DNA from: Rubripirellula amarantea
GTDB taxonomy: Bacteria; Planctomycetota; Planctomycetia; Pirellulales; Pirellulaceae
Direction of reading: 5' to 3'
NCBI RefSeq assembly: GCF_007859865.1
Contig: NZ_SJPI01000001.1
Location: 2,851,406 to 2,915,405 of the forward strand
DNA length: 64,000 nucleotides
Shown piece after piece: positions 1-64,000 of the stretch (position 1 is its first letter; each line of letters begins with the position of its first letter). Both the position numbers and the translations under genes were made by a program. The notes beneath the pieces are model-generated. The model did not search any database, was not told where the DNA came from, and saw only the letters and a program-made list of their open reading frames with translations.

Positions 1-328
1 CCATGTGCTGCATGAAGCCGGGGCTAAGAAAGCCTCGTTCTGCTTCCTCGTCGGCACGTAGCAAAGCCGCCACGGCAGATCGCAAATCCGCGTTGTCTCC
101 ACAACGCTGGTCCAAAAACGCCTCTCGATCCTCCGCAGAAACATCTAGAGCTTCAAAGAAAATGAGCTCAGCGTTTTCGGGTTCAGGTTCGGGCGGCGGA
201 ACATTCACGAGAGACGCAATGCCTTGGTCGTTCGGGAGGTCTGATGCCCGTGAGTCTAATGGAAGATGAATACCTATGTGGCGTTGGACACACGGCCGGA
301 CTCTACCGGCCGTTTGTCGAAAGTGCAC
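1..328 (-). CDS. N-terminal fragment of a probable serine/threonine protein kinase (runs off window)
   Basis: An open minus-strand frame enters from the left edge and is open up to a stop at 353-355. It contains ELIFFEALDVSAEDREAFLD followed by a CGDNADLRSAVAALLRADEE segment. This is the short helical leader (E-A-L-x(n)-R-x-x-F-L-D-x-x-C-x-x-D-x-x-L-R-x-x-V-x-x-L-L) that precedes the kinase domain in many planctomycete Ser/Thr kinases. The catalytic domain lies outside the window, so kinase activity is inferred from the leader alone. There is no ATG. I give the GTG at 328; a GTG at 208 would also keep the whole conserved leader, and neither has a convincing ribosome-binding site. It follows the next gene at short distance on the same strand. 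Confidence 0.6.
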   Translation of the reverse strand, partial: MHFRQTAGRVRPCVQRHIGIHLPLDSRASDLPNDQGIASLVNVPPPEPEPENAELIFFEALDVSAEDREAFLDQRCGDNADLRSAVAALLRADEEAERGFLSPGFMQHM

Positions 329-374
329 CGAAATGGCCGGTAAACGCCGACACTATCCTGCATCACCGTTGGAT

Positions 375-1520
375 TTAAGTCGACAACAAGACGATGAACG
401 CCTTGAGATACTTATCGATGGTGTCCGCTGATACTTCGTTCCAGCCGGATGTCTTATGACGCAAAATTGCCAGTTTGAAAGACTCAACCGAATCAGCCAG
501 ATCATCAGGCAACTCGGGCAATCCCGCAAACGGTTGCACGGGTGCGGCGGGAGCATCGGGGTCAACCATCGAGATCGCTTCGCCGCCTTGTTCCTTTCCG
601 CTACCACCTAACGACATTAATTCGTCTTCTTCGCCAAAGTCGGGTCCTTCGTAAGTTGGCCCCGAAGCGACACCGGGTTCGTCACCGTACTCTTTCGTGC
701 TGCCGCCACCTTGTGCGGGCAAAACGATGTCTTCGTCGGTATCGACTTCAATGACTTGGCTACCAGTGGGGCGATTGGATTCCACCGCACCGAGAGCTTG
801 CCAACGTTGCTCACGCATACCGGCAACGGACCAACCTTCTTTGGACGCTCCTTCAAGCCATAGCGGAGCATCTTCCCAATCGAGTGCGGCAAGAAAGTGG
901 CTCCAGTAGAGTCCCTGGTAGCTTTCGAACGTCGTTGCAAACCGTTCGTGGACTCGTCGCAAACGTCCCACATGTGGCGCAGTCACGCCGCCAACACGGC
1001 GGGTCCACGCTTCATCGGAATACTGACTCGACTCGGCACCCGACTCGATCAGGGCAGCACGCCAATCGGCGATGATGCGACCTTTTTCCCAGTTCGTGGT
1101 GCTGATCAACGTGTTCCACTGGCCGACGTAAGGCTGAGCCAATTCGACAAGTTTTTCATCGTCATCATCATCAGCCGCGTTATCAATAACCGCGTTATCG
1201 ACCGCCGCATTGCTGTCGATCGCGGTATCGCCATCTGTAATCGCTGCGACATCTGAAACGTCTTGCGGATCAGTGGTCGTTTGTCCGTCGGCGTTGCGTG
1301 CTTCAGCGGTTGCTTCGTTTGCAGCGACATCGTCGGCGTCAAACGCTTCTTTGGCAGACGCTATTTCAGAATCGGCTTCGGTATCGATCGCGCGATCCGC
1401 GTCATTGGTGTCCTCGGCGATCGAGCCCTCTGCGACCGTAAAGTCGAACGGGGTAACTTCGGTTTCGTCTTGAACGTCGTGGGTGTCGGTGTCGCGAATG
1501 TTATCGGGTGTCATGGGCAT
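375..1520 (-). CDS. Acidic conserved hypothetical protein
   Basis: Function unknown; about 381 residues. The first third is strongly acidic and Ala/Asp/Glu-rich, ending in a DDDDDEK run, and looks disordered. A compact middle part follows (WNTLISTTNWEKGRIIADWR, then SDEAWTRRVGGVTAPHVGRL and LYWSHFLAALDWEDAP), rich in Trp and basic residues. I recall this middle part as a conserved planctomycete hypothetical protein. A second acidic, Gly-rich linker leads to a C-terminal helical part. There is no signal peptide or membrane segment, so it is probably cytoplasmic. The frame opens with a TTG at 1541, but two ATGs at 1520 and 1514 are better starts. A nucleic-acid-binding role would be a guess from the basic middle part only. 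Confidence 0.75.
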   Translation of the reverse strand: MPMTPDNIRDTDTHDVQDETEVTPFDFTVAEGSIAEDTNDADRAIDTEADSEIASAKEAFDADDVAANEATAEARNADGQTTTDPQDVSDVAAITDGDTAIDSNAAVDNAVIDNAADDDDDEKLVELAQPYVGQWNTLISTTNWEKGRIIADWRAALIESGAESSQYSDEAWTRRVGGVTAPHVGRLRRVHERFATTFESYQGLYWSHFLAALDWEDAPLWLEGASKEGWSVAGMREQRWQALGAVESNRPTGSQVIEVDTDEDIVLPAQGGGSTKEYGDEPGVASGPTYEGPDFGEEDELMSLGGSGKEQGGEAISMVDPDAPAAPVQPFAGLPELPDDLADSVESFKLAILRHKTSGWNEVSADTIDKYLKAFIVLLST

Positions 1521-1712
1521 CCAATGCGGGAAAAAAGTCAACTCATACGAGGACTCTTACGCTAACGACCGAAGCCTTTCCGCGGGAGAGAGGCGAGGTG
1601 ATTTCGCCCCTGAGATTGATTTTTCCGCGTCGATTGAATCGACCAGTGAAAATCTGCGGTGTGGAAAAGGTGTTCAGAACATCGCGATTGCGATAGTCGC
1701 GGCCCGAGAAGC

Positions 1713-2615
1713 CTAAGCCATTTGGCTCACAGCAGCACGAATTCTTTCGATTGACGAATCATCAAGGTCGCTGAGCATTGGTTGCAGCGGCCCCATCTTG
1801 GCAATGCCGGCCGCTTCGACCGCGTGGTGAAGCACTCGAATCGGATTGATTTCGTTGCGTAGATCCTCCAACGGGCAGAACCACTTTCGAATCGCCTCGG
1901 CCTTTTCGTAGTCGCCGGCGTGGATGGCGTGCATCATCTCCATCGAACGTTCGGGAGCGACGCAGATGCATCCGCTCGTGAATCCGGTAATGCCAAAATC
2001 TCGCAGGTGAATGATCGCAGGCTGTTCGCCAATACCGCTGACGATTCGTGTGCTTGGGAAAGCGTCAATGACTTCACGAAGATAGTCGTCATTGGATGTG
2101 TCTTCTCGCACCACAGCGTACTTGATCCACGAGATCACGCCGTCATCCTCGAGTGATCGGATCAAAGACGCATCGAGCCAGCGATCGAACTTCAAATACA
2201 CGACAAGCGGTTTGCCCAGGTCTTCGGCCAATCGCCGGATCGAAGTGGCAATGCCTTGTTGGTCGACGACGTCACGTGAAGGAAGCAGCATCGCGGTGGG
2301 GAAGTTGAACTGCTGCAGAACCTCAACTTGGTCGCGGGCAAAACCATAAGCCGGGCCAATTGATGGAATCACCACCGTGTCGTCCGAGGTTGATTCGGAC
2401 AACCACTGCAGTGTTCCGGAGTACTCCGCAAGCGAGATGTGATAAAAGACAGCGTTGCCACCATAAAGCAACGATCGAACTCCACCTGCTTCGAGGAAAC
2501 GAATGACCTTTTCGTTTTCCTGTACATCAATGTTGCCGTTTGTGTCTCGCGCCATAGGCGGAACCGCAATCACAGATTGACGAAGTTGAGCAGGTTGAAA
2601 TTCAGATGAGTCCAT
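1713..2615 (-). CDS. Dihydrodipicolinate synthase (DapA)-family lyase/dehydratase
   Basis: A 300-residue TIM-barrel protein of the DHDPS/N-acetylneuraminate lyase family, close to the usual length. The expected Schiff-base lysine is Lys165 (in WIKYAVVRED) and the partner tyrosine is Tyr140 (in PLVVYLKFD). The usual GTTGE substrate loop is replaced by GGNAVFYH near residues 52-59, so it is unlikely to be the biosynthetic DapA. The next gene upstream is an arabinonate-dehydratase-type IlvD/Edd protein on the same strand, 129 bases away. That pairing suggests it acts on a 2-keto-3-deoxy sugar acid, as either a dehydratase or an aldolase. The family is secure; the substrate is inferred. Confidence 0.88.
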   Translation of the reverse strand: MDSSEFQPAQLRQSVIAVPPMARDTNGNIDVQENEKVIRFLEAGGVRSLLYGGNAVFYHISLAEYSGTLQWLSESTSDDTVVIPSIGPAYGFARDQVEVLQQFNFPTAMLLPSRDVVDQQGIATSIRRLAEDLGKPLVVYLKFDRWLDASLIRSLEDDGVISWIKYAVVREDTSNDDYLREVIDAFPSTRIVSGIGEQPAIIHLRDFGITGFTSGCICVAPERSMEMMHAIHAGDYEKAEAIRKWFCPLEDLRNEINPIRVLHHAVEAAGIAKMGPLQPMLSDLDDSSIERIRAAVSQMA

Positions 2616-2701
2616 GATTGTTCAGTCGAAGTTTTAAAGGAGGGAATCGTAGGCGGGAAAGTGAAGTCGAGAGCGTGAAGGTGAGAAAGTTAGGTTGGCT
2701 G

Positions 2702-2727
2702 AGCGTGGTTAGTTAAGCGTGGTTAGT
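2702..2727. repeat. Short tandem repeat, 14-base unit, about two copies
   Basis: AGCGTGGTTAGT begins at 2702 and again at 2716. It lies 18-43 bases beyond the stop codon of the minus-strand IlvD/Edd gene, in the spacer before the DHDPS-family gene. It belongs to a wider pattern of short repeats just after stop codons in this window. Confidence 0.7.
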
Positions 2728-2744
2728 CGAACTTAAAGTGCAGG

Positions 2745-4466
2745 CTAGTAAATGCCCGGCTCCGCACCGGGGCTACGACCAGTTAGGAAATCAAAGTCGC
2801 AACCCTTGTCCGCCTGTGTGACGTGCTTTGCGTACAACCGACCGTAGCCGCGAGCGGGAACAACATCGGGCAACTTTAGTTCCGATCGCCGCCTTGTAAT
2901 TTCAGCATCATCAACGTGCCAGTGGATGGTTCGTTCGGGAATGTTGATCTCAATTTCGTCACCGTTTTGCACGAGGGCAAGTGGGCCACCCGCAGAGCTT
3001 TCGGGGGAAATGTGCAGAACGCAAGTTCCGTAACTCGTGCCGCTCATTCGGGCATCGCTCAAACGAACCATGTCGCGTACACCCTGGACCAGCAATTTCT
3101 TAGGGATTGGCAACATGCCCCACTCCGGAAAACCGGGGGCTCCCAGAGGACCTGCACCGCGAAGAATTAGCACGCTATTGGCGTCAACGTCCAAGTCAGG
3201 ATCGTGAATTCCGGCCTTCATCGCCGGGTAGTCGTCGAACACGACCGCGCGACCGCGATGGATGAGTAGCTTTGGATCCGCAGCGAGCGACTTGATCACG
3301 CAACCTTGAGGCGCCAAATTGCCTCTTAGCAAACACGTTCCGCCGGCGGGTGAAACAGGATTCTCACGCGGACGAATCACTTCATCATCAATGACCTCGG
3401 CATTCGCAATCTGCTCACCAAGCGTTACCCCACTCACTGTCTTGCACTGAGTGTCCAGAAGGTCTGTCAGACGGCTTAATAGCGCCGGCACACCACCCGC
3501 ATTGTAGAAATCCTCCATCAAGTATCGACCACTCGGACGGATGTCACCAATCACCGGAGTAATCCGTGACAGTTCGTCGAAACGATCAAGCGTTAGTTCA
3601 AATCCGAGTCGACCAGCAATCGCAATCAAGTGAACGATCGCGTTGGTGCTTCCACCGATCGCTAACGCAGCGGTTAATGCGTTATCGAGTGATGATGGTG
3701 TTAGAAACGAAGAGGGCGTGAATTTGTCCCACGCCATTTCGACCGCGCGTCGTCCGGTCGCGACCGCCAAACGCGAATGATCGGCAAAAACCGCCGGGGT
3801 GCAAGCGGCGCCCGAAAGTGTGAAGCCCATCGCTTCGGCCACTGAGGCCATCGTGCTTGCGGTTCCCATCGTCATGCACGTTCCTGCGGACCGAGCAATC
3901 CCGTTCTCGATGCACTTCCACGAATGTTCGCACAAATTGCCCGCCATCCGTTCATCCCAGTACTTCCAGGTGTCACTGCCGCTGCCGAGCGTTTCGTTCT
4001 TGAAGCGTCCCTTCAGCATCGGTCCGGCGGGCAGAAAGATCGACGGAATGTCAGCACTGATCGCGCCCATCAACATTGCCGGTACCGTCTTGTCACAACC
4101 GCCCATTAACACTGCCGAATCGATCGGGTGACAACGCAACACTTCTTCGACTTCCATCGCCAACAAGTTGCGGTACAGCATCGTCGTTGGCTTCATCATC
4201 ATCTCGCCCAACGACATCACCGGCACTTCGACCGGAAAGCCTCCCGATTGAAGAATGCCGCGGCGAACTTCGTCAGCCCGGTTGCGAAAGTGCGAGTGGC
4301 ACGTGTTGAGTTCGCTCCAAGTATTGAGAATCGCGACGACAGGTCGATCTTGGTAATCGACATCATCAAACCCCATTCCCTTCAAACGCGAGCGATGCCC
4401 AAAAGAACGCACGTCATCAGGACCGAACCAGCGATGTGAACGAAGTGAGGTGGGGTCGTGAGTCAT
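2745..4466 (-). CDS. IlvD/Edd-family dehydratase, arabinonate-dehydratase type
   Basis: A 573-residue iron-sulfur dehydratase that removes water from a sugar acid (2,3-dihydroxy acid to 2-keto-3-deoxy acid). The three cluster cysteines of the family are present: Cys56 (NTCHSH), Cys124 (GGCDKT) and Cys197 (AGTCMTMG). Lys126 matches the carboxylated lysine, and the catalytic serine falls in DARMSGTSYG near residue 475. The N-terminus (SHRWFGPDDVRSFGHRSRLK) and the spacing resemble bacterial L-arabinonate dehydratase more than branched-chain IlvD. It is probably co-transcribed with the downstream DHDPS-family gene, which together would make a non-phosphorylative pentonate route. Sugar specificity cannot be settled from sequence. 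The start is ATG with a conserved N-terminus. Confidence 0.9.
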   Translation of the reverse strand: MTHDPTSLRSHRWFGPDDVRSFGHRSRLKGMGFDDVDYQDRPVVAILNTWSELNTCHSHFRNRADEVRRGILQSGGFPVEVPVMSLGEMMMKPTTMLYRNLLAMEVEEVLRCHPIDSAVLMGGCDKTVPAMLMGAISADIPSIFLPAGPMLKGRFKNETLGSGSDTWKYWDERMAGNLCEHSWKCIENGIARSAGTCMTMGTASTMASVAEAMGFTLSGAACTPAVFADHSRLAVATGRRAVEMAWDKFTPSSFLTPSSLDNALTAALAIGGSTNAIVHLIAIAGRLGFELTLDRFDELSRITPVIGDIRPSGRYLMEDFYNAGGVPALLSRLTDLLDTQCKTVSGVTLGEQIANAEVIDDEVIRPRENPVSPAGGTCLLRGNLAPQGCVIKSLAADPKLLIHRGRAVVFDDYPAMKAGIHDPDLDVDANSVLILRGAGPLGAPGFPEWGMLPIPKKLLVQGVRDMVRLSDARMSGTSYGTCVLHISPESSAGGPLALVQNGDEIEINIPERTIHWHVDDAEITRRRSELKLPDVVPARGYGRLYAKHVTQADKGCDFDFLTGRSPGAEPGIY

Positions 4467-4697
4467 GTGGGGCAGGTCAAATCAAAGGCGGGAAGGCGGG
4501 GTGCAGGAGGCGTGACAGTCTAGCACGGAAAGGCCACATCCTAGAACCAGACTCCGAGTTGCTGACGCAGATAAGTTGCCGACAAAGAAAGGTTGCTAAT
4601 TCAGACCCAAGGGTGCTTCGGACAACGCATCGCAACTCAGGCAGCGTGACGAAACTTGGCATCATCAAAACAGTGAACTTCTTGCAGTGCGTTCGGC

Positions 4698-6308
4698 CTA
4701 CCGTGGCATTTCGTACACGGCGTAGTTTTCGTTGTCGGTGGATGTTCTCGGATAGACTCTAATCAGCGGCAAATTGTCGCCTACCACCTTGCGATCCACA
4801 ATCAGGAAACGAACGCCATATCGGTCCCGGAAATCGCGCAGAATGCGATAGTTGATCGAGACCCGAACGGTTCCCCATTCCGGTGGATAGACCTCTAGGA
4901 AGCGCCGTTTCCATTCCAACAAACTTGCTGCGTCCTGTGGCACGTCTTTCCAGTTCACAACCTCGGCTCGATGCGCGTACCATTTGAAGGTCTGCTGATG
5001 GCGTGGCGTTAGGAATACTTCGTCTTCGGGTGTACTAGCCTTGGCCCATTGGCAAACTCGCAGCCAATCTCGATACGCAATCCGTTGCCGATCCAAGTCG
5101 GTGTGAAGCACACGGCCAAGCAATCGCTCGTTCACCGATGGTGGCACGCCGGTTCGCATTCGGGCGATGCTGCTGTACGTCACCAGGATCACCGCGACAG
5201 CGAAACCGGCAAAGGCAAGTCGCCGAAACTTGCCTGGTTGATATGCCGTTTGAAAAGCTAAAAGAGAAACGCTTAGTGGAACGATCGCATCGGAAACACG
5301 AAACCAGTAGTAACGAAGCAGTTTTGCGGCTAGGTCCGGCGCTACCGGTGGCAAGAATCCGACCAACATTCCCACTGCAGCAATTGCAATGACACCGATT
5401 GTCCACGCCATCAAACGTCTTTTGGCAGGAGTGTCTTTGGTTGCCGTTAGCGCAAGAGCAAACAGTAAAAACAATAAGCAAGCGTGACGCAGGTACCACC
5501 AAAAATCGAACGCGGCGGGCATCAAATGATGGCTGATTCGAAAGTACGAATACACACTCGCGGCGGCAGCGGAATCTTGCGGATCGGCTCCCATCGAAAG
5601 TTGAACTGCCGGTATCACACCGGGCAACGACAGCACGCCGCCCAGGACCAGCCATCGGGTAACCAACGGGCAACGAATATTCGCCGGTTGATTTCGTTCC
5701 GTGATCCACCAAGCCACCATCGCTGCCACGACCGACCAACCGCCCGTCAAAACGTGAAAGCCTGCCGCGGCGCCGAACCAAACCCACACGCGATTCCATC
5801 GTCGTTGAATCAGGTCTGCGATTCCGAAAAGCACGAAGCCATAAGCGGGAACCTTCGCCTCGATTCCACCAATCACCCATTCACCAGCTAGGTTGCCGTA
5901 CTCGATGCCCGCTATCCAACCGATCGCAACGGCCCAGGTATACATTAGAGAATGCGGCAGCCCACTTTCACGCGAAAATACACGGCATAAACAAGACAAA
6001 CCTGCGGCGATTAAAGTCCAACCGATGACTCGCCCGATCCATGCACTCGTTGATAAAGACACCCACTGCGTTAGGTAGCCGAAGGTTGAATAGAACAAGA
6101 CATGTGCTTTGCCCGACGCTGCAAAAAGGTCATTGGCGCACCATTCCGGTTGCCAAAAGTTCTTGGCTTTGACTAAGTAATGAGCCTCGTTGACCATGGG
6201 CGGCGCGTCACCGGCATAGACAAAGAACAGCCCCACCAGCACGAGCATCTCGAGCGCTACTTGAGCTCTGGACAAGATCGGGGGTTTCGGTGGAAGCGAA
6301 TCAGCCAC
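4698..6308 (-). CDS. Polytopic membrane protein, planctomycete family
   Basis: About 536 residues with roughly ten hydrophobic segments spread over the first 380 residues, then a soluble C-terminal region of about 150 residues. An acidic site between the first membrane segment and the second (NEAHYLVKAKNFW) recalls the first loop of GT-C type glycosyltransferases. I recall similar proteins labelled DUF6798, but I cannot confirm this. The long frame begins at a TTG (6320). A GTG at 6308 gives GTGGCTGA, with the pdxA stop TGA inside the first codons, so translation is probably coupled to pdxA; I prefer that start. Function is unknown; a link to vitamin B6 is not implied by the overlap alone. 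Confidence 0.8.
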   Translation of the reverse strand: MADSLPPKPPILSRAQVALEMLVLVGLFFVYAGDAPPMVNEAHYLVKAKNFWQPEWCANDLFAASGKAHVLFYSTFGYLTQWVSLSTSAWIGRVIGWTLIAAGLSCLCRVFSRESGLPHSLMYTWAVAIGWIAGIEYGNLAGEWVIGGIEAKVPAYGFVLFGIADLIQRRWNRVWVWFGAAAGFHVLTGGWSVVAAMVAWWITERNQPANIRCPLVTRWLVLGGVLSLPGVIPAVQLSMGADPQDSAAAASVYSYFRISHHLMPAAFDFWWYLRHACLLFLLFALALTATKDTPAKRRLMAWTIGVIAIAAVGMLVGFLPPVAPDLAAKLLRYYWFRVSDAIVPLSVSLLAFQTAYQPGKFRRLAFAGFAVAVILVTYSSIARMRTGVPPSVNERLLGRVLHTDLDRQRIAYRDWLRVCQWAKASTPEDEVFLTPRHQQTFKWYAHRAEVVNWKDVPQDAASLLEWKRRFLEVYPPEWGTVRVSINYRILRDFRDRYGVRFLIVDRKVVGDNLPLIRVYPRTSTDNENYAVYEMPR

Positions 6309-7242
6309 AGGACAAATCAACCGCCATATCTATCGCTGCCACCATGCTTTGGTGATTCGCGGTCCCCTGCCAAGCCAAGTCCATCGCGGTGCCATGGTCG
6401 ACACTGGTGCGAACGATGGGCAAACCTAAGGTCACGTTCACAGCATCATCAAATGACAACGCCTTCAATGGAATCAATCCCTGGTCGTGGTACATGCAAA
6501 CGTAGGCATCCGTCTTCGCACGCATGGACGGTGTAAAAGCGGTGTCCGGGGGCACGGGGCCAACGACATTCATGCCACGCACATGACAGAAATCAACTGC
6601 CGGTATAATGATCGACTGCTCTTCGCCATGAGAGAACAATCCGTTTTCTCCAGCGTGTGGATTCAATCCGCAAACAACGATCCGACCCGGACGTCCATGC
6701 CGTTTGGTCATTGCTTCATTAGCAAGCGTGATCGCTTTAATGACTAGGTCCGTTGTTAACATCGACGGGACATCCGCAAGCGGAACGTGGATCGTTGTTA
6801 GCACACAGGAAATTTCGCGGCTCGTCAGCATCATGCAAAAGTCATCGGTGCCAGTTCGCTCGGCCAATACTTCGGTGTGACCCGGAAAGGGGATTCCTGC
6901 TAAATGCCAAGCCTGTTTCTGAATCGGCCCCGTCACCACTCCGGCGACTTTGCCTGACATCGCGTCGCTAATCGCCAAGTTAAACGCATCGAAGGAGGCC
7001 TGTCCCGTCGCTAGCGAAAAATGCCCGTGACTCACTTCGCCGGCGTCACCAACGTCAACAATGTCTTTTGGCAAAGCCAGCTTCAACAAAGTTGCGATGC
7101 GTTTCAATATGACCAACGGGCCATACAGGACTGGGGTGCATCTTTCAGTGATCTCTGGCAGGGCCGCGCATTTGAGTGCCAGTTCAGGTCCCACGCCGGC
7201 AACGTCACCCACGGAAATAGCAATACGAGGTTGAGATGACAT
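6301..7242 (-). CDS. pdxA: 4-hydroxythreonine-4-phosphate dehydrogenase (PdxA)
   Basis: PdxA oxidises 4-phosphohydroxy-L-threonine in the DXP-dependent pathway to pyridoxal 5'-phosphate; cytoplasmic and NAD-dependent. Family signatures appear in order: ISVGDVAGVGPEL at the N-terminus, VTGPIQKQAW, FPGHTEVLAE, GLNPHAGENG and MYHDQGLIPLK with the metal-binding histidine region. Length from the preferred ATG at 7242 is 313 residues, typical of the family; an upstream in-frame start at 7287 would add 15 unconserved residues. The 3' end overlaps the downstream membrane-protein gene by eight bases. VAGVGPE has Val where most family members have Pro (GDPAGIGPE), a mild variation. Confidence 0.93.
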   Translation of the reverse strand: MSSQPRIAISVGDVAGVGPELALKCAALPEITERCTPVLYGPLVILKRIATLLKLALPKDIVDVGDAGEVSHGHFSLATGQASFDAFNLAISDAMSGKVAGVVTGPIQKQAWHLAGIPFPGHTEVLAERTGTDDFCMMLTSREISCVLTTIHVPLADVPSMLTTDLVIKAITLANEAMTKRHGRPGRIVVCGLNPHAGENGLFSHGEEQSIIIPAVDFCHVRGMNVVGPVPPDTAFTPSMRAKTDAYVCMYHDQGLIPLKALSFDDAVNVTLGLPIVRTSVDHGTAMDLAWQGTANHQSMVAAIDMAVDLSCG

Positions 7243-7445
7243 GGATGTGACTGAACGAATTGGTGAAGGAACGTTAGAATGTGGCAATTAGAATAGGGCA
7301 GCGACAACACAGCGGATCATTTTGGCGGCTTCACTGCGGTGAATCGTCTAGAAATGCCTGTCGCTTGGCATCAAGCCGCGAGTATATCGGTTCAAGCCCT
7401 CATTCGACAAACACCCTCGTGGTCAACTCAATCCATCGTTAAGCA

Positions 7446-7982
7446 ATGCATTTACTCTCGTTGTTGTTCCTGTTGATGCATCCTGTCCATGAGACTGTGT
7501 CCGAAGTGGAGTGGAACGAGCAAACCAAATCGGTCGAAGTGGCCGTTCGTTTTCACAGGCTCGACGAGGAATGGATCCTTAAACAGCCTGTCGTCAAGAA
7601 CTTCGGCGATAAATTCAACTCTGAAACGCCCGAGCTAAGTGGCGACGAAGCAAGTGAATTGGGGCGACGCGCGATGGGATACTTAGGTCGTCACTATTGT
7701 TTCAAAGGCTTTCAGGATCCACAAGCGATTGCCTTATACCGCTGGATCGGTCGCAAGGAAGAAGGAGCCCACGTATGGTGGTACTTCGAAGTCGTCTCCA
7801 ATGACAAAACGCGTCCCACATTGATTGACCTAACTCTACTGTTCGAACACAACCAAAATTACACGCATCGAGTCGTGTTTCTCGATCAATCCCCCAAGAC
7901 TTCCGTCAATCTGACGTCGGCGAAGCATCAGGTTTCACTGCCTAGTCCGCAATCGTCAGAGCTGAAGCAAAGCCAACCATGA
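7446..7982 (+). CDS. Secreted or exported DUF6702-like protein
   Basis: A 178-residue protein with a short hydrophobic N-terminus (LLSLLFLLMHPVHETVSEVEW). The opening pattern, H-P-x-H-x-x-x-x-E-V-E-W followed by a charged strand, resembles the DUF6702 family of small exported proteins found in Bacteroidetes and planctomycetes; function unknown. The C-terminal part is polar and Ser-rich. Its stop overlaps the start of the CinA-like gene (ATGA at 7979-7982), so the two are translationally coupled. It is divergent from pdxA across a 203-base spacer that should hold both promoters. The start is the first ATG of the frame. Confidence 0.75.
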   Translation: MHLLSLLFLLMHPVHETVSEVEWNEQTKSVEVAVRFHRLDEEWILKQPVVKNFGDKFNSETPELSGDEASELGRRAMGYLGRHYCFKGFQDPQAIALYRWIGRKEEGAHVWWYFEVVSNDKTRPTLIDLTLLFEHNQNYTHRVVFLDQSPKTSVNLTSAKHQVSLPSPQSSELKQSQP

Positions 7983-9349
7983 CTGCATCCTCGGATACCC
8001 CTACCCTGCCAATGACCGGCGAAGTGATTTCGATTGGCGACGAAATGACGAGCGGAGCTCGCCTTGATACCAACGCCCAGTGGCTTAGTCGCCGAATGGG
8101 TGAGTTGGGGATCGAAATTCAATATCACAGCACGGTGGGTGATTCTCTTGCCAATAACATTGACGTGTTCCGGGTTGCGGCAAATCGGGCCGATGTGATT
8201 GTTTGCACCGGAGGTCTCGGACCAACTCGCGACGACCTCACGCGCGAAGCTTTGGCTGCGCTTGCTAATCAGCCCCTCGTAATGAAGCCGTCCGCGATGG
8301 CTCACATCGAGTCGATGTTCGCGAAACGAAATCGCGAGATGCCCGCACGAAACCGAAACCAGGCGATGTTCCCCGAAGGTAGCGACGAAATCTTTAACCC
8401 TCAAGGAACCGCACCTGGGGTGGATATCACGGTGACTCGTGATGACGGTTCCCGATCACGGATCTTCGCTCTGCCAGGTGTGCCAGCCGAAATGAAGCAG
8501 ATGTTCGATGACACCGTTGCACCGCGAATCATGGAGTCCTTTTCGGGTGCCAACCATATACGCCACCACGTGATGAAGTTTTTCGGAACGGGCGAAAGCG
8601 ATATGGAAGAGCGTTTAGGCGACATGATCGACCGCAATCGCACTCCGCGAGTTGGAATCACAGTCAGTTCGGCAACGATCTCATTACGCATCAGTGCAAC
8701 TGGCGTAACACCGGAAGCTTGCCAATCGCAAATCGATGCAACTCGAGAAGAGATTTTGACTCGAGTCGGCGAATTCTACTTCGGGGATGGCGAAACGTTC
8801 GAGCAGCAAGACGCAATCGAACTACTTTTGGCTGAGCGAAACCAATCTCTCGCGATCATTGAATATGGGCTCGCTGCGCCGCTGGGGGATTGGTTTGCCG
8901 CGTTGGGTAAGTCGCATTCGTATGTCGGTGGTTTGTCGTTTGCCAATGCCGCCGAACTCGCTCGCATGTTTGGATGCGACGATCATGAAATAGCGCTAGC
9001 GACGATTCGACAAAACACAGGTGCGGATTGGACGTTGTTGGTAGACAGTTATCCTCTTTTGGATCACACGAGCGATAAGCCCGTTGAGCCAGAAGAGGTA
9101 AGGTTTCTTGTCACGGGACCTAAGGTCACCAACCTCAATGCGAACGCGTCTGATACTCCAGAAGCTGGCGGCAATCAGCCTGAATTTAAGCGGCTTGCTG
9201 TCGTCCAGACTTGTGCTGACCAACTTACCGAGTGCACCTACGAGAAATGCGTTAAGCTCGGGGGACACCCCAGTATCGTTCACGCTCGCATCGCGAAAGC
9301 AGCGATGGCGTTTCTAAGAAGTTTGCTTGCCAACCAGGAGACCTTATGA
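7979..9349 (+). CDS. CinA-family protein (COG1058 N-domain; C-domain degenerate)
   Basis: Of 456 residues, the N-terminal half carries the CinA/MoaB-like nucleotide-pyrophosphatase motifs: ISIGDEMTSGARLDTNAQWL and CTGGLGPTRDDLTREAL. CinA proteins usually combine this domain (cleaving ADP-ribose or NAD-related nucleotides) with a C-terminal PncC-type NMN amidohydrolase. Here the C-terminal domain keeps the length, but the signature A-E-S-C-T-G-G is absent: the aligned stretch reads IIEYGLAAPLGDWFAALG, with no nucleophilic Ser/Cys pair. NMN deamidation is therefore doubtful. The middle gene of a three-gene set coupled by ATGA overlaps at both ends. It should not be assumed to be the competence-linked cinA-recA arrangement; recA is not nearby. 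Confidence 0.85.
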   Translation: MTASSDTPTLPMTGEVISIGDEMTSGARLDTNAQWLSRRMGELGIEIQYHSTVGDSLANNIDVFRVAANRADVIVCTGGLGPTRDDLTREALAALANQPLVMKPSAMAHIESMFAKRNREMPARNRNQAMFPEGSDEIFNPQGTAPGVDITVTRDDGSRSRIFALPGVPAEMKQMFDDTVAPRIMESFSGANHIRHHVMKFFGTGESDMEERLGDMIDRNRTPRVGITVSSATISLRISATGVTPEACQSQIDATREEILTRVGEFYFGDGETFEQQDAIELLLAERNQSLAIIEYGLAAPLGDWFAALGKSHSYVGGLSFANAAELARMFGCDDHEIALATIRQNTGADWTLLVDSYPLLDHTSDKPVEPEEVRFLVTGPKVTNLNANASDTPEAGGNQPEFKRLAVVQTCADQLTECTYEKCVKLGGHPSIVHARIAKAAMAFLRSLLANQETL

Positions 9350-9810
9350 AAACCATCTCATTGTTTGTTGTCGCATTAGCCTTGATCTTTAATCCTGTTT
9401 TTGCGGACGAACCTAACAATCCGAATCGCGAACTTGACTTGGCAAAGTATCTCACGGGCAAGAAGTTTGTAGGCCAGTTCACCGTTGATGGACGAGACAA
9501 GCCACCGAGTACCGAAGAGTACGTCATCAGCAAATGCGAAAAACTGCCGGCTGACGACATGTATCGGCTGACGGCTCGGATTAAGTACGGCGATGTCGAT
9601 AGCGAAGTGCCGATGGAAATCAAAATCCTGTTTGCGGGCGAAACGCCGGTGATCACGCTCGATTCGCTTTGGATCCCTGGTATGGGGACCTTCGATGCAA
9701 GAGTGTTGATTCGCCGAAATCGTTATGCGGGAAGTTGGCAACACGATGATAAAGGCGGCCATCTATTCGGTCGAATTTTACCAGCGGACAGTATTGCCGA
9801 GCCTGAGTAG
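9346..9810 (+). CDS. Small secreted protein of unknown function
   Basis: A 154-residue protein with a signal peptide (hydrophobic core LFVVALALIF, likely cleavage after VFA). The mature part is a predicted all-beta domain (KFVGQFTVDG, then MYRLTARIKYGD, then NRYAGSWQHDDKGGHLFG), which looks like a small barrel measuring or binding something, but I recognise no named family. It starts in an ATGA overlap with the CinA-like gene, so it belongs to the same operon. Its last codons and stop sit inside a 22-base tandem repeat. The following gene is convergent. Confidence 0.75.
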   Translation: MKTISLFVVALALIFNPVFADEPNNPNRELDLAKYLTGKKFVGQFTVDGRDKPPSTEEYVISKCEKLPADDMYRLTARIKYGDVDSEVPMEIKILFAGETPVITLDSLWIPGMGTFDARVLIRRNRYAGSWQHDDKGGHLFGRILPADSIAEPE

Positions 9811-9860
9811 CAATGCTGCCGAACCGAAGTAGAAGTGTTGCCGAGCCGGAGTAGCAACTT
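9795..9860. repeat. 22-base tandem repeat, three copies, spanning a stop codon
   Basis: Copies start at 9795, 9817 and 9839. Each contains TGCCGA(G/A)CC and a TAG. The first copy encodes the end of the small secreted protein (Ala-Glu-Pro-Glu-stop). Because 22 is not a multiple of three, the TAGs of the three copies fall in three different frames. It occupies almost all of the gap before the convergent GspE-type gene. Confidence 0.85.
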
Positions 9861-9872
9861 TGGCTTTTCTTA

Positions 9873-11159
9873 TCATTTCGCTCGCAACGCCAAATCCGCG
9901 AGCATCGGATCACTGAACATCCGGTTGGCTTCGATTGGCGAGGTGATGCCTCGCAAAACGCGGGCGGCCATGACTTCGCTCATGTGGACCATTCCCCGCT
10001 CGCAGGCCAGCTTTTCGAGGTCACCTGCTGAGCATCCATTGGCAACCTGTTCGCACAACGCTCGATCAAAGAGCATGATCTCTGGGACGCAGGTCATCGA
10101 GTCATACCCATCGCCGAAGCACGCTTCGCATCCATCGGCAAGGTACATTCGCGGGGGTTGGTCGCCGAGCAATTCATTGACGCGTTTGGAAACCTCGTTC
10201 AAACCATCGGCCTTGACTGGTTGGGCACAAAGCCGGCAAAGACGCCGAACCAATCGTTGGTTAATTACGCCGATCAAAGCACTCGCCAAGAACTTAGGAT
10301 TGGTTTCGTACTGCAGCATCGAGTCGACTGCTTCAGCGGCCGTTTTAGCATGAATCGTTGCCAACACGAGTTGTCCGCTCGCTCCCGCCCGAACCGCGGT
10401 CGCTGCCGTCCTGGCGTCTCGGATCTCGCCGACCATGATCACATCGGGACTGTGGCGAAGGACAGACGAGAGCAGGTCGGCAAAATCGAGGCCTGCCCGC
10501 AAATTGACCTGAGTCTGCATCACTCCGGCTAATGCATGTTCGATTGGGTCTTCCAACGTATGAATCTTACGCGTTCCATCGTTGAGCGCTTCGACCGCAG
10601 CGTAAAGTGTGCTGGACTTTCCACTCGCGACGGGACCGGCAACGAGAATTAAACCGGATGGCTGTGATATCAGGTCTTTAATCGCGGTGAGTTCGTCAGG
10701 TTCGTAACCAAGGCTTTCAATTGAACGCGATCCGTTGACTGGATCGAACAACCGCACGGCAACGTCCTGCCCGAATAAGGTGGGCATCGTCGACAAACGC
10801 AAGTCGACCGTGCGTCCCGATTGAGTCGTCAACACCCCGCGACCTTCAGTCGGACGAATGATCTCACCCGCGTCGGATCCGGCGAGTACTCGTAGGTGAC
10901 CTTGCAGTTTGCGACCATAGGATCTTGCCAAACAGCGGATCTGCTCGACCTTGCCAAATCTACGAATCGACACCATGACAGAGTTTTCGTTGTCCGAGAC
11001 AAACAAGTCACTCGCTCGACGGTCGACTGCCCATTCGATCAAATTCGCCGCGTACATCTCGGGCGGTGTCAATTCAGTCTCGCCTTCGATGGCAACGAAA
11101 TCGACTGCGTCTTTGCCGTTCGCCGTTTTGCCGCCGCCGATGAGTTTGTTACGGTGCAT
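9873..11159 (-). CDS. GspE/PilB-type secretion or pilus ATPase
   Basis: A 428-residue P-loop ATPase of the type II secretion/type IV pilus family. Motifs in order: Walker A GPVASGKSST (175-184), Asp box (THTLEDPIEH-like, 200-208), Walker B PDVIMVGEIRD (239-248) and His box (ATIHAKTA, 267-274). A C-terminal zinc-finger-like Cys set (LCRLC...CEACFGDGYD) is typical of GspE/PilB rather than PilT. The N-terminal N1E region is short, so this is a compact version. The start is ATG at 11159. No gspD/F/G or pil genes are nearby, so its partners must be elsewhere. It converges on the secreted-protein gene. Confidence 0.88.
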   Translation of the reverse strand: MHRNKLIGGGKTANGKDAVDFVAIEGETELTPPEMYAANLIEWAVDRRASDLFVSDNENSVMVSIRRFGKVEQIRCLARSYGRKLQGHLRVLAGSDAGEIIRPTEGRGVLTTQSGRTVDLRLSTMPTLFGQDVAVRLFDPVNGSRSIESLGYEPDELTAIKDLISQPSGLILVAGPVASGKSSTLYAAVEALNDGTRKIHTLEDPIEHALAGVMQTQVNLRAGLDFADLLSSVLRHSPDVIMVGEIRDARTAATAVRAGASGQLVLATIHAKTAAEAVDSMLQYETNPKFLASALIGVINQRLVRRLCRLCAQPVKADGLNEVSKRVNELLGDQPPRMYLADGCEACFGDGYDSMTCVPEIMLFDRALCEQVANGCSAGDLEKLACERGMVHMSEVMAARVLRGITSPIEANRMFSDPMLADLALRAK

Positions 11160-11377
11160 CGCTCGAATCCCTCAAGATAAGTTCACGTTGTAAAGTCACG
11201 CTGCGTTTCTTTCGCGGAACCACTATCAAGTATTTGCGTGGCGGTTGCAAAGAGTTTGCAGAGGTTTAATAAACTTTGGCTTAGTAAATCGTCGGTTCCC
11301 AGCGGGGGGCACATCGGTTTCAATGCGTGCCATATCCGCACATCATGATGAACCAACACGCTTTTTGACCCGTGAAT

Positions 11378-12823
11378 ATGTCCGACCCCAACGCCATCGC
11401 GATTCTGCAAAAACACTTCCAATACGACACTTTTCGCGGCAGCCAAGCGGCCATCATCGATCATGTTGTCCAAGGCAATCACGCGATGGTAGTGATGCCA
11501 ACCGGGATGGGGAAATCGCTGTGCTATCAGATTCCAGCACTGATTCATGGCGATCATGCCGAATCGGACGGTACCCCTTTAACGTTAGTGCTATCCCCGC
11601 TGGTGGCGTTGATGAAGGATCAGGTTGATGCGTTGACGGCACGCGGTATCGATGCCGCCTTTATCAATTCGTCTCTTGATCGAACGACCCGCATCGCTCG
11701 GTACGAAGAGGTCGCTAGTGGTCGTTACCAATTGCTCTACGTCACGCCCGAGCGTTTTCGAAAAGACGATTTTCGTGAAGTCATACGCAAACGGCATATC
11801 GCCTTGATGGCGATCGACGAAGCACACTGCGTCAGCCAATGGGGGCACGATTTCCGACCTGATTATTCAAGGATTCGAGAAATTCGATCATTCGTTGGCA
11901 ACCCTACCACGATCGCGCTAACGGCAACCGCCACTCGTGAATGTCGTTCGGACATTTATCAGCAAATTGGAATTGATGAAAGCGACATCAAGCTATTTCA
12001 CGAAGGAATCGATCGGCCTAATCTGGCTTTGGATGTCGTGCATGTCATGGATAATGACGGCAAGTTTGATTCGCTCGTCGAAACGTTGCGCAGCGACGAG
12101 TATCGCGGCGGTAGCGTGATTGTTTACTTTTCGTTGATCAAAACGCTCGAGAGTTTCAGCGATCGCATGTTGTCGGCCGGTATTGACCACGTCAACTATC
12201 ACGGTGATCTACCTCGAAACGTTCGTCGTCGAATTCAAAACGAATTTATGTCTGGCGATTGCGAAATCGTTTTGGCGACCAACGCGTTCGGAATGGGAAT
12301 CGACAAGTCAGACATTCGTATCGTCATGCACGTTGAAACCCCTGGGTCAATTGAGTCGTACTACCAAGAAATCGGTCGCGCCGGTCGCGATGGAAAACCT
12401 AGTCTATGTCGTTGGCTCTACGACCAATCAGACCTCATGACTCAAATGCAGTTCATTGAATGGTCCAACCCAGAAGCGGCTTTCTATGATCGCGTTTACA
12501 CATTGCTTCGCGAACACAACGAAGAGTGTCGGGCGTTTGGGCTTAACTGGATGAATGGACGATTGCAGCGGGTGGCGAAACATGACCACCGCTTGGCCAC
12601 CGTGATCGCGATGATGGATCGTCACGGGGTGATCGCCGGTCCCCATGAACCGGCATGTTTCGACGTGCTTGGCCCCCTGCCCGAAGAATTGAGCAGCGAC
12701 GCGTTGCTAGGAGAAAAGAAACGCAACGATCAACAACGTTTGTACGCCATGGTGCAATACGCCGCGGCGGAGCCCGAGGCGCGACAAGCATTCTTTAACG
12801 ATTACTTCCTAGGCGAAGAGTAA
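11378..12823 (+). CDS. RecQ-family ATP-dependent DNA helicase, short form
   Basis: A superfamily-2 3'-5' DNA helicase with RecQ motifs: motif 0 (FQYDTFRGSQ), Walker A PTGMGKS (41-47), DEAH box (147-150) with the aromatic-rich loop HCVSQWGHDFRPDYS, SAT-like LTATAT, and motif VI (QEIGRAGRDG). Length is 481 residues from the ATG at 11378; an in-frame GTG at 11372 adds two residues. The C-terminal region that normally carries the RecQ zinc cluster (CRR, then CxNCDxC) is altered: EARQAFFNDYFLGEE ends the protein with none of those cysteines. There is no HRDC domain. It probably acts in recombination or repair, but stability and DNA binding may differ from classical RecQ. Confidence 0.9.
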   Translation: MSDPNAIAILQKHFQYDTFRGSQAAIIDHVVQGNHAMVVMPTGMGKSLCYQIPALIHGDHAESDGTPLTLVLSPLVALMKDQVDALTARGIDAAFINSSLDRTTRIARYEEVASGRYQLLYVTPERFRKDDFREVIRKRHIALMAIDEAHCVSQWGHDFRPDYSRIREIRSFVGNPTTIALTATATRECRSDIYQQIGIDESDIKLFHEGIDRPNLALDVVHVMDNDGKFDSLVETLRSDEYRGGSVIVYFSLIKTLESFSDRMLSAGIDHVNYHGDLPRNVRRRIQNEFMSGDCEIVLATNAFGMGIDKSDIRIVMHVETPGSIESYYQEIGRAGRDGKPSLCRWLYDQSDLMTQMQFIEWSNPEAAFYDRVYTLLREHNEECRAFGLNWMNGRLQRVAKHDHRLATVIAMMDRHGVIAGPHEPACFDVLGPLPEELSSDALLGEKKRNDQQRLYAMVQYAAAEPEARQAFFNDYFLGEE

Positions 12824-12956
12824 TGATATTCCTCGGCTTTTATCAACTTCCTTCGAAACTTGTGAGTCCCTGGCCGGTTTTGCCTACGCCATAGGTCTAC
12901 AATCAGCACGCTTGCGTGATCCTCCATTCACACGAAATTCATCCACGGGACGTTTC

Positions 12957-14399
12957 ATGACACCTCATCCGATACGCCAAATTCGTTCAATGGCATTCTC
13001 GTCTCTCGCCCTCACTCGTTCTTTGACGATATGCGGTTTGGCTGTGGCGGTTGGTGCTTTGCCTGCTATCGGCGAAGACTGGCCGCGTTTTCTTGGAACT
13101 TCGGGACAGCTCAAAGCTGAAGCTACCGAAAAGACGCCGACGAAATGGGGTGATGGCGAAAATGTTAAGTGGGCGACCGAGCTGCCCGGCAAAGGGGTAT
13201 CAAGTCCGATCGTGGTCGGTGACCTCGTTTTCGTGACTTGCTATTCCGGCTACGGAGTCGGTGGAGAAAATGAGTCGATCGACGACCTAACACGACACGT
13301 GATTTGTGTGGATAAGGCGACCGGCAAGGTGCGTTGGCAAAACGAGATCAAGGCCGTTCAGCCAGAGGATCCCTACGAGGGCGTCGGAGTGCCCGCACAC
13401 GGTTATGCGTCGCACACTCCGGTGAGTGATGGCAAACGAGTTTACGCGTTCTTGGGCAAGAGCGGTGTCGTCGCGTTTGACCTCGACGGAAACGAACTTT
13501 GGCGACAATCCGTCGGGACTGGTTCGGGCCCGCAGGGGTGGGGATCGTCTGCGAGCCCGGTTGTCTATCAAGACACGCTGATCGTGACTGCGTCAGAAGA
13601 AAGCGAGACAATGTTTGGGATCAACGCCGAGTCTGGCGAGATCAAATGGAAGCAAGAGGCTCAAGACTTGCAAAGCACTTGGAGCACGCCAACGTTGGTC
13701 ACGTCCGAAGAAGGTCGCACTGACTTGGTCATTAATGTTCCCGGCGAAGTTTGGGGCATCAATCCGGAAACCGGCAAACTGCGATGGTATTCACGCGGCA
13801 CGACGGATGCTTCGACGGCAGCTTCGTTGACTCCCGGAAATGGACTTGTTTTCGCAACCGGTGGTCGTGGAGGAGAGGCGGTCGCTGTGAAGGTCGGTGG
13901 AAAAGGTGATGTGAACGACACTCACGTGATCTGGGACGCAAAGATTCCCGGTCGTTTTTCGACACCGCTATACCACAACGATCTGCTATTCACGTTTGGC
14001 GATTCGATCATGACCGTCTTCAGCGCCGAGGACGGTGACAAGGTCGGCCAACTGCGTTTAGGTAGTTCTTCAAGCCGTGGTGGTAGAGGTGCGAGCGACG
14101 GAGGTGACGGTGAAGGCAATGATGGTGAAGGAGGTGGACGTGAAGGAGGTGGACGTCGTGGTGGCGGACGAGGCGGCATGTTTAGCATGGACTACGCCTC
14201 GCCGGTTCTAATCGGCGACAATATCTACATGACCTCGCGGTCGGGCACGGTTTACGTACTTACGGCAACTCGCTCGCCTGAACTTATTGCCGAAAACTCT
14301 TTCCCCGGCGACAGCGGGTTTGGCGGAACTCCAGCAGTCAGTGATGGGGAAATCTTCATCCGCAGTGATAGTAAGCTCTACTGCTTATCAAACAAGTGA
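12957..14399 (+). CDS. Secreted PQQ-like beta-propeller repeat protein
   Basis: 480 residues. A signal peptide (SLTICGLAVAVGALPAIGE) precedes WPRFLGTSG, the standard opening of planctomycete PQQ_2/BamB-like propellers. Repeating blades follow the pattern A-x-D-x-x-T-G-K-x-x-W (DKATGKVRWQNE, NAESGEIKWKQE, NPETGKLRWYSR). No quinoprotein dehydrogenase residues are evident, so a scaffold or binding role is more likely than catalysis. A Gly/Glu/Arg-rich insertion near residues 370-405 interrupts one blade and contains an exact 15-base duplication at 14127-14156. An in-frame TTG at 12912 is possible, but the ATG at 12957 gives the better signal peptide. Confidence 0.85.
   Translation: MTPHPIRQIRSMAFSSLALTRSLTICGLAVAVGALPAIGEDWPRFLGTSGQLKAEATEKTPTKWGDGENVKWATELPGKGVSSPIVVGDLVFVTCYSGYGVGGENESIDDLTRHVICVDKATGKVRWQNEIKAVQPEDPYEGVGVPAHGYASHTPVSDGKRVYAFLGKSGVVAFDLDGNELWRQSVGTGSGPQGWGSSASPVVYQDTLIVTASEESETMFGINAESGEIKWKQEAQDLQSTWSTPTLVTSEEGRTDLVINVPGEVWGINPETGKLRWYSRGTTDASTAASLTPGNGLVFATGGRGGEAVAVKVGGKGDVNDTHVIWDAKIPGRFSTPLYHNDLLFTFGDSIMTVFSAEDGDKVGQLRLGSSSSRGGRGASDGGDGEGNDGEGGGREGGGRRGGGRGGMFSMDYASPVLIGDNIYMTSRSGTVYVLTATRSPELIAENSFPGDSGFGGTPAVSDGEIFIRSDSKLYCLSNK
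14127..14156. repeat. Exact 15-base in-frame tandem duplication inside the propeller gene
   Basis: GAAGGAGGTGGACGT occurs twice in a row and encodes part of the Gly/Glu/Arg-rich insertion. The reading frame is preserved. Confidence 0.9.
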
Positions 14400-14471
14400 T
14401 TCGCACCGCTTCCGGCGCAGCGACTAGATTGGCGATCGCAACCGATTCGCCATCGAAAGAATGCATCACGG

Positions 14472-14882
14472 TTAACGAGGCAAGCGAGGCGATGGTTGCT
14501 CGCTTGCCTTGAACCCGGCAACCGCTTCCATCGAACGTGGCGTCAAACCAGCCGCCACGAACAAGCGGCTCATGCCGACCATGAGTTGGTGCCAATGCTC
14601 GACTGTTTCGGGGGTTCCGATAAAGTGAGCGTGACCGTCATCCACGTTGACTTGATCGACTGACGCAAAACCTCGCTCACTGACACGAATCGTCGGTGCC
14701 ATGTGCATTAGGGCTTCGAGCATCAAGTGATCATGGCAATCTCGTTCGCTGAGTCCTGCATCATCGTAGATCCACAGATGATTCTGGAGGCTGCGGTCGA
14801 CAGCGTTGAGGGCTGCTTGCTCAACAGTATCAGCAGTGAGGACGACTTCGACAGGACCGCATTGAACATAGAACTTGGACAT
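14472..14882 (-). CDS. Conserved hypothetical protein, cytoplasmic
   Basis: A 136-residue protein with no signal peptide or membrane segment. It begins MSKFYVQCGPVEVVLTADT, a strand-loop-strand opening, and is rich in His and Met in its middle part (CHDHLMLEALMHMAP, HAHFIGTPETVEHWHQLM). The histidines do not form a metal motif that I recognise. The N-terminus resembles small planctomycete hypothetical proteins in which a short beta domain is followed by helices; function unknown. It converges on the PQQ-propeller gene, with a strong hairpin over its last codons. The start is ATG at 14882; the next gene on this strand is 338 bases upstream. Confidence 0.7.
   Translation of the reverse strand: MSKFYVQCGPVEVVLTADTVEQAALNAVDRSLQNHLWIYDDAGLSERDCHDHLMLEALMHMAPTIRVSERGFASVDQVNVDDGHAHFIGTPETVEHWHQLMVGMSRLFVAAGLTPRSMEAVAGFKASEQPSPRLPR
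14478..14509. terminator. Perfect 11-base inverted repeat between convergent genes (possible terminator or mRNA end hairpin)
   Basis: AGGCAAGCGAG (14478-14488) and CTCGCTTGCCT (14499-14509) are perfect complements around a 10-base loop. It overlaps the last codons of the minus-strand gene ending at 14472 and lies about 80 bases past the propeller stop. No T-run follows on either strand, so it may protect or end transcripts rather than act as a classical intrinsic terminator. Confidence 0.45.
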
Positions 14883-15220
14883 TTAACTTTTCTTCCGTGA
14901 GTGGCGTTGAAACTTGAATGTCGATCAACTGTGTAACGATCAGTTGGGCGACACAGGTATCATCGCGGAGTCCCGGACAAGTCTGGTCAAAGGTGTCTGG
15001 AAAGCTGTTTTTCTCAGTGTTTTGCTGGCAAATAGCCGGCCAGTGCGGGGAGCTCAAACGAGGCCTTTGCGTCGTCATTCACGCAGAGGGATGACCTATG
15101 TCGAGCTCGCGAACATAGGAAACGCCTTAGCGCCGAACTTCGTTCTGGCGACCCAGGTCATGTGAGTCAAGCACTCAAACCTAGCTGCCGACTCGACCTG
15201 CACTTTGGCAATCGCGTTGC
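14883..15220. other. 338-base intergenic region without a supported gene
   Basis: It lies between two minus-strand genes and should include the promoter of the downstream hypothetical gene. Visible structure: an inverted repeat CCTATGT (15095-15101) / ACATAGG (15113-15119), and CAACTG...CAGTTG near 14927-14946. A plus-strand frame of 83 codons exists here but has no family resemblance, and I did not call it. Confidence 0.5.
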
Positions 15221-16198
15221 CTAAGACCCAGCTTGAACGACGGGCTGGGTGTGCCGGTCGCTGCAAAGAACCACCAGCAAATTTGAAACAAGCGACGCTC
15301 GTTGGTCCGCGGTCAATTCGACAATCTCATCCCGTTTGAGATGCTCCAATGCCATCTCGACCATACCGACGGCTCCATCGACGATTTTGGTTCGGGCCGC
15401 AACCACTGCGCCTGCCTGTTGACGCTGCAACATTGCCGCTGCGATTTCCGGAGCGTACGCGAGGTGACTGATCCGAGCTTCCGAGACGTGAACGCCAGCC
15501 TTGCCTAGTCGCTCTTGAATGTCGGCGCATAGTTGATCGCAGATCTCATCCGTGTTGCCACGAAGTGACACTTCGTGATCATCGTGATCGTAGGGGTAGC
15601 GGGTCGCCAAGCTTCTTAGCGCGGCTTCGCTTTGAACTTCAACATAGTGTTCGTAATCGTCCACCTCAAACAAAGCCTCTGCGGTATCCACTACTTTCCA
15701 AACCACCACCGCCGATATTTCGATTGGATTGCCGTCTCGGTCATTCACCTTGGATGGTCGGCTCGCGGTGCGTGACTTCGCTTGCGTGATAACGCCTTGC
15801 TGCGTCTTTTGTTCTGGTAACGACGAAGAGCCCGTCTCGAAGTTTCGAATTCGCAATGAAACCTTTCGCTTGGACAGAAATGGGTTGACCCAAAAGAAGC
15901 CCGACTTTTTGACCGTGCCTTTGTAATCACCAAATAGCAGCAGTACGCGCGAGTCATTGGGGGCAATCGCCATCAATCCGAACAAGGAAATGAACCCTGC
16001 AACGCCCAGCACGATCGCTAAGGGAATGGCCAGAATCCCCGTCCCACTAATCACTCCCATCGCAAATAGAAGCGGCGCCAAAAGCATGCAGCCTAACCCC
16101 ATCATCAATGGCACCCACGCTGACATGGGCGATTCAATCAATCTTTCATGAATCAGAGGCGACTGGCGGGTGGAACTCGTTTGACTTGATTCGGACAT
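15221..16198 (-). CDS. SPFH/Band 7 domain membrane protein
   Basis: 325 residues. Two adjacent membrane segments (MSAWVPLMMGLGCMLLAPLL and ILAIPLAIVLGVAGFISLFG) precede an SPFH domain with typical features: SRVLLLFGDYKGTVKKSGFFW, RDGNPIEISAVVVWKV, VEVQSEAALRSLATRYPYD, and the post-domain helix LGKAGVHVSEARISHLAYAPEIA. The C-terminus is a short helical tail (AAMLQRQQAGAVVAARTKIVDGA). It resembles the HflK/stomatin side of the superfamily and lacks the long coiled coil of flotillin. Proposed role: membrane microdomain scaffold. A frame extension to 16297 exists, but the ATG at 16198 (MSESSQTSS) fits better. No NfeD or protease neighbour. Confidence 0.85.
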   Translation of the reverse strand: MSESSQTSSTRQSPLIHERLIESPMSAWVPLMMGLGCMLLAPLLFAMGVISGTGILAIPLAIVLGVAGFISLFGLMAIAPNDSRVLLLFGDYKGTVKKSGFFWVNPFLSKRKVSLRIRNFETGSSSLPEQKTQQGVITQAKSRTASRPSKVNDRDGNPIEISAVVVWKVVDTAEALFEVDDYEHYVEVQSEAALRSLATRYPYDHDDHEVSLRGNTDEICDQLCADIQERLGKAGVHVSEARISHLAYAPEIAAAMLQRQQAGAVVAARTKIVDGAVGMVEMALEHLKRDEIVELTADQRASLVSNLLVVLCSDRHTQPVVQAGS

Positions 16199-16557
16199 CA
16201 ATGTTTCTCGCAACCAGGATGAAGGGAGTGCAGGAACACCGTCGTTCACGCATACAATAATATGGCTCAAAAACGTCCCGCAGAGGGCGCGCGTCAACTC
16301 GTTTAATTACCAGACACGTTTATCAAGCGTTCGGCCGCGTAACGCTATGGGGCCCACATACCTTCGGCTTCACCTGGGTTGCTCACCAGAGGCTTCTTTG
16401 TTGGCTAAAATAGCCGGTCGGTCCAGACGCCATCTTCTGCTTCCACGTTGGGAGCAAGGCATCGCTGAAAAACGCGAACAAGGCGGTAGTGTTTGGTCAC
16501 GTTACTGTTCCGTCACCGGCAACGATTCTGCTGGTCGCTTCTTAAATTCGAAATGTC
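16199..16557. other. 359-base divergent intergenic region
   Basis: It separates the minus-strand SPFH gene from the plus-strand CBM9-like gene and must contain both promoters. I see no RNA gene, repeat array or strong palindrome in it. Confidence 0.5.
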
Positions 16558-17334
16558 ATGAACACGCTCTGCCGATCTGCCGTTTTAATCCTTGTTTTTC
16601 AATCCTGTTCCGTGCTTGACGCTCAAGAAGAGAAAAAACTTTCGCTTGGTGAACAACCGGTGTTCCACGTATCCAGAACGAATGAAGAGATCGTCGTCGA
16701 CGGGAAGATGAACGAGACGAGTTGGACGTCGACCGAGTCAAGGACGTTCGAGTACTTCTACAATGTTGACAAACCAGACGATCAGCAACGAAGCACGCTT
16801 CGAATGCTTTGGGACGACGAATACTTGTACGTGTTCTATGAGATGCAGGACAAATTCCTGACCGCTCGCGAGAAAAATCGCGATGGGCAACCGTACTTCG
16901 ACGACTGTGCCGAGATCTTTTTCATCACAGCTCCCGATAGCCTGGACACACACATTGGCTACGAACTGAATCTTTGGAAAGCTTCAAACGATTTCGTTTT
17001 CTTTAACGATTTCTACCAAGGTCAAAGCTGCGTCCTAAGAACCTTCAATCCAGATTTCAAAGTCGAAGTGACGTACGAAGGCACGCTCAATGACAATTCG
17101 GATCAGGATAAAGGCTGGACCATGGAGCTTGCCATTCCGATCTCGAACTTCGATGGCTTGGCAAAGATTGTCCCCGTCAGTGCCGGGAACCAGTGGGCAT
17201 TCTTAGCGGTACGACAAGATCGCAACGACGTTGAAGGGAACCGTCATTCGACTTCGACAATCTTTCCGATCTACGACATTACCAAGAATGTGCACCAACC
17301 GAATCGCTTTGGTTTGATGAAGTTCATCAAGTGA
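16558..17334 (+). CDS. Secreted CBM9-like (carbohydrate-binding family 9) domain protein
   Basis: 258 residues with an N-terminal signal peptide (SAVLILVFQSCSVLDAQ). Most of the protein matches the CBM9-like fold: EIVVDGKMNETSWTSTESRT, TLRMLWDDEYLYVFYEMQD, DDCAEIFFITAPD, YELNLWKASNDFVF, and a C-terminal WAFLAVRQDRND strand. Such domains bind the reducing ends of glycans or are found in proteins bound to outer surfaces; no catalytic domain is attached here. It probably acts in the periplasm or outside the cell. The start is ATG at 16558. In-frame stops recur just after the gene within short duplicated segments. Confidence 0.85.
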   Translation: MNTLCRSAVLILVFQSCSVLDAQEEKKLSLGEQPVFHVSRTNEEIVVDGKMNETSWTSTESRTFEYFYNVDKPDDQQRSTLRMLWDDEYLYVFYEMQDKFLTAREKNRDGQPYFDDCAEIFFITAPDSLDTHIGYELNLWKASNDFVFFNDFYQGQSCVLRTFNPDFKVEVTYEGTLNDNSDQDKGWTMELAIPISNFDGLAKIVPVSAGNQWAFLAVRQDRNDVEGNRHSTSTIFPIYDITKNVHQPNRFGLMKFIK

Positions 17335-17372
17335 CGATCAAGTGGCGAATGAGTGATTGTTGAGTGATTCTA
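17326..17372. repeat. Two adjacent 11-base tandem duplications at a stop codon
   Basis: An 11-base unit repeats at 17326-17336 and 17337-17347 with one mismatch that turns the stop TGA into TGG in the second copy. A different 11-base unit repeats at 17351-17361 and 17362-17372. In the frame of the CBM9-like gene further stops follow at 17350, 17365 and 17371. Confidence 0.65.
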
Positions 17373-17715
17373 AGCGATAGGAAACCGCGGGCTGCCGGGG
17401 AACTTCAGAACTATGGGTGCCGCCTTTTTCACCAAGCAGGTACGTGCAAACCGTAAACGTTCGGTATAGGCGATGCTGGCTCGCCGAGTTAGCAAGCTGT
17501 CGCGACGGTCTAGCTCAACGCTCGCCTTTGCCCAAGGCGCCGACCATCACGCCGAAATTTTGGAATGCGGCGAATGAAGTAATCGGTTTGCCAACCCCAA
17601 GGCAGGGATTGCCCCAAGTTTGGGGAAGAATCTGGGGGGCAGTTTACGAGAGGAAAAGGCGACGCTGGCCATCTCTCGACCGACATAGGACGAAGTCCTA
17701 CGAAATAAAGAAAAG
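17335..17715. other. 381-base region between the CBM9-like gene and tRNA-Pro
   Basis: No coding frame here is convincing. TAGGAC/GTCCTA (17686-17700, loop GAA) lies just past the 3' end of the minus-strand tRNA and could help end its transcript, but no T-run follows. The first 40 bases hold the stop-adjacent duplications. Confidence 0.5.
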
Positions 17716-17789
17716 TCGGGGCGACATGATTCGAACATGCGACCTCCTGGTCCCAAACCAGGCGCTCTACCAGGCTGAGCTACGCCCCG
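17716..17789 (-). tRNA. tRNA-Pro (anticodon TGG)
   Basis: The 74-base minus-strand sequence folds as a cloverleaf: acceptor stem CGGGGCG/CGCCCCG with discriminator A, D-arm TAGCTCAGCCTGGTAGAGC, anticodon stem CCTGG/CCAGG with loop TTTGGGA (anticodon at 17753-17755), and T-arm with GTTCGAATC. CCA is not encoded. It decodes CCA and, by wobble, other CCN codons. Confidence 0.96.
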
Positions 17790-18009
17790 ATTCGTCACGA
17801 ATGACGTGGTAGTGGACGAGGGATTTCTCCCTGCGTGGGCACAGATTACATGACGGCGCGGTTTTGCGAAAGGTTCGATCAGCCGTTTCTTTTCAATGAA
17901 AATGAGACTATTTTTTGACGGCCTCGTCCCGGCAATCCTCCCGGTGTTGGGGTTTGGTAATCTGGATGAATTGAGCCACGATTCGTTTCCACTTTCTAGA
18001 CGGTTTTTC

Positions 18010-19152
18010 ATGCAAATTACGCATCTTCGCCCGGTTTTCCTACCGGTTTTGTTGACTCTTTTTCTGATGGGATCGGTTTCGATGGCGGACAATGACAGCC
18101 TCGATGTTTGGATCGGCACCAGTGCTTCACCGCAGTCTGAAGGCATCTATCACGCTACCTTTGACCCCGCCCAGGGCAAATTGTCTCCTAGCAAGCTGGT
18201 CGCCAAGATGATCGGTCCAGGATTCCTGGCTCAGCACCCGACTCTTGACGTCTTGTACGCAGTCGGCAGGCCCGTCGATGGCGAACCGTCCGTGGTTGCT
18301 TTCGCGATCGAAAATAATCAGCTTCGCCAAATTAACGCGGTGGCCGTGGGTGACGGGGATGCGTGCCATGTCAGCGTTGATCCAACGGGCAAGACACTGC
18401 TAACGGCTCAATACGGTGGCGGCAGTGTAGCGGCGTTCGGACTGAACTCGGATGGATCATTGGCCGAACGAACTGAATTGATCGACCATGAAGGCGGTTC
18501 GGGAGTCGTGGCGGGACGCCAAAATAGCTCGCACGCTCACTATGCCGGAATTTCCCCAAACAATCAGTTCGCATTGGTTCCCGATCTCGGGCTGGATAAG
18601 GTGATGATCTATCGCCTTGACCCCGAGACCGCGAAGCTGACACAGCATGGATTTGGGAAGGTTCCCGCCGGGGGCGGCCCGAGGCACATGAAGTTTCATT
18701 CCAATGGAAAGTGGATCTATGTGCTTAACGAACTGTCACTTAGTGTGACGTTGTTTGATTGGGATGCGGACGCGGGCAAGATGACCCCTCGGCAAACCAT
18801 TCCTGCGGTACCCAAGCAGGCATTGGCGAAAGAAAAGTTCAAGAGCGCGTCCGAGATCATCGTTCACCCCAACGGCAAGTTCCTTTATTCAGCCAATCGA
18901 GGTCACGACACTATCACGGTCTATCGCATCGATGGGTCCAATGGGGAGTTATCAGTGATTGAAATTGAAAACATACGCGGAGCGACTCCGCGAAATTTCA
19001 ATATCACTCCCGATGGAAAGTGGTTGCTAGCTGCTGGCCAAGATTCCAACACGGTAGCGACGTTTGCGATCAACGATTCGACGGGTGAATTAACCTACAA
19101 CCAAAACGTGATTAATTCACCGTCACCGATTTGTTTGTTGTTCGGTCGCTAA
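18010..19152 (+). CDS. Secreted lactonase-family (6-phosphogluconolactonase-like) beta-propeller
   Basis: 380 residues from the ATG at 18010, which follows an earlier in-frame ATG (17896) that gives an unlikely leader. Signal peptide: FLPVLLTLFLMGSVSMA. The seven-bladed propeller of the Pgl/YbhE lactonase family is shown by the repeats H-P-x-x-x-x-L-Y-A-V, CHVSVDPTGKTLLTAQYGGG, SSHAHYAGISPNNQFALVPDLG, GPRHMKFHSNGKWIYVLNEL and ASEIIVHPNGKFLYSANRG. The conserved His, Asn and Glu positions (SHAH, GPRH, NE, SE) are present. Export argues against a role in the pentose phosphate pathway; it probably acts on an extracytoplasmic lactone or is a binding propeller. Confidence 0.87.
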   Translation: MQITHLRPVFLPVLLTLFLMGSVSMADNDSLDVWIGTSASPQSEGIYHATFDPAQGKLSPSKLVAKMIGPGFLAQHPTLDVLYAVGRPVDGEPSVVAFAIENNQLRQINAVAVGDGDACHVSVDPTGKTLLTAQYGGGSVAAFGLNSDGSLAERTELIDHEGGSGVVAGRQNSSHAHYAGISPNNQFALVPDLGLDKVMIYRLDPETAKLTQHGFGKVPAGGGPRHMKFHSNGKWIYVLNELSLSVTLFDWDADAGKMTPRQTIPAVPKQALAKEKFKSASEIIVHPNGKFLYSANRGHDTITVYRIDGSNGELSVIEIENIRGATPRNFNITPDGKWLLAAGQDSNTVATFAINDSTGELTYNQNVINSPSPICLLFGR

Positions 19153-19166
19153 ACCCCAACGCGTTC

Positions 19167-20531
19167 CTACATCGCCTCGATTCGGATGGTGTGCGTCACG
19201 GGTTGGCGGGCGTCTTGAATGGCTTGGACTAAAGGAGCACGCTTCGATTCGGTTTCCGCGACGGCAGCTTCGATGTCCGCTTGGCCCTTAGGCCCATGGA
19301 ACACTTTCTTGATTTGAACGGTTTCGTAGGCCTGTTTGTCAGCCACCGCATGGTCGACGGCCTCGAACATGTCGGTGAAGGGGTTCTTAGGGAATTCTTT
19401 CGCAAGCAGAATGCCCTTGGATAACTCGTCAGCGTCAAATTCTTGTGATTGCTCACCCCAAGTGACTTTCGCGCGATCGCTGTTCAGGCCGCTGACTTTG
19501 AGAACAAAACGATTAAGGTCCTCGTGAAACGGGACGAGCGTCATTCCGCTGCGAATGGAATGGTCACGATCCAACGGACCGTCGGCGCAAAATGGGATTC
19601 GGTCACTGGTGATTTCGCATATACCATCGGAAAACGATTTCACCACGTGATGTTCGTCGGCGATTGCCGTTTGTTTTTCGAGGTCAATTTCAATCGTGCC
19701 TAAGTCTCCGTCGATTCCCATCGCACGCAAAAATCCGTGAGCCATGATGACGTGACCGGCCCAGCCAGGGTGAATCCCATCGCGGCCGGTGACCTCGTAG
19801 GGATGTTCGTCAGTGCTGTAGTTGCGTGGAGCAAACACTTGAGCCTGAAGCATCGGCCAAAACATATCTGCAAAACGAGCATCTTCGGTAACGGCAATGT
19901 CCAGGGCGATGTCGCGCAAAGCAGCAAGGTTCAGGTTGTGTTCCGTGACGGTCCCGTTTCGTGATTTGACCCAGGTGGCAATCTTTCCCGCGCAACCCGG
20001 TGATCCCACCACAACACGGGCACCAGTGTTTTGAAGCTGGCGAACAATTTCGGTGTAGTGATCTCGATACCAACGACCATTGGTGACATCGTAGGGGCGA
20101 TAGCGAGCGTCGTTCATACCGTATGCCAACGTGGCCAGCGTCGGATCAAAACGTAGTACATCATTTTCAAGTCGACGCAGCAGCCCTTGGGCTGTCTCGC
20201 CGCTCCAGCCGAATTGCCGGGTTGAAATGTCGAGGTGCGGGTAAGCCACCGTCAGATAGGTCTCGATCATCCGCGAGTACATTTTTTGCTCGGTGATCGA
20301 ATCACCGATAATCGCTAGTCGGTCGCCCTCTTGCAGCAACATCGGCCCAGGTTGCGGCGACTTTCGCAGATTGAACTTTTCGAAAGCTTCGTCGTCCGGT
20401 TTCGTCTCGTATTCGTAAGGACCAAAGGTGACCGATGGTTTTTGGGCAACTGCGATCTCTTGGGCAACAGCAGGTGCCGTTAGCAACAACAGAGCGATAG
20501 CAGAAGCGAACACGCGAGCGAAGGTTTTCAT
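19167..20531 (-). CDS. Secreted SGNH/GDSL-family hydrolase
   Basis: 454 residues with a signal peptide (SAIALLLLTAPAVAQ). All four SGNH blocks are intact: IIGDSITEQ (Ser78), GWSGETAQGL (Gly), LAYGMNDARY (Asn) and DGIHPGWAGHVIMA (Asp/His). It should therefore be an active esterase, probably a carbohydrate or acetyl esterase acting outside the cytoplasm. The part after about residue 280 forms a second domain, rich in charge, which in planctomycete homologues commonly follows the hydrolase. It converges on the lactonase-family gene with only 14 bases between the stops. Substrate unknown. Confidence 0.88.
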   Translation of the reverse strand: MKTFARVFASAIALLLLTAPAVAQEIAVAQKPSVTFGPYEYETKPDDEAFEKFNLRKSPQPGPMLLQEGDRLAIIGDSITEQKMYSRMIETYLTVAYPHLDISTRQFGWSGETAQGLLRRLENDVLRFDPTLATLAYGMNDARYRPYDVTNGRWYRDHYTEIVRQLQNTGARVVVGSPGCAGKIATWVKSRNGTVTEHNLNLAALRDIALDIAVTEDARFADMFWPMLQAQVFAPRNYSTDEHPYEVTGRDGIHPGWAGHVIMAHGFLRAMGIDGDLGTIEIDLEKQTAIADEHHVVKSFSDGICEITSDRIPFCADGPLDRDHSIRSGMTLVPFHEDLNRFVLKVSGLNSDRAKVTWGEQSQEFDADELSKGILLAKEFPKNPFTDMFEAVDHAVADKQAYETVQIKKVFHGPKGQADIEAAVAETESKRAPLVQAIQDARQPVTHTIRIEAM

Positions 20532-20578
20532 GGCAGGCAGGTCAAGGCAAAGAAAGGAAACGGAACGACATGCCTATC

Positions 20579-22012
20579 TTAATCGTCAGCAGCGATGATC
20601 GCTCGGATCATGCCCTCCGCTTTCGTCCAAGTTTCGATTTCCTCTGACTCCGGCACGCTGCGAGCGGTGATTCCGCCGCCGACCGGGATTTGCCATTGCC
20701 CGCCCGTCGCAGTTATCGTGCGAATCAGGATGTTGAAATCTGCGGTCTCGGGACTACTGATGTAACCGATTGAACCGCAATAAGGTCCTCTTGGGTTGGG
20801 TTCCAATTCGGCAATCGTTTTCATCGCTTCAATCTTGGGGGCGCCGGTCACACTGCCACCGGGAAAACACGCTTTCAGTAGTGACACAGCATTTTCATTG
20901 TCCCGCAGGTCCCCTTCAACGACGGACACGAGGTGCTGAACATATTGATACGCTTCAAGTTCGCATAACTGCGTGACCTGAACGGTTTCATCTTTGCAAA
21001 CACGCGACAAATCGTTTCGCATCAGGTCGACGATCATGATGTTTTCGGCTCGGTCTTTTTTGCTTGCCGAAAGCTGGGTTGCCAAACGCTTGTCCGATTC
21101 TGGTTCACCACTTCGTGAGACCGTGCCTTTGATAGGCCGGGTTTCGACGTGCGAGTTCCGAAGTTGCAGAAAACCCTCCGGCGAACTGCTAAGCACCTGG
21201 AAGTCACCGCCGTCGAAGTAGGCCGCAAAGGGTGCTGGATTGACGCGACGCAATCGTTGATACAACTCTGGCGACGACAGGTCCATTGAATGCACCAACC
21301 GCTGCGCAAGATTGACTTGGAACGAATCTCCTCGTCGGATGCGACCAACAATGTCGGCGACGGCGGCTCGAAATTCGCCACTTTGGAAATTACTCGTGAT
21401 GCCGTGATGGTCGGTGGAAAAGCCAGCTTCATGGCGGGCAGCCAACGAACTTGCCTGCGAAGACATCAACGCCGTCGGTTCAACATTCAGCCAAGATTCG
21501 ACTTCATCGAGTCGCTGTTGCAGATCTTTGCGAGAAGATTGCTCGTCGAGATTTCTAACAATAATCCAAGCCTGGTTCTTTAAGTGATCGACCGCAATGG
21601 TCCAATCGTAAACCCCCAGTGCTATCGCTGGGGTCGGCAAATCGTTGTTGGCTGCTACGCCCACATCTTCGAGCCACGTCGCTGCTTCATACCCAATCAA
21701 TCCGGCGATTCCGCCTTGAAAGGGAGGCAATTCCGGATCGAGCGATGACCCTAAACGGCTGCACCACTCGCTGAGCGTATCCCATGGATTATCGTCCCCG
21801 GGAACCGCGCGCAACGTGGCAATCGGGTCACACGTGATGAACGAATAACGCGACAACTTTCCGCTGGGTAAACCATTCTGCTCAGCAGAGTTAGACGCTG
21901 AATCTAGCCATAAACAACCGCGACGCTTCGAAAGCGCAGGGAAGACACGCGCGATGGAAAACGATTCAGGCAGCCGTCGTGACAGGATTGCGGAATGACT
22001 TCGGTCGGACAT
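20579..22012 (-). CDS. pabB: Aminodeoxychorismate synthase component I (PabB) / anthranilate synthase I family
   Basis: A 477-residue chorismate-utilising enzyme. Motifs: IGYEAATWLEDV in the N-domain, RRGDSFQVNLAQRL, RPIKGTVSRSGEPESDK, MIVDLMRNDLSRVC, and PGGSVTGAPKIEAMKTIAELE followed by GPYCGSIGYIS. Together these indicate PabB-type 4-amino-4-deoxychorismate formation for folate, although TrpE cannot be excluded by motif alone; the PIKGT lysine favours PabB. The ATG at 22012 overlaps the stop of the upstream TatD-like gene by one base (TAATG), so the two are co-translated. No pabA or pabC is adjacent. Some PabB proteins carry a fused PabC lyase; this one does not. Confidence 0.85.
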   Translation of the reverse strand: MSDRSHSAILSRRLPESFSIARVFPALSKRRGCLWLDSASNSAEQNGLPSGKLSRYSFITCDPIATLRAVPGDDNPWDTLSEWCSRLGSSLDPELPPFQGGIAGLIGYEAATWLEDVGVAANNDLPTPAIALGVYDWTIAVDHLKNQAWIIVRNLDEQSSRKDLQQRLDEVESWLNVEPTALMSSQASSLAARHEAGFSTDHHGITSNFQSGEFRAAVADIVGRIRRGDSFQVNLAQRLVHSMDLSSPELYQRLRRVNPAPFAAYFDGGDFQVLSSSPEGFLQLRNSHVETRPIKGTVSRSGEPESDKRLATQLSASKKDRAENIMIVDLMRNDLSRVCKDETVQVTQLCELEAYQYVQHLVSVVEGDLRDNENAVSLLKACFPGGSVTGAPKIEAMKTIAELEPNPRGPYCGSIGYISSPETADFNILIRTITATGGQWQIPVGGGITARSVPESEEIETWTKAEGMIRAIIAADD

Positions 22013-22836
22013 TAGGACGAGAATTGTTCTCGAGCAACGAATCCGAAATTCTTACTCTGAGAGAAAAATTCGATGGGATTGTCATAAACCACTTTGCGAA
22101 TCAGCGACTCGCTATGACCTCGGCGTCGAAGTTCAAAAATCAAATCCGGTACAGCGGTCGGCTTACTTGGTCCCCAATCGCCCGCCGAATTCGCGAGCAA
22201 TCGCTCACCACCAAAAGTCTCGATGATGTCGGCGGCTCGCTCGGGAGTGCATTTCGTAACGGGGTACAAGGTCATACCAGCCCAGAAGCCTCGGTCGAGA
22301 ACTTCCTTCACGGTGTGTTCTTCCACATGATCGACAAGGACTCGTTCCGGATTGATCCGCGAATCGCTGCTCAACATATCCAAAATCATGCGTGTCCCTT
22401 GGTACTTGTCTTCCAAGTGAGGCGTATGAATCAGGATGGATTGTTGATACTTGACCGCTAGTTCAAGGTGCTCAAGAAAGATGGTCGCTTCATTCTTCGT
22501 GTTCTTGTTGAGCCCAATCTCTCCGATTCCCAGAACGTTGGCGGCGTCCAGGAACTCGGGGATCATCGCGATCACGTCGCGCGAAAGCGAAACATTCTCG
22601 GCCTCTTTGGCGTTAATGCACAACCAAGTGAAGTGTTGGATGCCAAATTGAGCGGCCCGTTTGGGTTCTACTTCGGTAAGTTGCCGGAAGTAATCACGAA
22701 ACCCGTCGACGCTGCCACGATCATAGCCCGCCCAAAACGCGGGTTCACTCATCGCGACGCAGCCCATGCGAGCCAAGGTGGCGTAGTCGTCGGTCGTTCG
22801 CGAGACCATGTGAATGTGAGGATCGATGTAATCCAT
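22012..22836 (-). CDS. TatD-like metal-dependent hydrolase
   Basis: A 274-residue TIM-barrel amidohydrolase. Metal-site blocks: DPHIHM near the N-terminus (HxH), GIGEIGLN (Glu), LIHTPH, VLVDHVEEHT and NSAGDWG (Asp). These match TatD-related hydrolases; the opening DPHIHMVSRTTDDY and the AEPAFW-like AMSEPAFWAGYD segment recall the EboB-like branch rather than canonical TatD nuclease. There is no signal peptide. The 3' end is coupled to pabB. Biochemical substrate unknown. No other ebo-type gene is in the window. Confidence 0.82.
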   Translation of the reverse strand: MDYIDPHIHMVSRTTDDYATLARMGCVAMSEPAFWAGYDRGSVDGFRDYFRQLTEVEPKRAAQFGIQHFTWLCINAKEAENVSLSRDVIAMIPEFLDAANVLGIGEIGLNKNTKNEATIFLEHLELAVKYQQSILIHTPHLEDKYQGTRMILDMLSSDSRINPERVLVDHVEEHTVKEVLDRGFWAGMTLYPVTKCTPERAADIIETFGGERLLANSAGDWGPSKPTAVPDLIFELRRRGHSESLIRKVVYDNPIEFFSQSKNFGFVAREQFSS

Positions 22837-22900
22837 AGAACGTTGTGAATTGGCGATGAGCGGTCGGATGAAAGTGCAAAACTGTAAAACGAGATGGCGG

Positions 22901-23152
22901 CTACAACTTCATTTCGGTTCGCCATTGTGGGTCAAACGGACGCGAGAACAGATGCTGTAATTGCTCAGCTCGATTGGCTGAATCGCTCATGCAAATCTGC
23001 ATTGCTTCAAGGATCTTTCCACGCTGCTGCTCTTGTTCTTGGTCCAGCTTGCCAGCCCGATCAACGCGATCAAGTGTTGCGGCAACTTCCAGCAGTTTGG
23101 CGCGCACGTCAAGAAAAGACTCGGCAAGGATTTGGTCAGCGTTTCGAGACAT
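22901..23152 (-). CDS. Small conserved helical protein of unknown function
   Basis: An 83-residue soluble protein beginning MSRNADQILAESFLDVRAKL, almost entirely helical, with a heptad-like spacing of Leu, Ile and Val. An upstream in-frame start at 23194 adds an unlikely N-terminus; the ATG at 23152 is preferred. I recall similar short proteins in planctomycetes but know no function. It is 64 bases upstream of the TatD-like gene on the same strand and could share its transcript. Confidence 0.65.
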   Translation of the reverse strand: MSRNADQILAESFLDVRAKLLEVAATLDRVDRAGKLDQEQEQQRGKILEAMQICMSDSANRAEQLQHLFSRPFDPQWRTEMKL

Positions 23153-23357
23153 CGAATTCCATAGAAGTGCATGGTGGAATACAGGACGAAGCAACCTTCG
23201 TGACGATTATTCGGGCTGCTACGCCCTCCATTGTAGCAGCTGAATCTCGTATCGCCGGGGGTGTGCACCACAGTATTAGGGGGTTGGGGAACGCATTCCG
23301 ATAGTCGATGACGCTGGATTTGCCGATTTTTCTACCGTTGAAAATGTCGGTGAAGAA

Positions 23358-25010
23358 TTGTCGCAGCAAAACAACTTACCAAGCCGCGTTCGCCACTACT
23401 TGCGGTCTAGATTTCCCTACCAGAATCTCCTGCAATCAAACGTCGGTCCTATGCAATCCCTGTCGACCACTTACGCAACGCTATCCACGACGCGGAATGA
23501 AGCCGCGGTCGAGGTCTTAGCGTCGGTGCTCTCGCAAGCGACGGACGACTCGGTGCGAATGATGGCGATTCGGGCGATGCAGTTGCGTCCTGAGTCTCGT
23601 GCACCCGAAGCGATTTTCGAAAACTGGGGATTGCTTCGCGATCAGGAAAAACTGACGCTGCGAGATAATGTTTCGTGGCTTGAAAAAACAGTCCTCGATC
23701 AGTTGAAGTCGGCTCACGAATCGACCGGAACCGCGATCGAGGTTGCTCGGTTCTTGTCGATGACGTCGGCAGTTCGTCCATTGATTTCATTGGCTGAGTC
23801 CTGCAACGACCGCGAAACACAAGAAACCGCCACCCGCGCCATTCTCGAACTCGTCGCTCCCTTGGGCCAGAACGCTCGGCGCGATCACGATCAGCAATCC
23901 GTTCGCCTGCCGATTGTTCAACGCCTCGCAGAATCCGTTGACACTTTCTCGGTACACCGTAATGCAAGCCTCGTTGATGCGTTCCTGATTGCGTCATACT
24001 GGGGCGATCGCGAATTGCGTCAGATCTTTGCGGATCAGCGTCAGTCCATGAAATTGATTATTCTGCGATTGGGCAAGACAAAGCATCCAGCGGTTGTCGA
24101 ATTGCTCGCCGGATACGTACGACGTAAGAAGATTCCAAGCCAAGTTTGTGAACTGATCCACGAGCGAAATGATGTTCACTTTCGCGCGTCTTTGCTAACC
24201 GCCATCGGAAGTGAACCACCAATGACGGTGATTCACAATTTGCGAAGCATCACGATGCCCAAAAGCTGCGTTGGCGGAGCCGCGTTGCTTGACTTGCTGC
24301 CGGCCTCACTGCACGCCGCGTTGGTTCAGCTCTATGGCGCAGCTTGTCTTGAACCAATCGTCACGATGCACGTTGTGGTAAAGGCGCTCAAACTGGGCGG
24401 ACCAAAAACAGGACACGCGGCGGCGGTGGCGTTAAGCCGATGCGAAATCCTTGACATCGACTATTGGATGCGAGCGGCTGTACCGGTTGCCGACGACGAC
24501 CTTGAAGAAATCGCAGCGGACCCAGACGCACAACTTGTGAAGTCACTGATAGATTTGCTCGACCATAAAGATGCCGCGATCGTTCGTGGTGTTCGACGAG
24601 TGCTTGGGCCGATGCACGCCGAAGCGATGTTGCCTCGGATGGGGGCGCTTCGGCCGCGAAGTCGTCGCCGGCTTGGTCGAGTGATCATGATGATCGACTT
24701 GGATGCGATTGACCGTGTGCGTGACGCACTACGCCACTCGGTTTTGAATAAACGGCTCGAAGCAATCGCAATGGCGGACGCGCTTGGGCTTGTGGATTTG
24801 CTAACCGATTCCTTCGCTCACATTTCCACCGAAGATCACCAGGAAGCGAGAATGTTGGCGGCTGACGTGATGGCCGACGCGTCGAGCGAAGAAACATTGC
24901 AACTTCTCACCGACATGCTCGAACTGCCGGCAAGTCCGGTGCGTGATGCAGCCGAAGCCGCTGTCTTGAAGCGTCGAAAAGTCAACCAACGATCGGGGAC
25001 ACGCTCATGA
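23358..25010 (+). CDS. HEAT-repeat-like helical protein, unknown function
   Basis: A 550-residue cytoplasmic protein made of successive paired helices (EAAVEVLASVLSQATDDSVR, SVRMMAIRAMQLRP, KHPAVVELLAGYVRRKK, DAAIVRGVRRVLGP, EETLQLLTDMLELPASPVR), the pattern of HEAT/ARM-like repeats used for protein binding. The start is not settled. The only canonical start in this frame before residue 32 is a TTG at 23358, yet the frame stays open upstream to 23280 and looks coding there (ADFSTVENVGEELSQQ). The next in-frame ATG is at 23451. It is coupled to the following gene by an ATGA overlap at 25007-25010. Function unknown; a scaffold or regulator is plausible. Confidence 0.8.
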   Translation: MSQQNNLPSRVRHYLRSRFPYQNLLQSNVGPMQSLSTTYATLSTTRNEAAVEVLASVLSQATDDSVRMMAIRAMQLRPESRAPEAIFENWGLLRDQEKLTLRDNVSWLEKTVLDQLKSAHESTGTAIEVARFLSMTSAVRPLISLAESCNDRETQETATRAILELVAPLGQNARRDHDQQSVRLPIVQRLAESVDTFSVHRNASLVDAFLIASYWGDRELRQIFADQRQSMKLIILRLGKTKHPAVVELLAGYVRRKKIPSQVCELIHERNDVHFRASLLTAIGSEPPMTVIHNLRSITMPKSCVGGAALLDLLPASLHAALVQLYGAACLEPIVTMHVVVKALKLGGPKTGHAAAVALSRCEILDIDYWMRAAVPVADDDLEEIAADPDAQLVKSLIDLLDHKDAAIVRGVRRVLGPMHAEAMLPRMGALRPRSRRRLGRVIMMIDLDAIDRVRDALRHSVLNKRLEAIAMADALGLVDLLTDSFAHISTEDHQEARMLAADVMADASSEETLQLLTDMLELPASPVRDAAEAAVLKRRKVNQRSGTRS

Positions 25011-25432
25011 ACATCACAAATTCATTGACGTCGCTTTCGTTTCCGCTCGCTGAAACACACCTGGCCGAAGTTACCCAGCAGTACCGGGAAGACACTTCGA
25101 TCGTTGACACGTCGATCTGGTGGTTCATGTTGATCCCCGTAGCCGCGATTGCCATTCCGATTTTCCTGCATTGGTTTGTCAACCGGACGCCGGCAATCGT
25201 CAATACACCGCTGGGAATGTTGCACGAACTGTGCAAGGTCCATCGACTCAACAAACGAGAGCGTTTGCTGCTTGAATCTGTCGCCGAAGAATTGGGAATG
25301 CAACAGCCTGCGGTTCTGTTCGCGGAAGCTAAGATCTTTACCGATGCGACCGAACAAGCGAGCGGGAAAATGGGCTTTGATCAAAAACAGAAGACCACCA
25401 TCGCGATCTTGAAACGCAAACTATTCAGTTAG
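25007..25432 (+). CDS. Small membrane-anchored protein of unknown function
   Basis: 141 residues with one membrane segment (WWFMLIPVAAIAIPIFLHWF, about residues 38-57) and a cytoplasmic helical domain after it (LGMLHELCKVHRLNKRERLL, VAEELGMQQPAVLFAEAKIF). The soluble domain resembles the C-terminal domain of proteins whose helices pack around a PAVLF loop; I recall similar planctomycete hypothetical proteins but no function. It overlaps the repeat-protein gene by four bases, so the pair forms an operon and perhaps a complex at the membrane. It ends 18 bases before the convergent stop of the giant ATPase gene. Confidence 0.72.
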   Translation: MNITNSLTSLSFPLAETHLAEVTQQYREDTSIVDTSIWWFMLIPVAAIAIPIFLHWFVNRTPAIVNTPLGMLHELCKVHRLNKRERLLLESVAEELGMQQPAVLFAEAKIFTDATEQASGKMGFDQKQKTTIAILKRKLFS

Positions 25433-25450
25433 CGGAAACAGCCTAGCCAC

Positions 25451-28400
25451 TTATGGTTCCGGGTCGTCTTCAAAGCTTTGCTGGACGGCTCGATAGTTCG
25501 CAAGTACCGCATCGATCTGCTGTTGCAGTTTCGTCAGGTCACGGCCATTTTCGATCGATTCGTTCATAATCGGACGCATCCATTCCTGCATTAGGTGGAA
25601 CTGGCCTTTGACTAAATCAGCCAGGACTCGTGGCACTTTGTGTTGGACCAGGAACTTTTGGTCCGGTGGTGACGCCGCTTGTTGCTTCGCAATCAATTCC
25701 AACCTTTCGCTAGTGGATTGTATTGCCGTTCGGATTGATTCCATTCGCGCGTCCATCCGTTCTTCCGATGCGTTGTCGTCCACGGCCAGCGCCCTTAAAA
25801 TCACTTGGCGAATGGATTCCAAGCCGTCTCGCATCGATGCTAGTTGCCGCATTAATTGACCGGCTTGGTCTTCGCTGTCCATGCCAGCCATGCGGGTGCT
25901 TTCCACGTAAGCATATTTGATCGCGTCCCAACGCTCTTTCTCGTCCGGCGTCAGGATATCCATCAACTCTTTGAACTTAAGCACATTGGCCTCGTTGTCC
26001 GTCGTCAGCGTTTGCGCATCCTGTTCGTAACTGCTGACAATTAAAGATTGCAGTTCGCGGTCATTCATCACCGAGGCCACTTTTTCGGCCATTCGATTCA
26101 TGTTTCGATAACTCCCCTGCAACTTGAAGGGAGGTTCGGTGCGGTAGGCGTCCGCTTGGGCGGCCGAGCGAATGTAGGCTCGGTTGACCTTCAGTACGAC
26201 GTCGCGAACCTTCAGCAATTTTCGCATCACGCTAAACATGTCGCGAACTTGGTCGGATGAAAAATTGCCCAGTAGTTCCATGCCTTCCAACGAATCTCGC
26301 CCAGCAGCCTGGATGATGGCACGGGCATCGTCGGGCGAAGCTGTCGATAGGGGTGCCAGCGTTGGGTTGCTGGTCAAGCAGTTTTCCAGATAGCTCATCT
26401 CGAACGCGTCCGCGGCGTCGCCAATGATCTCGCCTAGGTTGTACACATCCGCCCGGTTGGAAAGCATGTCGGGGACTTGGAATCGTTCGCCGCTTTCGGT
26501 GTACGGATTGCCGGCCATTACGACCGCGACCCGCCGACCACGTAAGTCGTAAGTTCGAGTCTTGCCGTTTCGAACCCCTTCGATCTTGCGAGTCGCATCA
26601 CAAAGAGAGATGAACTTTTGAAGCAGTTCCGGGTGGGTGTGTTGAATGTCGTCTAGATAGAGCATGACGTTGTCGCCCATCTCCAAAGCCAAGTTGAGAC
26701 GTTGGATTTCCTCGCGAGCTGCAGCATTGGGTGCCTCATCAGGGTCAAGCGAGGTCACTCCGTGCCCAATCGCCGGACCATTGATTTTCATGAACACGAT
26801 GCCGAGGCGATTTGCGACGTATTCCATCAGGGTCGTTTTGCCGTAGCCGGGCGGCGAGATTAGCAACAACAATCCCATCCGGTCGGTACGTTTGTCTTCA
26901 CCGGCGGCGCCCATTTGTTTGGCAAGGTTGTCGCCGATCAGGGGAAGGTAAACTTCGTCGAGCAATCGGTTGCGAACGAAACTGGTCAAGACGCGTGGTT
27001 TGAATTCCTCCAATCGCATGTCATCACGAGCGCTCTCGACCAACCTTGATTTCGTCTGATTCATCCGCCGGAATCGGGGGACAACGTCCGTTTGGTAGTT
27101 GCGCACTCGGGCTAGCATTTCGTGATAATGAACCGTCATGGAGCCTTTCTGAATGCGTGAATGGCTGCCAGCGAGTCCGGTGATTTCAGTTGCCAAATTC
27201 GCCGAGACAACTCGTGCGTGTTTCGGTCCGCCGTTGGCAATCACCCACGCCACTTCGTCGCGGTAGGCAACCGCAGGATCGGTCGGCATTTCATCCGCAC
27301 GCGAGTTCAAGTACGCATCCGCCCAATTTCGCGAAAGCACAAACCGGCGAAGGGGGTCCGATTCTTTCGTGATGACTGCGTCAAGCAATTTGCTGCGGTC
27401 GATCTCGGGAATCGACTCGCAGAAATGCTGGTACAGCTTGCTCGCTCGGTTGCTCAGCGCCCACGTGTCGGGGTCGGTGGTCAATTGATCGAAAAGATAG
27501 TTGGCTACGCGCTCGGGAGTGACCTCGGGAGCAAACGACGCAAAAACATCATCGGTTCCTGTGGAAACAACCGACTGAAGACGCTGGCGAAACTCGACGG
27601 CTGGACGAGCCATCGGAAATGCGGATGCCAGGTTGGCAAAACCACTGATCCAATGCAACAACGCTGCTCGTGTGTCGCTGGCAACGACCTCGAAGAAGAT
27701 GATCAACGATGCTGCACGAACGGATGGAGAATGACGGAGCAAGCCAATTGAATTATGGATGTGAGTCAGCGTTTGGAAGATTAGCGTTGCATCCCGATCA
27801 TGAACACCTTTGGCGTATCCTTCGTCAAACTTGCCATCGATCGACGGCGTGACCCCCTGTTCGAACGCTTCGACCGCCAAGTATTCCGATCGGTACACGT
27901 CAGAGTTTTCACTGATTAGTTCTTGCCCCCACAAGTCTTTCGCCGATGCGAGCGCTTCATCCCTAAGGGGTTCAAAGAATTGAGTGCCGGTTAAGTGCAA
28001 ACAGAGTTCGCCACCACGAAGCACCGTTGTTAAATCGAGAGGTTGATTGTTCACCGCAAATCGCTGGTTGCCCAGGCGAATGATGTCGCCACCATCCTCG
28101 TACAAGTCTTGACGATCTTTTAGCTGACGGGTTGAATCCTCGCGAATCGTTTTCAACCGACTTTGCAAGTCTTCTACTCGAACGGCATCGTCGAGGGATT
28201 TTAGGTTCTCGATGATGTCGCGAACTTTTTCGACCATCAAGTCGCCGGCAAAGTAAGCAGCAATATCATCCGTCGATTCCATCTTACCGACGCGGGACTC
28301 GATGCCTTTGAGGATGCGTTTGGCGGCTGCATCTAACGATTCAGCACGTCGGTTGCGTTTCTCGACCAAGGAAACTTTGCGAGATTCAAACGCAGCGTAA

Positions 28401-30607
28401 ACGTCATCGCGGCGTTCGGCTAACTGGACCACGAAATCATCAAATTCTGCGAAACGGCCTTCGAGTTCCTCAAGCTGTACCATCACCTTGGTTAAGTATT
28501 CATCACACTTGGTCGGCGAATCTGAAACATCAAGGTATCCCGCAACGGTTTGCTCGATCAACTTCAACTGCGACGCAAATTCGGCTTTGCCTTCGACGCT
28601 GACCAGTTCACTGACACGAGCTCTCAGCGAACTGCGAACTCGATTGAGCGAACCGAACACCTCGGAAATGGAATCAATGATTTCCGTTCGTTTAGTAGCG
28701 TCATCGATCCTTAAATTGCTGACCGTTTCAGTCAGCAATTCCAGTTGAGAAGCCCCTTCGTCGATTTCTTTCTCAAGCGTCTTCGCCTCCGCAACCGTTT
28801 TCACGGTTTCGACTTTGTTGCCGGCATCTTGGACGCGAACGGTGTACGGATTCAAGGCGCCTGGTGTGAGCAGGAAGTCGACGCATCGTCGACTGACTCG
28901 CTCAGCTCGTTCCGCAGTTTCCCGCTCGAGTGATTCGACCAAAGCCTCATCGACATAGCGAAGTTCTTTTAACCCGAGTGCGTGTCCGCGTTGTTGCCGC
29001 AGGCTCGAGAGAACGTTCACGAAATCGTCGATGGTTTCAAAACGCCCCCGCTCGATCGACTTGATCAATTCGCCAATCGACTTTTGAACTTCCTTTGTCT
29101 TCGCATCGGTGTCTCGACGAACGCGAACGACCTTTTCAAACTCTTCGACCGCCGCTTCGGCAGCTTGGCGGATCGCTCGAATCGGTTTTGCCAGCGACTC
29201 GGTTTCCGGTTTGTCGATCCAGAAGTAAGCGTCAAGAATATCCGCTGATTTTTTGGCGAGATCGACATACAATCCTTCGTAGGAGTCGTCCTTGTCGATG
29301 AGTTGCAGCAGTTCGCTGCACTCGGCCATGCCTCGCACGATCTCCTTGTTGCCAATCTTGAAAAGCAGCGAATCGGTTTGGTTCTCGGGAACAAAGTTTT
29401 CGCTGGTGAATGGCGTTTGCCAGATTTGAATGGCGTGGTGTTTCGCGGGATCTTCTTGCGCTTTAAAGACGACCATTTCGCCGCGGTCAAAGAACGTCTG
29501 ACCATGGCAAACCAGCGGCGTGTCAACGGTTTGGCGAATAAGGTTGTATCGCAGTTGAACGTAGGTGCCCGAGGCCGGGTTGTAGAACAAGTACAAGTAG
29601 TCTTCGCCATTGGGGGCAGCAATCGTGCGTTGATAACGCATGTCGCTAAGCCCGTGATCGAAGCGTTTGAATTCACCAGTTTGCAGGTAGTAACCGCCCG
29701 GAAAAATCACTCCGTGGTCGCCCGGTAGCATCACGCAAGAGTGCTCGATTTCGTCGAGTCGCATGACCTTGGACAACTTAGAATTAAAGATCAGATACCG
29801 AGTCTTTTGTTCCTGGTAGGGTCGCATCTTAAGCAGAACCAAGTTGCCTAAAACCGCGTAATGGACCTCGGCATCGTCGAGCGTTTGATCAGGATTGTCG
29901 ACCGGTTCGGCATAGATACCTTCACCACTGCCGGTATTGTTCTCGACCTTGATAGTTAAGTCGCCACCGACCGTTTCCACAAAAACTAGATCTTCGATCG
30001 AAATGTGAGGGTGTGCGCCGTAGTGGTGTTGATCACGCGTGGTGCGGGTCCAGCGGAATTCATGCTGGGGTGGATCTCGTACTTCATGTTCGCTTCGATT
30101 GTCGAGATACTCAATCGCGTTGGGTGTGACTCGCCACTTGAACGACTTGATGTCTCGCGCGGTCTTTCCGACCTGGAATACCATGTGCAGCATCGGTCCA
30201 TCGCGAAAAAAGCGAACAAACCGAGTGTCTTTGTAGAACCGATACAATTCGTGGAAGTCGTTGACGAATCGATCTTGTTGAATCAGGTCGAGTGGTTGCT
30301 CGTGAAATTGGTGGTCGCGAAGTTCGTAAGCGGAAAAAACGTCAGCGAGACCAATATCCGTTTTGAGCCCAAACTGAACGTTGTACCCGAGCAGGAACTG
30401 ATCTCCGATGGCGACTAGATCACGCGGCGTACAGTTGTGGTCCGTCGTCACCCGCTCAGTCGCTACGAGCGTGGTTTCGATGTTTCCGAAGACTTCCGCG
30501 CGAGCTTCGTTTAGTTTACCTATGCGGTCATGCAGATCGCTGGCTGCTTCACGCAAGCGATTGCGAAGCACCTCGTAAGTTCCAGCGGCTAGCTTGGATT
30601 CAGGCAT
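25451..30607 (-). CDS. Giant AAA+ ATPase of the DUF3686 / 'DNA repair ATPase' family
   Basis: 1718 residues. The N-terminal 450 residues are mainly beta and resemble what I recall as DUF3686 (FGNIETTLVATERVTTDHNC, FLLGYNVQFGLKT). Long coiled coils fill about 480-870. The AAA+ module is C-terminal: Walker A SPPGYGKTT with Lys1257, Walker B MLYLDDIQ with Asp1319/Asp1320, sensor 1 MAGNPYTES near 1364, and an arginine (MLSNRADVY) near 1389 as candidate finger. Helices follow to the end. The ATG at 30607 is preferred to a TTG at 30631. It lies 82 bases downstream of the flotillin gene and is probably in the same operon. The 'DNA repair' label is a family name; the neighbours suggest a membrane-linked remodeller instead. 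Confidence 0.87.
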   Translation of the reverse strand: MPESKLAAGTYEVLRNRLREAASDLHDRIGKLNEARAEVFGNIETTLVATERVTTDHNCTPRDLVAIGDQFLLGYNVQFGLKTDIGLADVFSAYELRDHQFHEQPLDLIQQDRFVNDFHELYRFYKDTRFVRFFRDGPMLHMVFQVGKTARDIKSFKWRVTPNAIEYLDNRSEHEVRDPPQHEFRWTRTTRDQHHYGAHPHISIEDLVFVETVGGDLTIKVENNTGSGEGIYAEPVDNPDQTLDDAEVHYAVLGNLVLLKMRPYQEQKTRYLIFNSKLSKVMRLDEIEHSCVMLPGDHGVIFPGGYYLQTGEFKRFDHGLSDMRYQRTIAAPNGEDYLYLFYNPASGTYVQLRYNLIRQTVDTPLVCHGQTFFDRGEMVVFKAQEDPAKHHAIQIWQTPFTSENFVPENQTDSLLFKIGNKEIVRGMAECSELLQLIDKDDSYEGLYVDLAKKSADILDAYFWIDKPETESLAKPIRAIRQAAEAAVEEFEKVVRVRRDTDAKTKEVQKSIGELIKSIERGRFETIDDFVNVLSSLRQQRGHALGLKELRYVDEALVESLERETAERAERVSRRCVDFLLTPGALNPYTVRVQDAGNKVETVKTVAEAKTLEKEIDEGASQLELLTETVSNLRIDDATKRTEIIDSISEVFGSLNRVRSSLRARVSELVSVEGKAEFASQLKLIEQTVAGYLDVSDSPTKCDEYLTKVMVQLEELEGRFAEFDDFVVQLAERRDDVYAAFESRKVSLVEKRNRRAESLDAAAKRILKGIESRVGKMESTDDIAAYFAGDLMVEKVRDIIENLKSLDDAVRVEDLQSRLKTIREDSTRQLKDRQDLYEDGGDIIRLGNQRFAVNNQPLDLTTVLRGGELCLHLTGTQFFEPLRDEALASAKDLWGQELISENSDVYRSEYLAVEAFEQGVTPSIDGKFDEGYAKGVHDRDATLIFQTLTHIHNSIGLLRHSPSVRAASLIIFFEVVASDTRAALLHWISGFANLASAFPMARPAVEFRQRLQSVVSTGTDDVFASFAPEVTPERVANYLFDQLTTDPDTWALSNRASKLYQHFCESIPEIDRSKLLDAVITKESDPLRRFVLSRNWADAYLNSRADEMPTDPAVAYRDEVAWVIANGGPKHARVVSANLATEITGLAGSHSRIQKGSMTVHYHEMLARVRNYQTDVVPRFRRMNQTKSRLVESARDDMRLEEFKPRVLTSFVRNRLLDEVYLPLIGDNLAKQMGAAGEDKRTDRMGLLLLISPPGYGKTTLMEYVANRLGIVFMKINGPAIGHGVTSLDPDEAPNAAAREEIQRLNLALEMGDNVMLYLDDIQHTHPELLQKFISLCDATRKIEGVRNGKTRTYDLRGRRVAVVMAGNPYTESGERFQVPDMLSNRADVYNLGEIIGDAADAFEMSYLENCLTSNPTLAPLSTASPDDARAIIQAAGRDSLEGMELLGNFSSDQVRDMFSVMRKLLKVRDVVLKVNRAYIRSAAQADAYRTEPPFKLQGSYRNMNRMAEKVASVMNDRELQSLIVSSYEQDAQTLTTDNEANVLKFKELMDILTPDEKERWDAIKYAYVESTRMAGMDSEDQAGQLMRQLASMRDGLESIRQVILRALAVDDNASEERMDARMESIRTAIQSTSERLELIAKQQAASPPDQKFLVQHKVPRVLADLVKGQFHLMQEWMRPIMNESIENGRDLTKLQQQIDAVLANYRAVQQSFEDDPEP
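28714..28740. repeat. Perfect 10-base inverted repeat inside the giant ATPase gene
   Basis: AATTGCTGAC (28714-28723) and GTCAGCAATT (28731-28740) pair across a seven-base loop. It lies in the coiled-coil coding part (LLTETVSNL) and could form a hairpin in the mRNA or be a chance palindrome. Confidence 0.6.
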
Positions 30608-30689
30608 AGCGAAGTAGATGACCGGTACCAAAGAATGAAAAGAAGAGCGTAGGGCAGGCTCTCACCGGCCCTACGACAAAAGCATGGTT

Positions 30690-32735
30690 CTATGACGCCG
30701 AACCGTTAGTGCCGGCACTGACGTTTGGTGACAGCAGGCGGCTGGCCTTTTGGTCGGCCACATTGGCTGTGCCCGCCATGCTTAGCAAGCTCGTCAATTG
30801 CGTCCGCACATCGTCGGTCTTTGCCATGCCCATCAATTTGGCGATCAAAGCTGCGATGGATAGATCCTTAACACCGTCGGTATCCAGGTTGAACTGAGCC
30901 ATCAATTCCTTGATCTGGTCACGGAAGTATTCGGCATTGCCATCGAAGAAGGTGTCCTTGATGTCCGTGGCCACCTTGCTGTTGTAGACAAAGCGATCAA
31001 TCGCTTTGCCACCCTTAACAGCCGAGGTGATTTGCTCGAAGAACTCTCCATCGCCGCCGACGATGTCGATACGAGCGGCTCTTAAGGCGTCGCCCACGAC
31101 TCCAGCTTGTGATTCGGCAATGCCTCGCTGAGCGTCAATGGCTGCGATCTCAACTTGCTTTTCTTTCTCGAGTCGCAGTTTGAATTCCTCGTGGTCCTTG
31201 CCGACGCTGTCGAGCTGTTTCATCGCTTCGGCTTTCTCGGTGATACCGATCGCTTCGGCACGATACTTCTCGAGTTCGACGTTCGCTTCGGCGAGACCTT
31301 GCTTCTCGGTTGCCGATGCTTTGGCTTCGATCACGGTCGCCTCGGCAAGTCCCGGCGCCGCGGTGGATGCGGCATCGGCTTCAGCCAACATCTTGGTTGC
31401 GGCAGTTTCCTTCTCTGCCGCGTCGCGACGAGCTTCGGCATCAATACGAATCTTTTCAGCAAGTAACTCGGCTGATTCCTTTTCTGCTTGAGCCAGCTTG
31501 GTAAGCCGTATCAATTCTTCTTCGCCCTTCATTTCGGCGGCCGTGACTTGCACTTTCTTCAAACGATCGGCACGAGCAAACTCTTCAGTGTCCTTGATGC
31601 GTTCTTGCTCCTCCACAACCGCACGTTCGACAGCGACTCGTTCACGTATCACTTCTTGAATGTTTCGTTTCTCAACCTCGATCGCCTTTTCTTTCTCGAC
31701 TTCGGCCACGCCGACAACGCGAAGACGTTCAGTCATTTCTAAATCACGGTCGCGATTGACTCGTTCGAGTTCGACCGCATCGGTCTTTTCTTTGTTTCGC
31801 TGGGCAACCAGGATTTGACGGCTCTTGTTTTCTTCCGCCACACCGACTTCTTCTTCGGTGATGATGCGGGCGCGTTCAGATTCGAGCTTCTGTTCGGCCT
31901 GGACCTTCGCGGCAGCAGCGTTTTCGCGGGCCGTGATTTCGGCGATTTCTCGCTTTTGCTTTTCAACGGCTTCGACTCGTTGACGTTCGAGTGCCAGGAT
32001 GGTTTCTTCCGCTTCGACGTCTTGTTTCTTGAGCGTTTTCTCTTTGTCGCGTGTGAATTGGTTTTCCTTGACCTTTTCCATCGACGTCAGTTCAGTGATC
32101 TTCTTGATCCCCTCAGCGTCGAGGATGTTGGTCGGCGACAACATCTCTAAAGGCGTTTGTTCCAAATAGTCAATCGCTGCGTCATCGAGCTTGTACCCGT
32201 TTAGATCGGTGCCAATGACTTTCAGGATTTCATCCTTGAACTTGTCACGTTGATCATACAAGTCAATGAACTCGAATTGCTTGCCGACCGTCTTCAGTGC
32301 TTCGCTGAACTTAGCATCGAAGAGTTCACGCATCGTTTCCATTTCGCTGCAACGCTTTGCACCAATGGATTGAGCAACCACCTTCATTTCTTCTTTGGAG
32401 CTGTCAACTCGGATGAAGAAGGCGACTTTAATGTCGGCACGAATGTTGTCGCGGCAAATCAATCCTTCGCTGCCTTGTCGGCTAATTTCGAAGCTCTTGA
32501 GCGTCAAGTCCATGAACTCATAGCGATGGAACAAAGGCACCACGAACGTGCCTTCAGCGGTGTAGACCGCGAGTCCACTGATTCCTGATTTGATGATCGC
32601 TTTGTCAGGACCGACGACGATGTAGCATTTCTTGAACATGATCAAGATCGCAATGAATGCGATGATTGCGATCGCGGCAGCCGCAGCCCAGAAAAAGGGC
32701 CAGCTAAATTCGGCAAGCAATTGAGGGTGGGTCAC
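30690..32735 (-). CDS. Flotillin-family protein (YqiK-like)
   Basis: 681 residues. One membrane segment (FFWAAAAAIAIIAFIAILIMF, near 14-34) is followed by the SPFH domain (PDKAIIKSGISGLAVYTAEG, VPLFHRYEFMDLTLKSFEI, RDNIRADIKVAFFIRVD). A long Ala/Glu/Lys coiled coil (about 225-560) has the EA-rich repeats typical of flotillins. The C-terminal tail ends with a low-complexity Ser/Asn segment after a helical region. It should assemble membrane microdomain scaffolds. The start overlaps the stop of the YqiJ/NfeD-like gene (ATGA, 32732-32735), the same order as E. coli yqiJ-yqiK. The downstream AAA+ gene is 82 bases away. Longer than typical flotillins (about 500 residues). Confidence 0.9.
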   Translation of the reverse strand: MTHPQLLAEFSWPFFWAAAAAIAIIAFIAILIMFKKCYIVVGPDKAIIKSGISGLAVYTAEGTFVVPLFHRYEFMDLTLKSFEISRQGSEGLICRDNIRADIKVAFFIRVDSSKEEMKVVAQSIGAKRCSEMETMRELFDAKFSEALKTVGKQFEFIDLYDQRDKFKDEILKVIGTDLNGYKLDDAAIDYLEQTPLEMLSPTNILDAEGIKKITELTSMEKVKENQFTRDKEKTLKKQDVEAEETILALERQRVEAVEKQKREIAEITARENAAAAKVQAEQKLESERARIITEEEVGVAEENKSRQILVAQRNKEKTDAVELERVNRDRDLEMTERLRVVGVAEVEKEKAIEVEKRNIQEVIRERVAVERAVVEEQERIKDTEEFARADRLKKVQVTAAEMKGEEELIRLTKLAQAEKESAELLAEKIRIDAEARRDAAEKETAATKMLAEADAASTAAPGLAEATVIEAKASATEKQGLAEANVELEKYRAEAIGITEKAEAMKQLDSVGKDHEEFKLRLEKEKQVEIAAIDAQRGIAESQAGVVGDALRAARIDIVGGDGEFFEQITSAVKGGKAIDRFVYNSKVATDIKDTFFDGNAEYFRDQIKELMAQFNLDTDGVKDLSIAALIAKLMGMAKTDDVRTQLTSLLSMAGTANVADQKASRLLSPNVSAGTNGSAS

Positions 32736-33463
32736 GATGAGGACTCCGAAGGAAGTGAAGTGACTTTGTAAATTCGTTTCTCTCGGTCGAAACCGATGAT
32801 GAGGGCTTCCGTGCCTTTAGGAAGATGAGGCCCGTCGGTGCGAATGTTCAACAGGAGTGGCGCAGCTTGGGTTCGAAACTTGGCTTGTCCGAATTCGGGC
32901 GTTGCTTCCAGAGTGCTGATTTCACATGTAGCGCCGACCAGGTTACCGGCGTGATAGGAGGGGCCGGCGACGAAGTAACCGAGTAGCGGTTGTGTGATGA
33001 CCTTGGTAAGGAACGTGGCAATCACACCATTACGAATCGTTAGCAACAGGCTCGGTAAAAAGTTAGGGTCGTATCGTTTCGAATCAAACCCATGCCACAG
33101 CAGATACGAGACGATCCAAAAAGCACAGGCAAACACACCCGCCCAGATAATGACAGGCACTCGTCCGAAGTTGGTCACGCGTACGGATGCTGCGCCAATG
33201 CCTTGCCAAAAATCCCAGTCGGTTGGCACACCGTCGGGCACGTTAACGGCGACATCGGTATCAAGGTCCACACTTGCATCGAGATCAATACCGGTGCCAA
33301 CGTCGAGATCAGGGACGTCGAGATCAGGGGCGTCGAGTCCAAAATCAATCAATCCAAACATTGCCATCACGGTGTACAAAACCAAAATTCCCACCACGAT
33401 CGACGCGGGCCAAAGCGGCCCGACGAACATTTGATCGGCGATGAAATCTAGGGCTTCGTTCAC
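32732..33463 (-). CDS. NfeD/YqiJ-like membrane protein with OB-fold domain
   Basis: 243 residues. Membrane segments lie near 15-40 (LWPASIVVGILVLYTVMAMF) and 103-125 (VPVIIWAGVFACAFWIVSYL), with a possible third near 135-165. The C-terminal domain (NLVGATCEISTLEATPEFGQ, FREKRIYKV-like strands) fits the OB fold of NfeD/YqiJ proteins that partner flotillins. A periplasmic or lumenal Asp-rich stretch (DAPDLDVPDLDVGTGIDLDA) includes an exact 15-base tandem duplication. It is the first gene of the operon, coupled by ATGA to the flotillin. No serine protease domain is fused, as in the short NfeD class. Confidence 0.85.
   Translation of the reverse strand: MNEALDFIADQMFVGPLWPASIVVGILVLYTVMAMFGLIDFGLDAPDLDVPDLDVGTGIDLDASVDLDTDVAVNVPDGVPTDWDFWQGIGAASVRVTNFGRVPVIIWAGVFACAFWIVSYLLWHGFDSKRYDPNFLPSLLLTIRNGVIATFLTKVITQPLLGYFVAGPSYHAGNLVGATCEISTLEATPEFGQAKFRTQAAPLLLNIRTDGPHLPKGTEALIIGFDREKRIYKVTSLPSESSS
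33300..33329. repeat. 15-base in-frame tandem duplication in the NfeD/YqiJ-like gene
   Basis: ACGTCGAGATCAGGG occurs at 33300 and again at 33315 (followed by a partial third copy). It encodes the repeated Asp-rich PDLDV units. Confidence 0.85.
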
Positions 33464-33565
33464 GTCAGCGACACTTGAAAGAGAGATGAAAACGCTATGA
33501 CAGCGTAATCTCAGGCCCCAAACGCAACACGATTTAGGCGCTCAATTCGCCCGCATTTCAGAAAA

Positions 33566-34006
33566 TCAAACTCCGATGTCCTCGTTCCACAATTCGGGAT
33601 GTTCAGCTATGAACGCTCGCATCAGTTCGATGCACGTTTGGTCAGCTAAGATTTGCAGGTCAATTCCCCGGCCCAGCACATAGGATTCGGGGCCTTGAAA
33701 GGTGACGTTTTCGCCAACAACGATTTTCGGAATTCGGTACAACAACGCCGCACCGCTACACATGTCACAAGGTGATAGAGTCGAATAGAGCGTTGACTTG
33801 GCGTAGTCAGCGGCGGTCAGTCGTCCTGCGTTTTCAAGAGCGTCCATCTCGGCATGCAGCACTGGACTACCGCTTTGGATTCGCCGATTGTGTCCGCGGC
33901 CAACGATTTGATCGTCAATCACCAGCACGCTACCAATCGGAATACCACCTTCGTCACGACCCTTGATGGCTTCGTCGATGGCGGCTTGAAGAAACGGGTC
34001 GGTCAT
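33566..34006 (-). CDS. Nucleoside/cytosine deaminase (CDA fold, yeast FCY1-like)
   Basis: A 146-residue zinc deaminase. Catalytic site: His51-Ala-Glu53 in VLHAEMDALENAG and the PCDMC motif with Cys80 and Cys83. The sequence around it (TLYSTLSPCDMCSGAALLYR, VVGENVTFQGPES) resembles yeast-type cytosine deaminase, and less so TadA or guanine deaminase. It would convert cytosine (or a related base) to uracil for pyrimidine salvage in the cytoplasm. Length is typical. The gene is 102 bases from the flotillin operon on the same strand and may have its own promoter. Exact base specificity is not shown. Confidence 0.9.
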   Translation of the reverse strand: MTDPFLQAAIDEAIKGRDEGGIPIGSVLVIDDQIVGRGHNRRIQSGSPVLHAEMDALENAGRLTAADYAKSTLYSTLSPCDMCSGAALLYRIPKIVVGENVTFQGPESYVLGRGIDLQILADQTCIELMRAFIAEHPELWNEDIGV

Positions 34007-34106
34007 TTTGAATTCATCTTGCTTATGCTAGACATTCGGAAGAGCGTTTAACTTGGCTTTTGGCAATCGGCTGGCATCGAAGAACGAAAAGGGTAATGGT
34101 CACTCC

Positions 34107-34328
34107 ATGATTCGCCGAGCGATTTCACGATTGGTGATCTTCCCGATTCGATTCTATCAGATCGGGATCAGCCCGATGCTGCCGCCCTCATGCCGCTTTA
34201 CCCCGACGTGCAGCCAGTATGCCATCGAGGCGATTGGCAAGCATGGTCCAATCAAAGGAACTTACTTGGCGGTCCGAAGGATTCTGCGATGCCACCCTTG
34301 GAACCCGGGCGGTCATGATCCACCGTGA
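34107..34328 (+). CDS. yidD: Membrane protein insertion efficiency factor YidD
   Basis: A 73-residue protein with the YidD signature: [37 protein letters not shown] and [15 protein letters not shown]. The conserved cysteines (PSCR, TCSQ, RCH) are all present. YidD helps YidC insert membrane proteins and binds the inner face of the membrane through its amphipathic helix. The frame opens at 34053, but the ATG at 34107 (MIRRAISR) gives the normal length. In many bacteria yidD lies between rnpA and yidC; here it does not. A 17-base tandem repeat begins at its stop. Confidence 0.93.
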
Positions 34329-34406
34329 CCCTGATGCAGCCCTGACTCCGGTGCAGCCCTGACCCGGTGCAGTAGTAACCCCGATGCAGGCCTGGCTGAA
34401 ATGCAA
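34325..34406. repeat. Imperfect tandem repeat, 16-17-base unit, about five copies, after the yidD stop
   Basis: The TGCA core of each unit falls at 34335, 34352, 34368, 34385 and 34402. Intervening bases read CCCTGAC(T)CCGG or close variants. The array starts at the stop codon of yidD. A second in-frame TGA follows at 34332. Confidence 0.8.
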
Positions 34407-34586
34407 TGGAACCGCGTAGGAGTTGGTTGGGTTGGATGACCCAGTCGTCGCCTACCGGCCTGCCAAAATCGAGTTGCCTAGTATGTTCGTAAGGGGTGGA
34501 TGCTTTGGCTGGCGGGCGTCGGATCAACGCGTAAAAAAAGCTCGTCACATTCTCAAAGCGAGAACCTGACGAGCGTCGTTAGCAAG

Positions 34587-34675
34587 CGGATGGTGAGGGA
34601 TTCGAACCCCCGGTACGATTTCTCGCACGCCGGTTTTCAAGACCGGTGCCATAAACCAGACTCGGCCAACCATCC
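34587..34675 (-). tRNA. tRNA-Ser (anticodon TGA)
   Basis: The 89-base minus-strand sequence is a class II tRNA. Acceptor stem GGATGG.../CCATCC with discriminator G; anticodon stem CCGGT/ACCGG with loop CTTGAAA (anticodon at 34637-34639); long variable arm (GTGCGAGAAATCGTAC region); T-arm GGTTCGAATCC. CCA is not encoded. The long arm and G discriminator are serine identity features. Confidence 0.95.
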
Positions 34676-34714
34676 TGGGCTGATGCGGATTTTAGACATC
34701 GTTGCCATTGCAGG

Positions 34715-35104
34715 CTAGGGTGAATACTCACCGTACGACCAAGACACGGTTGTGGGAGGCGTCAACTCGAAACTGCCGATTCCGACGTTCACATGCTTTC
34801 CGTCAACTTTGTACGTCCAACCCTCGGTGCTGCCGGTCGCCACGTCGCCAATCTGATTCACAAAGGCCGTCGTACCGCTGCCTGAAATGTCGATTTCGAT
34901 TTCCTCGACGTTTCGCATCACTGCTTCCAAAGTTGTGCCTTCCAAGACATCCTCAACGACCACTTTTTGAGTCTTGCCATCCGTAATGACTTCGATAATG
35001 ACCGAGCCGGAGACAACCGTAGGAGCGGTTGCCGAACGTTCGGCAGTCTGGGAACCGCAGCCCCATGCGAGCGGAAGAAGACAGAAAAACAGGAGATTTC
35101 GCAT
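34715..35104 (-). CDS. DUF4430-type lipoprotein
   Basis: 129 residues. The signal peptide ends in a lipobox (LAWGC), so it should be a membrane-anchored lipoprotein in the periplasm or on the cell surface. The rest matches the DUF4430/transcobalamin-C-like fold: VLEGTTLEAVMRNVEEIEID, FVNQIGDVATGSTEGWTYKV and VNVGIGSFELTPPTTVSWSY. That fold is found in ligand-binding domains, cobalamin carriers among them, but no cobalamin gene is nearby. Upstream on the same strand are a 91-base gap and the bL36 gene. Binding role inferred. Confidence 0.85.
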   Translation of the reverse strand: MRNLLFFCLLPLAWGCGSQTAERSATAPTVVSGSVIIEVITDGKTQKVVVEDVLEGTTLEAVMRNVEEIEIDISGSGTTAFVNQIGDVATGSTEGWTYKVDGKHVNVGIGSFELTPPTTVSWSYGEYSP

Positions 35105-35195
35105 GAGTGTCAGCTTTCCGTTGGGATGGATAGGCGCATGAAAAACGACCGACGTTTGGCCGGTCGCTTCGTTCGCTGGTCAAAGGTCGCTGGTT

Positions 35196-35348
35196 CTAGC
35201 GACGCGTTTTCTTCGTCTTGGCATTGCCCTGACGAACCTTAAACTTTGGGTTGCTCTTGCAAATCACGTAGATTCGGCCGCGGCGCTTGACCACTTGGCA
35301 ATCTGGGTGGCGATATTTCAGGGCGCCGATGCTGCTGACAACTTTCAT
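35196..35348 (-). CDS. rpmJ: 50S ribosomal protein bL36
   Basis: A 50-residue protein starting [20 protein letters not shown] and ending in a basic KTKKTRR tail, with the core [20 protein letters not shown]. This is bL36, which binds 23S rRNA. The zinc-binding set (C-x2-C-x12-C-x4-H) is not complete: cysteines occur only at 17 and 30, so it is the zinc-free (YkgO-like) form. Start ATG at 35348, stop TAG at 35196. It stands alone rather than in a ribosomal-protein operon, which is common for the YkgO-like copy; another bL36 copy may exist elsewhere in the genome. Confidence 0.92.
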
Positions 35349-35495
35349 CAGATTGAACTTGTTTTAAGATTATGGAGTGCAATTGGCGGCAGAACCGCTT
35401 GTGTTAGGCTTTGAATCGCGGAGTATAGCAACCATCGGCGATCTTTCAACGCCAAGTACACCCTTGACTTACCTAGCACACGGAAAAACCTGAAA

Positions 35496-36692
35496 ATGCC
35501 TAAAATCGCCTACTTTGACTGCCTTAGCGGAATTTCTGGCGATATGACTTTGGGGGCTTTGGTGGATGCCGGCGCAGAGATTGCCGCGATCGAGGCCGCT
35601 GTTCGCTCGATGGGCCTGCCGGAGCTGACCATTACCTGTACAGAGGTTAAGAAGCACGGTTTCCGGGCGATCAAAGTCGACATCGGTCACCCGCCCGAAC
35701 ACGCTCATCGGCACCTACATCACATCACCGATATGATCGACGGCGCGACCGAGATCGAGCCCGAAGCCAAAGAATTGGCGAAGAAGATCTTTCACCAGGT
35801 CGCTGTCGCCGAAGCCAAAGTGCACGGTTCCACGCTGCAGAAGGTTCATTTTCACGAAGTTGGTGCCATCGACTCGATCGCCGACATTGTGGGTGCGGCC
35901 GTTGCCATGACTTCGATGGGAATCGAAATCGTCGAAGCTTCCCCTGTTCCAACGGGAACCGGATCGATCACGATCGCTCACGGGAAAGTCTCGATTCCCG
36001 CGCCGGCAACCGCCGAAATCTTGAAGGGCGTACCGATTGCAGCAAGTTCCGTGGAGTGCGAGTTAACTACGCCCACGGGTGCCGCCATCTTAAAAGCGTG
36101 TGCCCGAAGATTTGGCCCCCTTCCGTCAATGACAATGCACTCGATCGGTTTCGGCGCCGGGACAAAGGATCTTGAATCTCAAGCGAACGTGTTGCGAGTG
36201 ATCGTTGGCGAAGTCGCCGCCTCGGAACGATCCGCATCAAATAGCATCCAGCGCGATGAAATCATGTTGCTGGAAACCAACATCGATGATTGCACCGCCG
36301 AACAGATCGCTGACGCCGCAGAGCGATTGATGGATGCTGGTGCACTCGATGTCATTCAAACGCCTTGCCAAATGAAGAAAGGACGCAGCGGTGTGAGCTT
36401 GTCCGTGATTGCCAACATCGATCAAGCCGCATCGCTCGAAGCGATCATGTTCGAATCGACTTCGACGATCGGTATCCGACGCCAAGTGATTCCTCGACAC
36501 AAGTTGTCACGAACTGACCAAGTCGTCGCGACTGCTTTCGGCGAAGTGTCAGGCAAAGCCGTGACGCTGCCGAGCGGGCAACAACGGTTTAAGCCGGAAT
36601 ATGATTTGGTCAGTCAAATTGCGAAACGTGCTAACGTTTCTCTTGCCGACGTCGTCAGTGCCGCCCAAACGGCCTGGTCCGACAATCGTTGA
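35496..36692 (+). CDS. larC: LarC, nickel-pincer cofactor biosynthesis protein
   Basis: 398 residues. It starts with FDCLSGISGDMTLGALVDAG, the LarC opening, and continues with VHFHEVGAIDSIADIVGAAV, SPVPTGTGSITIAHGKVSIP, PAPATAEILKGVP, LLETNIDDCTAEQIA and PCQMKKGRSGVSLSVIAN. LarC is a CTP-dependent nickel insertase that completes the (SCS)Ni(II) pincer cofactor used by LarA-type racemases. Some bacteria make LarC from two frames by programmed frameshift; here it is one continuous frame of full length. LarA, LarB and LarE are not in this window. The start is ATG, on the plus strand, away from the lipoprotein and bL36 genes. Confidence 0.93.
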   Translation: MPKIAYFDCLSGISGDMTLGALVDAGAEIAAIEAAVRSMGLPELTITCTEVKKHGFRAIKVDIGHPPEHAHRHLHHITDMIDGATEIEPEAKELAKKIFHQVAVAEAKVHGSTLQKVHFHEVGAIDSIADIVGAAVAMTSMGIEIVEASPVPTGTGSITIAHGKVSIPAPATAEILKGVPIAASSVECELTTPTGAAILKACARRFGPLPSMTMHSIGFGAGTKDLESQANVLRVIVGEVAASERSASNSIQRDEIMLLETNIDDCTAEQIADAAERLMDAGALDVIQTPCQMKKGRSGVSLSVIANIDQAASLEAIMFESTSTIGIRRQVIPRHKLSRTDQVVATAFGEVSGKAVTLPSGQQRFKPEYDLVSQIAKRANVSLADVVSAAQTAWSDNR

Positions 36693-36733
36693 TCGTTTGT
36701 CCGAAAAACATTGCGTATTCGATCAACTATCGA

Positions 36734-38836
36734 TCACTTGAACTCGTCGTGGTCCAAATGGCCGTCGTTGTTCTTGTCAAATGTTTTGAAGCGGCGTTCC
36801 AGGTTGGCTTGCCCTAGTAGTCCAGCCTTGTATTCATCAAACGATAACCGCTGGTCCCGGTTGGTGTCCCAGCGGACGAACGCGATTTGACGCTTCGATT
36901 GACCTTCCATGGATCGGTTGACCTTAGACTTCGTCTTAGTGGTTACATTGACGTTAACGAGTGCCGTTGCCGAATAGGGAACGTTACTTTTCTGATGCGT
37001 CGTCTTATCAACCACTTCGGGGTAGCTTCGCAGAAAGTTGTTTTCGTCTATCAGGTTGATGAAGTAGTGCGTCGTTCCTTGCGGCAAGGTCGCCGTCACT
37101 TTCGAGCTCGAAACTAACTTCGCAGGCGTGCGAAACCACTCTTCCGACTTCTCGCCACCATTGAGCGTGTAGATCAGATTTGCTTTGGTCACGACGGCGC
37201 CCCGTTCGGTGTAGCTAAACTCAACTTGGTCGTCTCTTTGGTGGTGAGCGTCGACGGTGCATACCTGTTCTTTGTGAGGCAGCGGAGTGCGAACGTTAGG
37301 GTTGAAGTACGGATAGCTAGCCTTCATTTCAGTCAGTATTTCGCTGAGCCGGTTGTTCATTTGTTGGGCTTTTTGCGGTAGCGACGATGCCAGATTGTTA
37401 GCCTCTTCGATGTCGACGCGATGCTGTTTTCCATCTTCGGTACGGTAGAGTTGGTATAGCTCCAGCTCGGCGGGGGCGGTCGGATTGTTGAGATGGTCGT
37501 AGTTTCGGACCAGTTTGTAGTCGCCGATTCGAATTGTGCTTTCCAACGCAATGCTGTTGGGGAAATGCCAGACCATTGTGTCGCGAACTTCGCCATCGGG
37601 TTCACGAACAAGCGCTGGGTCGCGAGGATTGATCAGAAGCAAATCCGCCAAGTCGTATCCGTCAAACGATTTGTTGTTCGGTACGGGAGTCCCCGTGAGC
37701 GAAAGGATCGTGGGATAGAAATCGAGTCCATTGATCATCACGTCTGACTCGACACCCTTGGCTATCTCAGGGCCGAACACGATCAACGGAACGCGGGTAC
37801 CGCCTTCCATTGCCGATATTTTTCCGCGGTCGAGCGGATAGTTGTCGGTAATGATTTCGCCAGGATGACGCTCCATTGCTCCGTTGTCGGAAGTGAAGAT
37901 CACGTACGTGTTTTCACTAAGTTTGTGTCCAGGCCACCTAGGGTCGTCGGTTTGATCGAGCAAGTCCACCACTCGCCCCACGTGGTAGTCCAACTCTTCG
38001 ACCATCGCGCAGTAAAACGGATTCGTTTGTCCGTCGCCATTCCACTCACTCGGGGTCTCGGGCAGCTCAACGCCCAGTTTCTTACAGTACTTCAACAAGC
38101 GTGCTTCGCTTCGAGTTTGAATGGGAGCATGCACCAGCCAAGTCGCGTAGTAAAGAAAAAACGGTTGGGCTGAATGGTCGCGAACGAATGTGAGAGCGTC
38201 TTCGCTGTTTTGATGGTAAGCGAAACCATTCTCGTCGAGGCGATACGGATCGTTGGCGTCTTCGGTTGCAAAGCCCGTCAATCGGTGCGGCTTCATTTTC
38301 GCTGTCGTACCAAGATTGTGGCGTGTCCAATCAAAGCCTTGATCTTCAGGTTGAGGAAATGCGTGATGGTCAATTGCCATGTGCCATTTTCCGCAGTGTC
38401 CCGTCACGTAACCGTTTTGCTGAAGCGCACGGGCCAACGTCATCTCGTTCTCGGGCATCCGCCCGCTGTACCAAGGTTCCATCATCCGATGAACGTTTTT
38501 GTTGTATGGCGTCGGAGGAGACCCACCAACGACGTGAGTCTTCTGCGCCCGTGCGGGATGGTTGCCGCTCATGATCGCACATCGCGATGGCGCGCAAGTT
38601 GGAGCGGGCGAGTAGGCCTGCCAAAACTTGATACCACGATCCGCCATGGAGTCGATGTTCGGCGTCTCCATGGGCGAAGGCTCGTCAATGTCATAGCACT
38701 TCACGTCCTGCCATCCCAAATCGTCGGTCAGCAGCAAGACGATATTGGGTTTCGTCGGTCGTGGTTCATCTGCAAACGCAATGCTCGTTACGCTTAGTGC
38801 CACAACTGCAAGAGTCGCCCATTGGCTATAGATCAT
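36734..38836 (-). CDS. Secreted sulfatase with C-terminal EF-hand pair
   Basis: 700 residues. Signal peptide (WATLAVVALSVTSIAFA), then a type I sulfatase: NIVLLLTDDLGWQD (metal site), CAPSR at 81-85 (the Cys is the precursor of the catalytic formylglycine), HCGKWHMA, and FTSDNGAMERHPG. A beta-rich domain follows near 540-640, and the C-terminus carries two EF-hand loops (DTNRDQRLSFDEY and DKNNDGHLDHDEF), which probably bind Ca2+. It should remove sulfate esters from polysaccharides in the periplasm or outside the cell. It is coupled by ATGA to the LamG gene upstream. It needs a formylglycine-generating enzyme, not seen in the window. The substrate is not determined. Confidence 0.9.
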   Translation of the reverse strand: MIYSQWATLAVVALSVTSIAFADEPRPTKPNIVLLLTDDLGWQDVKCYDIDEPSPMETPNIDSMADRGIKFWQAYSPAPTCAPSRCAIMSGNHPARAQKTHVVGGSPPTPYNKNVHRMMEPWYSGRMPENEMTLARALQQNGYVTGHCGKWHMAIDHHAFPQPEDQGFDWTRHNLGTTAKMKPHRLTGFATEDANDPYRLDENGFAYHQNSEDALTFVRDHSAQPFFLYYATWLVHAPIQTRSEARLLKYCKKLGVELPETPSEWNGDGQTNPFYCAMVEELDYHVGRVVDLLDQTDDPRWPGHKLSENTYVIFTSDNGAMERHPGEIITDNYPLDRGKISAMEGGTRVPLIVFGPEIAKGVESDVMINGLDFYPTILSLTGTPVPNNKSFDGYDLADLLLINPRDPALVREPDGEVRDTMVWHFPNSIALESTIRIGDYKLVRNYDHLNNPTAPAELELYQLYRTEDGKQHRVDIEEANNLASSLPQKAQQMNNRLSEILTEMKASYPYFNPNVRTPLPHKEQVCTVDAHHQRDDQVEFSYTERGAVVTKANLIYTLNGGEKSEEWFRTPAKLVSSSKVTATLPQGTTHYFINLIDENNFLRSYPEVVDKTTHQKSNVPYSATALVNVNVTTKTKSKVNRSMEGQSKRQIAFVRWDTNRDQRLSFDEYKAGLLGQANLERRFKTFDKNNDGHLDHDEFK

Positions 38837-41800
38837 GGATGGAATTCAATCGTTTGAGGTTGGGTGTCCGATGAGCGAACGTTGTAAGTGCGACTCCACG
38901 TTTTCGTACTCGGGTCGTAGTCCGTTTGCCAGAAGTCGTTTCCGTGGACATTCTGGTCGAGCGGCTTGCCGTTGACGCTTAAATGATGCCCTCGAGGGGA
39001 CGCGAGTCCGGTTAGCGTAATCGGAACATATCCAAGCCCGCCGGCAAGGGTGAACTCAGCGTTGTCATTTTCCGCGACGATGCAGACATCGGGGTAAACG
39101 CGGACGAGTTTGCCCGTTTCCAATTGAACGTGACGATCATTGCCTATCGCTTCACGATGAATCATTTTCCAAGTGTTCGAGTCGATTGCCAAAGCTGATC
39201 GCAAAGACTCGTTGGGACCGTAGTAGTCGTCAGCAAACTGCGGCATCACGATGTGTTCAATCGTCGCTTCAATAAAATCGCCTGGCTCAAGTTGAGTAGT
39301 GTTGGGCGGAGGGACAATATCGAGGGTCGACGAGTCTTGTCCATGCCGCGAAACCCCATGTTCGGCCATCCAAGGCAATGCGGTTTTTCCGCCGAGTTGG
39401 GCTTTCCAAGAACGAATCACAATCCCTCGATTTGCCCAGGCTCCGTCACCCTGTTTTGGTGCCGGTTGACTTGCCTGATGCAGCGACGCCCAAGCGGTTT
39501 GTCCGGTGCATTGGATTGGTTGCCCACGATACACATCGCCGCCACCTTGAGTGTTCCACTCTTCAAGCACACCTGACTGATCGCCGATCGCAAATTTTCG
39601 TTCGTGAGTCGAGTTGTACGTGTCGGCACCGACTTGGAAGATGGCTAAGCGAGTAAACGGAGTCGCCTTTTTGACGTCCATTCGCAGCCGATAAACTCCT
39701 CGCACGAGATCATCCGTTCTTGCAAGGCTAACGGTGACCGAATGCTTGATGGTGTCGCCGATTCGTCCGTCATAGGTGACCTCGGTTAAGCAAGGACCAC
39801 TGCGGTGGTGTGTCGACTTCACCTCGCTGTGCGGGACTCGATTCTTATCGGCACCGAAGAAACGAAAGAAATCACCGCCACCAACATTGCTTGTCCAAGT
39901 CCACTTCTTACCGTTCATCGAACGAACCATCACCGGACGCACGTCAGTAATCGTGCAGTTGGCCTGCACCTGATCGGGTTCGTAGCAGATGCTTTCGCCC
40001 CATGAACCCAAAGCACTCTGGTGCCACAATTGGTTACTGCCCCAGCCAATCAAAGAGAGTTGCGAATGAGAAGCTGCCGCGACACCGCCCCAGTGTCCAT
40101 AAACAATGGATAGTTCCAACTCGACGTTGGTTTTCGCCGGCAAGCGTACCTGAGTGATCGCGTGCAGCCATTGGCCGCTGTAAACCCCGGCGCTGGTGTT
40201 GTTTAATCCTGGATCAATGTGCCAATTCTTGCTTAGTTGAATGGGGATGCCCGTAGGTTCGCCATTGCGGTCCCTTATGATCGCCGAGATTCCCGTGATG
40301 GCTGCCCCGAAGCGGTGCCGAAACCCAGTTGATGTTTTCTCGAACATTAACCTTGCGACTTGGTCAGTGTCGGCTGAGTTGGATAAAAACAGACGAACGC
40401 GTTCCATCGCGTTGTTGTGCTGCAGCGAAGGGTCGTGGTGATCGGCTTGCGGCAAGATCGGGTCGATACCGTCGAGACTGATTCGGTGACACCCGAGCGT
40501 CGAGTCATAGGTTGCCAAAAGTGGATGATCGCTTGGTTGCTCAGTGGCACGAACCTCCAGATCGGTTTGCATGGATGCACGTGTCGATTGCGCGGGGGCG
40601 ATCGCTAAGCTAACTTGCTTCCAGTCATCGTCAGGCAAATCGGCGGGCAGTTCTCGTTTCTCGTTTAGCACGCCCGCAGGCGATTGAAGCTCAACTTCCA
40701 AGGCAGCGATTTTCCATCGCTCTCGTGGAGGGTTCATCGCGGCGGTTCCGTTGTCACGAAAGCACCATTGACGAGTCGGCTCAATCGATGGGTGGGAAGT
40801 TTCAGAGTTGGAAGTTTCAGAGTTGGAAACCGCGGGATGATCGAAACGCTTTTGGATTTCAGCTTCGTTTAGCGCTCGGTTGTAAAAATTCACTTCGTCG
40901 ATCACACCGCGAAAGTGGTAGCCGTCTCCAAAATTGTCCTGCCGACGGCCGAACGTGATCGGGTTGCCATTGGGAACGCGAGGTCGCCCAACGGTCGTTT
41001 GTCCCGCCAGTTTTCCGTTTAGGTAGAGCCGCAGAGTTTGTCGGTCGTAGCTGATTGCCAAATGATTCCATGCGTTGAACTGCAATTCATGCCCGCCGGT
41101 GGCGTCGGTTTGAATCGTATTCTCGCTTCCGCGCCCCGTGTTAAGACGTGCCTGGGGAACTCCGTTGACGATCACAATCCCGAAGTTTCCTTCGGTTGCT
41201 TCGTTAGCGCCTTTGCACACCAACCAAGGAAACGTTTTCTCGCTGGCGCGAAAGTCCTTGGGGACGAACGCCCACAGTTCTAGGGTGAACTTTTCGGAAT
41301 CCAATTCAACCGGGTGGGCAACTTCGAAATGATTGGTCCCATCGAGCCCAAATCCGCCACCAACTCGGCCGAAGCTGTGGTCGCCGGCTTTGATGGGTTG
41401 TCGACCCGGACGTGCTGCCAAAACCAGACCCAAACGATCCGGCCAAGCAACCGTTTCAAATCTTGCTTCGACATTCAATGGTTCGCCGTGATCGGAAACA
41501 AAGACAAGGTCCGTGATGTCGGCTCGCTGTAAGAACTGACCTGACTCGATTAAGCGAGGGCCGCCAAAACGCGACCAAGCTCCTCCTTGAGTGCATCGGT
41601 AAGATTTTCCGTCGACTTCAACGCGAAGAGTTAACTGCGCCGGAGGAAGTCGTTGGAGTGTGGTTCCCGCTTTGACTTCGTCGGTTGGGCTATGCAGTGA
41701 ACCAAAATGCGGAACGGCAAGCGATTGAGTGTCGAGAACGAATCCGTAGTATCCCGTCTGGATACACCGCTGCCATTTCGCATGCGGTGAATGAGAGGGG

Positions 41801-41934
41801 AACCCATCCGCCCACCACATCGACGTGCGGTCCTGCGGATGCGGCATCATCAGCAGCGGATCATTCGCCACTGAGTTCGAAAACCACAATAGCCCGATCA
41901 GGATCGACGCGGCGATCTGCGTTGACATTCTCAT
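38833..41934 (-). CDS. Large secreted protein with LamG-type (concanavalin-like) domain
   Basis: 1033 residues with a signal peptide (IAASILIGLLWFSNSVA). A LamG/concanavalin-like lectin domain lies at about 205-370 (FTLELWAFVPKDF, WNHLAISYDRQTLRLYLNGK, FRGVIDEVNFYNRAL). The rest is large, beta-rich and unassigned, with Trp-rich segments suited to sugar binding. A short Ser/Glu/Thr-rich linker encoded by an exact 15-base duplication follows the LamG domain. The ATG at 41934 overlaps the DUF5060-type gene, and its stop overlaps the sulfatase start (ATGA at both ends), so all three are translationally coupled. The unassigned part might be a glycoside hydrolase or a lyase, but no catalytic motif is evident. 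Confidence 0.82.
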   Translation of the reverse strand: MRMSTQIAASILIGLLWFSNSVANDPLLMMPHPQDRTSMWWADGFPSHSPHAKWQRCIQTGYYGFVLDTQSLAVPHFGSLHSPTDEVKAGTTLQRLPPAQLTLRVEVDGKSYRCTQGGAWSRFGGPRLIESGQFLQRADITDLVFVSDHGEPLNVEARFETVAWPDRLGLVLAARPGRQPIKAGDHSFGRVGGGFGLDGTNHFEVAHPVELDSEKFTLELWAFVPKDFRASEKTFPWLVCKGANEATEGNFGIVIVNGVPQARLNTGRGSENTIQTDATGGHELQFNAWNHLAISYDRQTLRLYLNGKLAGQTTVGRPRVPNGNPITFGRRQDNFGDGYHFRGVIDEVNFYNRALNEAEIQKRFDHPAVSNSETSNSETSHPSIEPTRQWCFRDNGTAAMNPPRERWKIAALEVELQSPAGVLNEKRELPADLPDDDWKQVSLAIAPAQSTRASMQTDLEVRATEQPSDHPLLATYDSTLGCHRISLDGIDPILPQADHHDPSLQHNNAMERVRLFLSNSADTDQVARLMFEKTSTGFRHRFGAAITGISAIIRDRNGEPTGIPIQLSKNWHIDPGLNNTSAGVYSGQWLHAITQVRLPAKTNVELELSIVYGHWGGVAAASHSQLSLIGWGSNQLWHQSALGSWGESICYEPDQVQANCTITDVRPVMVRSMNGKKWTWTSNVGGGDFFRFFGADKNRVPHSEVKSTHHRSGPCLTEVTYDGRIGDTIKHSVTVSLARTDDLVRGVYRLRMDVKKATPFTRLAIFQVGADTYNSTHERKFAIGDQSGVLEEWNTQGGGDVYRGQPIQCTGQTAWASLHQASQPAPKQGDGAWANRGIVIRSWKAQLGGKTALPWMAEHGVSRHGQDSSTLDIVPPPNTTQLEPGDFIEATIEHIVMPQFADDYYGPNESLRSALAIDSNTWKMIHREAIGNDRHVQLETGKLVRVYPDVCIVAENDNAEFTLAGGLGYVPITLTGLASPRGHHLSVNGKPLDQNVHGNDFWQTDYDPSTKTWSRTYNVRSSDTQPQTIEFHP
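40796..40825. repeat. Exact 15-base in-frame tandem duplication in the LamG gene
   Basis: GAAGTTTCAGAGTTG occurs at 40796 and 40811. On the minus strand it encodes repeated Asn-Ser-Glu-Thr-Ser linker units. Confidence 0.9.
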
Positions 41935-43562
41935 GGGGTGTTGTCGGGCAAAATATCGACAACCAGAACCGAAAAACCATCGCCTTCGGGCTTCCTAAAC
42001 GAAGGCCATTGCGAAATCGTTTGCTCGACCGGTTCACTAAAGGTCCCAGTGAATGGATCAAACCAAGTGCCTTTCATCTTTCGACCCTTCGCATCTTTAG
42101 GTAGACGCGGCCCGATGCTGATGTTCTCTTTGGGGACGTAGAAGACAAAGAGGTCATCGTCGTTGTGCAGACAAAACCCGCTATTGCATTTGGTATCGCC
42201 AGCGATCAATTCACCGAGGCGATACTTTTCCACAAGTGTTCTGAGATGACGGTAGTAATCCAATCGCGGCCGGTCGTCGGGAGCTAAAGATTCGACATCC
42301 GGTATGATCACATTCCAAGCTGCATTTTGCCAGTAATGCGTGGGATAGGTTCCCGCAAAAACGCATTGATAGGCACGTTCCAAGCAGGTCTCGGGTGAGA
42401 CATAGCTGCCTGGAAACACAACATAGGGTGCGTCCTCGTAACCACCATGCTCGATGTTCAATATGGGTTTCCCCGGGAAGTCTTTCACGACGTTCCGCAT
42501 CGTGCCATACAATTCAGCGTGCCATAATTGCACGGAAATGAAATCGAGTTTGTTGGGGAATCGCCTGCAGTAACTGTAATCGTGAACGGTGACCAAGCGA
42601 CGGTAAGCATCCAGCTTCCGGAGACGTTCAATCCGTTGGCTGATGTAGTTCACGTCGTTATGGCCGTACCCAAGTGCTTCTTTGGAAATGTCCCAAATCA
42701 AGTTGGGAAACGCTTGGTAACGTTTGACGACATAGTCGAAATATCGATTGTCAGCATCCGAGTTCGCTTCGGGCCAGTTCACTTTCTTGTTCCAAACGTA
42801 GATCATCAAGTGAGCAGCGATCCCTTTCTGGTCGAGATAGTCGATCACCCGATCAAGTCGTTGGAAATATTCAATGTTCAATTTCGAATGATCAGGATGG
42901 GTGTTGTCGCCACCAAACGGAAATACGCGAGGATTGCCATAGTCGTATTCTTTTGGCAACCGATCGTCTTTCTGCCAGTTCACGTCGTAGGCGAAGACAT
43001 TCATCACCACTTGGTTGAATCCGTTCTCGGCCAAACGATCAATCCATTGACGAGTCAAGGGAATGTCAGTGGGGTTCTCTGCATCCAGAGCGAATAACCA
43101 ATCGAACTCGAAAGCAATCGGGTAGTACGCTTCGCCATCTTGGTAGTGAAACTGACGTGGCGAATTTTCGTTAACAACAATGCTTCCGCGTCGCCCACTC
43201 GCCGCAGGCTCAGCGGCGATCTCTCCTGATTTCTTGTCCAATGCGGTCGAACTCGACCGAGTGACGTATTTCCACGATCCAGGCTTTGGGGGCGTGAATC
43301 GCAAGACGAACCCGTTCTGGCCGTCAAAGAAGCCAGGGATCTCGAGTTGGTCCCCGTCGTCGCTTGAAAATGTCGCCGAAAATTCAGTCTCGGTACCCTC
43401 ATCGGCTCGCAGAGCTTGATTGAACTGAATGTCAATCACGTCCCATTGGCGTGCGGCGATGGTTTGGTCGTCGATGTGCCGTTGAGCCTCGCCTGCCCAG
43501 CTTGGCAATGCGACGACCAACAACGTGATTTGCAGAAGCACTAGTAATGCGGGGACTCTCAA
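41931..43562 (-). CDS. Secreted DUF5060-type glycoside-hydrolase-like protein
   Basis: 543 residues. Signal peptide LLVLLQITLLVVALPSWAG requires the TTG at 43562, which has a good ribosome-binding site (AGGAGA, five bases upstream). An N-terminal beta-sandwich domain of the DUF5060 type (VIDIQFNQAL, GQNGFVLRFTPPKPGSWKYV) precedes a TIM-barrel domain: WIDRLAENGFNQVVMNVFAY, IDYLDQKGIAAHLMIYVWNK, NLIWDISKEALG, PILNIEHGGYED. The two acidic residues, in DISKEA and IEHGGYE, are candidates for catalysis. It fits an exo- or endo-acting polysaccharide hydrolase of unknown substrate. It is coupled by ATGA to the LamG gene. Confidence 0.85.
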   Translation of the reverse strand: MRVPALLVLLQITLLVVALPSWAGEAQRHIDDQTIAARQWDVIDIQFNQALRADEGTETEFSATFSSDDGDQLEIPGFFDGQNGFVLRFTPPKPGSWKYVTRSSSTALDKKSGEIAAEPAASGRRGSIVVNENSPRQFHYQDGEAYYPIAFEFDWLFALDAENPTDIPLTRQWIDRLAENGFNQVVMNVFAYDVNWQKDDRLPKEYDYGNPRVFPFGGDNTHPDHSKLNIEYFQRLDRVIDYLDQKGIAAHLMIYVWNKKVNWPEANSDADNRYFDYVVKRYQAFPNLIWDISKEALGYGHNDVNYISQRIERLRKLDAYRRLVTVHDYSYCRRFPNKLDFISVQLWHAELYGTMRNVVKDFPGKPILNIEHGGYEDAPYVVFPGSYVSPETCLERAYQCVFAGTYPTHYWQNAAWNVIIPDVESLAPDDRPRLDYYRHLRTLVEKYRLGELIAGDTKCNSGFCLHNDDDLFVFYVPKENISIGPRLPKDAKGRKMKGTWFDPFTGTFSEPVEQTISQWPSFRKPEGDGFSVLVVDILPDNTP

Positions 43563-43607
43563 GTCGTTCTCCTGATTTGTTCAGTCTTGGTGTTAGAGCA
43601 AGTGATG

Positions 43608-44534
43608 TTACTTCGCAAGATGCGCACTGGGCACACCTGTCTCGGATAGGTTTCCAGTAGTCCATAGCAGTCCTCGAACGACGAGGTTGAGATACCGTTG
43701 ATCGGCAACGGTTTCGTTCTGATGACCCAAAGACGTACTGAAGATCTTAGTCTTGTTGGGGCCATACTCGTTGGTCCATGCAACGACGGCGGTCGATTCC
43801 CTCGCTTTCGCCTGAGGATCCTTCTTCAGATCGCGTTTATTGGGTTGGGTCATTTGATTACCCTTGGTCAATGCGGTGGTGTCCGAAAATACGCGAAGGT
43901 TGTTGTAAAGTTCTTCATCAACGGTGGTCCAATCTCCAAGACCTTGGGTTATCGGATGGCTCAAGTTGGAGTGGATAATATCAATGGGTGACTTGGGACC
44001 ATGCGCAGTGGACTGCACACCAATCATCTCGTACCAAGCTGCATTGTCTGCACCGGGATCAACAGGACTTCGGAAGTCGCCCCAGCGGTAACTATGCATC
44101 GCACAATGCAGGTTGACTGCAGGTGTGCCGGATCGGTGAGCTTTCAAAATTCGATCGACATAAGGTTTCGCGGTGACATCGGCGGAACACTCATCATGAA
44201 TCACCACGTCGTAACCATCGGCCCATTCATCGGATTCATAAATTTCAAACGTCGTTTTGGTTGACTTATTCGAGCTAAGTATCACCGTAACATCGGCATG
44301 GATGCGTGCTTCGATACCTTCTTTGAGCAATTGCGATTGAGTTGAGTAATCGTGGCAACAACCGCCAGCGACAAGGAGCACTCGTAACGGCAACGACTGG
44401 TCTTTTGGTTGATCGGCTTGCGCGACGCTTATGAAGCCTAGACTGAACAGAGCGGCAGCAAGAAATGCCGTTAGCGTGGAGGCAGCGTTAAGCCCAGTGT
44501 TAGGCCCAGAGTTCAGTGCAGGGAGAGGGTTCAT
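43608..44534 (-). CDS. Secreted ThuA-like domain protein
   Basis: 308 residues with a signal peptide (LTAFLAAALFSLGFISVAQA). The rest is a ThuA-type class I glutamine-amidotransferase-like fold: LRVLLVAGGCCHDYSTQSQL, SDEWADGYDVVIHDECSADV, GTPAVNLHCAMHSYRWGDFR, and SHPITQGLGDWTTVDEELY. ThuA domains are common in planctomycete glycan-degradation loci and are linked to sugar oxidation or isomerisation, but a clear reaction is not established. It is 45 bases upstream of the DUF5060-type gene on the same strand and is likely the first gene of that operon. It is divergent from the ECF sigma gene. Confidence 0.87.
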   Translation of the reverse strand: MNPLPALNSGPNTGLNAASTLTAFLAAALFSLGFISVAQADQPKDQSLPLRVLLVAGGCCHDYSTQSQLLKEGIEARIHADVTVILSSNKSTKTTFEIYESDEWADGYDVVIHDECSADVTAKPYVDRILKAHRSGTPAVNLHCAMHSYRWGDFRSPVDPGADNAAWYEMIGVQSTAHGPKSPIDIIHSNLSHPITQGLGDWTTVDEELYNNLRVFSDTTALTKGNQMTQPNKRDLKKDPQAKARESTAVVAWTNEYGPNKTKIFSTSLGHQNETVADQRYLNLVVRGLLWTTGNLSETGVPSAHLAK

Positions 44535-44987
44535 GGGGAGATACGTTGTGCGGCGGAGAGATAAACGCAGTTGTTGCGATCGGAAGCTTTCTCACTGTAA
44601 CGAAAGAGCCAAAAGCATTCCTGTTTGTGCCGCCTGAATTTGGTTTAAATTTGGCGAAGGTCGGGCGTGGGAATGGATGGCTGACGGTACAAGAAGCATC
44701 GGCGGACGAAACGTCTGGTTTCCGATCCCCTTTCGACGAGCGGAGGACCTAAGATAAAGCATCATGAATGCAAAATTCTTGGTCAGCTTGAACGAGATAT
44801 CCGGGCTTGAAGCGAAGGGGGTGGATAGTGCGAGGGTTTCACCACGTCCAAGCTACTAGGCTGAAATCGCTTCGACCAGATATCGATGTCGGTCTCTATT
44901 CCGAGGGTTTTAGCGTCGCAATTTGAATTTCTCTCCTGTGGCGAGAAATTTTGTGTCCAAATTCGCAGACTCAAGATGTGATTCCGT
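44535..44987. other. 453-base divergent regulatory region between the two polysaccharide-related operons
   Basis: No RNA gene or supported coding frame. It must contain promoters for the ThuA/glycoside-hydrolase/sulfatase operon (leftward) and the ECF sigma operon (rightward). The only clear structure is the inverted repeat at 44926-44950, close to the sigma gene. Confidence 0.55.
44926..44950. promoter_or_regulatory. Inverted repeat upstream of the ECF sigma gene (possible operator or leader hairpin)
   Basis: AATTTCTC (44926-44933) and GAGAAATT (44943-44950) are perfect complements around a nine-base spacer. It ends 37 bases before the sigma start codon. It could be a protein-binding palindrome or an mRNA hairpin; no known motif was recognised. 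Confidence 0.35.
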
Positions 44988-45581
44988 ATGGACCGCCAAC
45001 CTTCGACAAATTCCCAACCTCCGTCGCCAGAGGAAACCGCCAAAACTGTTCACGACGATAGTCGTGAGCGAGGCGAGGAGTTCGTGCGCCTGCTGATGGA
45101 ACACGAATCGTCGGTGCGTATGTTTCTGCGAGGTTTATTGCCGACTTGGAATGATGTCGATGAGGTGATCCAAGAGGCCAGTTTAGTTGCGTGGCGTAAA
45201 TTCGATGATTTTGAGCTCGGGACAGCATTCGGTGGCTGGTTGCTGACCATCGCGAGGTTTGAGGCGATGTCCTATCGCCGTCGGATCTCACGCTCGCCGT
45301 TAGTGTTCTCGGACGAAGTCTGGGAAGTTCTCGCTCAGGAGTCAGTGCCACCAGATACCGCCGATAATTATCAACAGCATTTAGAAACTTGTTTGCAAAA
45401 AATGCCGACGGAGCACCGTGAAGTGTTGCTGCGTGTGCACTCCCCCGGCGCTGTAATTCGCGATGTGGCAGTGCAGTCTGGTCGTAGCGAGCAAGCATTC
45501 TACAAAGTGATTCAACGACTTCGTTCTTCGCTGCTCGATTGCGTATCCAAGAATATGGCATTGGAGGAAGAAGGATGTTGA
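44988..45581 (+). CDS. ECF-type RNA polymerase sigma factor
   Basis: A 197-residue sigma-70 family factor with only regions 2 and 4. Region 2: SSVRMFLRGLLPTWNDVDEV, IQEASLVAWRKFDDFELG and FGGWLLTIARFEAMSYRRR. Region 4: CLQKMPTEHREVLLRVHSPG and VAVQSGRSEQAFYKVIQRLR. It resembles the Rhodopirellula/Verrucomicrobium ECF subfamily I recall, which is usually paired with a FecR-like membrane protein. It probably turns on the operon that begins with itself. The stop at 45581 overlaps the FecR/LamG start (ATG at 45575) by seven bases, so the two products are made in step. Target promoters are unknown. Confidence 0.9.
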   Translation: MDRQPSTNSQPPSPEETAKTVHDDSRERGEEFVRLLMEHESSVRMFLRGLLPTWNDVDEVIQEASLVAWRKFDDFELGTAFGGWLLTIARFEAMSYRRRISRSPLVFSDEVWEVLAQESVPPDTADNYQQHLETCLQKMPTEHREVLLRVHSPGAVIRDVAVQSGRSEQAFYKVIQRLRSSLLDCVSKNMALEEEGC

Positions 45582-47293
45582 AGTCTGAACTTGAAGCGTT
45601 AGTCGCTGCATGGATCGATGGTCGAATCAGCGAATCAGAATCACAAACCCTGCAACGCGAATTGCTGAGTTCTTCCGAGGCGCGAGCTTACTTTCGTCAG
45701 GTCGCTCACCTCGACGTCGCGCTACGCCGCACTGCGGGCGGCGAGGTGCCAATGTCCGATGTTGGTGTTTCATCTCCCGATGATGCAACCGTTTCATTGC
45801 CAGCTTCAATTTCAGGTCAAGGCAAGTTCAGGTTTTCGCGATGGTCGACGTTGGCGATTGCCGCATCCGCGATGATGGCGGTAGCCACCGTTGCGTACTG
45901 GCAAGGTCGACAAACTCAGTTGGCCGCCGAACCCACCGATCCCGCCGCATTCGAAGGGATACCAAGTGAAGAAGAGGGCGAACGCACGCTTGCCGGTTAT
46001 GCAATTCTTCGCAGCGCTGCCGGAGTGACCTGGGCGGATGGCTCCGACCCGCATCGTCAAGGATCCGTGCTGCCTGGTGGTACGTTGGCGATCGATTCGG
46101 GTGCGATGGAGATTGATTTCTTCTGTGGAGCCCAGTTGATTGTTGAAGGCCCAGCTACGTTGGATCTTGAATCGGATTGGTCCGTGCGAGTGGTACAAGG
46201 CCGCATCCGTGCGAACGTTCCTCCCGCCGCTCGCGGTTTCGTGGTGAAGGCCGCCGATTCGGACATTGTTGATTTGGGGACTGAATTTGCGCTCGACGTC
46301 GCCACTGATAATGTTCGCGTGGAAGTCATCGAAGGTGAAATTGAACTGCGTGGCGGCCAACATGACGGCGACCACCTTTTTACTGGCGAAGGTCAATCGT
46401 TAATCGGGATGCACGCAGACAGCGATTTGCTTTCGGGTTTGATTACCGTGGGCGGCGTTCAGCAACTGCAACGCGAAGCTCAGCAGCGACGCTTCGCAGA
46501 TTGGTTGGCCCATTCGCAACTCCTTCGCCAAGATGAACGATTGATTGCGTATTACGCGATGTCAGACGCCAGCGTTAATTTCAATACTGATCGAACAATT
46601 CCCAATTTGGTGACTGGTGGTTCGGAAGGTGACGGCGGGGTGATTGGTCCCGTGAACCAAACCGTAGGTCGGTTAGGTTTTGAGTCTCATGGACTTCAAT
46701 TCGATCGTCCGGGAGCGCGTGTTCGCACTTGGCTTGATGGCGAGTTTGAATCGTTCACGTTCGCGTGCTGGGCTAGGATCGATGAACTGTCACAGAAGTA
46801 CAACTCGTTGTTCATGAGTGACGGGTACGAGAACGGTGAGCCGCATTGGCAAATTCGCGACGATGGCCGTTTGATGTTTTCGGTGATGGTCGACGACGAT
46901 CAAGTTGTGCAGGTGACCAATGCGTTTGATCAATCCGTCGTTCGGGACGCGGGTTTGCATCGCGTCTACATCACGGAACCGTTTTGGGATATTTCCAAGA
47001 GCGGGCAGTGGTTTCACATCGCTTCGGTTTATGACCCCCAGGCACGGGACGTTCGTCAATACGTTAACGGGAAGTTACTAAGCCAGCACAAAATCGAGGA
47101 CAAGTATTACGTACCCTCGCTTAGGATCGGAGCCTCCGAGATCGGAAATTGGGGGCAGCCGTTTCGAACGACTCCTTGGTTTGCCGTTCGCAACCTCAAC
47201 GGGGCCATCGATGAACTTGCCATCTATAACGCGGCGTTGAGTTCCGAAGAGATTCAGTCGCTTTATCACAATGGAAAACCTTTCGGCTACTAA
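45575..47293 (+). CDS. FecR-like membrane anti-sigma/LamG protein
   Basis: 572 residues. The cytoplasmic N-terminus (MLKSELEALVAAWIDGRISE) is a typical anti-sigma-like helix, followed by one membrane segment (STLAIAASAMMAVATVAYW, about 87-105). A FecR domain (GGTLAIDSGAMEIDFFCGAQ, VDLGTEFALDVATDNVRVEV) faces the periplasm, and the C-terminal 200 residues form a LamG/concanavalin domain (FTFACWARIDELSQKY, WFHIASVYDPQARDVRQYVN, GAIDELAIYNAALSSEEIQS). The likely job is to sense a sugar polymer through LamG and release the sigma factor. It overlaps the sigma gene by seven bases. A TTG at 45539 is in frame but inferior. Confidence 0.88.
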   Translation: MLKSELEALVAAWIDGRISESESQTLQRELLSSSEARAYFRQVAHLDVALRRTAGGEVPMSDVGVSSPDDATVSLPASISGQGKFRFSRWSTLAIAASAMMAVATVAYWQGRQTQLAAEPTDPAAFEGIPSEEEGERTLAGYAILRSAAGVTWADGSDPHRQGSVLPGGTLAIDSGAMEIDFFCGAQLIVEGPATLDLESDWSVRVVQGRIRANVPPAARGFVVKAADSDIVDLGTEFALDVATDNVRVEVIEGEIELRGGQHDGDHLFTGEGQSLIGMHADSDLLSGLITVGGVQQLQREAQQRRFADWLAHSQLLRQDERLIAYYAMSDASVNFNTDRTIPNLVTGGSEGDGGVIGPVNQTVGRLGFESHGLQFDRPGARVRTWLDGEFESFTFACWARIDELSQKYNSLFMSDGYENGEPHWQIRDDGRLMFSVMVDDDQVVQVTNAFDQSVVRDAGLHRVYITEPFWDISKSGQWFHIASVYDPQARDVRQYVNGKLLSQHKIEDKYYVPSLRIGASEIGNWGQPFRTTPWFAVRNLNGAIDELAIYNAALSSEEIQSLYHNGKPFGY

Positions 47294-47301
47294 AGATTTT
47301 T

Positions 47302-50028
47302 ATGCGTACGACAAAACTGATTCTGTTGGCGATCATGTTCTCATTCATGGGGGCCGTTGGTGAAGCGGAAGCCAGCGACATTGATTTTCAACGGGATATC
47401 GAACCGATATTCGAAGATCACTGCTTGCATTGTCATGGCGAAGACGAGCAGGAATCTGGGTTTCGTTTAGATCGTCGGGTCAGCTTGCTGCGCGGCGGCG
47501 ATTACGGGCAACGTGCCGTTGTTCCGGGCGATGTCCAAAATAGCTATCTGATTGATGTGGTCACGCACGCGGACGCTGATATGGCGATGCCGCCCGATGA
47601 CGATAAGCTTTCCGATGAACAAATTGACTTGCTGAAACGCTGGATCGAACAGGGAGCGATTTGGCCGGGGCAAATGGATGAGGTGGCTGAAGAAGAGGTG
47701 GAACACTGGGCGTTCTTGCCCCTGAAGAGCGAGTTTGACCACCAGACAATCGACGACTTCTTGACGGAAAAGCTGACTCAGTCGGGACTTGCCTACAACG
47801 CACCGGCCGACGCACGCTCGCTAATCCGCCGAGCCTCGATAGTGCTGACCGGTTTGGCCCCAACACCCGAACGCACAGAAACCTTTCGAACATCATTTGC
47901 GGCCAACGCGGATGTCGCATACGCAGAACTAGTGGACGAACTGCTCGCTTCACCTCACTTCGGTGAACGTTGGGCCCAGCATTGGTTGGATGTCATCCGA
48001 TGGGCCGAAACCAACGGCAGCGAAAGCAATTTGTATCGCAAGAACGCGTGGCTCTACCGCGACTATGTCGTCCGCGCTTTCAACGAAGACAAACCTTACG
48101 ACCAGTTCGTTCGTGAACAACTTGCCGGCGACTTGATGGGCGCCGGTGATGCCACCGGATTCTTGGTCTCTGGTCCGCACGTCCCCGCCGCGACGGTCGG
48201 GCAAGAGGAATCCGCGATCCGTCAAGCAAGAGCAGACCGGTTGGATGAAGTCCTGCAAACCGTCGGTGCATCGGTGATGGGCGTTACGATCGGATGCGCG
48301 CGATGCCATAATCACAAGTTTGATCCGTTTTCGATCCAAGACTACTACTCGATGACGGCGGTGTTCCAAGATATCGAATTCGGCAGCCGCTACCCCGAAC
48401 TATCCGACGACCATCCTCGGATGAAGCGGAAGGTGGAACTGCAAAAACAACTCCATGCACTGCGAAAGCAAATGCTCAAGCCAGGTTGGGGTTGGGTTGA
48501 GGATTGGCAGGGATACCAGGAAGTTCGGTTCCCGCCCAAGACCGTCGATGCAATTCGGATTTCGTTTGATAACCGCTGGGTGCAAGCGGATGAAATCGAG
48601 ATCATGGAAGCGGGGAAACAAAATCGTAATGTAGCCAAGCCAGAGTTTGGTACCGTGGTCACCGACAATCCGGCAACGCATGTGGAAGGTCAGCCTATCT
48701 CGCGTTTGGTTGATGGTGTGTTCGGTACGAAGGGCTGGCGAGGGAAGTCGCCACCCAAGTCGAAAACGCTTCCCTGGCTACAGTTTCAATTCACCGAACC
48801 GGTCAACGTTGATGCGATTCGTATAAGTAGCAACCGTGAAGATTTCTACGAGACGGACTATCTCGAAGGCATGAACAAGTCGCAGTACGGCGAGTTCAAA
48901 ATCGAAGCACGCGACGCGGAAGGAAACTGGAAGCCGTTCAGTTCGACCGCTGCGATGAAAAAGAAAACAGCCCAAGACGATCAACGTCAGCAGTTGCAAG
49001 CCGAGATCCAATCGGTCATCACGGACCTGTTGGTCGAAGGGCCTCAGCCAGCTTTCTTGGCACAATTCGTCGAACCAGTCGAAACGTTTGTCTTCTCGCG
49101 TGGTAGTCCAGAAAGTCCACGCGACCGAGTGTTCGCGTCAGCTCCCAAATTGCTAGACGGTAATCTAGGTATTGAACCGGATGCCGCCGGGCCAATGCGT
49201 CGCAAAGCTCTGGGGGATTGGTTGGTGAATCCTGACAATCCATTGACGCCGCGTGTCGCATCGAATCGCATTTGGCACCACATCTTTGGTACTGGAATCG
49301 TGTCTACGCCAAGTGACTTTGGCAAAGCCGGCGCACTGCCTTCGCACCCCAAATTACTCGATTGGTTGGCAAGCCAGTTCGTTGATTCGGGATGGTCCGT
49401 CAAAGAAATGGTCCGCATGATCGTGATGTCCGAAGCTTTTCGCCAATCCAGTGCACCGCGTGAAGACGGTCTTGAGGCGGATGCGTCGGCAGTGTTGTTG
49501 TGGAGATTTCCTCCGCGTCGTGTAGAAGCGGAAGTAATCCGTGATTCCATGTTGTTAGCATCAGGTCGATTGGACGAGTCGATCGGTGGCCCGAGTTACC
49601 GCATTCACAACGTCAAGAAACGCTACGCTCAGTGGGAAGTCGTCGACAATAGCAGTGACGAAACGTGGCGTCGCATGCTGTATCAAGAGCGAATGCGACG
49701 AGTCGACGATCGCATCTTCACGGCGTTTGACTTTCCTGATTGTGGACAGATACGGGCAAAACGTCCTGTCTCGACCACTCCGTTGCAAGCTTTGAACTTA
49801 ATGAACAGCGACTTTGTTGTGTCGCAATCAGAGTTGTTGGCACTGCGAGCGAAGGACGAAGCGGGCGAAGCAGTGAACGACCAAATTGTTCGTTGTTTTG
49901 AGTTATTGCTTTGCCGCCAACCGAGCCAAGACGAACTTGAAGCCGCGATCGAGTTCTGCAAGTCGCAGGAATTGGCGTTGTTGTGTCGGACCCTAATCAA
50001 CACCAACGAATTCGCCTTTTTGCCCTAA
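47302..50028 (+). CDS. Planctomycete PSCyt1/DUF1549/DUF1553 protein
   Basis: 908 residues. Signal peptide, then a planctomycete cytochrome-c-like domain (PSCyt1) with heme-binding Cys41-x-x-Cys44-His45 (CLHCHG) and VVPGDVQNSYLIDVVTHADA. DUF1549 follows (RRASIVLTGLAPTP, DELLASPHFGERWAQHWLDV), with the family's CARCHNHKFDPFSIQDYYSM near 333. A beta-rich insertion comes next, and DUF1553 is C-terminal (DWLVNPDNPLTPRVASNRIW, FGKAGALPSHPKLLDWLASQ). It probably acts in the periplasm in electron transfer or carbohydrate oxidation; the reaction is not established. It is nine bases after the FecR/LamG gene and is normally paired with DUF1501, here the next gene. Confidence 0.93.
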   Translation: MRTTKLILLAIMFSFMGAVGEAEASDIDFQRDIEPIFEDHCLHCHGEDEQESGFRLDRRVSLLRGGDYGQRAVVPGDVQNSYLIDVVTHADADMAMPPDDDKLSDEQIDLLKRWIEQGAIWPGQMDEVAEEEVEHWAFLPLKSEFDHQTIDDFLTEKLTQSGLAYNAPADARSLIRRASIVLTGLAPTPERTETFRTSFAANADVAYAELVDELLASPHFGERWAQHWLDVIRWAETNGSESNLYRKNAWLYRDYVVRAFNEDKPYDQFVREQLAGDLMGAGDATGFLVSGPHVPAATVGQEESAIRQARADRLDEVLQTVGASVMGVTIGCARCHNHKFDPFSIQDYYSMTAVFQDIEFGSRYPELSDDHPRMKRKVELQKQLHALRKQMLKPGWGWVEDWQGYQEVRFPPKTVDAIRISFDNRWVQADEIEIMEAGKQNRNVAKPEFGTVVTDNPATHVEGQPISRLVDGVFGTKGWRGKSPPKSKTLPWLQFQFTEPVNVDAIRISSNREDFYETDYLEGMNKSQYGEFKIEARDAEGNWKPFSSTAAMKKKTAQDDQRQQLQAEIQSVITDLLVEGPQPAFLAQFVEPVETFVFSRGSPESPRDRVFASAPKLLDGNLGIEPDAAGPMRRKALGDWLVNPDNPLTPRVASNRIWHHIFGTGIVSTPSDFGKAGALPSHPKLLDWLASQFVDSGWSVKEMVRMIVMSEAFRQSSAPREDGLEADASAVLLWRFPPRRVEAEVIRDSMLLASGRLDESIGGPSYRIHNVKKRYAQWEVVDNSSDETWRRMLYQERMRRVDDRIFTAFDFPDCGQIRAKRPVSTTPLQALNLMNSDFVVSQSELLALRAKDEAGEAVNDQIVRCFELLLCRQPSQDELEAAIEFCKSQELALLCRTLINTNEFAFLP

Positions 50029-50063
50029 TGATCCCCTACTTTGTGATCCCCTACTTAGTGATC
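50029..50063. repeat. 15-base tandem repeat directly after a stop codon, over two copies
   Basis: TGATCCCCTACTTTG starts at 50029; a near-identical copy starts at 50044, and a partial third (TGATCC) at 50059. In the frame of the DUF1549/DUF1553 gene this gives TAA, TGA, TGA, TAG and TGA. It fills the 37-base spacer before the DUF1501 gene. Confidence 0.85.
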
Positions 50064-50065
50064 CA

Positions 50066-51562
50066 ATGATAAACCCAGAAAAACTAAGCCCGATGGGACG
50101 ATCTCTACTAGATCGTCGCTCATTTCTTGGCCAATCCGGCATGTCGCTTGGTGCAATCGCGCTCTCGCAACTGCTAGCCCAGGACCAATTGTTAGCATCC
50201 GATGCTAAGGATGAGGTTGGTCCGATCAGGCCCGCCATTGATGACAAAAAGCCGTACGCATCACGGAAACCGCACTTTGAAATGCCAGCGAAGCAGGTGC
50301 TGGTGATTTATTGTCCGGGTGCAGTCAGTCACGTGGACACGTTCGATTACAAGCCTGAGCTGTACAAGCTGCACGGACAGAAACCACCTGGGTTGCCCGA
50401 GGTGACCTTTGAAGGTCCGACTGGCAACATCGCCAAACCTTTTTGGGATTTCAAACCGCGAGGCCAGTCCGGCAAGATGGTCTCGGATCTGCTTCCCAAC
50501 TTGGCCGAGCAAGTCGATGACTTTTGTTTTGTTCATTCGTTGACGACGCAGACCAGCGCTCACCCCCAAGGCGAAAACTTCTTTAACACTGGTTTCACGA
50601 TGGAAGGCTTCCCATCGTTCGGAGCCTGGGTGACGTATGCACTCGGATGCGAAACCGAAGAACTGCCCGCATTCGTTGCCATCAACGATCCTCGTGGACT
50701 CGCGCGCAGCGGCAAGAACAATTTTGGTAGTGGCTTCTTGCCCGCTGCGTTTCAAGGAACGGACTTCACGGCAGCCAATCCGCCCGCGAATCTTTTTCGG
50801 CCGGAGGGTTATGGACCCGCAGCGGATCTCGCGAGTGTGAACCTGTTGCAGCAACTAAACGCCAAGCACTTGCAGCAGTTCCCCGGCGATTCCGATCTGG
50901 CAGCCAGAATCGCAAGCTACGAATTGGCGGGGCGTATGCAGACTTCGGTGCCTGAGATTATGGAAATCGCCAATGAACCTCAACATGTGCATGACGCCTA
51001 CGGAACAGGTACGGGAACTGAACTGAAAAAAGCCTACGCGAACAATTGCATCCTCGCGCGGCGATTGCTCGAAAAAGGCGTGCGAGTGGTTCAGTTGTTT
51101 AATGGAAGCGATCCTGCGGGCGGAAACGGAATCACCAACTGGGACTCGCACAGCGACATCTTGAAGACGCACGCCATGCAGGCCGAGATTATGGACCAAC
51201 CGACTGCGGCTTTGATTGCCGATTTGAAGCAACGAGGGATGCTTGAGCATACGTTGGTTGTTTGGTGCACCGAATTTGGACGCATGCCATTTTTGCAGGC
51301 CAACGGTACTGGGCGAGATCACAACCCGGATGCGTTCACGTGTTTTCTGGCGGGTGCCGGCGTAAAGCCTGGATTCAGCTACGGCGAAAGTGACGAGTTT
51401 GGGTTTAAGGCCGCCGTGAACGAGACTACCGTCTACGATTTCAATGCGACGTTGTTGCACCTGATGGGACTCGATCACGAGCGTCTGACGTTCTACCACA
51501 ACGGCATAGAACGCCGGCTGACCAATGTTCATGGGCATGTGATCAAAGACGTACTTGCCTAA
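50066..51562 (+). CDS. DUF1501 protein (planctomycete, sulfatase-fold-like)
   Basis: 498 residues. It starts with LDRRSFLGQSGMSLGAIALS, a twin-arginine-like leader typical of the family. Blocks: KPHFEMPAKQVLVIYCPGAV, HVDTFDYKPELYKLHGQKPP, LTTQTSAHPQGENFFNTGFT, FPSFGAWVTYALGCETEELP, VRVVQLFNGSDPAGGNGITN, WDSHSDILKTHAMQAEIMDQ and TLVVWCTEFGRMPFLQ. DUF1501 proteins belong to the alkaline-phosphatase/sulfatase fold and are made with DUF1549/DUF1553 partners. Their activity is unknown. The start is ATG at 50066, 37 bases after the preceding stop. The pair is the core of this operon. Confidence 0.92.
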   Translation: MINPEKLSPMGRSLLDRRSFLGQSGMSLGAIALSQLLAQDQLLASDAKDEVGPIRPAIDDKKPYASRKPHFEMPAKQVLVIYCPGAVSHVDTFDYKPELYKLHGQKPPGLPEVTFEGPTGNIAKPFWDFKPRGQSGKMVSDLLPNLAEQVDDFCFVHSLTTQTSAHPQGENFFNTGFTMEGFPSFGAWVTYALGCETEELPAFVAINDPRGLARSGKNNFGSGFLPAAFQGTDFTAANPPANLFRPEGYGPAADLASVNLLQQLNAKHLQQFPGDSDLAARIASYELAGRMQTSVPEIMEIANEPQHVHDAYGTGTGTELKKAYANNCILARRLLEKGVRVVQLFNGSDPAGGNGITNWDSHSDILKTHAMQAEIMDQPTAALIADLKQRGMLEHTLVVWCTEFGRMPFLQANGTGRDHNPDAFTCFLAGAGVKPGFSYGESDEFGFKAAVNETTVYDFNATLLHLMGLDHERLTFYHNGIERRLTNVHGHVIKDVLA

Positions 51563-51631
51563 CGCCACGTTTGGATGGTGGATTTTCAATCACGTTTCCT
51601 ACTTCGTACCTCAACGCAAAGCGATCTCTTC

Positions 51632-53224
51632 ATGAGTCTTTGGTTCAAGACGTTTGTTTTCTTCCTGTTGGTAATTGTCTGCGTGAGCGATAGTTCAGCG
51701 GCTGACAAGCCGAATGTCTTGTTCATTGCCATCGACGATTTGCGGCCTGAACTCGGATGCTACGGTTCCCCGATTGCCGTGTCACCCAACTTAGATACCT
51801 TGGCGCGGGATGGGTTGCTTTTCAATCGAGCGTATTGCCAACAAGCGATTTGTCGCCCATCGAGAGCGAGCTTGATGACGGGATCGCGACCTGACACCAC
51901 GGGGCTCTACCACAACTACGTTGAACTTCGAGAGTTGCAGCCGGACATACTGACACTGCCTGAACACTTCATTGAGCATGGATACGAAGCCGCATATTGC
52001 GGCAAGATTTTTCATCAGGGTGACACCGACGAAGGCCGTTCATGGAGTCGTGATCGAGTCAAGAGCGTTAAAGGAATCAAGAGGCCCGTCGGTGCCTATG
52101 CACTACCGGAGAACAACAAACTTAAGAACGACAACATGAAAGCCATGTTGGCCAAGTACGGTCAACAGGCTCGCATGGGACTTGGCAGTGGGCCGGCATA
52201 CGAATCTGCAGACGTTGAAGACACCGCCTACGCCGATGGTTTCAATACCCAGCTTGCCATTGCCACGATGAAAGAGATGGCCGAGAACCCCGACAAGCCA
52301 TTTTTCCTTGCGATGGGATACAAGCTTCCCCATCTGAATTGGTGCGCGCCGAAAAAGTATTGGGATCTCTATGATCCCGCTGCAATACCCATGGCCACTC
52401 AGGACGCTGCTCCGAAGGACGGTGCGTCGATGGGTCTGCACGCCTCGTTTGAATTGCGGACTCGCGTTGGAATTCCTAAGTCTGGACCGCTCGGTGAGGA
52501 GCTTGCCCGCAAACTTAAGCACGCCTATCTAGCAAGCACGAGTTACGTCGACGCTCAAATCGGTTTACTAGTTGCTGCGCTCGACGAGGCCGGTCTTCGT
52601 GACAATTCCATCATCGTGGTTTGGGGCGACCATGGTTGGCACCTTGGCGACCTGGGGGTGTGGGGGAAAGCTACCAACTATGAAATTGCGACTCGAGTTC
52701 CCCTGATGATTTGGACACCGGGGATGAAGTCGCGTGGAACCCCGTCGGATGCACTCGTGGAGCTCATTGATATCTTCCCGACGCTTTGCGAACTTGCCGA
52801 GATCCCTATTCCACAGCACTTGGAAGGCAAGAGTTTCGTGCCGCTATTGGATGACCCCAAGCAGCCGTGGAAGGAAGCCGTGTTTAGTCAGTATCCCAAT
52901 CCGGCACTTCGTGAATGGGCCGCCAATCCATTGTCCGTCGGCATGCGTGAGACTTGGTTTGGCCCCCTCATTGAAGAAGTGGAAACCCGCATCAAGGATC
53001 AGATGGGTGACCGTTGGGACCGTGACTTGATGGAACAGCGATTGATGGGATATGCCACTCGCACCGATCGCTACCGATTGGTGCAATGGAAAGACACTTC
53101 CGCTCCCCAAACCAAACCGATCTTCATCGAGCTTTACGACCATCAAACGGATCCGGGTGAGACGCGGAACATTGCCGCCGGTCACCCCGACTTGGTCGCA
53201 AAGCTTTCTGCACTGACACCCTAG
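51632..53224 (+). CDS. Secreted sulfatase (iduronate-2-sulfatase-like)
   Basis: 530 residues from the ATG at 51632 (a TTG/GTG-type extension to 51575 is less likely). Signal peptide (FKTFVFFLLVIVCVSDSSA). Type I sulfatase motifs: VLFIAIDDLRPELGCYG (metal site), CRPSR at 74-78 (the Cys is the formylglycine precursor), YCGKIFHQ, GDHGWHLGDLGVWGK and PLMIWTPG. The DDLRPELGCYG form and the late HLGDLG block resemble iduronate-2-sulfatases. It would remove sulfate from polysaccharide, as in the operon it terminates. No EF-hand follows, unlike the other sulfatase. It is the last gene of the ECF operon, 69 bases after DUF1501. Confidence 0.9.
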   Translation: MSLWFKTFVFFLLVIVCVSDSSAADKPNVLFIAIDDLRPELGCYGSPIAVSPNLDTLARDGLLFNRAYCQQAICRPSRASLMTGSRPDTTGLYHNYVELRELQPDILTLPEHFIEHGYEAAYCGKIFHQGDTDEGRSWSRDRVKSVKGIKRPVGAYALPENNKLKNDNMKAMLAKYGQQARMGLGSGPAYESADVEDTAYADGFNTQLAIATMKEMAENPDKPFFLAMGYKLPHLNWCAPKKYWDLYDPAAIPMATQDAAPKDGASMGLHASFELRTRVGIPKSGPLGEELARKLKHAYLASTSYVDAQIGLLVAALDEAGLRDNSIIVVWGDHGWHLGDLGVWGKATNYEIATRVPLMIWTPGMKSRGTPSDALVELIDIFPTLCELAEIPIPQHLEGKSFVPLLDDPKQPWKEAVFSQYPNPALREWAANPLSVGMRETWFGPLIEEVETRIKDQMGDRWDRDLMEQRLMGYATRTDRYRLVQWKDTSAPQTKPIFIELYDHQTDPGETRNIAAGHPDLVAKLSALTP

Positions 53225-53236
53225 CCGAACATCAAA

Positions 53237-53941
53237 CTAAGGTTGCATGATCCAGTGCCGCTTCGGCGCTGCGTCAACTTCCGGTTTGGGAAGTGTTTCG
53301 AGCGAACGATCCTGAAACCGCAACGGACTCGGTGACGCGGTTTCCACTGGCATGTCGTACGACGGTTTAGCGCTGGCAAGCGATCCTGCCGCTCGTGAGG
53401 ACGGGTATTCGCGAGTAGGTTCCAACGCAACAAAACGCTCTGTCGTAGGTGCAACCACTGGCATGGTAGTAGGGGGAGCGGTCGATGGAGCGACGTCCAT
53501 CACGGCAAGCCGATCTTGGGACCGTTTCTGGTCACTGATCTCAGCGATCGCCCCCAATCGCTCTTTGGTAGAATCGGGACGTTCGATTGGCTCCAGCAGG
53601 TCTTCAAAGGTCAACGGCGCATCAATCCGACTGGGCCGACGCTGCGTTTGTCGGGGTCGTCGAATGGAATAGTCCGTGAACGCGATCGACGCGTCGCCAG
53701 CGGACTCGACTTCGTTCAGCAGGACTAGCTTCTCACCATCGTCGAGTTGGGATGCCAATTGATGCACCGGAGGTGCGTCGAGGATGGATTCCATCGGACC
53801 GGTGGCCTGAGTTGGAACGCTGGACGCGTCAGGAACGACGGTCGCTCGGCGAAACGGGAGTGCGGCGAGTGTACCGCCGGTGACGATTAAAACGCCAAGA
53901 GTCAAAGTGCGCAAAGGAGGGCTCGGAGCTGGGAGGAGCAA
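53237..53941 (-). CDS. Proline-rich membrane-anchored protein of unknown function
   Basis: 234 residues. An N-terminal hydrophobic segment (LTLGVLIVTGGTLAALPF, about 13-30) and a Pro/Ala/Ser/Arg-rich low-complexity rest with no domain I recognise. It has no ATG in front; a TTG at 53941 is the best start, and the frame is open for about 45 bases before it. The codon choice and composition look coding, but the start is uncertain. It converges on the sulfatase gene, 12 bases apart at the stops. On its other side, a perfect palindrome lies in the region shared with ychF. Confidence 0.55.
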   Translation of the reverse strand: MLLPAPSPPLRTLTLGVLIVTGGTLAALPFRRATVVPDASSVPTQATGPMESILDAPPVHQLASQLDDGEKLVLLNEVESAGDASIAFTDYSIRRPRQTQRRPSRIDAPLTFEDLLEPIERPDSTKERLGAIAEISDQKRSQDRLAVMDVAPSTAPPTTMPVVAPTTERFVALEPTREYPSSRAAGSLASAKPSYDMPVETASPSPLRFQDRSLETLPKPEVDAAPKRHWIMQP

Positions 53942-54075
53942 AAAAACGCGGCCCAGCCAAGCGGGAGAAGCTTGGGGAAGGGAACAGCGTCACCGCCAGC
54001 TTCGTCCATGAAACTATGTCATCGTTGCATCATGCAAAGGTTAGACATCGGCTTGTCCATCAGCTTTCGTGAGCA

Positions 54076-54098
54076 ATTCCACGAAAAAATCGTGGAAT
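54076..54098. promoter_or_regulatory. Perfect 9-base inverted repeat in a divergent promoter region
   Basis: ATTCCACGA (54076-54084) and TCGTGGAAT (54090-54098) flank AAAAA. It lies 135 bases upstream of the preferred minus-strand start and 117 bases upstream of ychF. The arms could bind a dimeric repressor, or form a hairpin in a leader. I do not recognise the motif as a known operator. Confidence 0.45.
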
Positions 54099-54214
54099 AT
54101 CATGGGAATGCGGCAGCTTGCCGTCCACCCACTTCGTCAACGTAGACTCGGGTGATACGATTCTGGGCACTATTTATCATTGTCCGTCCCCGATCTCTCG
54201 CGACCCGAATTCCT

Positions 54215-55306
54215 ATGGAAGCTGGCATTGTTGGCCTGCCGAACGTCGGCAAAAGCACCCTTTTCAACGCGCTGACCTGTTCTAAGGCGGCTCAAAGCGA
54301 AAATTATCCGTTCTGCACGATCGAGCCCAACGAAGGGATCGTGGCTGTGCCCGACGAACGCTTGGAACGAATCACCAAGTACATTGTGCCGAAAAAGATA
54401 ATTCCCACGTCCTTGAAACTGGTGGACATCGCCGGAATCGTCAAAGGTGCCAGCGAAGGGGAAGGCTTGGGGAATAAGTTTCTAAGTCACATCCGCCAAG
54501 TCGACGCGATCGTTCAGGTCGTGCGATGCTTCGATGACCCCGACGTCATTCACGTCTCTGGTCAAGTCGATCCGGTAACCGACATCGAAATTATCGAAAC
54601 GGAATTGATGCTGGCCGACATCCAGACCCTCGAGAACGCGTTTTCCAAGGCCGAACGCACTGCCCGAAGTGGTGACAAGGAAGCGAAGCTTCGCATGTCG
54701 GTCATTGAAAAATGCAACGCTCATCTTGCTCAGGATTTGCCGCTGCGAACGTTAACGCTCACCGAACCCGAGCTGGCTTCAATTTCCAGCTTTGGATTGA
54801 TGACCGCCAAGCCTATTCTCTACGTCGCCAACGTTAGTGAGACGGATTTGGAAGGCAAGGATCCGCTTGTTGCAAAGGTGCGAGAACACGTTGCCAATAG
54901 CGGAGCCGAAGTGGTTTGCGTTTGTGCGAAGCTTGAATCGGAACTAGCGGAATTGGACGAACCCGATCGCAGCGAAATGCTGGCTGAACTAGGCTTAGAC
55001 GAACCCGCCTTGAACCAGATTGCTCGCGGGACCTATCGGACGCTCGGTTTGGAAAGCTACTTTACCGCTGGCGAAAAAGAAGTGCGGGCATGGCCCATTC
55101 CTGCCGGAGCGACGGCTCCGCAAGCTGCCGGTGTGATCCACTCGGATTTTGAGCGCGGGTTCATTCGTGCAGAGGTCTACACCTTAGAAGACTTGGAAAC
55201 CTACAAGAGCGAAAAAGACATTCGCCAAGCCGGTAAACTACGTGTGGAAGGCAAGAGCTACGTCATGAAAGACGGTGACATTTGCCACTTCCTGTTTAAT
55301 GTTTGA
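54215..55306 (+). CDS. ychF: Ribosome-binding ATPase YchF (OLA1 family)
   Basis: 363 residues, the normal length. P-loop GLPNVGKST (7-15), [20 protein letters not shown] (switch II), NVSE in place of NKxD (which explains ATP rather than GTP preference in the family), and the C-terminal TGS-like domain [49 protein letters not shown]. It binds the ribosome and modulates translation under stress; cytoplasmic. An earlier in-frame start at 54152 is possible, but the ATG at 54215 gives the conserved N-terminus [11 protein letters not shown]. The next gene starts 59 bases later. Confidence 0.95.
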
Positions 55307-55365
55307 TTGCAGTTACGTTTCACTTTGGGTCTCTCTCCCCCCTTTTTCCTCCTCCTGAGGGTTTC

Positions 55366-55938
55366 ATGAACAAAATGTTGATTCCAATTCTCTTTGCCTT
55401 AGGCACTGCTGTTTTCTGGGGATGTTACGGACCTACGATCGGTAACGCCGCTGCCCCGGTGGTGAATGGGGCAAAGTTGTGGACTCCGTTCAAGCCCTAC
55501 GTCTTCATCGGGATCGCTTACTTGGTGATTGCGATCGCGGGAGGGTTGGTGATGATGAGCGTTAAAGGCGATTCGTTCTCGTTCTCAGGCGATCACTTTC
55601 CTACGGCGAAGTGGGGATTCTTGGCTGGTTGCCTAGGAGCAGCAGGTGCTCTTTGTCTGACCACCGCAATGATGACCAGCAAGGGAAACGCGTTGCTGGT
55701 CATGCCAATTGTCTTCGGTGGCGCGGTTTCGGTAACTGCGATTGTTTCGATCATCAAGTTGCATGGCCACGTCAGCATCAATCCATTGCTTTGGGTGGGA
55801 ATGGCACTTACGGTGATCGGTGTTGTCATCGTGGCGATGAACACGCCGCACGGGCACGCTGCACCGGCTCCCAAAGTAGAGGCGACGGTCACGGATTCGA
55901 ACGCAACGACATCGGATCCAACGACGGCTCAGTCATAG
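55366..55938 (+). CDS. Membrane protein, EamA-like half-transporter or planctomycete family
   Basis: 190 residues with about five membrane helices (ILFALGTAVFWGCYGPTIG, YVFIGIAYLVIAIAGGLVMM, GFLAGCLGAAGALCLTTAM, LLVMPIVFGGAVSVTAIVSI, NPLLWVGMALTVIGVVIVAM) and a short polar C-terminal tail rich in Ala, Thr and Asp. The helix pattern resembles one half of an EamA-type transporter, but no substrate residues point to a compound. The ATG at 55366 follows a Shine-Dalgarno-like CTCCTCCTGAGGG; a GTG-like extension to 55303 is unlikely. It follows ychF by 59 bases; role unknown. Confidence 0.72.
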   Translation: MNKMLIPILFALGTAVFWGCYGPTIGNAAAPVVNGAKLWTPFKPYVFIGIAYLVIAIAGGLVMMSVKGDSFSFSGDHFPTAKWGFLAGCLGAAGALCLTTAMMTSKGNALLVMPIVFGGAVSVTAIVSIIKLHGHVSINPLLWVGMALTVIGVVIVAMNTPHGHAAPAPKVEATVTDSNATTSDPTTAQS

Positions 55939-55953
55939 TGTTGATGGCGTGAT

Positions 55954-56298
55954 ATGAGCGATCTTGATTGGCAGCGCGTCCGTGAAATCGACGCCGAAGT
56001 AACGCACGTTTGGATGGTCCGCACGTTTTTGAAACATGCGGATGAAGCGGAAGATGACGAAGACCTTCGCGACATTGTTCGCGATCTGTACGACTTCATC
56101 TTGGCCGTGGGGCCCGTGGACGAGGTCCAGGAACCCGCTGCGTACTTGAAAATGGCCAAGAAAAAACTCCGCCGCCTTCATCGGGCGACGGAGTTGTATG
56201 AAACGATTCAACCGGAAGTCAGCGGCCACACGAATTTCGTGATGGCCGCTCGTTCGCTTCGATTAGCTGTTGATCGCATCGAGATGCGGCTAACCTAA
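55954..56298 (+). CDS. Small conserved acidic helical protein
   Basis: 114 residues beginning MSDLDWQRVREIDAEVTHVWMVRTFLKHAD. It is acidic in its first 50 residues and helical throughout (EDLRDIVRDLYDFILAVGP, AAYLKMAKKKLRRLHRATEL). I recall this as a short conserved planctomycete protein, sometimes mislabelled amidohydrolase, but it has no metal-binding or catalytic motif. It starts 15 bases after the membrane-protein gene and is likely in the same transcript. Function unknown. Confidence 0.72.
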   Translation: MSDLDWQRVREIDAEVTHVWMVRTFLKHADEAEDDEDLRDIVRDLYDFILAVGPVDEVQEPAAYLKMAKKKLRRLHRATELYETIQPEVSGHTNFVMAARSLRLAVDRIEMRLT

Positions 56299-56310
56299 GG
56301 CCGTTTGCTT

Positions 56311-56381
56311 GCACTTATAGTTCTGCATGCACTTATAGTTCTGCATGCACTTATAGTTCTGCATGCACTTATAGTTCTGCA
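56311..56381. repeat. 18-base tandem repeat, four copies, spanning a stop codon
   Basis: GCACTTATAGTTCTGCAT repeats at 56311, 56329, 56347 and 56365 (the last lacks one base). The minus-strand MFS gene ends inside the fourth copy (Ala-Glu-Leu-stop). As 18 is a multiple of three, each copy would supply the same in-frame TAA. Confidence 0.95.
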
Positions 56382-57889
56382 CCGGGTGCTGGCTCGCCAA
56401 GTGCCGATGCCGCACCGTGTTCTTCTCGGGGCGATTTAAACGCGACCATTAGAATCAGGTAGAGAACCGCCATCGTGGCGGGAACCAAAGCTGTCATGCG
56501 AATCGCCATGCGACTGCCGTGAAGTGTTGCTTCGGCCACCGGTGGCGCGTCCACTTCGGCGTTAGCCTTGTTTTCGTTCCACCACTGATACTGCTCACGC
56601 AGTCCCTTGAAGCCTTCTTCGTTGATGGCGTCGCCGGCGATCGCGACATCGGATTCGATCGCTTCACCGTTGTCGCCAAGCATCCCAGCCTTGGATCCGT
56701 CGATTCCGACAATCGCAGGGAAGAACAAGAACTTATTCTCGTTAGGTGCTTTCACCCGAGCGAACGTCTCAGGATTGTTCTCTTGGATGTACTGCGACGC
56801 ATAGTAGTCCTGCTTGTAACCAATACCAGGACCACCGAGGTAACCGGCCGAAGTCATTCCCACAAAACCCATAAGCGCCATCGCAACGGTGGCACTTTGC
56901 GGGAATCGCTCGCCCACGACACCAAGCATCGTCGGCCAAAGGAACGTCTTGCCGAGAGCATAAACCGTGGCTGCGAAGAACATGAACGGGACACTGTCGC
57001 CGATGCTGATGAGGTAAAGTCCGCAAGCACCGATGCACGCACTGGCAAGCAACAGGCCAAGCGACGAGATGCGGTGGACGATTGGACCAGCAAAGAAACG
57101 CAGGCCAGTCATCAGCAGCGAGGTATAGATGAACAGTGCCGTTCCCAAGATTGCACTCGAAAGGATGTTGGATGTGATCTTATTAATCCAACTGTCCGTT
57201 CCCAGTTCCACGTAGCCAACACAGGCGTGTGCGATCAGCAGGATAATGAAGAACGGTCCGACTAGACGAGCGAACATGCCGCCGTAGGAAATGTTCCCGG
57301 ACTGAGCATCCGTTTTGGGAAACTTCTCTTTCAAGACGATAAAGCCATACATCGCCGTCGGAATCAAATAGGTAGCTAGCAGGATTTCCCATCCGATGCT
57401 GCCCTTAAGGAATACGATCAGACCGCCGATCACCAAACCGGCCGGCCAACCAGCGTGCAAGATGTTGAGGTAGTGCGTCTTTTGCTCGGGGTAAAGCGCC
57501 GCGGTAAGCGGATTGATCACGCCCTCGCAGATGCCGTTGCCGATGGCGAAGATAAACGCCGACCAGAATAAGATCGCGTAAACTGCGTCCTTGCCGGCGG
57601 CGTTGAACACAGGCGTCGCCGAAAACAGCAGAATCGCCGATACAATGTGACAAACAAAGGCGATCATCATCAGCGGCTTGTAGCCGATCCAATCGACGAG
57701 CAAACCTGCAGCCAAGATCACTAGTCCGAAGCCTAGCAAGCCGCCACCGGTGATTTGACCCAATTCGGTCATCGTGAAGCCGTACTTGTTTGACCAGATG
57801 TCCAACAAGCCGCCGCGAACGGCGAATCCGATTCCCGCTGCTATCAGCGTGAGAAAGCCGGCGACGAGTAGTGTTTTACGATTTTCCAT
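56369..57889 (-). CDS. Major facilitator superfamily (MFS) transporter
   Basis: 506 residues with about 12 membrane helices. It starts ENRKTLLVAGFLTLIAAGIG and carries MFS signatures such as GLLVDWIGYKPLM (loop 2-3), NGICEGVINPLTAALYPEQK and LHAGWPAGLVIGGL. An extended polar loop of about 110 residues is inserted between helices near 370-470. The family relation is to sugar or organic-acid carriers; the substrate is not known. It is monocistronic as far as can be seen. Its stop lies in the 18-base tandem repeat, beyond which the small acidic protein converges. ATG start at 57889. Confidence 0.87.
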   Translation of the reverse strand: MENRKTLLVAGFLTLIAAGIGFAVRGGLLDIWSNKYGFTMTELGQITGGGLLGFGLVILAAGLLVDWIGYKPLMMIAFVCHIVSAILLFSATPVFNAAGKDAVYAILFWSAFIFAIGNGICEGVINPLTAALYPEQKTHYLNILHAGWPAGLVIGGLIVFLKGSIGWEILLATYLIPTAMYGFIVLKEKFPKTDAQSGNISYGGMFARLVGPFFIILLIAHACVGYVELGTDSWINKITSNILSSAILGTALFIYTSLLMTGLRFFAGPIVHRISSLGLLLASACIGACGLYLISIGDSVPFMFFAATVYALGKTFLWPTMLGVVGERFPQSATVAMALMGFVGMTSAGYLGGPGIGYKQDYYASQYIQENNPETFARVKAPNENKFLFFPAIVGIDGSKAGMLGDNGEAIESDVAIAGDAINEEGFKGLREQYQWWNENKANAEVDAPPVAEATLHGSRMAIRMTALVPATMAVLYLILMVAFKSPREEHGAASALGEPAPGAEL

Positions 57890-58142
57890 GGGCGGTCATT
57901 TAAGCTGGAGAGGGATGGGGGAGAGTATCAAACGCCAAATGCTGGCATTTGAGCGGCCCTCCGTCAAGAATACTGGCGGCTATTCCAACCAAAACGCAAC
58001 GTTAATCACGAGTGTCGGCCCGTGCTACTGTCACGGTCCGTATACTCTCTCTTAAAGACAAAGTTCCCGAATCAGCTGGCCAGAATTCTCTTTCTGGAGC
58101 TAATTTGGTTCACTTCCCCCCCTGCAAACAGGATCCCTCCCC

Positions 58143-58733
58143 ATGCGAACACTGCTAACCCTCGCTTTAACTCTCGGAGTCATGACAACAATGGCATCGC
58201 AACACGCCCGTGCCCATGAAGGCCATGATCACGAAGGTCATGAATGTGCCTTGGATTACAAAATGAAGACGATCGACGGCGACGAAGTTGATTTGGAAGA
58301 CTACGAGGGCAACGTGGTGCTGATCGTCAACACAGCGTCGAAGTGCGGTTTGACACCTCAATACGCGGGTCTGCAATCGCTTTACGAGAAGTACAAGGAC
58401 AAAGGGCTTGTCATCATTGGGTTCCCCTGCAACCAATTCGGTAGCCAAGAGCCCGGGACCGAAGCCGAGATCAAGACGTTTTGCAGTACCAAGTACAGCG
58501 TCACGTTTCCGATGATGAGCAAGGTTGACGTCAATGGCGACGACGCCGCCGCCATCTACAAGCACTTGACCAGCAAGGACCTCAAGCCTGAAGGTGCTGG
58601 CGAGATCAGTTGGAACTTCGAGAAGTTCTTGATCGACCGTGAAGGCCAAGTGGTCAATCGCTTCTCACCGCGTACCAAACCAGACGACGCAGATTTGCTC
58701 AAGGCGATTGAATCCGAACTGGCCAAGGGCTAG
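58143..58733 (+). CDS. Exported glutathione-peroxidase-family protein
   Basis: 196 residues. A signal peptide (LTLALTLGVMTTMASQHARA) is followed by a His-rich stretch (HEGHDHEGHEC) and a thioredoxin-fold peroxidase. Cys68 (NTASKCGLTPQY) is the peroxidatic residue, Cys96 (FPCNQFG) a likely resolving Cys as in thioredoxin-dependent GPx, and Trp157 (ISWNFEKFL) the third catalytic site. It should reduce peroxides in the periplasm. The His-rich segment could bind a metal ion. A strong terminator follows. ATG at 58143. Confidence 0.9.
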   Translation: MRTLLTLALTLGVMTTMASQHARAHEGHDHEGHECALDYKMKTIDGDEVDLEDYEGNVVLIVNTASKCGLTPQYAGLQSLYEKYKDKGLVIIGFPCNQFGSQEPGTEAEIKTFCSTKYSVTFPMMSKVDVNGDDAAAIYKHLTSKDLKPEGAGEISWNFEKFLIDREGQVVNRFSPRTKPDDADLLKAIESELAKG

Positions 58734-58772
58734 TACGAGCCAACCTTTGGCATCCTATTTGGACTAAACTAA

Positions 58773-58804
58773 CGCGGCGACCTACTTTAGGCCGCCGCGT
58801 TTTT
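58773..58804 (+). terminator. Intrinsic terminator after the glutathione-peroxidase gene
   Basis: CGCGGCG (58773-58779) pairs with CGCCGCG (58793-58799); CCT/AGG extends the stem after one mismatch, with an ACTTT loop. A run of five T follows (58800-58804). It is 40 bases past the stop codon. Confidence 0.88.
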
Positions 58805-58886
58805 CGTATCACGGAATTCATTCCGTCTACCCAATCCGTCGACATCTCAAGCCATCTCTGCAAACGGAACGATTCCGTTCGACGTT

Positions 58887-59738
58887 ATGAAAACCACTTC
58901 GCTGTTCCTGATCGCGTTTCTTGCATTTTCCGTCACTGCCATCGCGGGGGAACCGTTACTAAAGTCCGGCGATACGGTTGCGTTTGTCGGGGGCACATTT
59001 GTCGAACGGATGCAGCAAAGTGGCGCGATCGAAGCCGAGCTGCAATGTCGACGTCCAGATTGGAAACTGAGGATCCGCAACGTTGGTTGGTCCGGTGACG
59101 ACGTTCATGGCATGGCTCGCAAGGTCTTTGATGGACCCGGAAATGGCTATGCTCGCTTGATGCAAGACATTGAAACCTCCAAGGCAAACGTCGTGGTTGT
59201 CGCCTACGGACCTTCGGAAGCTTCCGACGGAGATGAATCGGTCCAGCGGTTTGGCCCTGGACTGGAAAAACTGATTGCTGATTTGAAAGCTAGCGACAAA
59301 CGCGTGATCCTTGTCACACCCATCGCGATGCCGGGTTACCGAGTGCCCGGATACGAAGATGCGATTGCGCGGTGCCAATCCGTCGTTCGCATGGTGGGTG
59401 AACAAGCCGATTCGCCTGTGGTTGATTTAACATGGAAGCCGAGCCCGAGCGAAGTGATCGACAGTGGCCTGCTTCCCAACGACGAAGGTTACGCAAGCCT
59501 GGCTGATGAGCTCGCCGATTCCCTCGTTGGCGGCAAACCTTGCGATCAGCGTCACGACAAGCTCGCCGAAGCGATCACGGCAAAGAATCAATTGTTCTTC
59601 CACCGCTACCGCCCGCAAAACGAAACGTACTTGTTGTTGTTCCGAAAACATGAGCAAGGCAACAACGCGGTCGAGTTACCGCAGTTTGATCCGTTGGTGG
59701 AATCGGCAGATCAGGATGTCTGGGCAGCCGCAAAATAA
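58887..59738 (+). CDS. Secreted SGNH-fold protein lacking catalytic residues
   Basis: 283 residues with a signal peptide (SLFLIAFLAFSVTAIAG). Sequence blocks follow SGNH order: VAFVGGTFVERM (block I, Gly-Gly-Thr in place of Gly-Asp-Ser), NVGWSGDDVHG (block II), VVVAYGPSEASDG (block III, Pro-Ser in place of the Asn), and a C-terminal part reading SGLLPNDEGYASLADELADS where DxxH would be. Catalytic Ser, Asn and His are therefore not seen. The protein may bind glycans or be structural. It is unlike the intact SGNH gene at 19-20.5 kb. A GPx-type terminator separates it from the previous gene. Confidence 0.75.
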   Translation: MKTTSLFLIAFLAFSVTAIAGEPLLKSGDTVAFVGGTFVERMQQSGAIEAELQCRRPDWKLRIRNVGWSGDDVHGMARKVFDGPGNGYARLMQDIETSKANVVVVAYGPSEASDGDESVQRFGPGLEKLIADLKASDKRVILVTPIAMPGYRVPGYEDAIARCQSVVRMVGEQADSPVVDLTWKPSPSEVIDSGLLPNDEGYASLADELADSLVGGKPCDQRHDKLAEAITAKNQLFFHRYRPQNETYLLLFRKHEQGNNAVELPQFDPLVESADQDVWAAAK

Positions 59739-59991
59739 TTGCTAGCAACTCAGATACCGATCTTCATTCTCGCAAACCCCCGTTTTCGTTGATAAAACCA
59801 GACTTGGCCCGGTTTCACGATTTTCGTTAAACTCCCAGGCCTACGTAGCCGAGTGCCGCGCGGTTTTCTTCACAAGATGTGAAGCCGATGTGGGAGACAA
59901 GCTTGGCTTGAACAGCGTTTTGACGGTTGAGTTTGATGCTCAGCCAATTCCGTCAGGACGCTGCGACCGTAAGGGACCAGGGAGGGATTCA

Positions 59992-61236
59992 ATGCCAGGC
60001 GAGTCGTTCCGATTCATACACGCCAGCGATTTTCATCTCGAAAATCCACTCAGCGATCTCGATGCGCTGCCACCGCACCTGCGTGATGCGATGGCCGATG
60101 CGCCACGCCGGGCTGCATCCGCAGTCTTCGAAGCTGCGCTGGTCGACAACATCGACTTTCTTGTCTTGAGCGGCGATCTGCTCAATCCGCAAACCGCGGG
60201 ACCGCACGGCATGTCGTTGTTGCTGGACTACTTCGACAAGCTACACGCTAAAAAGAAGCCCGTCTTTTGGACGGCTGGTATCGTTGATGATCCAGCCCGT
60301 TGGCCCGATGCTGTTCCGCTGCCCCCGAACGTGACGTTGTTTCCCAAGAACCGCGCTATCATGGTGCCCGTTGAGCGTGCCGGTCGAACCATCGCGATGG
60401 TTGTCGGACGAAGTAGCGATGGGCGAAACGTCTTGCACGTTCCAAGCTACCGAGTGGATCCCACCGATCATTACACGGTTGCTGTAGGCTACGGCGATGC
60501 CGAAGCGAAAGCGTTGGCCGAAGGGCGTTTTGATTTTTGGGCACTGGGTGGACAGCACAATCGAACCGAGATCGAAGGCGGCGCGGATTCGGGGGCGGTC
60601 TATTGCGGTACGCCTCAAGGTCGCTGCCTCGATGAAGACGGCGCTCATGGATACAGCACCGTCGATGTTGACGCCGATGGCACCACCCGTGTTCACGCCA
60701 TCGAGTGTGACACGTTCCGCTACGTCGACATTCGCATCACGGCCGAAGAGATCGCGGCGGTCGGCGGAATCCGAAATATCATTGGTGAAAAAATTGTTCG
60801 TGCCCAACACGAAGCTGGGGGACGTCATTTGATCGTCGGCTTTGATGTCTCGATCGCTAGTGGCGAAACGATTCAGTCCGTCGGCGATGTTGAGGAACTA
60901 CTCACGTGGGTTCGCCGCGAATACGGCCATGGCACTCCATCGGCTTGGACAGCGCGGATCAACGTTCGTGCCCCGCGTCAGTTTCCCAAGCAATGGACGG
61001 ACGAAGACACGATCTTGGGCGACTTCCTGCGAGCCGCCGAAAAACATCGCGCCACCGAAGGTCGCGATATGAACTTATTACCGTTCACCGAAGAGCAACC
61101 TGGCTTGCCTAGCACGACCCAATCGTTGTTAGCAGAAGTCGCCAGCGACCAACGCACCGCGGTGCTTGGTGAGGCAACGCTCTTGGGTGTGGAATTACTT
61201 CGAGGCGGAAAGCCTAACTTGGTCAAGTCATCATGA
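59992..61236 (+). CDS. YhaO/SbcD-like metallophosphoesterase, altered metal site
   Basis: 414 residues. A calcineurin-like fold with block I (ASDFHLENP; Asp13, His15) and block II (LSGDLLNP; Asp62) intact. The GNHD block is AGIVDDPARW, the LHG-type His block is VAVGYGDAE, and GHxH is GGQHNR, so the Asn, His and two further ligands are not visible. The preferred start is the ATG at 59992, with GGAGG before it; a GTG at 59890 would add a poor leader. It overlaps the next, YhaN-like gene (ATGA at 61233-61236). In the YhaO/YhaN and SbcD/SbcC families such pairs act on DNA ends. Confidence 0.85.
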   Translation: MPGESFRFIHASDFHLENPLSDLDALPPHLRDAMADAPRRAASAVFEAALVDNIDFLVLSGDLLNPQTAGPHGMSLLLDYFDKLHAKKKPVFWTAGIVDDPARWPDAVPLPPNVTLFPKNRAIMVPVERAGRTIAMVVGRSSDGRNVLHVPSYRVDPTDHYTVAVGYGDAEAKALAEGRFDFWALGGQHNRTEIEGGADSGAVYCGTPQGRCLDEDGAHGYSTVDVDADGTTRVHAIECDTFRYVDIRITAEEIAAVGGIRNIIGEKIVRAQHEAGGRHLIVGFDVSIASGETIQSVGDVEELLTWVRREYGHGTPSAWTARINVRAPRQFPKQWTDEDTILGDFLRAAEKHRATEGRDMNLLPFTEEQPGLPSTTQSLLAEVASDQRTAVLGEATLLGVELLRGGKPNLVKSS

Positions 61237-64000
61237 AGATCAAAGACATTCAAATCGACGGTTTCGGTGTTTGGACGGGCCTTTCCGTCGATTCCCTGCC
61301 CGACGGCATGACGCTGTTTTACGGCCCGAATGAGGCTGGTAAAACCACGTTGATGCAGTTTGTTCGCGCGATGTTGTACGGGTTCACTCCCGACCGCCGC
61401 GAAAAGTACCTGCCGCCGATCTACGGGGGAACGCCCGGCGGTGCAATGCGCGTGACGGGACCGGGGGGCGGATACGAAATTCGTCGTCACAGCCAACTAA
61501 CCGATTCCAACGTGACCGGTCGGCTATCCGTCACCGGCCAAGACGGATTGGCTCAGGGGCAACACCGACTAACGGGTTTGCTTGGCCAAATCGATGAACC
61601 GATCTTTACAAACGTATTCGCGATCGGCATGCGCGAGCTGCAAGAATTAAGCACGCTCGACGACACCTCCGCTGCGGACGAACTCTACAAATTGTCTAGC
61701 GGTCTCGATCGCGTTTCTTTGGTTGATGTGCTGCGAAGTCTTCGCGGTGGTCGCAAGGCGATGGTGGGGAAGGCTTCCGCGATCGACGAAGTGGAGGCCG
61801 ACAAGCTGGCCTCGTTGATTTCGAAGCGAGAAAAGCTGCGTGATGAGGTCGCGAACCTGACGCGTGGCGGAAGACGGTGGAGCGAGTTAGCGTCACAGCG
61901 TCGCAGCGGCCAGCAAGAAATCGAACAATTGACCGAACGAATCGGCGTTTGGGAACGCGAAGCGCGCACCGTCGAAACCGCGACCGGTGTGTTCGAAGCA
62001 TGGCGCGAGCGAGAAACGATCGCCAAAACGATCGCGAAGCGTGAATCGGAGGTCACTCTGCCGGATGAAGCGCCAGGCCAGTTGGTGCAGATCGACGCGA
62101 TGATGGAGGAGCGACGCCAAAAGATCGAAGAAATCAAAAACAAGCGTCGTGCCATTCGCGAGAAGGCTTCACAGCTACCAGTGTCCAAACGCATGGTTGA
62201 TCTGGAAGGCCGCATCCAAGCCGCCAGCGAACAAGCGACGTGGGTGGAAGCTCTCGAAGAACAAATCTTAAGACTCGACGACCAGATCGAGAAAGCACGA
62301 AAACAACTGGATTCGGATGCCGAGAGTCTCGGGATTGATGAAGATGATCGTGAGGCTTTAGCCCAAGGCGATGTTTCGCAGTTGCCCGACATGTCGCGCC
62401 AAACGCTCAGCGCACTATCGGGTCCCGCTCGTCAAGTCAAAGAACAAACCTTCTTGCTTAAGCAGGCCCGGACCGAAGGTGCCGACCACAAGGCTCGCGC
62501 CGACAAAATGGGTGAATCGCTGCGTTCGATATTGGACCGCGCTCACTCAAGCAATCTGCAGCAAGCGATTCGTGAGCAAACGCAGTTAATCGCGACGCTT
62601 AAGCATCGCATTCAAGTTGGCGAGCACCTCGAAAAGATCAAGCGTCATTATCGCGAACTTGAAAAAGAGTCCGTCGAACTGACCACATCCGAAGCGTTGC
62701 CCGTTGATCGATTGATCCTGCTTGCCGTGCCATTCATCGTCGGTGGGATGGGGCTGATCTATGGGTTCGCGCACGTCTTCAATGTCTATTGGCTCGTCAG
62801 TGAACCGGATCCGACATGGGGCATGCTGTACTTGTTGTTTGGCATCATGAGCCTGTTGACGTACTACTTCGGTCGCGAAAATGGTCAGCGTAGTACTTCA
62901 CTGGACCTGGAAGACTGCGAACGACAGATCGATACGTTGCGAAAGCAAATTCGAGAAATCGAAGCCGAACGATCCGATATCGACAACTCGTTGCCTACCA
63001 ATGGCGAATCACTCGAACTGCGACTGCGTGAATCGGAAGCGATGCTATCCGAGCTCGAATCTTCGCTTCCAACCTACCATAATCACGAAGCGGCTCTGCA
63101 AGCGTACAAGGCGACTCGCAAGCGAGCCGAAGAAGCCGCCCAAGGACTTCGCCACGCAAAACGAGATTGGTCGGCAACGCTTGAACGACTCGGACTGAGC
63201 GAATCGATGTCGCCCGCGAGCGTTCGCAAGCTTGGCGACGGATACCAAACTCTGCAAGCCAGCCGACGTCGACTCGACGAGTTGTTGGACGAGCGAGAGC
63301 AGCGTCGGCGAGAACGACAAACGATCGCAAAACGAATCGAAACGCTTTATTTGGAAGCTCTCGATGTCAACGAGGAAGCCGCATCTAGCTTGCGGGCGAA
63401 TGATGACGATGACTTCGACGATGCACACGAAGCTCGCGTTGAGAACCGTAACGAAAATCGACGCGACAACCGAAACGAAAAACGCGGTGACCGCCGTGAC
63501 GATCGCCAGCAAGACCGTCGCGATGATCGACGCGATGATCGACGCACTGAAAGTGTCAGTCCCTATTCACGTCATCGTGCCCTCACGGGACCTTTGGAAC
63601 AACTGCATCATCTTCACGAAGAACTGTCGCGCCAGCAGCACTGGATCAAAAAGCGTCGCGATCTCAAAGAACAAGACCTGCAGCTCAAACGCCAGCAATC
63701 CAACCACCACCGTCAACTGGAACGTTGTGAGCAGCAGCGTCGTGGCCTGTGGGCGAAGTGTGGCGTAGCAACACCCGAGCAGTTCTATGCGATGGTCGAC
63801 ACCAAAGCGACCTTGTCAGAACTCAACAAGCAACATGAAGAGCTCGAGAAGCAAATTCGATCGATCATCGGAACTCATGTTGATCCGGAAGATGTGGCTC
63901 GCGAGATCGAAGGTGCGACCGCAACTGATCTTGAACGACGTTGGGAATCTTTGACCACGCGAATCAGCGAAACCGAAGCTCGCATTGCCGAACTGCGTAC
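61233..64000 (+). CDS. YhaN/SbcC-like AAA ATPase with membrane hairpin (partial, runs off window)
   Basis: At least 922 residues are in the window. N-terminal ABC/SMC-type ATPase half-domain: IKDIQIDGFGVWTGLSVDSL and Walker A YGPNEAGKTT (30-39), with a coiled coil from about 180. Two hydrophobic helices sit in the coiled coil (LILLAVPFIVGGMGLIYGF, about 494-515, and WGMLYLLFGIMSLLTYYFG, about 528-547). An Arg/Asp/Asn-rich low-complexity segment (about 735-773) follows, encoded partly by a 12-base repeat at 63521-63544. The Walker B/signature half must lie beyond the window. It is coupled by ATGA to the YhaO-like gene. Confidence 0.85.
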   Translation, partial: MKIKDIQIDGFGVWTGLSVDSLPDGMTLFYGPNEAGKTTLMQFVRAMLYGFTPDRREKYLPPIYGGTPGGAMRVTGPGGGYEIRRHSQLTDSNVTGRLSVTGQDGLAQGQHRLTGLLGQIDEPIFTNVFAIGMRELQELSTLDDTSAADELYKLSSGLDRVSLVDVLRSLRGGRKAMVGKASAIDEVEADKLASLISKREKLRDEVANLTRGGRRWSELASQRRSGQQEIEQLTERIGVWEREARTVETATGVFEAWRERETIAKTIAKRESEVTLPDEAPGQLVQIDAMMEERRQKIEEIKNKRRAIREKASQLPVSKRMVDLEGRIQAASEQATWVEALEEQILRLDDQIEKARKQLDSDAESLGIDEDDREALAQGDVSQLPDMSRQTLSALSGPARQVKEQTFLLKQARTEGADHKARADKMGESLRSILDRAHSSNLQQAIREQTQLIATLKHRIQVGEHLEKIKRHYRELEKESVELTTSEALPVDRLILLAVPFIVGGMGLIYGFAHVFNVYWLVSEPDPTWGMLYLLFGIMSLLTYYFGRENGQRSTSLDLEDCERQIDTLRKQIREIEAERSDIDNSLPTNGESLELRLRESEAMLSELESSLPTYHNHEAALQAYKATRKRAEEAAQGLRHAKRDWSATLERLGLSESMSPASVRKLGDGYQTLQASRRRLDELLDEREQRRRERQTIAKRIETLYLEALDVNEEAASSLRANDDDDFDDAHEARVENRNENRRDNRNEKRGDRRDDRQQDRRDDRRDDRRTESVSPYSRHRALTGPLEQLHHLHEELSRQQHWIKKRRDLKEQDLQLKRQQSNHHRQLERCEQQRRGLWAKCGVATPEQFYAMVDTKATLSELNKQHEELEKQIRSIIGTHVDPEDVAREIEGATATDLERRWESLTTRISETEARIAELR
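63521..63544. repeat. Exact 12-base in-frame tandem duplication in the YhaN-like gene
   Basis: CGATGATCGACG occurs twice in succession, in the region encoding the Arg/Asp-rich segment (Arg-Arg-Asp-Asp units). Confidence 0.85.

Follow-up and report, generated by a model that had tools for sequence, protein, structure and literature searches.

We find that three adjacent minus-strand genes of Rubripirellula amarantea, encoding a small YqiJ/NfeD-type membrane protein, a flotillin and a giant AAA+ ATPase, probably act as one functional unit, a flotillin-anchored, non-proteolytic AAA+ remodelling motor for envelope stress. The trio lies in a stretch of 64,000 nucleotides, referred to here as the window, and its genes, domains, motifs, co-inheritance and frequent independence from PspA were all observed. 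A sequence-only reading of the window had proposed a remodelling machine for membrane stress, and this idea is supported here. The three open reading frames are present as that reading had placed them:

32732 to 33463, minus strand: gene of the YqiJ/NfeD-type small membrane protein (open reading frame and translation, 243 codons, GTG start)
30690 to 32735, minus strand: flotillin gene of the YqiK kind (681 codons, GTG start, Band_7)
25451 to 30607, minus strand: gene of the DUF3686 giant AAA+ ATPase (1718 codons, PF12458 and PF25472)

The first two genes had been described as coupled through ATGA. The overlap of 4 bases is real, but it reads GTGA because the start codon of the flotillin gene is GTG. 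The spacing of 82 bases between the flotillin and ATPase genes is exact with the ATG start at 30607, and the ATPase frame is also open to an alternative start, TTG at 30631. The spacer contains an inverted repeat, GTAGGGC...GCCCTAC (window positions 30649-30674), that is present as a single copy in the genome. It was considered as an attenuator and rejected: the hairpin has a fold z-score of -1.2 and is not followed by a T-run, and attenuation is therefore not claimed. Promoter-like sites were not more frequent than in shuffled sequence, and terminator-like sites were merely about one standard deviation over the shuffles. A fourth component between flotillin and ATPase was likewise rejected, as the recurrent open reading frames inspected there by eye look like sporadic insertions (DUF559-, GxxExxY- and transposase-like). 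A second SPFH/Band_7 gene is found at 15221-16297 of the window (minus strand, 358 amino acids, E = 2.6e-22), about 9 kb from the ATPase gene, and Band_7 is matched five times across the whole genome.

The sequence-only reading had staked its proposal on linkage of the three genes in other genomes, and this linkage turned out to be conserved in Planctomycetota as well as in other phyla. DUF3686 occurs in 30 of the 199 Planctomycetota genomes sampled, a patchy distribution that counts against the remodelling-motor reading. A flotillin of the linked subtype was detected at 673 bits or more in exactly these 30 genomes and in none of the 169 negative ones, where the best match reached 229 bits; since the profile was built from linked flotillins, the result is that this subtype is never found alone in Planctomycetota, not that all flotillins need the ATPase. 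When the surroundings of the other DUF3686-positive Planctomycetota genomes besides the window were fetched, all three proteins were found by profile in 29 of 29 loci, with the flotillin upstream in each, and no further neighbour gene recurred beyond close relatives. Within the genus of the window, the ATPase is present in 17 of 19 genomes.

A scan of GTDB genomes gave at least 538 matched stretches, and it was keyed on PPGYGKTT and MAGNPYTE, so the exact conservation of those motifs is partly a product of selection. The best 80 of these loci, which we analysed, come from Planctomycetota, Bacteroidota, Verrucomicrobiota, Desulfobacterota, Bacillota, Lentisphaerota and others. Among these 80, a flotillin gene accompanies the ATPase in 61 of the 63 loci where 3.5 kb or more of upstream sequence was available, and YqiJ is also detectable in 57 of the 62 with 4.5 kb or more; the exceptions for flotillin (L084 and L085) carry the same flotillin type elsewhere in the genome at 670 bits or more. 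The ATPase and flotillin genes are co-oriented in 91 of 92 loci, the pair being on the opposite strand in L129, and the distances between the ATPases correlate with those between the flotillins (Mantel r = 0.81, 92 loci), as expected for genes that are passed on together. Further trios are found in Actinomycetota, Deinococcota and Gammaproteobacteria, on replicons of Streptomyces, Deinococcus and Pseudomonas, and on pQBR103 it is preceded by PspA, DUF2491, DUF350, DUF1190 and glutathionylspermidine-synthase-type genes. A three-gene order kept this widely is far beyond chance.

The small protein of the window matched no Pfam family, including YqiJ_N and YqiJ_OB. However, PF21001 YqiJ_N was matched (best 9.3e-6) by 6 of the 15 proteins that make up the orthologue alignment, and the YqiJ partner profile found a match at the same gene position in all 29 fetched planctomycete loci. 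The protein, with hydropathy peaks at 21-39 and 104-122, has an N-terminal transmembrane helix, a variable Asp-rich loop and a conserved N-G-x-V-P motif followed by membrane segments, and its C-terminal region aligns with the OB-fold part of its relatives. In the flotillin, a hydrophobic stretch at residues 17-35 precedes the SPFH/Band_7 domain (PF01145, residues 53-183, 3.7e-8 by Pfam), and a long coiled coil rich in Glu, Lys and Ala follows it. Among solved structures, no sequence relative was found at a useful E-value for the flotillin profile, the YqiJ profile or the N-terminal half of the ATPase.

Between the window ATPase and its counterparts in Rhodopirellula, Rubripirellula and Roseiconus the identity is 73-76%; in a Rubripirellula MAG (L067:9932-15247) the ATPase frame is split in two, by an assembly error or a real frameshift. 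By Pfam, residues 24-462 match the whole of PF12458 DUF3686 (model positions 1-448 of 448, 1.5e-193), and PF25472 DUF7902 (2.9e-28) and an AAA family are matched as well. The two halves of the protein were modelled with AlphaFold2 from 90 and 89 orthologues (mean pLDDT 85.8 and 84.5), and the beta-rich N-terminus and long coiled coil that had been read from the sequence are seen in these models. A helix at 8-40 is followed by a beta-rich, beta-propeller-like domain at about 46-400, a helical and coiled-coil part at about 414-835, a mixed linker region, the AAA+ module at about 1200-1510 and a variable helical tail. Beta-propellers were prominent among the Foldseek matches of the N-terminal half (clathrin terminal domain, KLHDC3 and prolyl oligopeptidase). 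No hydrophobic membrane segment was seen in the hydropathy profile of the ATPase and no protease domain was found in it. The AAA+ site consists of the following elements:

26831 to 26857, minus strand: Walker A SPPGYGKTT, residues 1251-1259, with Lys1257 (from the translation; invariant in alignments)
26639 to 26659, minus strand: Walker B YLDDIQH, residues 1317-1323 (from the translation; D1319/D1320 invariant)
26477 to 26518, minus strand: sensor 1 segment around MAGNPYTESGE, residues 1364-1374, with Asn1367 (from the translation and its invariance)

The length of 1718 residues and the positions of Lys1257 and Asp1319/Asp1320, as given in the sequence-only reading, are confirmed by the translation, and these residues are invariant in 20 aligned orthologues, as are N1367 of sensor 1, the candidate arginine finger R1385 and R1501 of sensor 2. 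The Asp pair of Walker B is invariant also in 89 sequences, and a search for the DDIQH motif matched 104 of 106, the other two being missed by the pattern. Most AAA+ proteins have Asp-Glu at this place. The sensor 1 segment of the window ATPase resembles the ATQNPxExxG motif of MoxR proteins, and in Foldseek searches with the AAA+ module NorQ came first (TM-score up to 0.59 by target, 0.2 by query), closely followed by CbbQ, Clp, RuvB and MCM. This suggests that the module is a MoxR-like remodelling chaperone, a reading based on NorQ and CbbQ as top fold matches of the model and on the NPYTESG segment of sensor 1. The placement is provisional: the best sequence matches of the AAA+ domain are Cdc48/p97 and RuvB (E ~1e-4), so it depends on low-score fold matches and one motif. 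Compared with the MoxR-type chaperones NorQ, CbbQ and RavA, the points of likeness are the leading fold matches (NorQ and CbbQ) and NPxxExxG at sensor 1, whereas the DUF3686 protein differs from them in its huge N-terminal propeller and coiled coil and in its Asp-Asp Walker B.

Operons of a Band-7/flotillin gene, a YqiJ/YuaF gene and a gene for an AAA+ protein with coiled coil and beta-propeller were described by Ravi et al. in 2024, who already listed abbreviated operons without CesT/Tir-PspA and suggested that PspA encoded elsewhere participates (PMC11237479). The window locus shares with them the three adjacent, co-oriented genes and the beta-propeller and coiled coil of the AAA+ protein; the full form needs CesT/Tir-PspA, while the window genome has no PspA_IM30 match and fits the abbreviated form. 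It is very unlikely, in our view, that the trio acts only together with a PspA encoded elsewhere. Such dependence would agree with the PspA_IM30 and CesT_Tir_1 genes directly upstream of the trio in about 20 mostly Bacteroidota loci, and with the higher frequency of PspA in ATPase-bearing Planctomycetota (23 of 30 genomes versus 37 of 169, Fisher p = 1.2e-8, uncorrected for kinship). However, PspA_IM30 has no match in the window's own genome, which is 99.6% complete, and for this genome the suggestion of a PspA from elsewhere fails. PspA was found in only 2 of the 19 genomes of the genus, and 15 of its 17 ATPase-bearing genomes are without detectable PspA, as are 7 of the 30 ATPase-bearing Planctomycetota genomes; a recognisable PspA is thus not a requirement of the trio, where absence is judged by the Pfam PspA_IM30 model, which a highly divergent PspA could escape.

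Several other neighbours were seen. In 22 loci, mainly of Bacteroidota (for example L099:4274-5029, minus strand), a divergent gene lies upstream of the CesT/Tir-PspA-YqiJ-flotillin-ATPase series; its product carries an HTH at the N-terminus and weakly matches Peptidase_S24 at the C-terminus, where the usual Ser-Lys pair is absent by eye. This HTH/S24-like gene is a candidate dedicated regulator of the trio. In L046, L052, L059 and L136 (Planctomycetota and Lentisphaerae) the trio is adjoined by a coiled-coil protein that is PspA-like but has no PspA_IM30 match, in some of them together with a protein of about 590-640 amino acids with an AAA domain, and these may correspond to what Ravi et al. 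described as a PspA/two-AAA pairing. A phospholipase-D-like gene is found near the trio in L101, L105, L123, L131 and L135 (PLDc_2 in the one tested), matching the HKD gene that Ravi et al. noted for Proteobacteria.

A literature search by the name DUF3686 returned nothing, and experimental data come from an operon of Pseudomonas aeruginosa, bacABCDEF (PA3732 onward), which is a single transcript and affects biofilm and rhamnolipids; when bacA is mutated, its products go up together, by 6-13.5 fold (PMC10948618). It encodes PspA, a short NfeD and a flotillin, followed by a "DNA repair" ATPase; the annotation of PA14_16190, now called bacE, is that of an ATPase with a part in DNA repair (PMC8855297), and bacE is assigned here by this annotation and not by sequence. 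The window locus differs from the bac operon in having neither bacA (DUF2170) nor bacB (PspA). In every sample infected with phage, PA3728-PA3732 were raised at both times measured (PMC12041424). As a point against an envelope-stress motor, PA3729 and PA3732 are given negative log2 fold changes in a transcriptome of heat shock (PMC4957987). Stress induction and co-transcription are literature results for the Pseudomonas version. PA3728, the Pseudomonas ATPase gene, also appears in a table of genes mutated across several cystic-fibrosis adaptation studies (PMC8190622). Flotillin membrane microdomains of Staphylococcus aureus are described as stabilising unfolded proteins (PMC11222466), and a Bacillus SPFH protein ties PspA to the membrane (PMC8581546). 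YqiJ-YqiK of Escherichia coli and YuaF-FloT of Bacillus subtilis resemble the trio in pairing an NfeD-type partner with a flotillin, but neither species has the DUF3686 ATPase (no match in the control genomes).

Induction by phage could also speak for an anti-phage or other defence module, with a membrane scaffold and the ATPase as sensor, and so could the patchy distribution, the phospholipase-D-like gene nearby in a few loci and one near-neighbour protein with a DrmC match. We consider this quite improbable, since phage induction fits an ordinary phage-shock response as well and the trio has no significant PADLOC match, the only hit being LmuB over the coiled coil (E = 0.025). The ATPase is absent from 50,697 phage records and present in 12 of 72,556 plasmid records, several of which are megaplasmids, second replicons or apparent whole chromosomes; PADLOC matches are about as frequent among near neighbours of the trio (6 of 67) as among far ones (4 of 67), and the ATPase is stable within the genus. 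A defence module, which the sequence-only reading had held open, is not supported by these sequence comparisons, and neither is a dedicated anti-phage system.

The family label PF12458 would make the protein an ATPase of DNA repair or chromosome partitioning, which we regard as extremely unlikely. The weak similarity to RuvB (1e-4) is limited to the P-loop region, and against RuvB models the ATPase scores 20-22 bits, below the cut-offs of 27 (Pfam) and 282-299 (NCBIfam). The mutator phenotype of a Shewanella flotillin mutant also points towards repair, but it has been ascribed to altered iron handling and oxidative damage (PMC1468410). Pfam finds no DNA-binding domain in the ATPase and no repair gene recurs in the neighbourhoods; instead, there is perfect co-occurrence with a membrane scaffold. 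The label had already been doubted from the sequence, and we agree, finding no support for DNA repair beyond it. The Shewanella flotillin gene in question, SO1377, adjoins a DUF1449 (YqiJ-like) gene, and its loss changes iron metabolism, the sensitivity to H2O2 and the mutation rate (PMC1468410). Together with the best fold matches, NorQ and CbbQ, which insert metal or activate enzymes (PMC13036017), this would suit an ATPase of MoxR type that matures one particular membrane metalloenzyme or respiratory complex, while flotillin and YqiJ only gather the client and the stress phenotypes are secondary. This we think unlikely: no client enzyme recurs as a neighbour in 109 loci, the trio spans very different metabolisms, and in a general look at the recurrent neighbour clusters none stood out as the VWA-domain partner that MoxR proteins typically have, a point also against the MoxR-like motor preferred here.

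For the flotillin-anchored remodelling motor that we prefer, the flotillin would assemble into a membrane-attached SPFH ring or cage, and the YqiJ protein, as the NfeD-type partner, would share its membrane patch. The DUF3686 protein, which is soluble, would be a ring-forming, MoxR-like AAA+ remodelling chaperone, presumably a hexamer, recruited to the scaffold by way of the beta-propeller-like and coiled-coil regions and probably docking on the flotillin. There it may unfold, extract or rearrange protein complexes, putatively membrane-associated ones, during envelope stress; PspA and the CesT/Tir chaperone would join in many lineages, with PspA being dispensable. The trio could in this way be a non-proteolytic counterpart of FtsH with HflK/C, where an AAA+ motor is also paired with an SPFH cage. 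HflK/C is not a flotillin, however, and in the DUF3686 protein neither a protease domain nor a membrane segment was found; that the two systems work alike is our hypothesis. It is possible, although we would not call it probable, that a self-contained, PspA-independent, MoxR-like and non-proteolytic motor with an Asp-Asp Walker B acts on a flotillin cage as a second widespread SPFH and AAA+ membrane proteostasis system beside FtsH-HflK/C.

This kind of operon is already known from Ravi et al. (2024), with bac as an experimental example; what is new here is the quantified pairing of the ATPase with a flotillin subtype, the PspA independence in the genus, the hint of a MoxR-like fold and the invariant Asp-Asp Walker B. 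The giant ATPase is present in hundreds of genomes (at least 538 matched stretches) and is commonly annotated as a "DNA repair ATPase", while the evidence favours the membrane. The usual picture of bacterial flotillins is one of passive scaffolds, and a motor so tightly tied to one flotillin subtype would supply them with an energy source, and the tight pairing makes both functions testable through single-gene removals.
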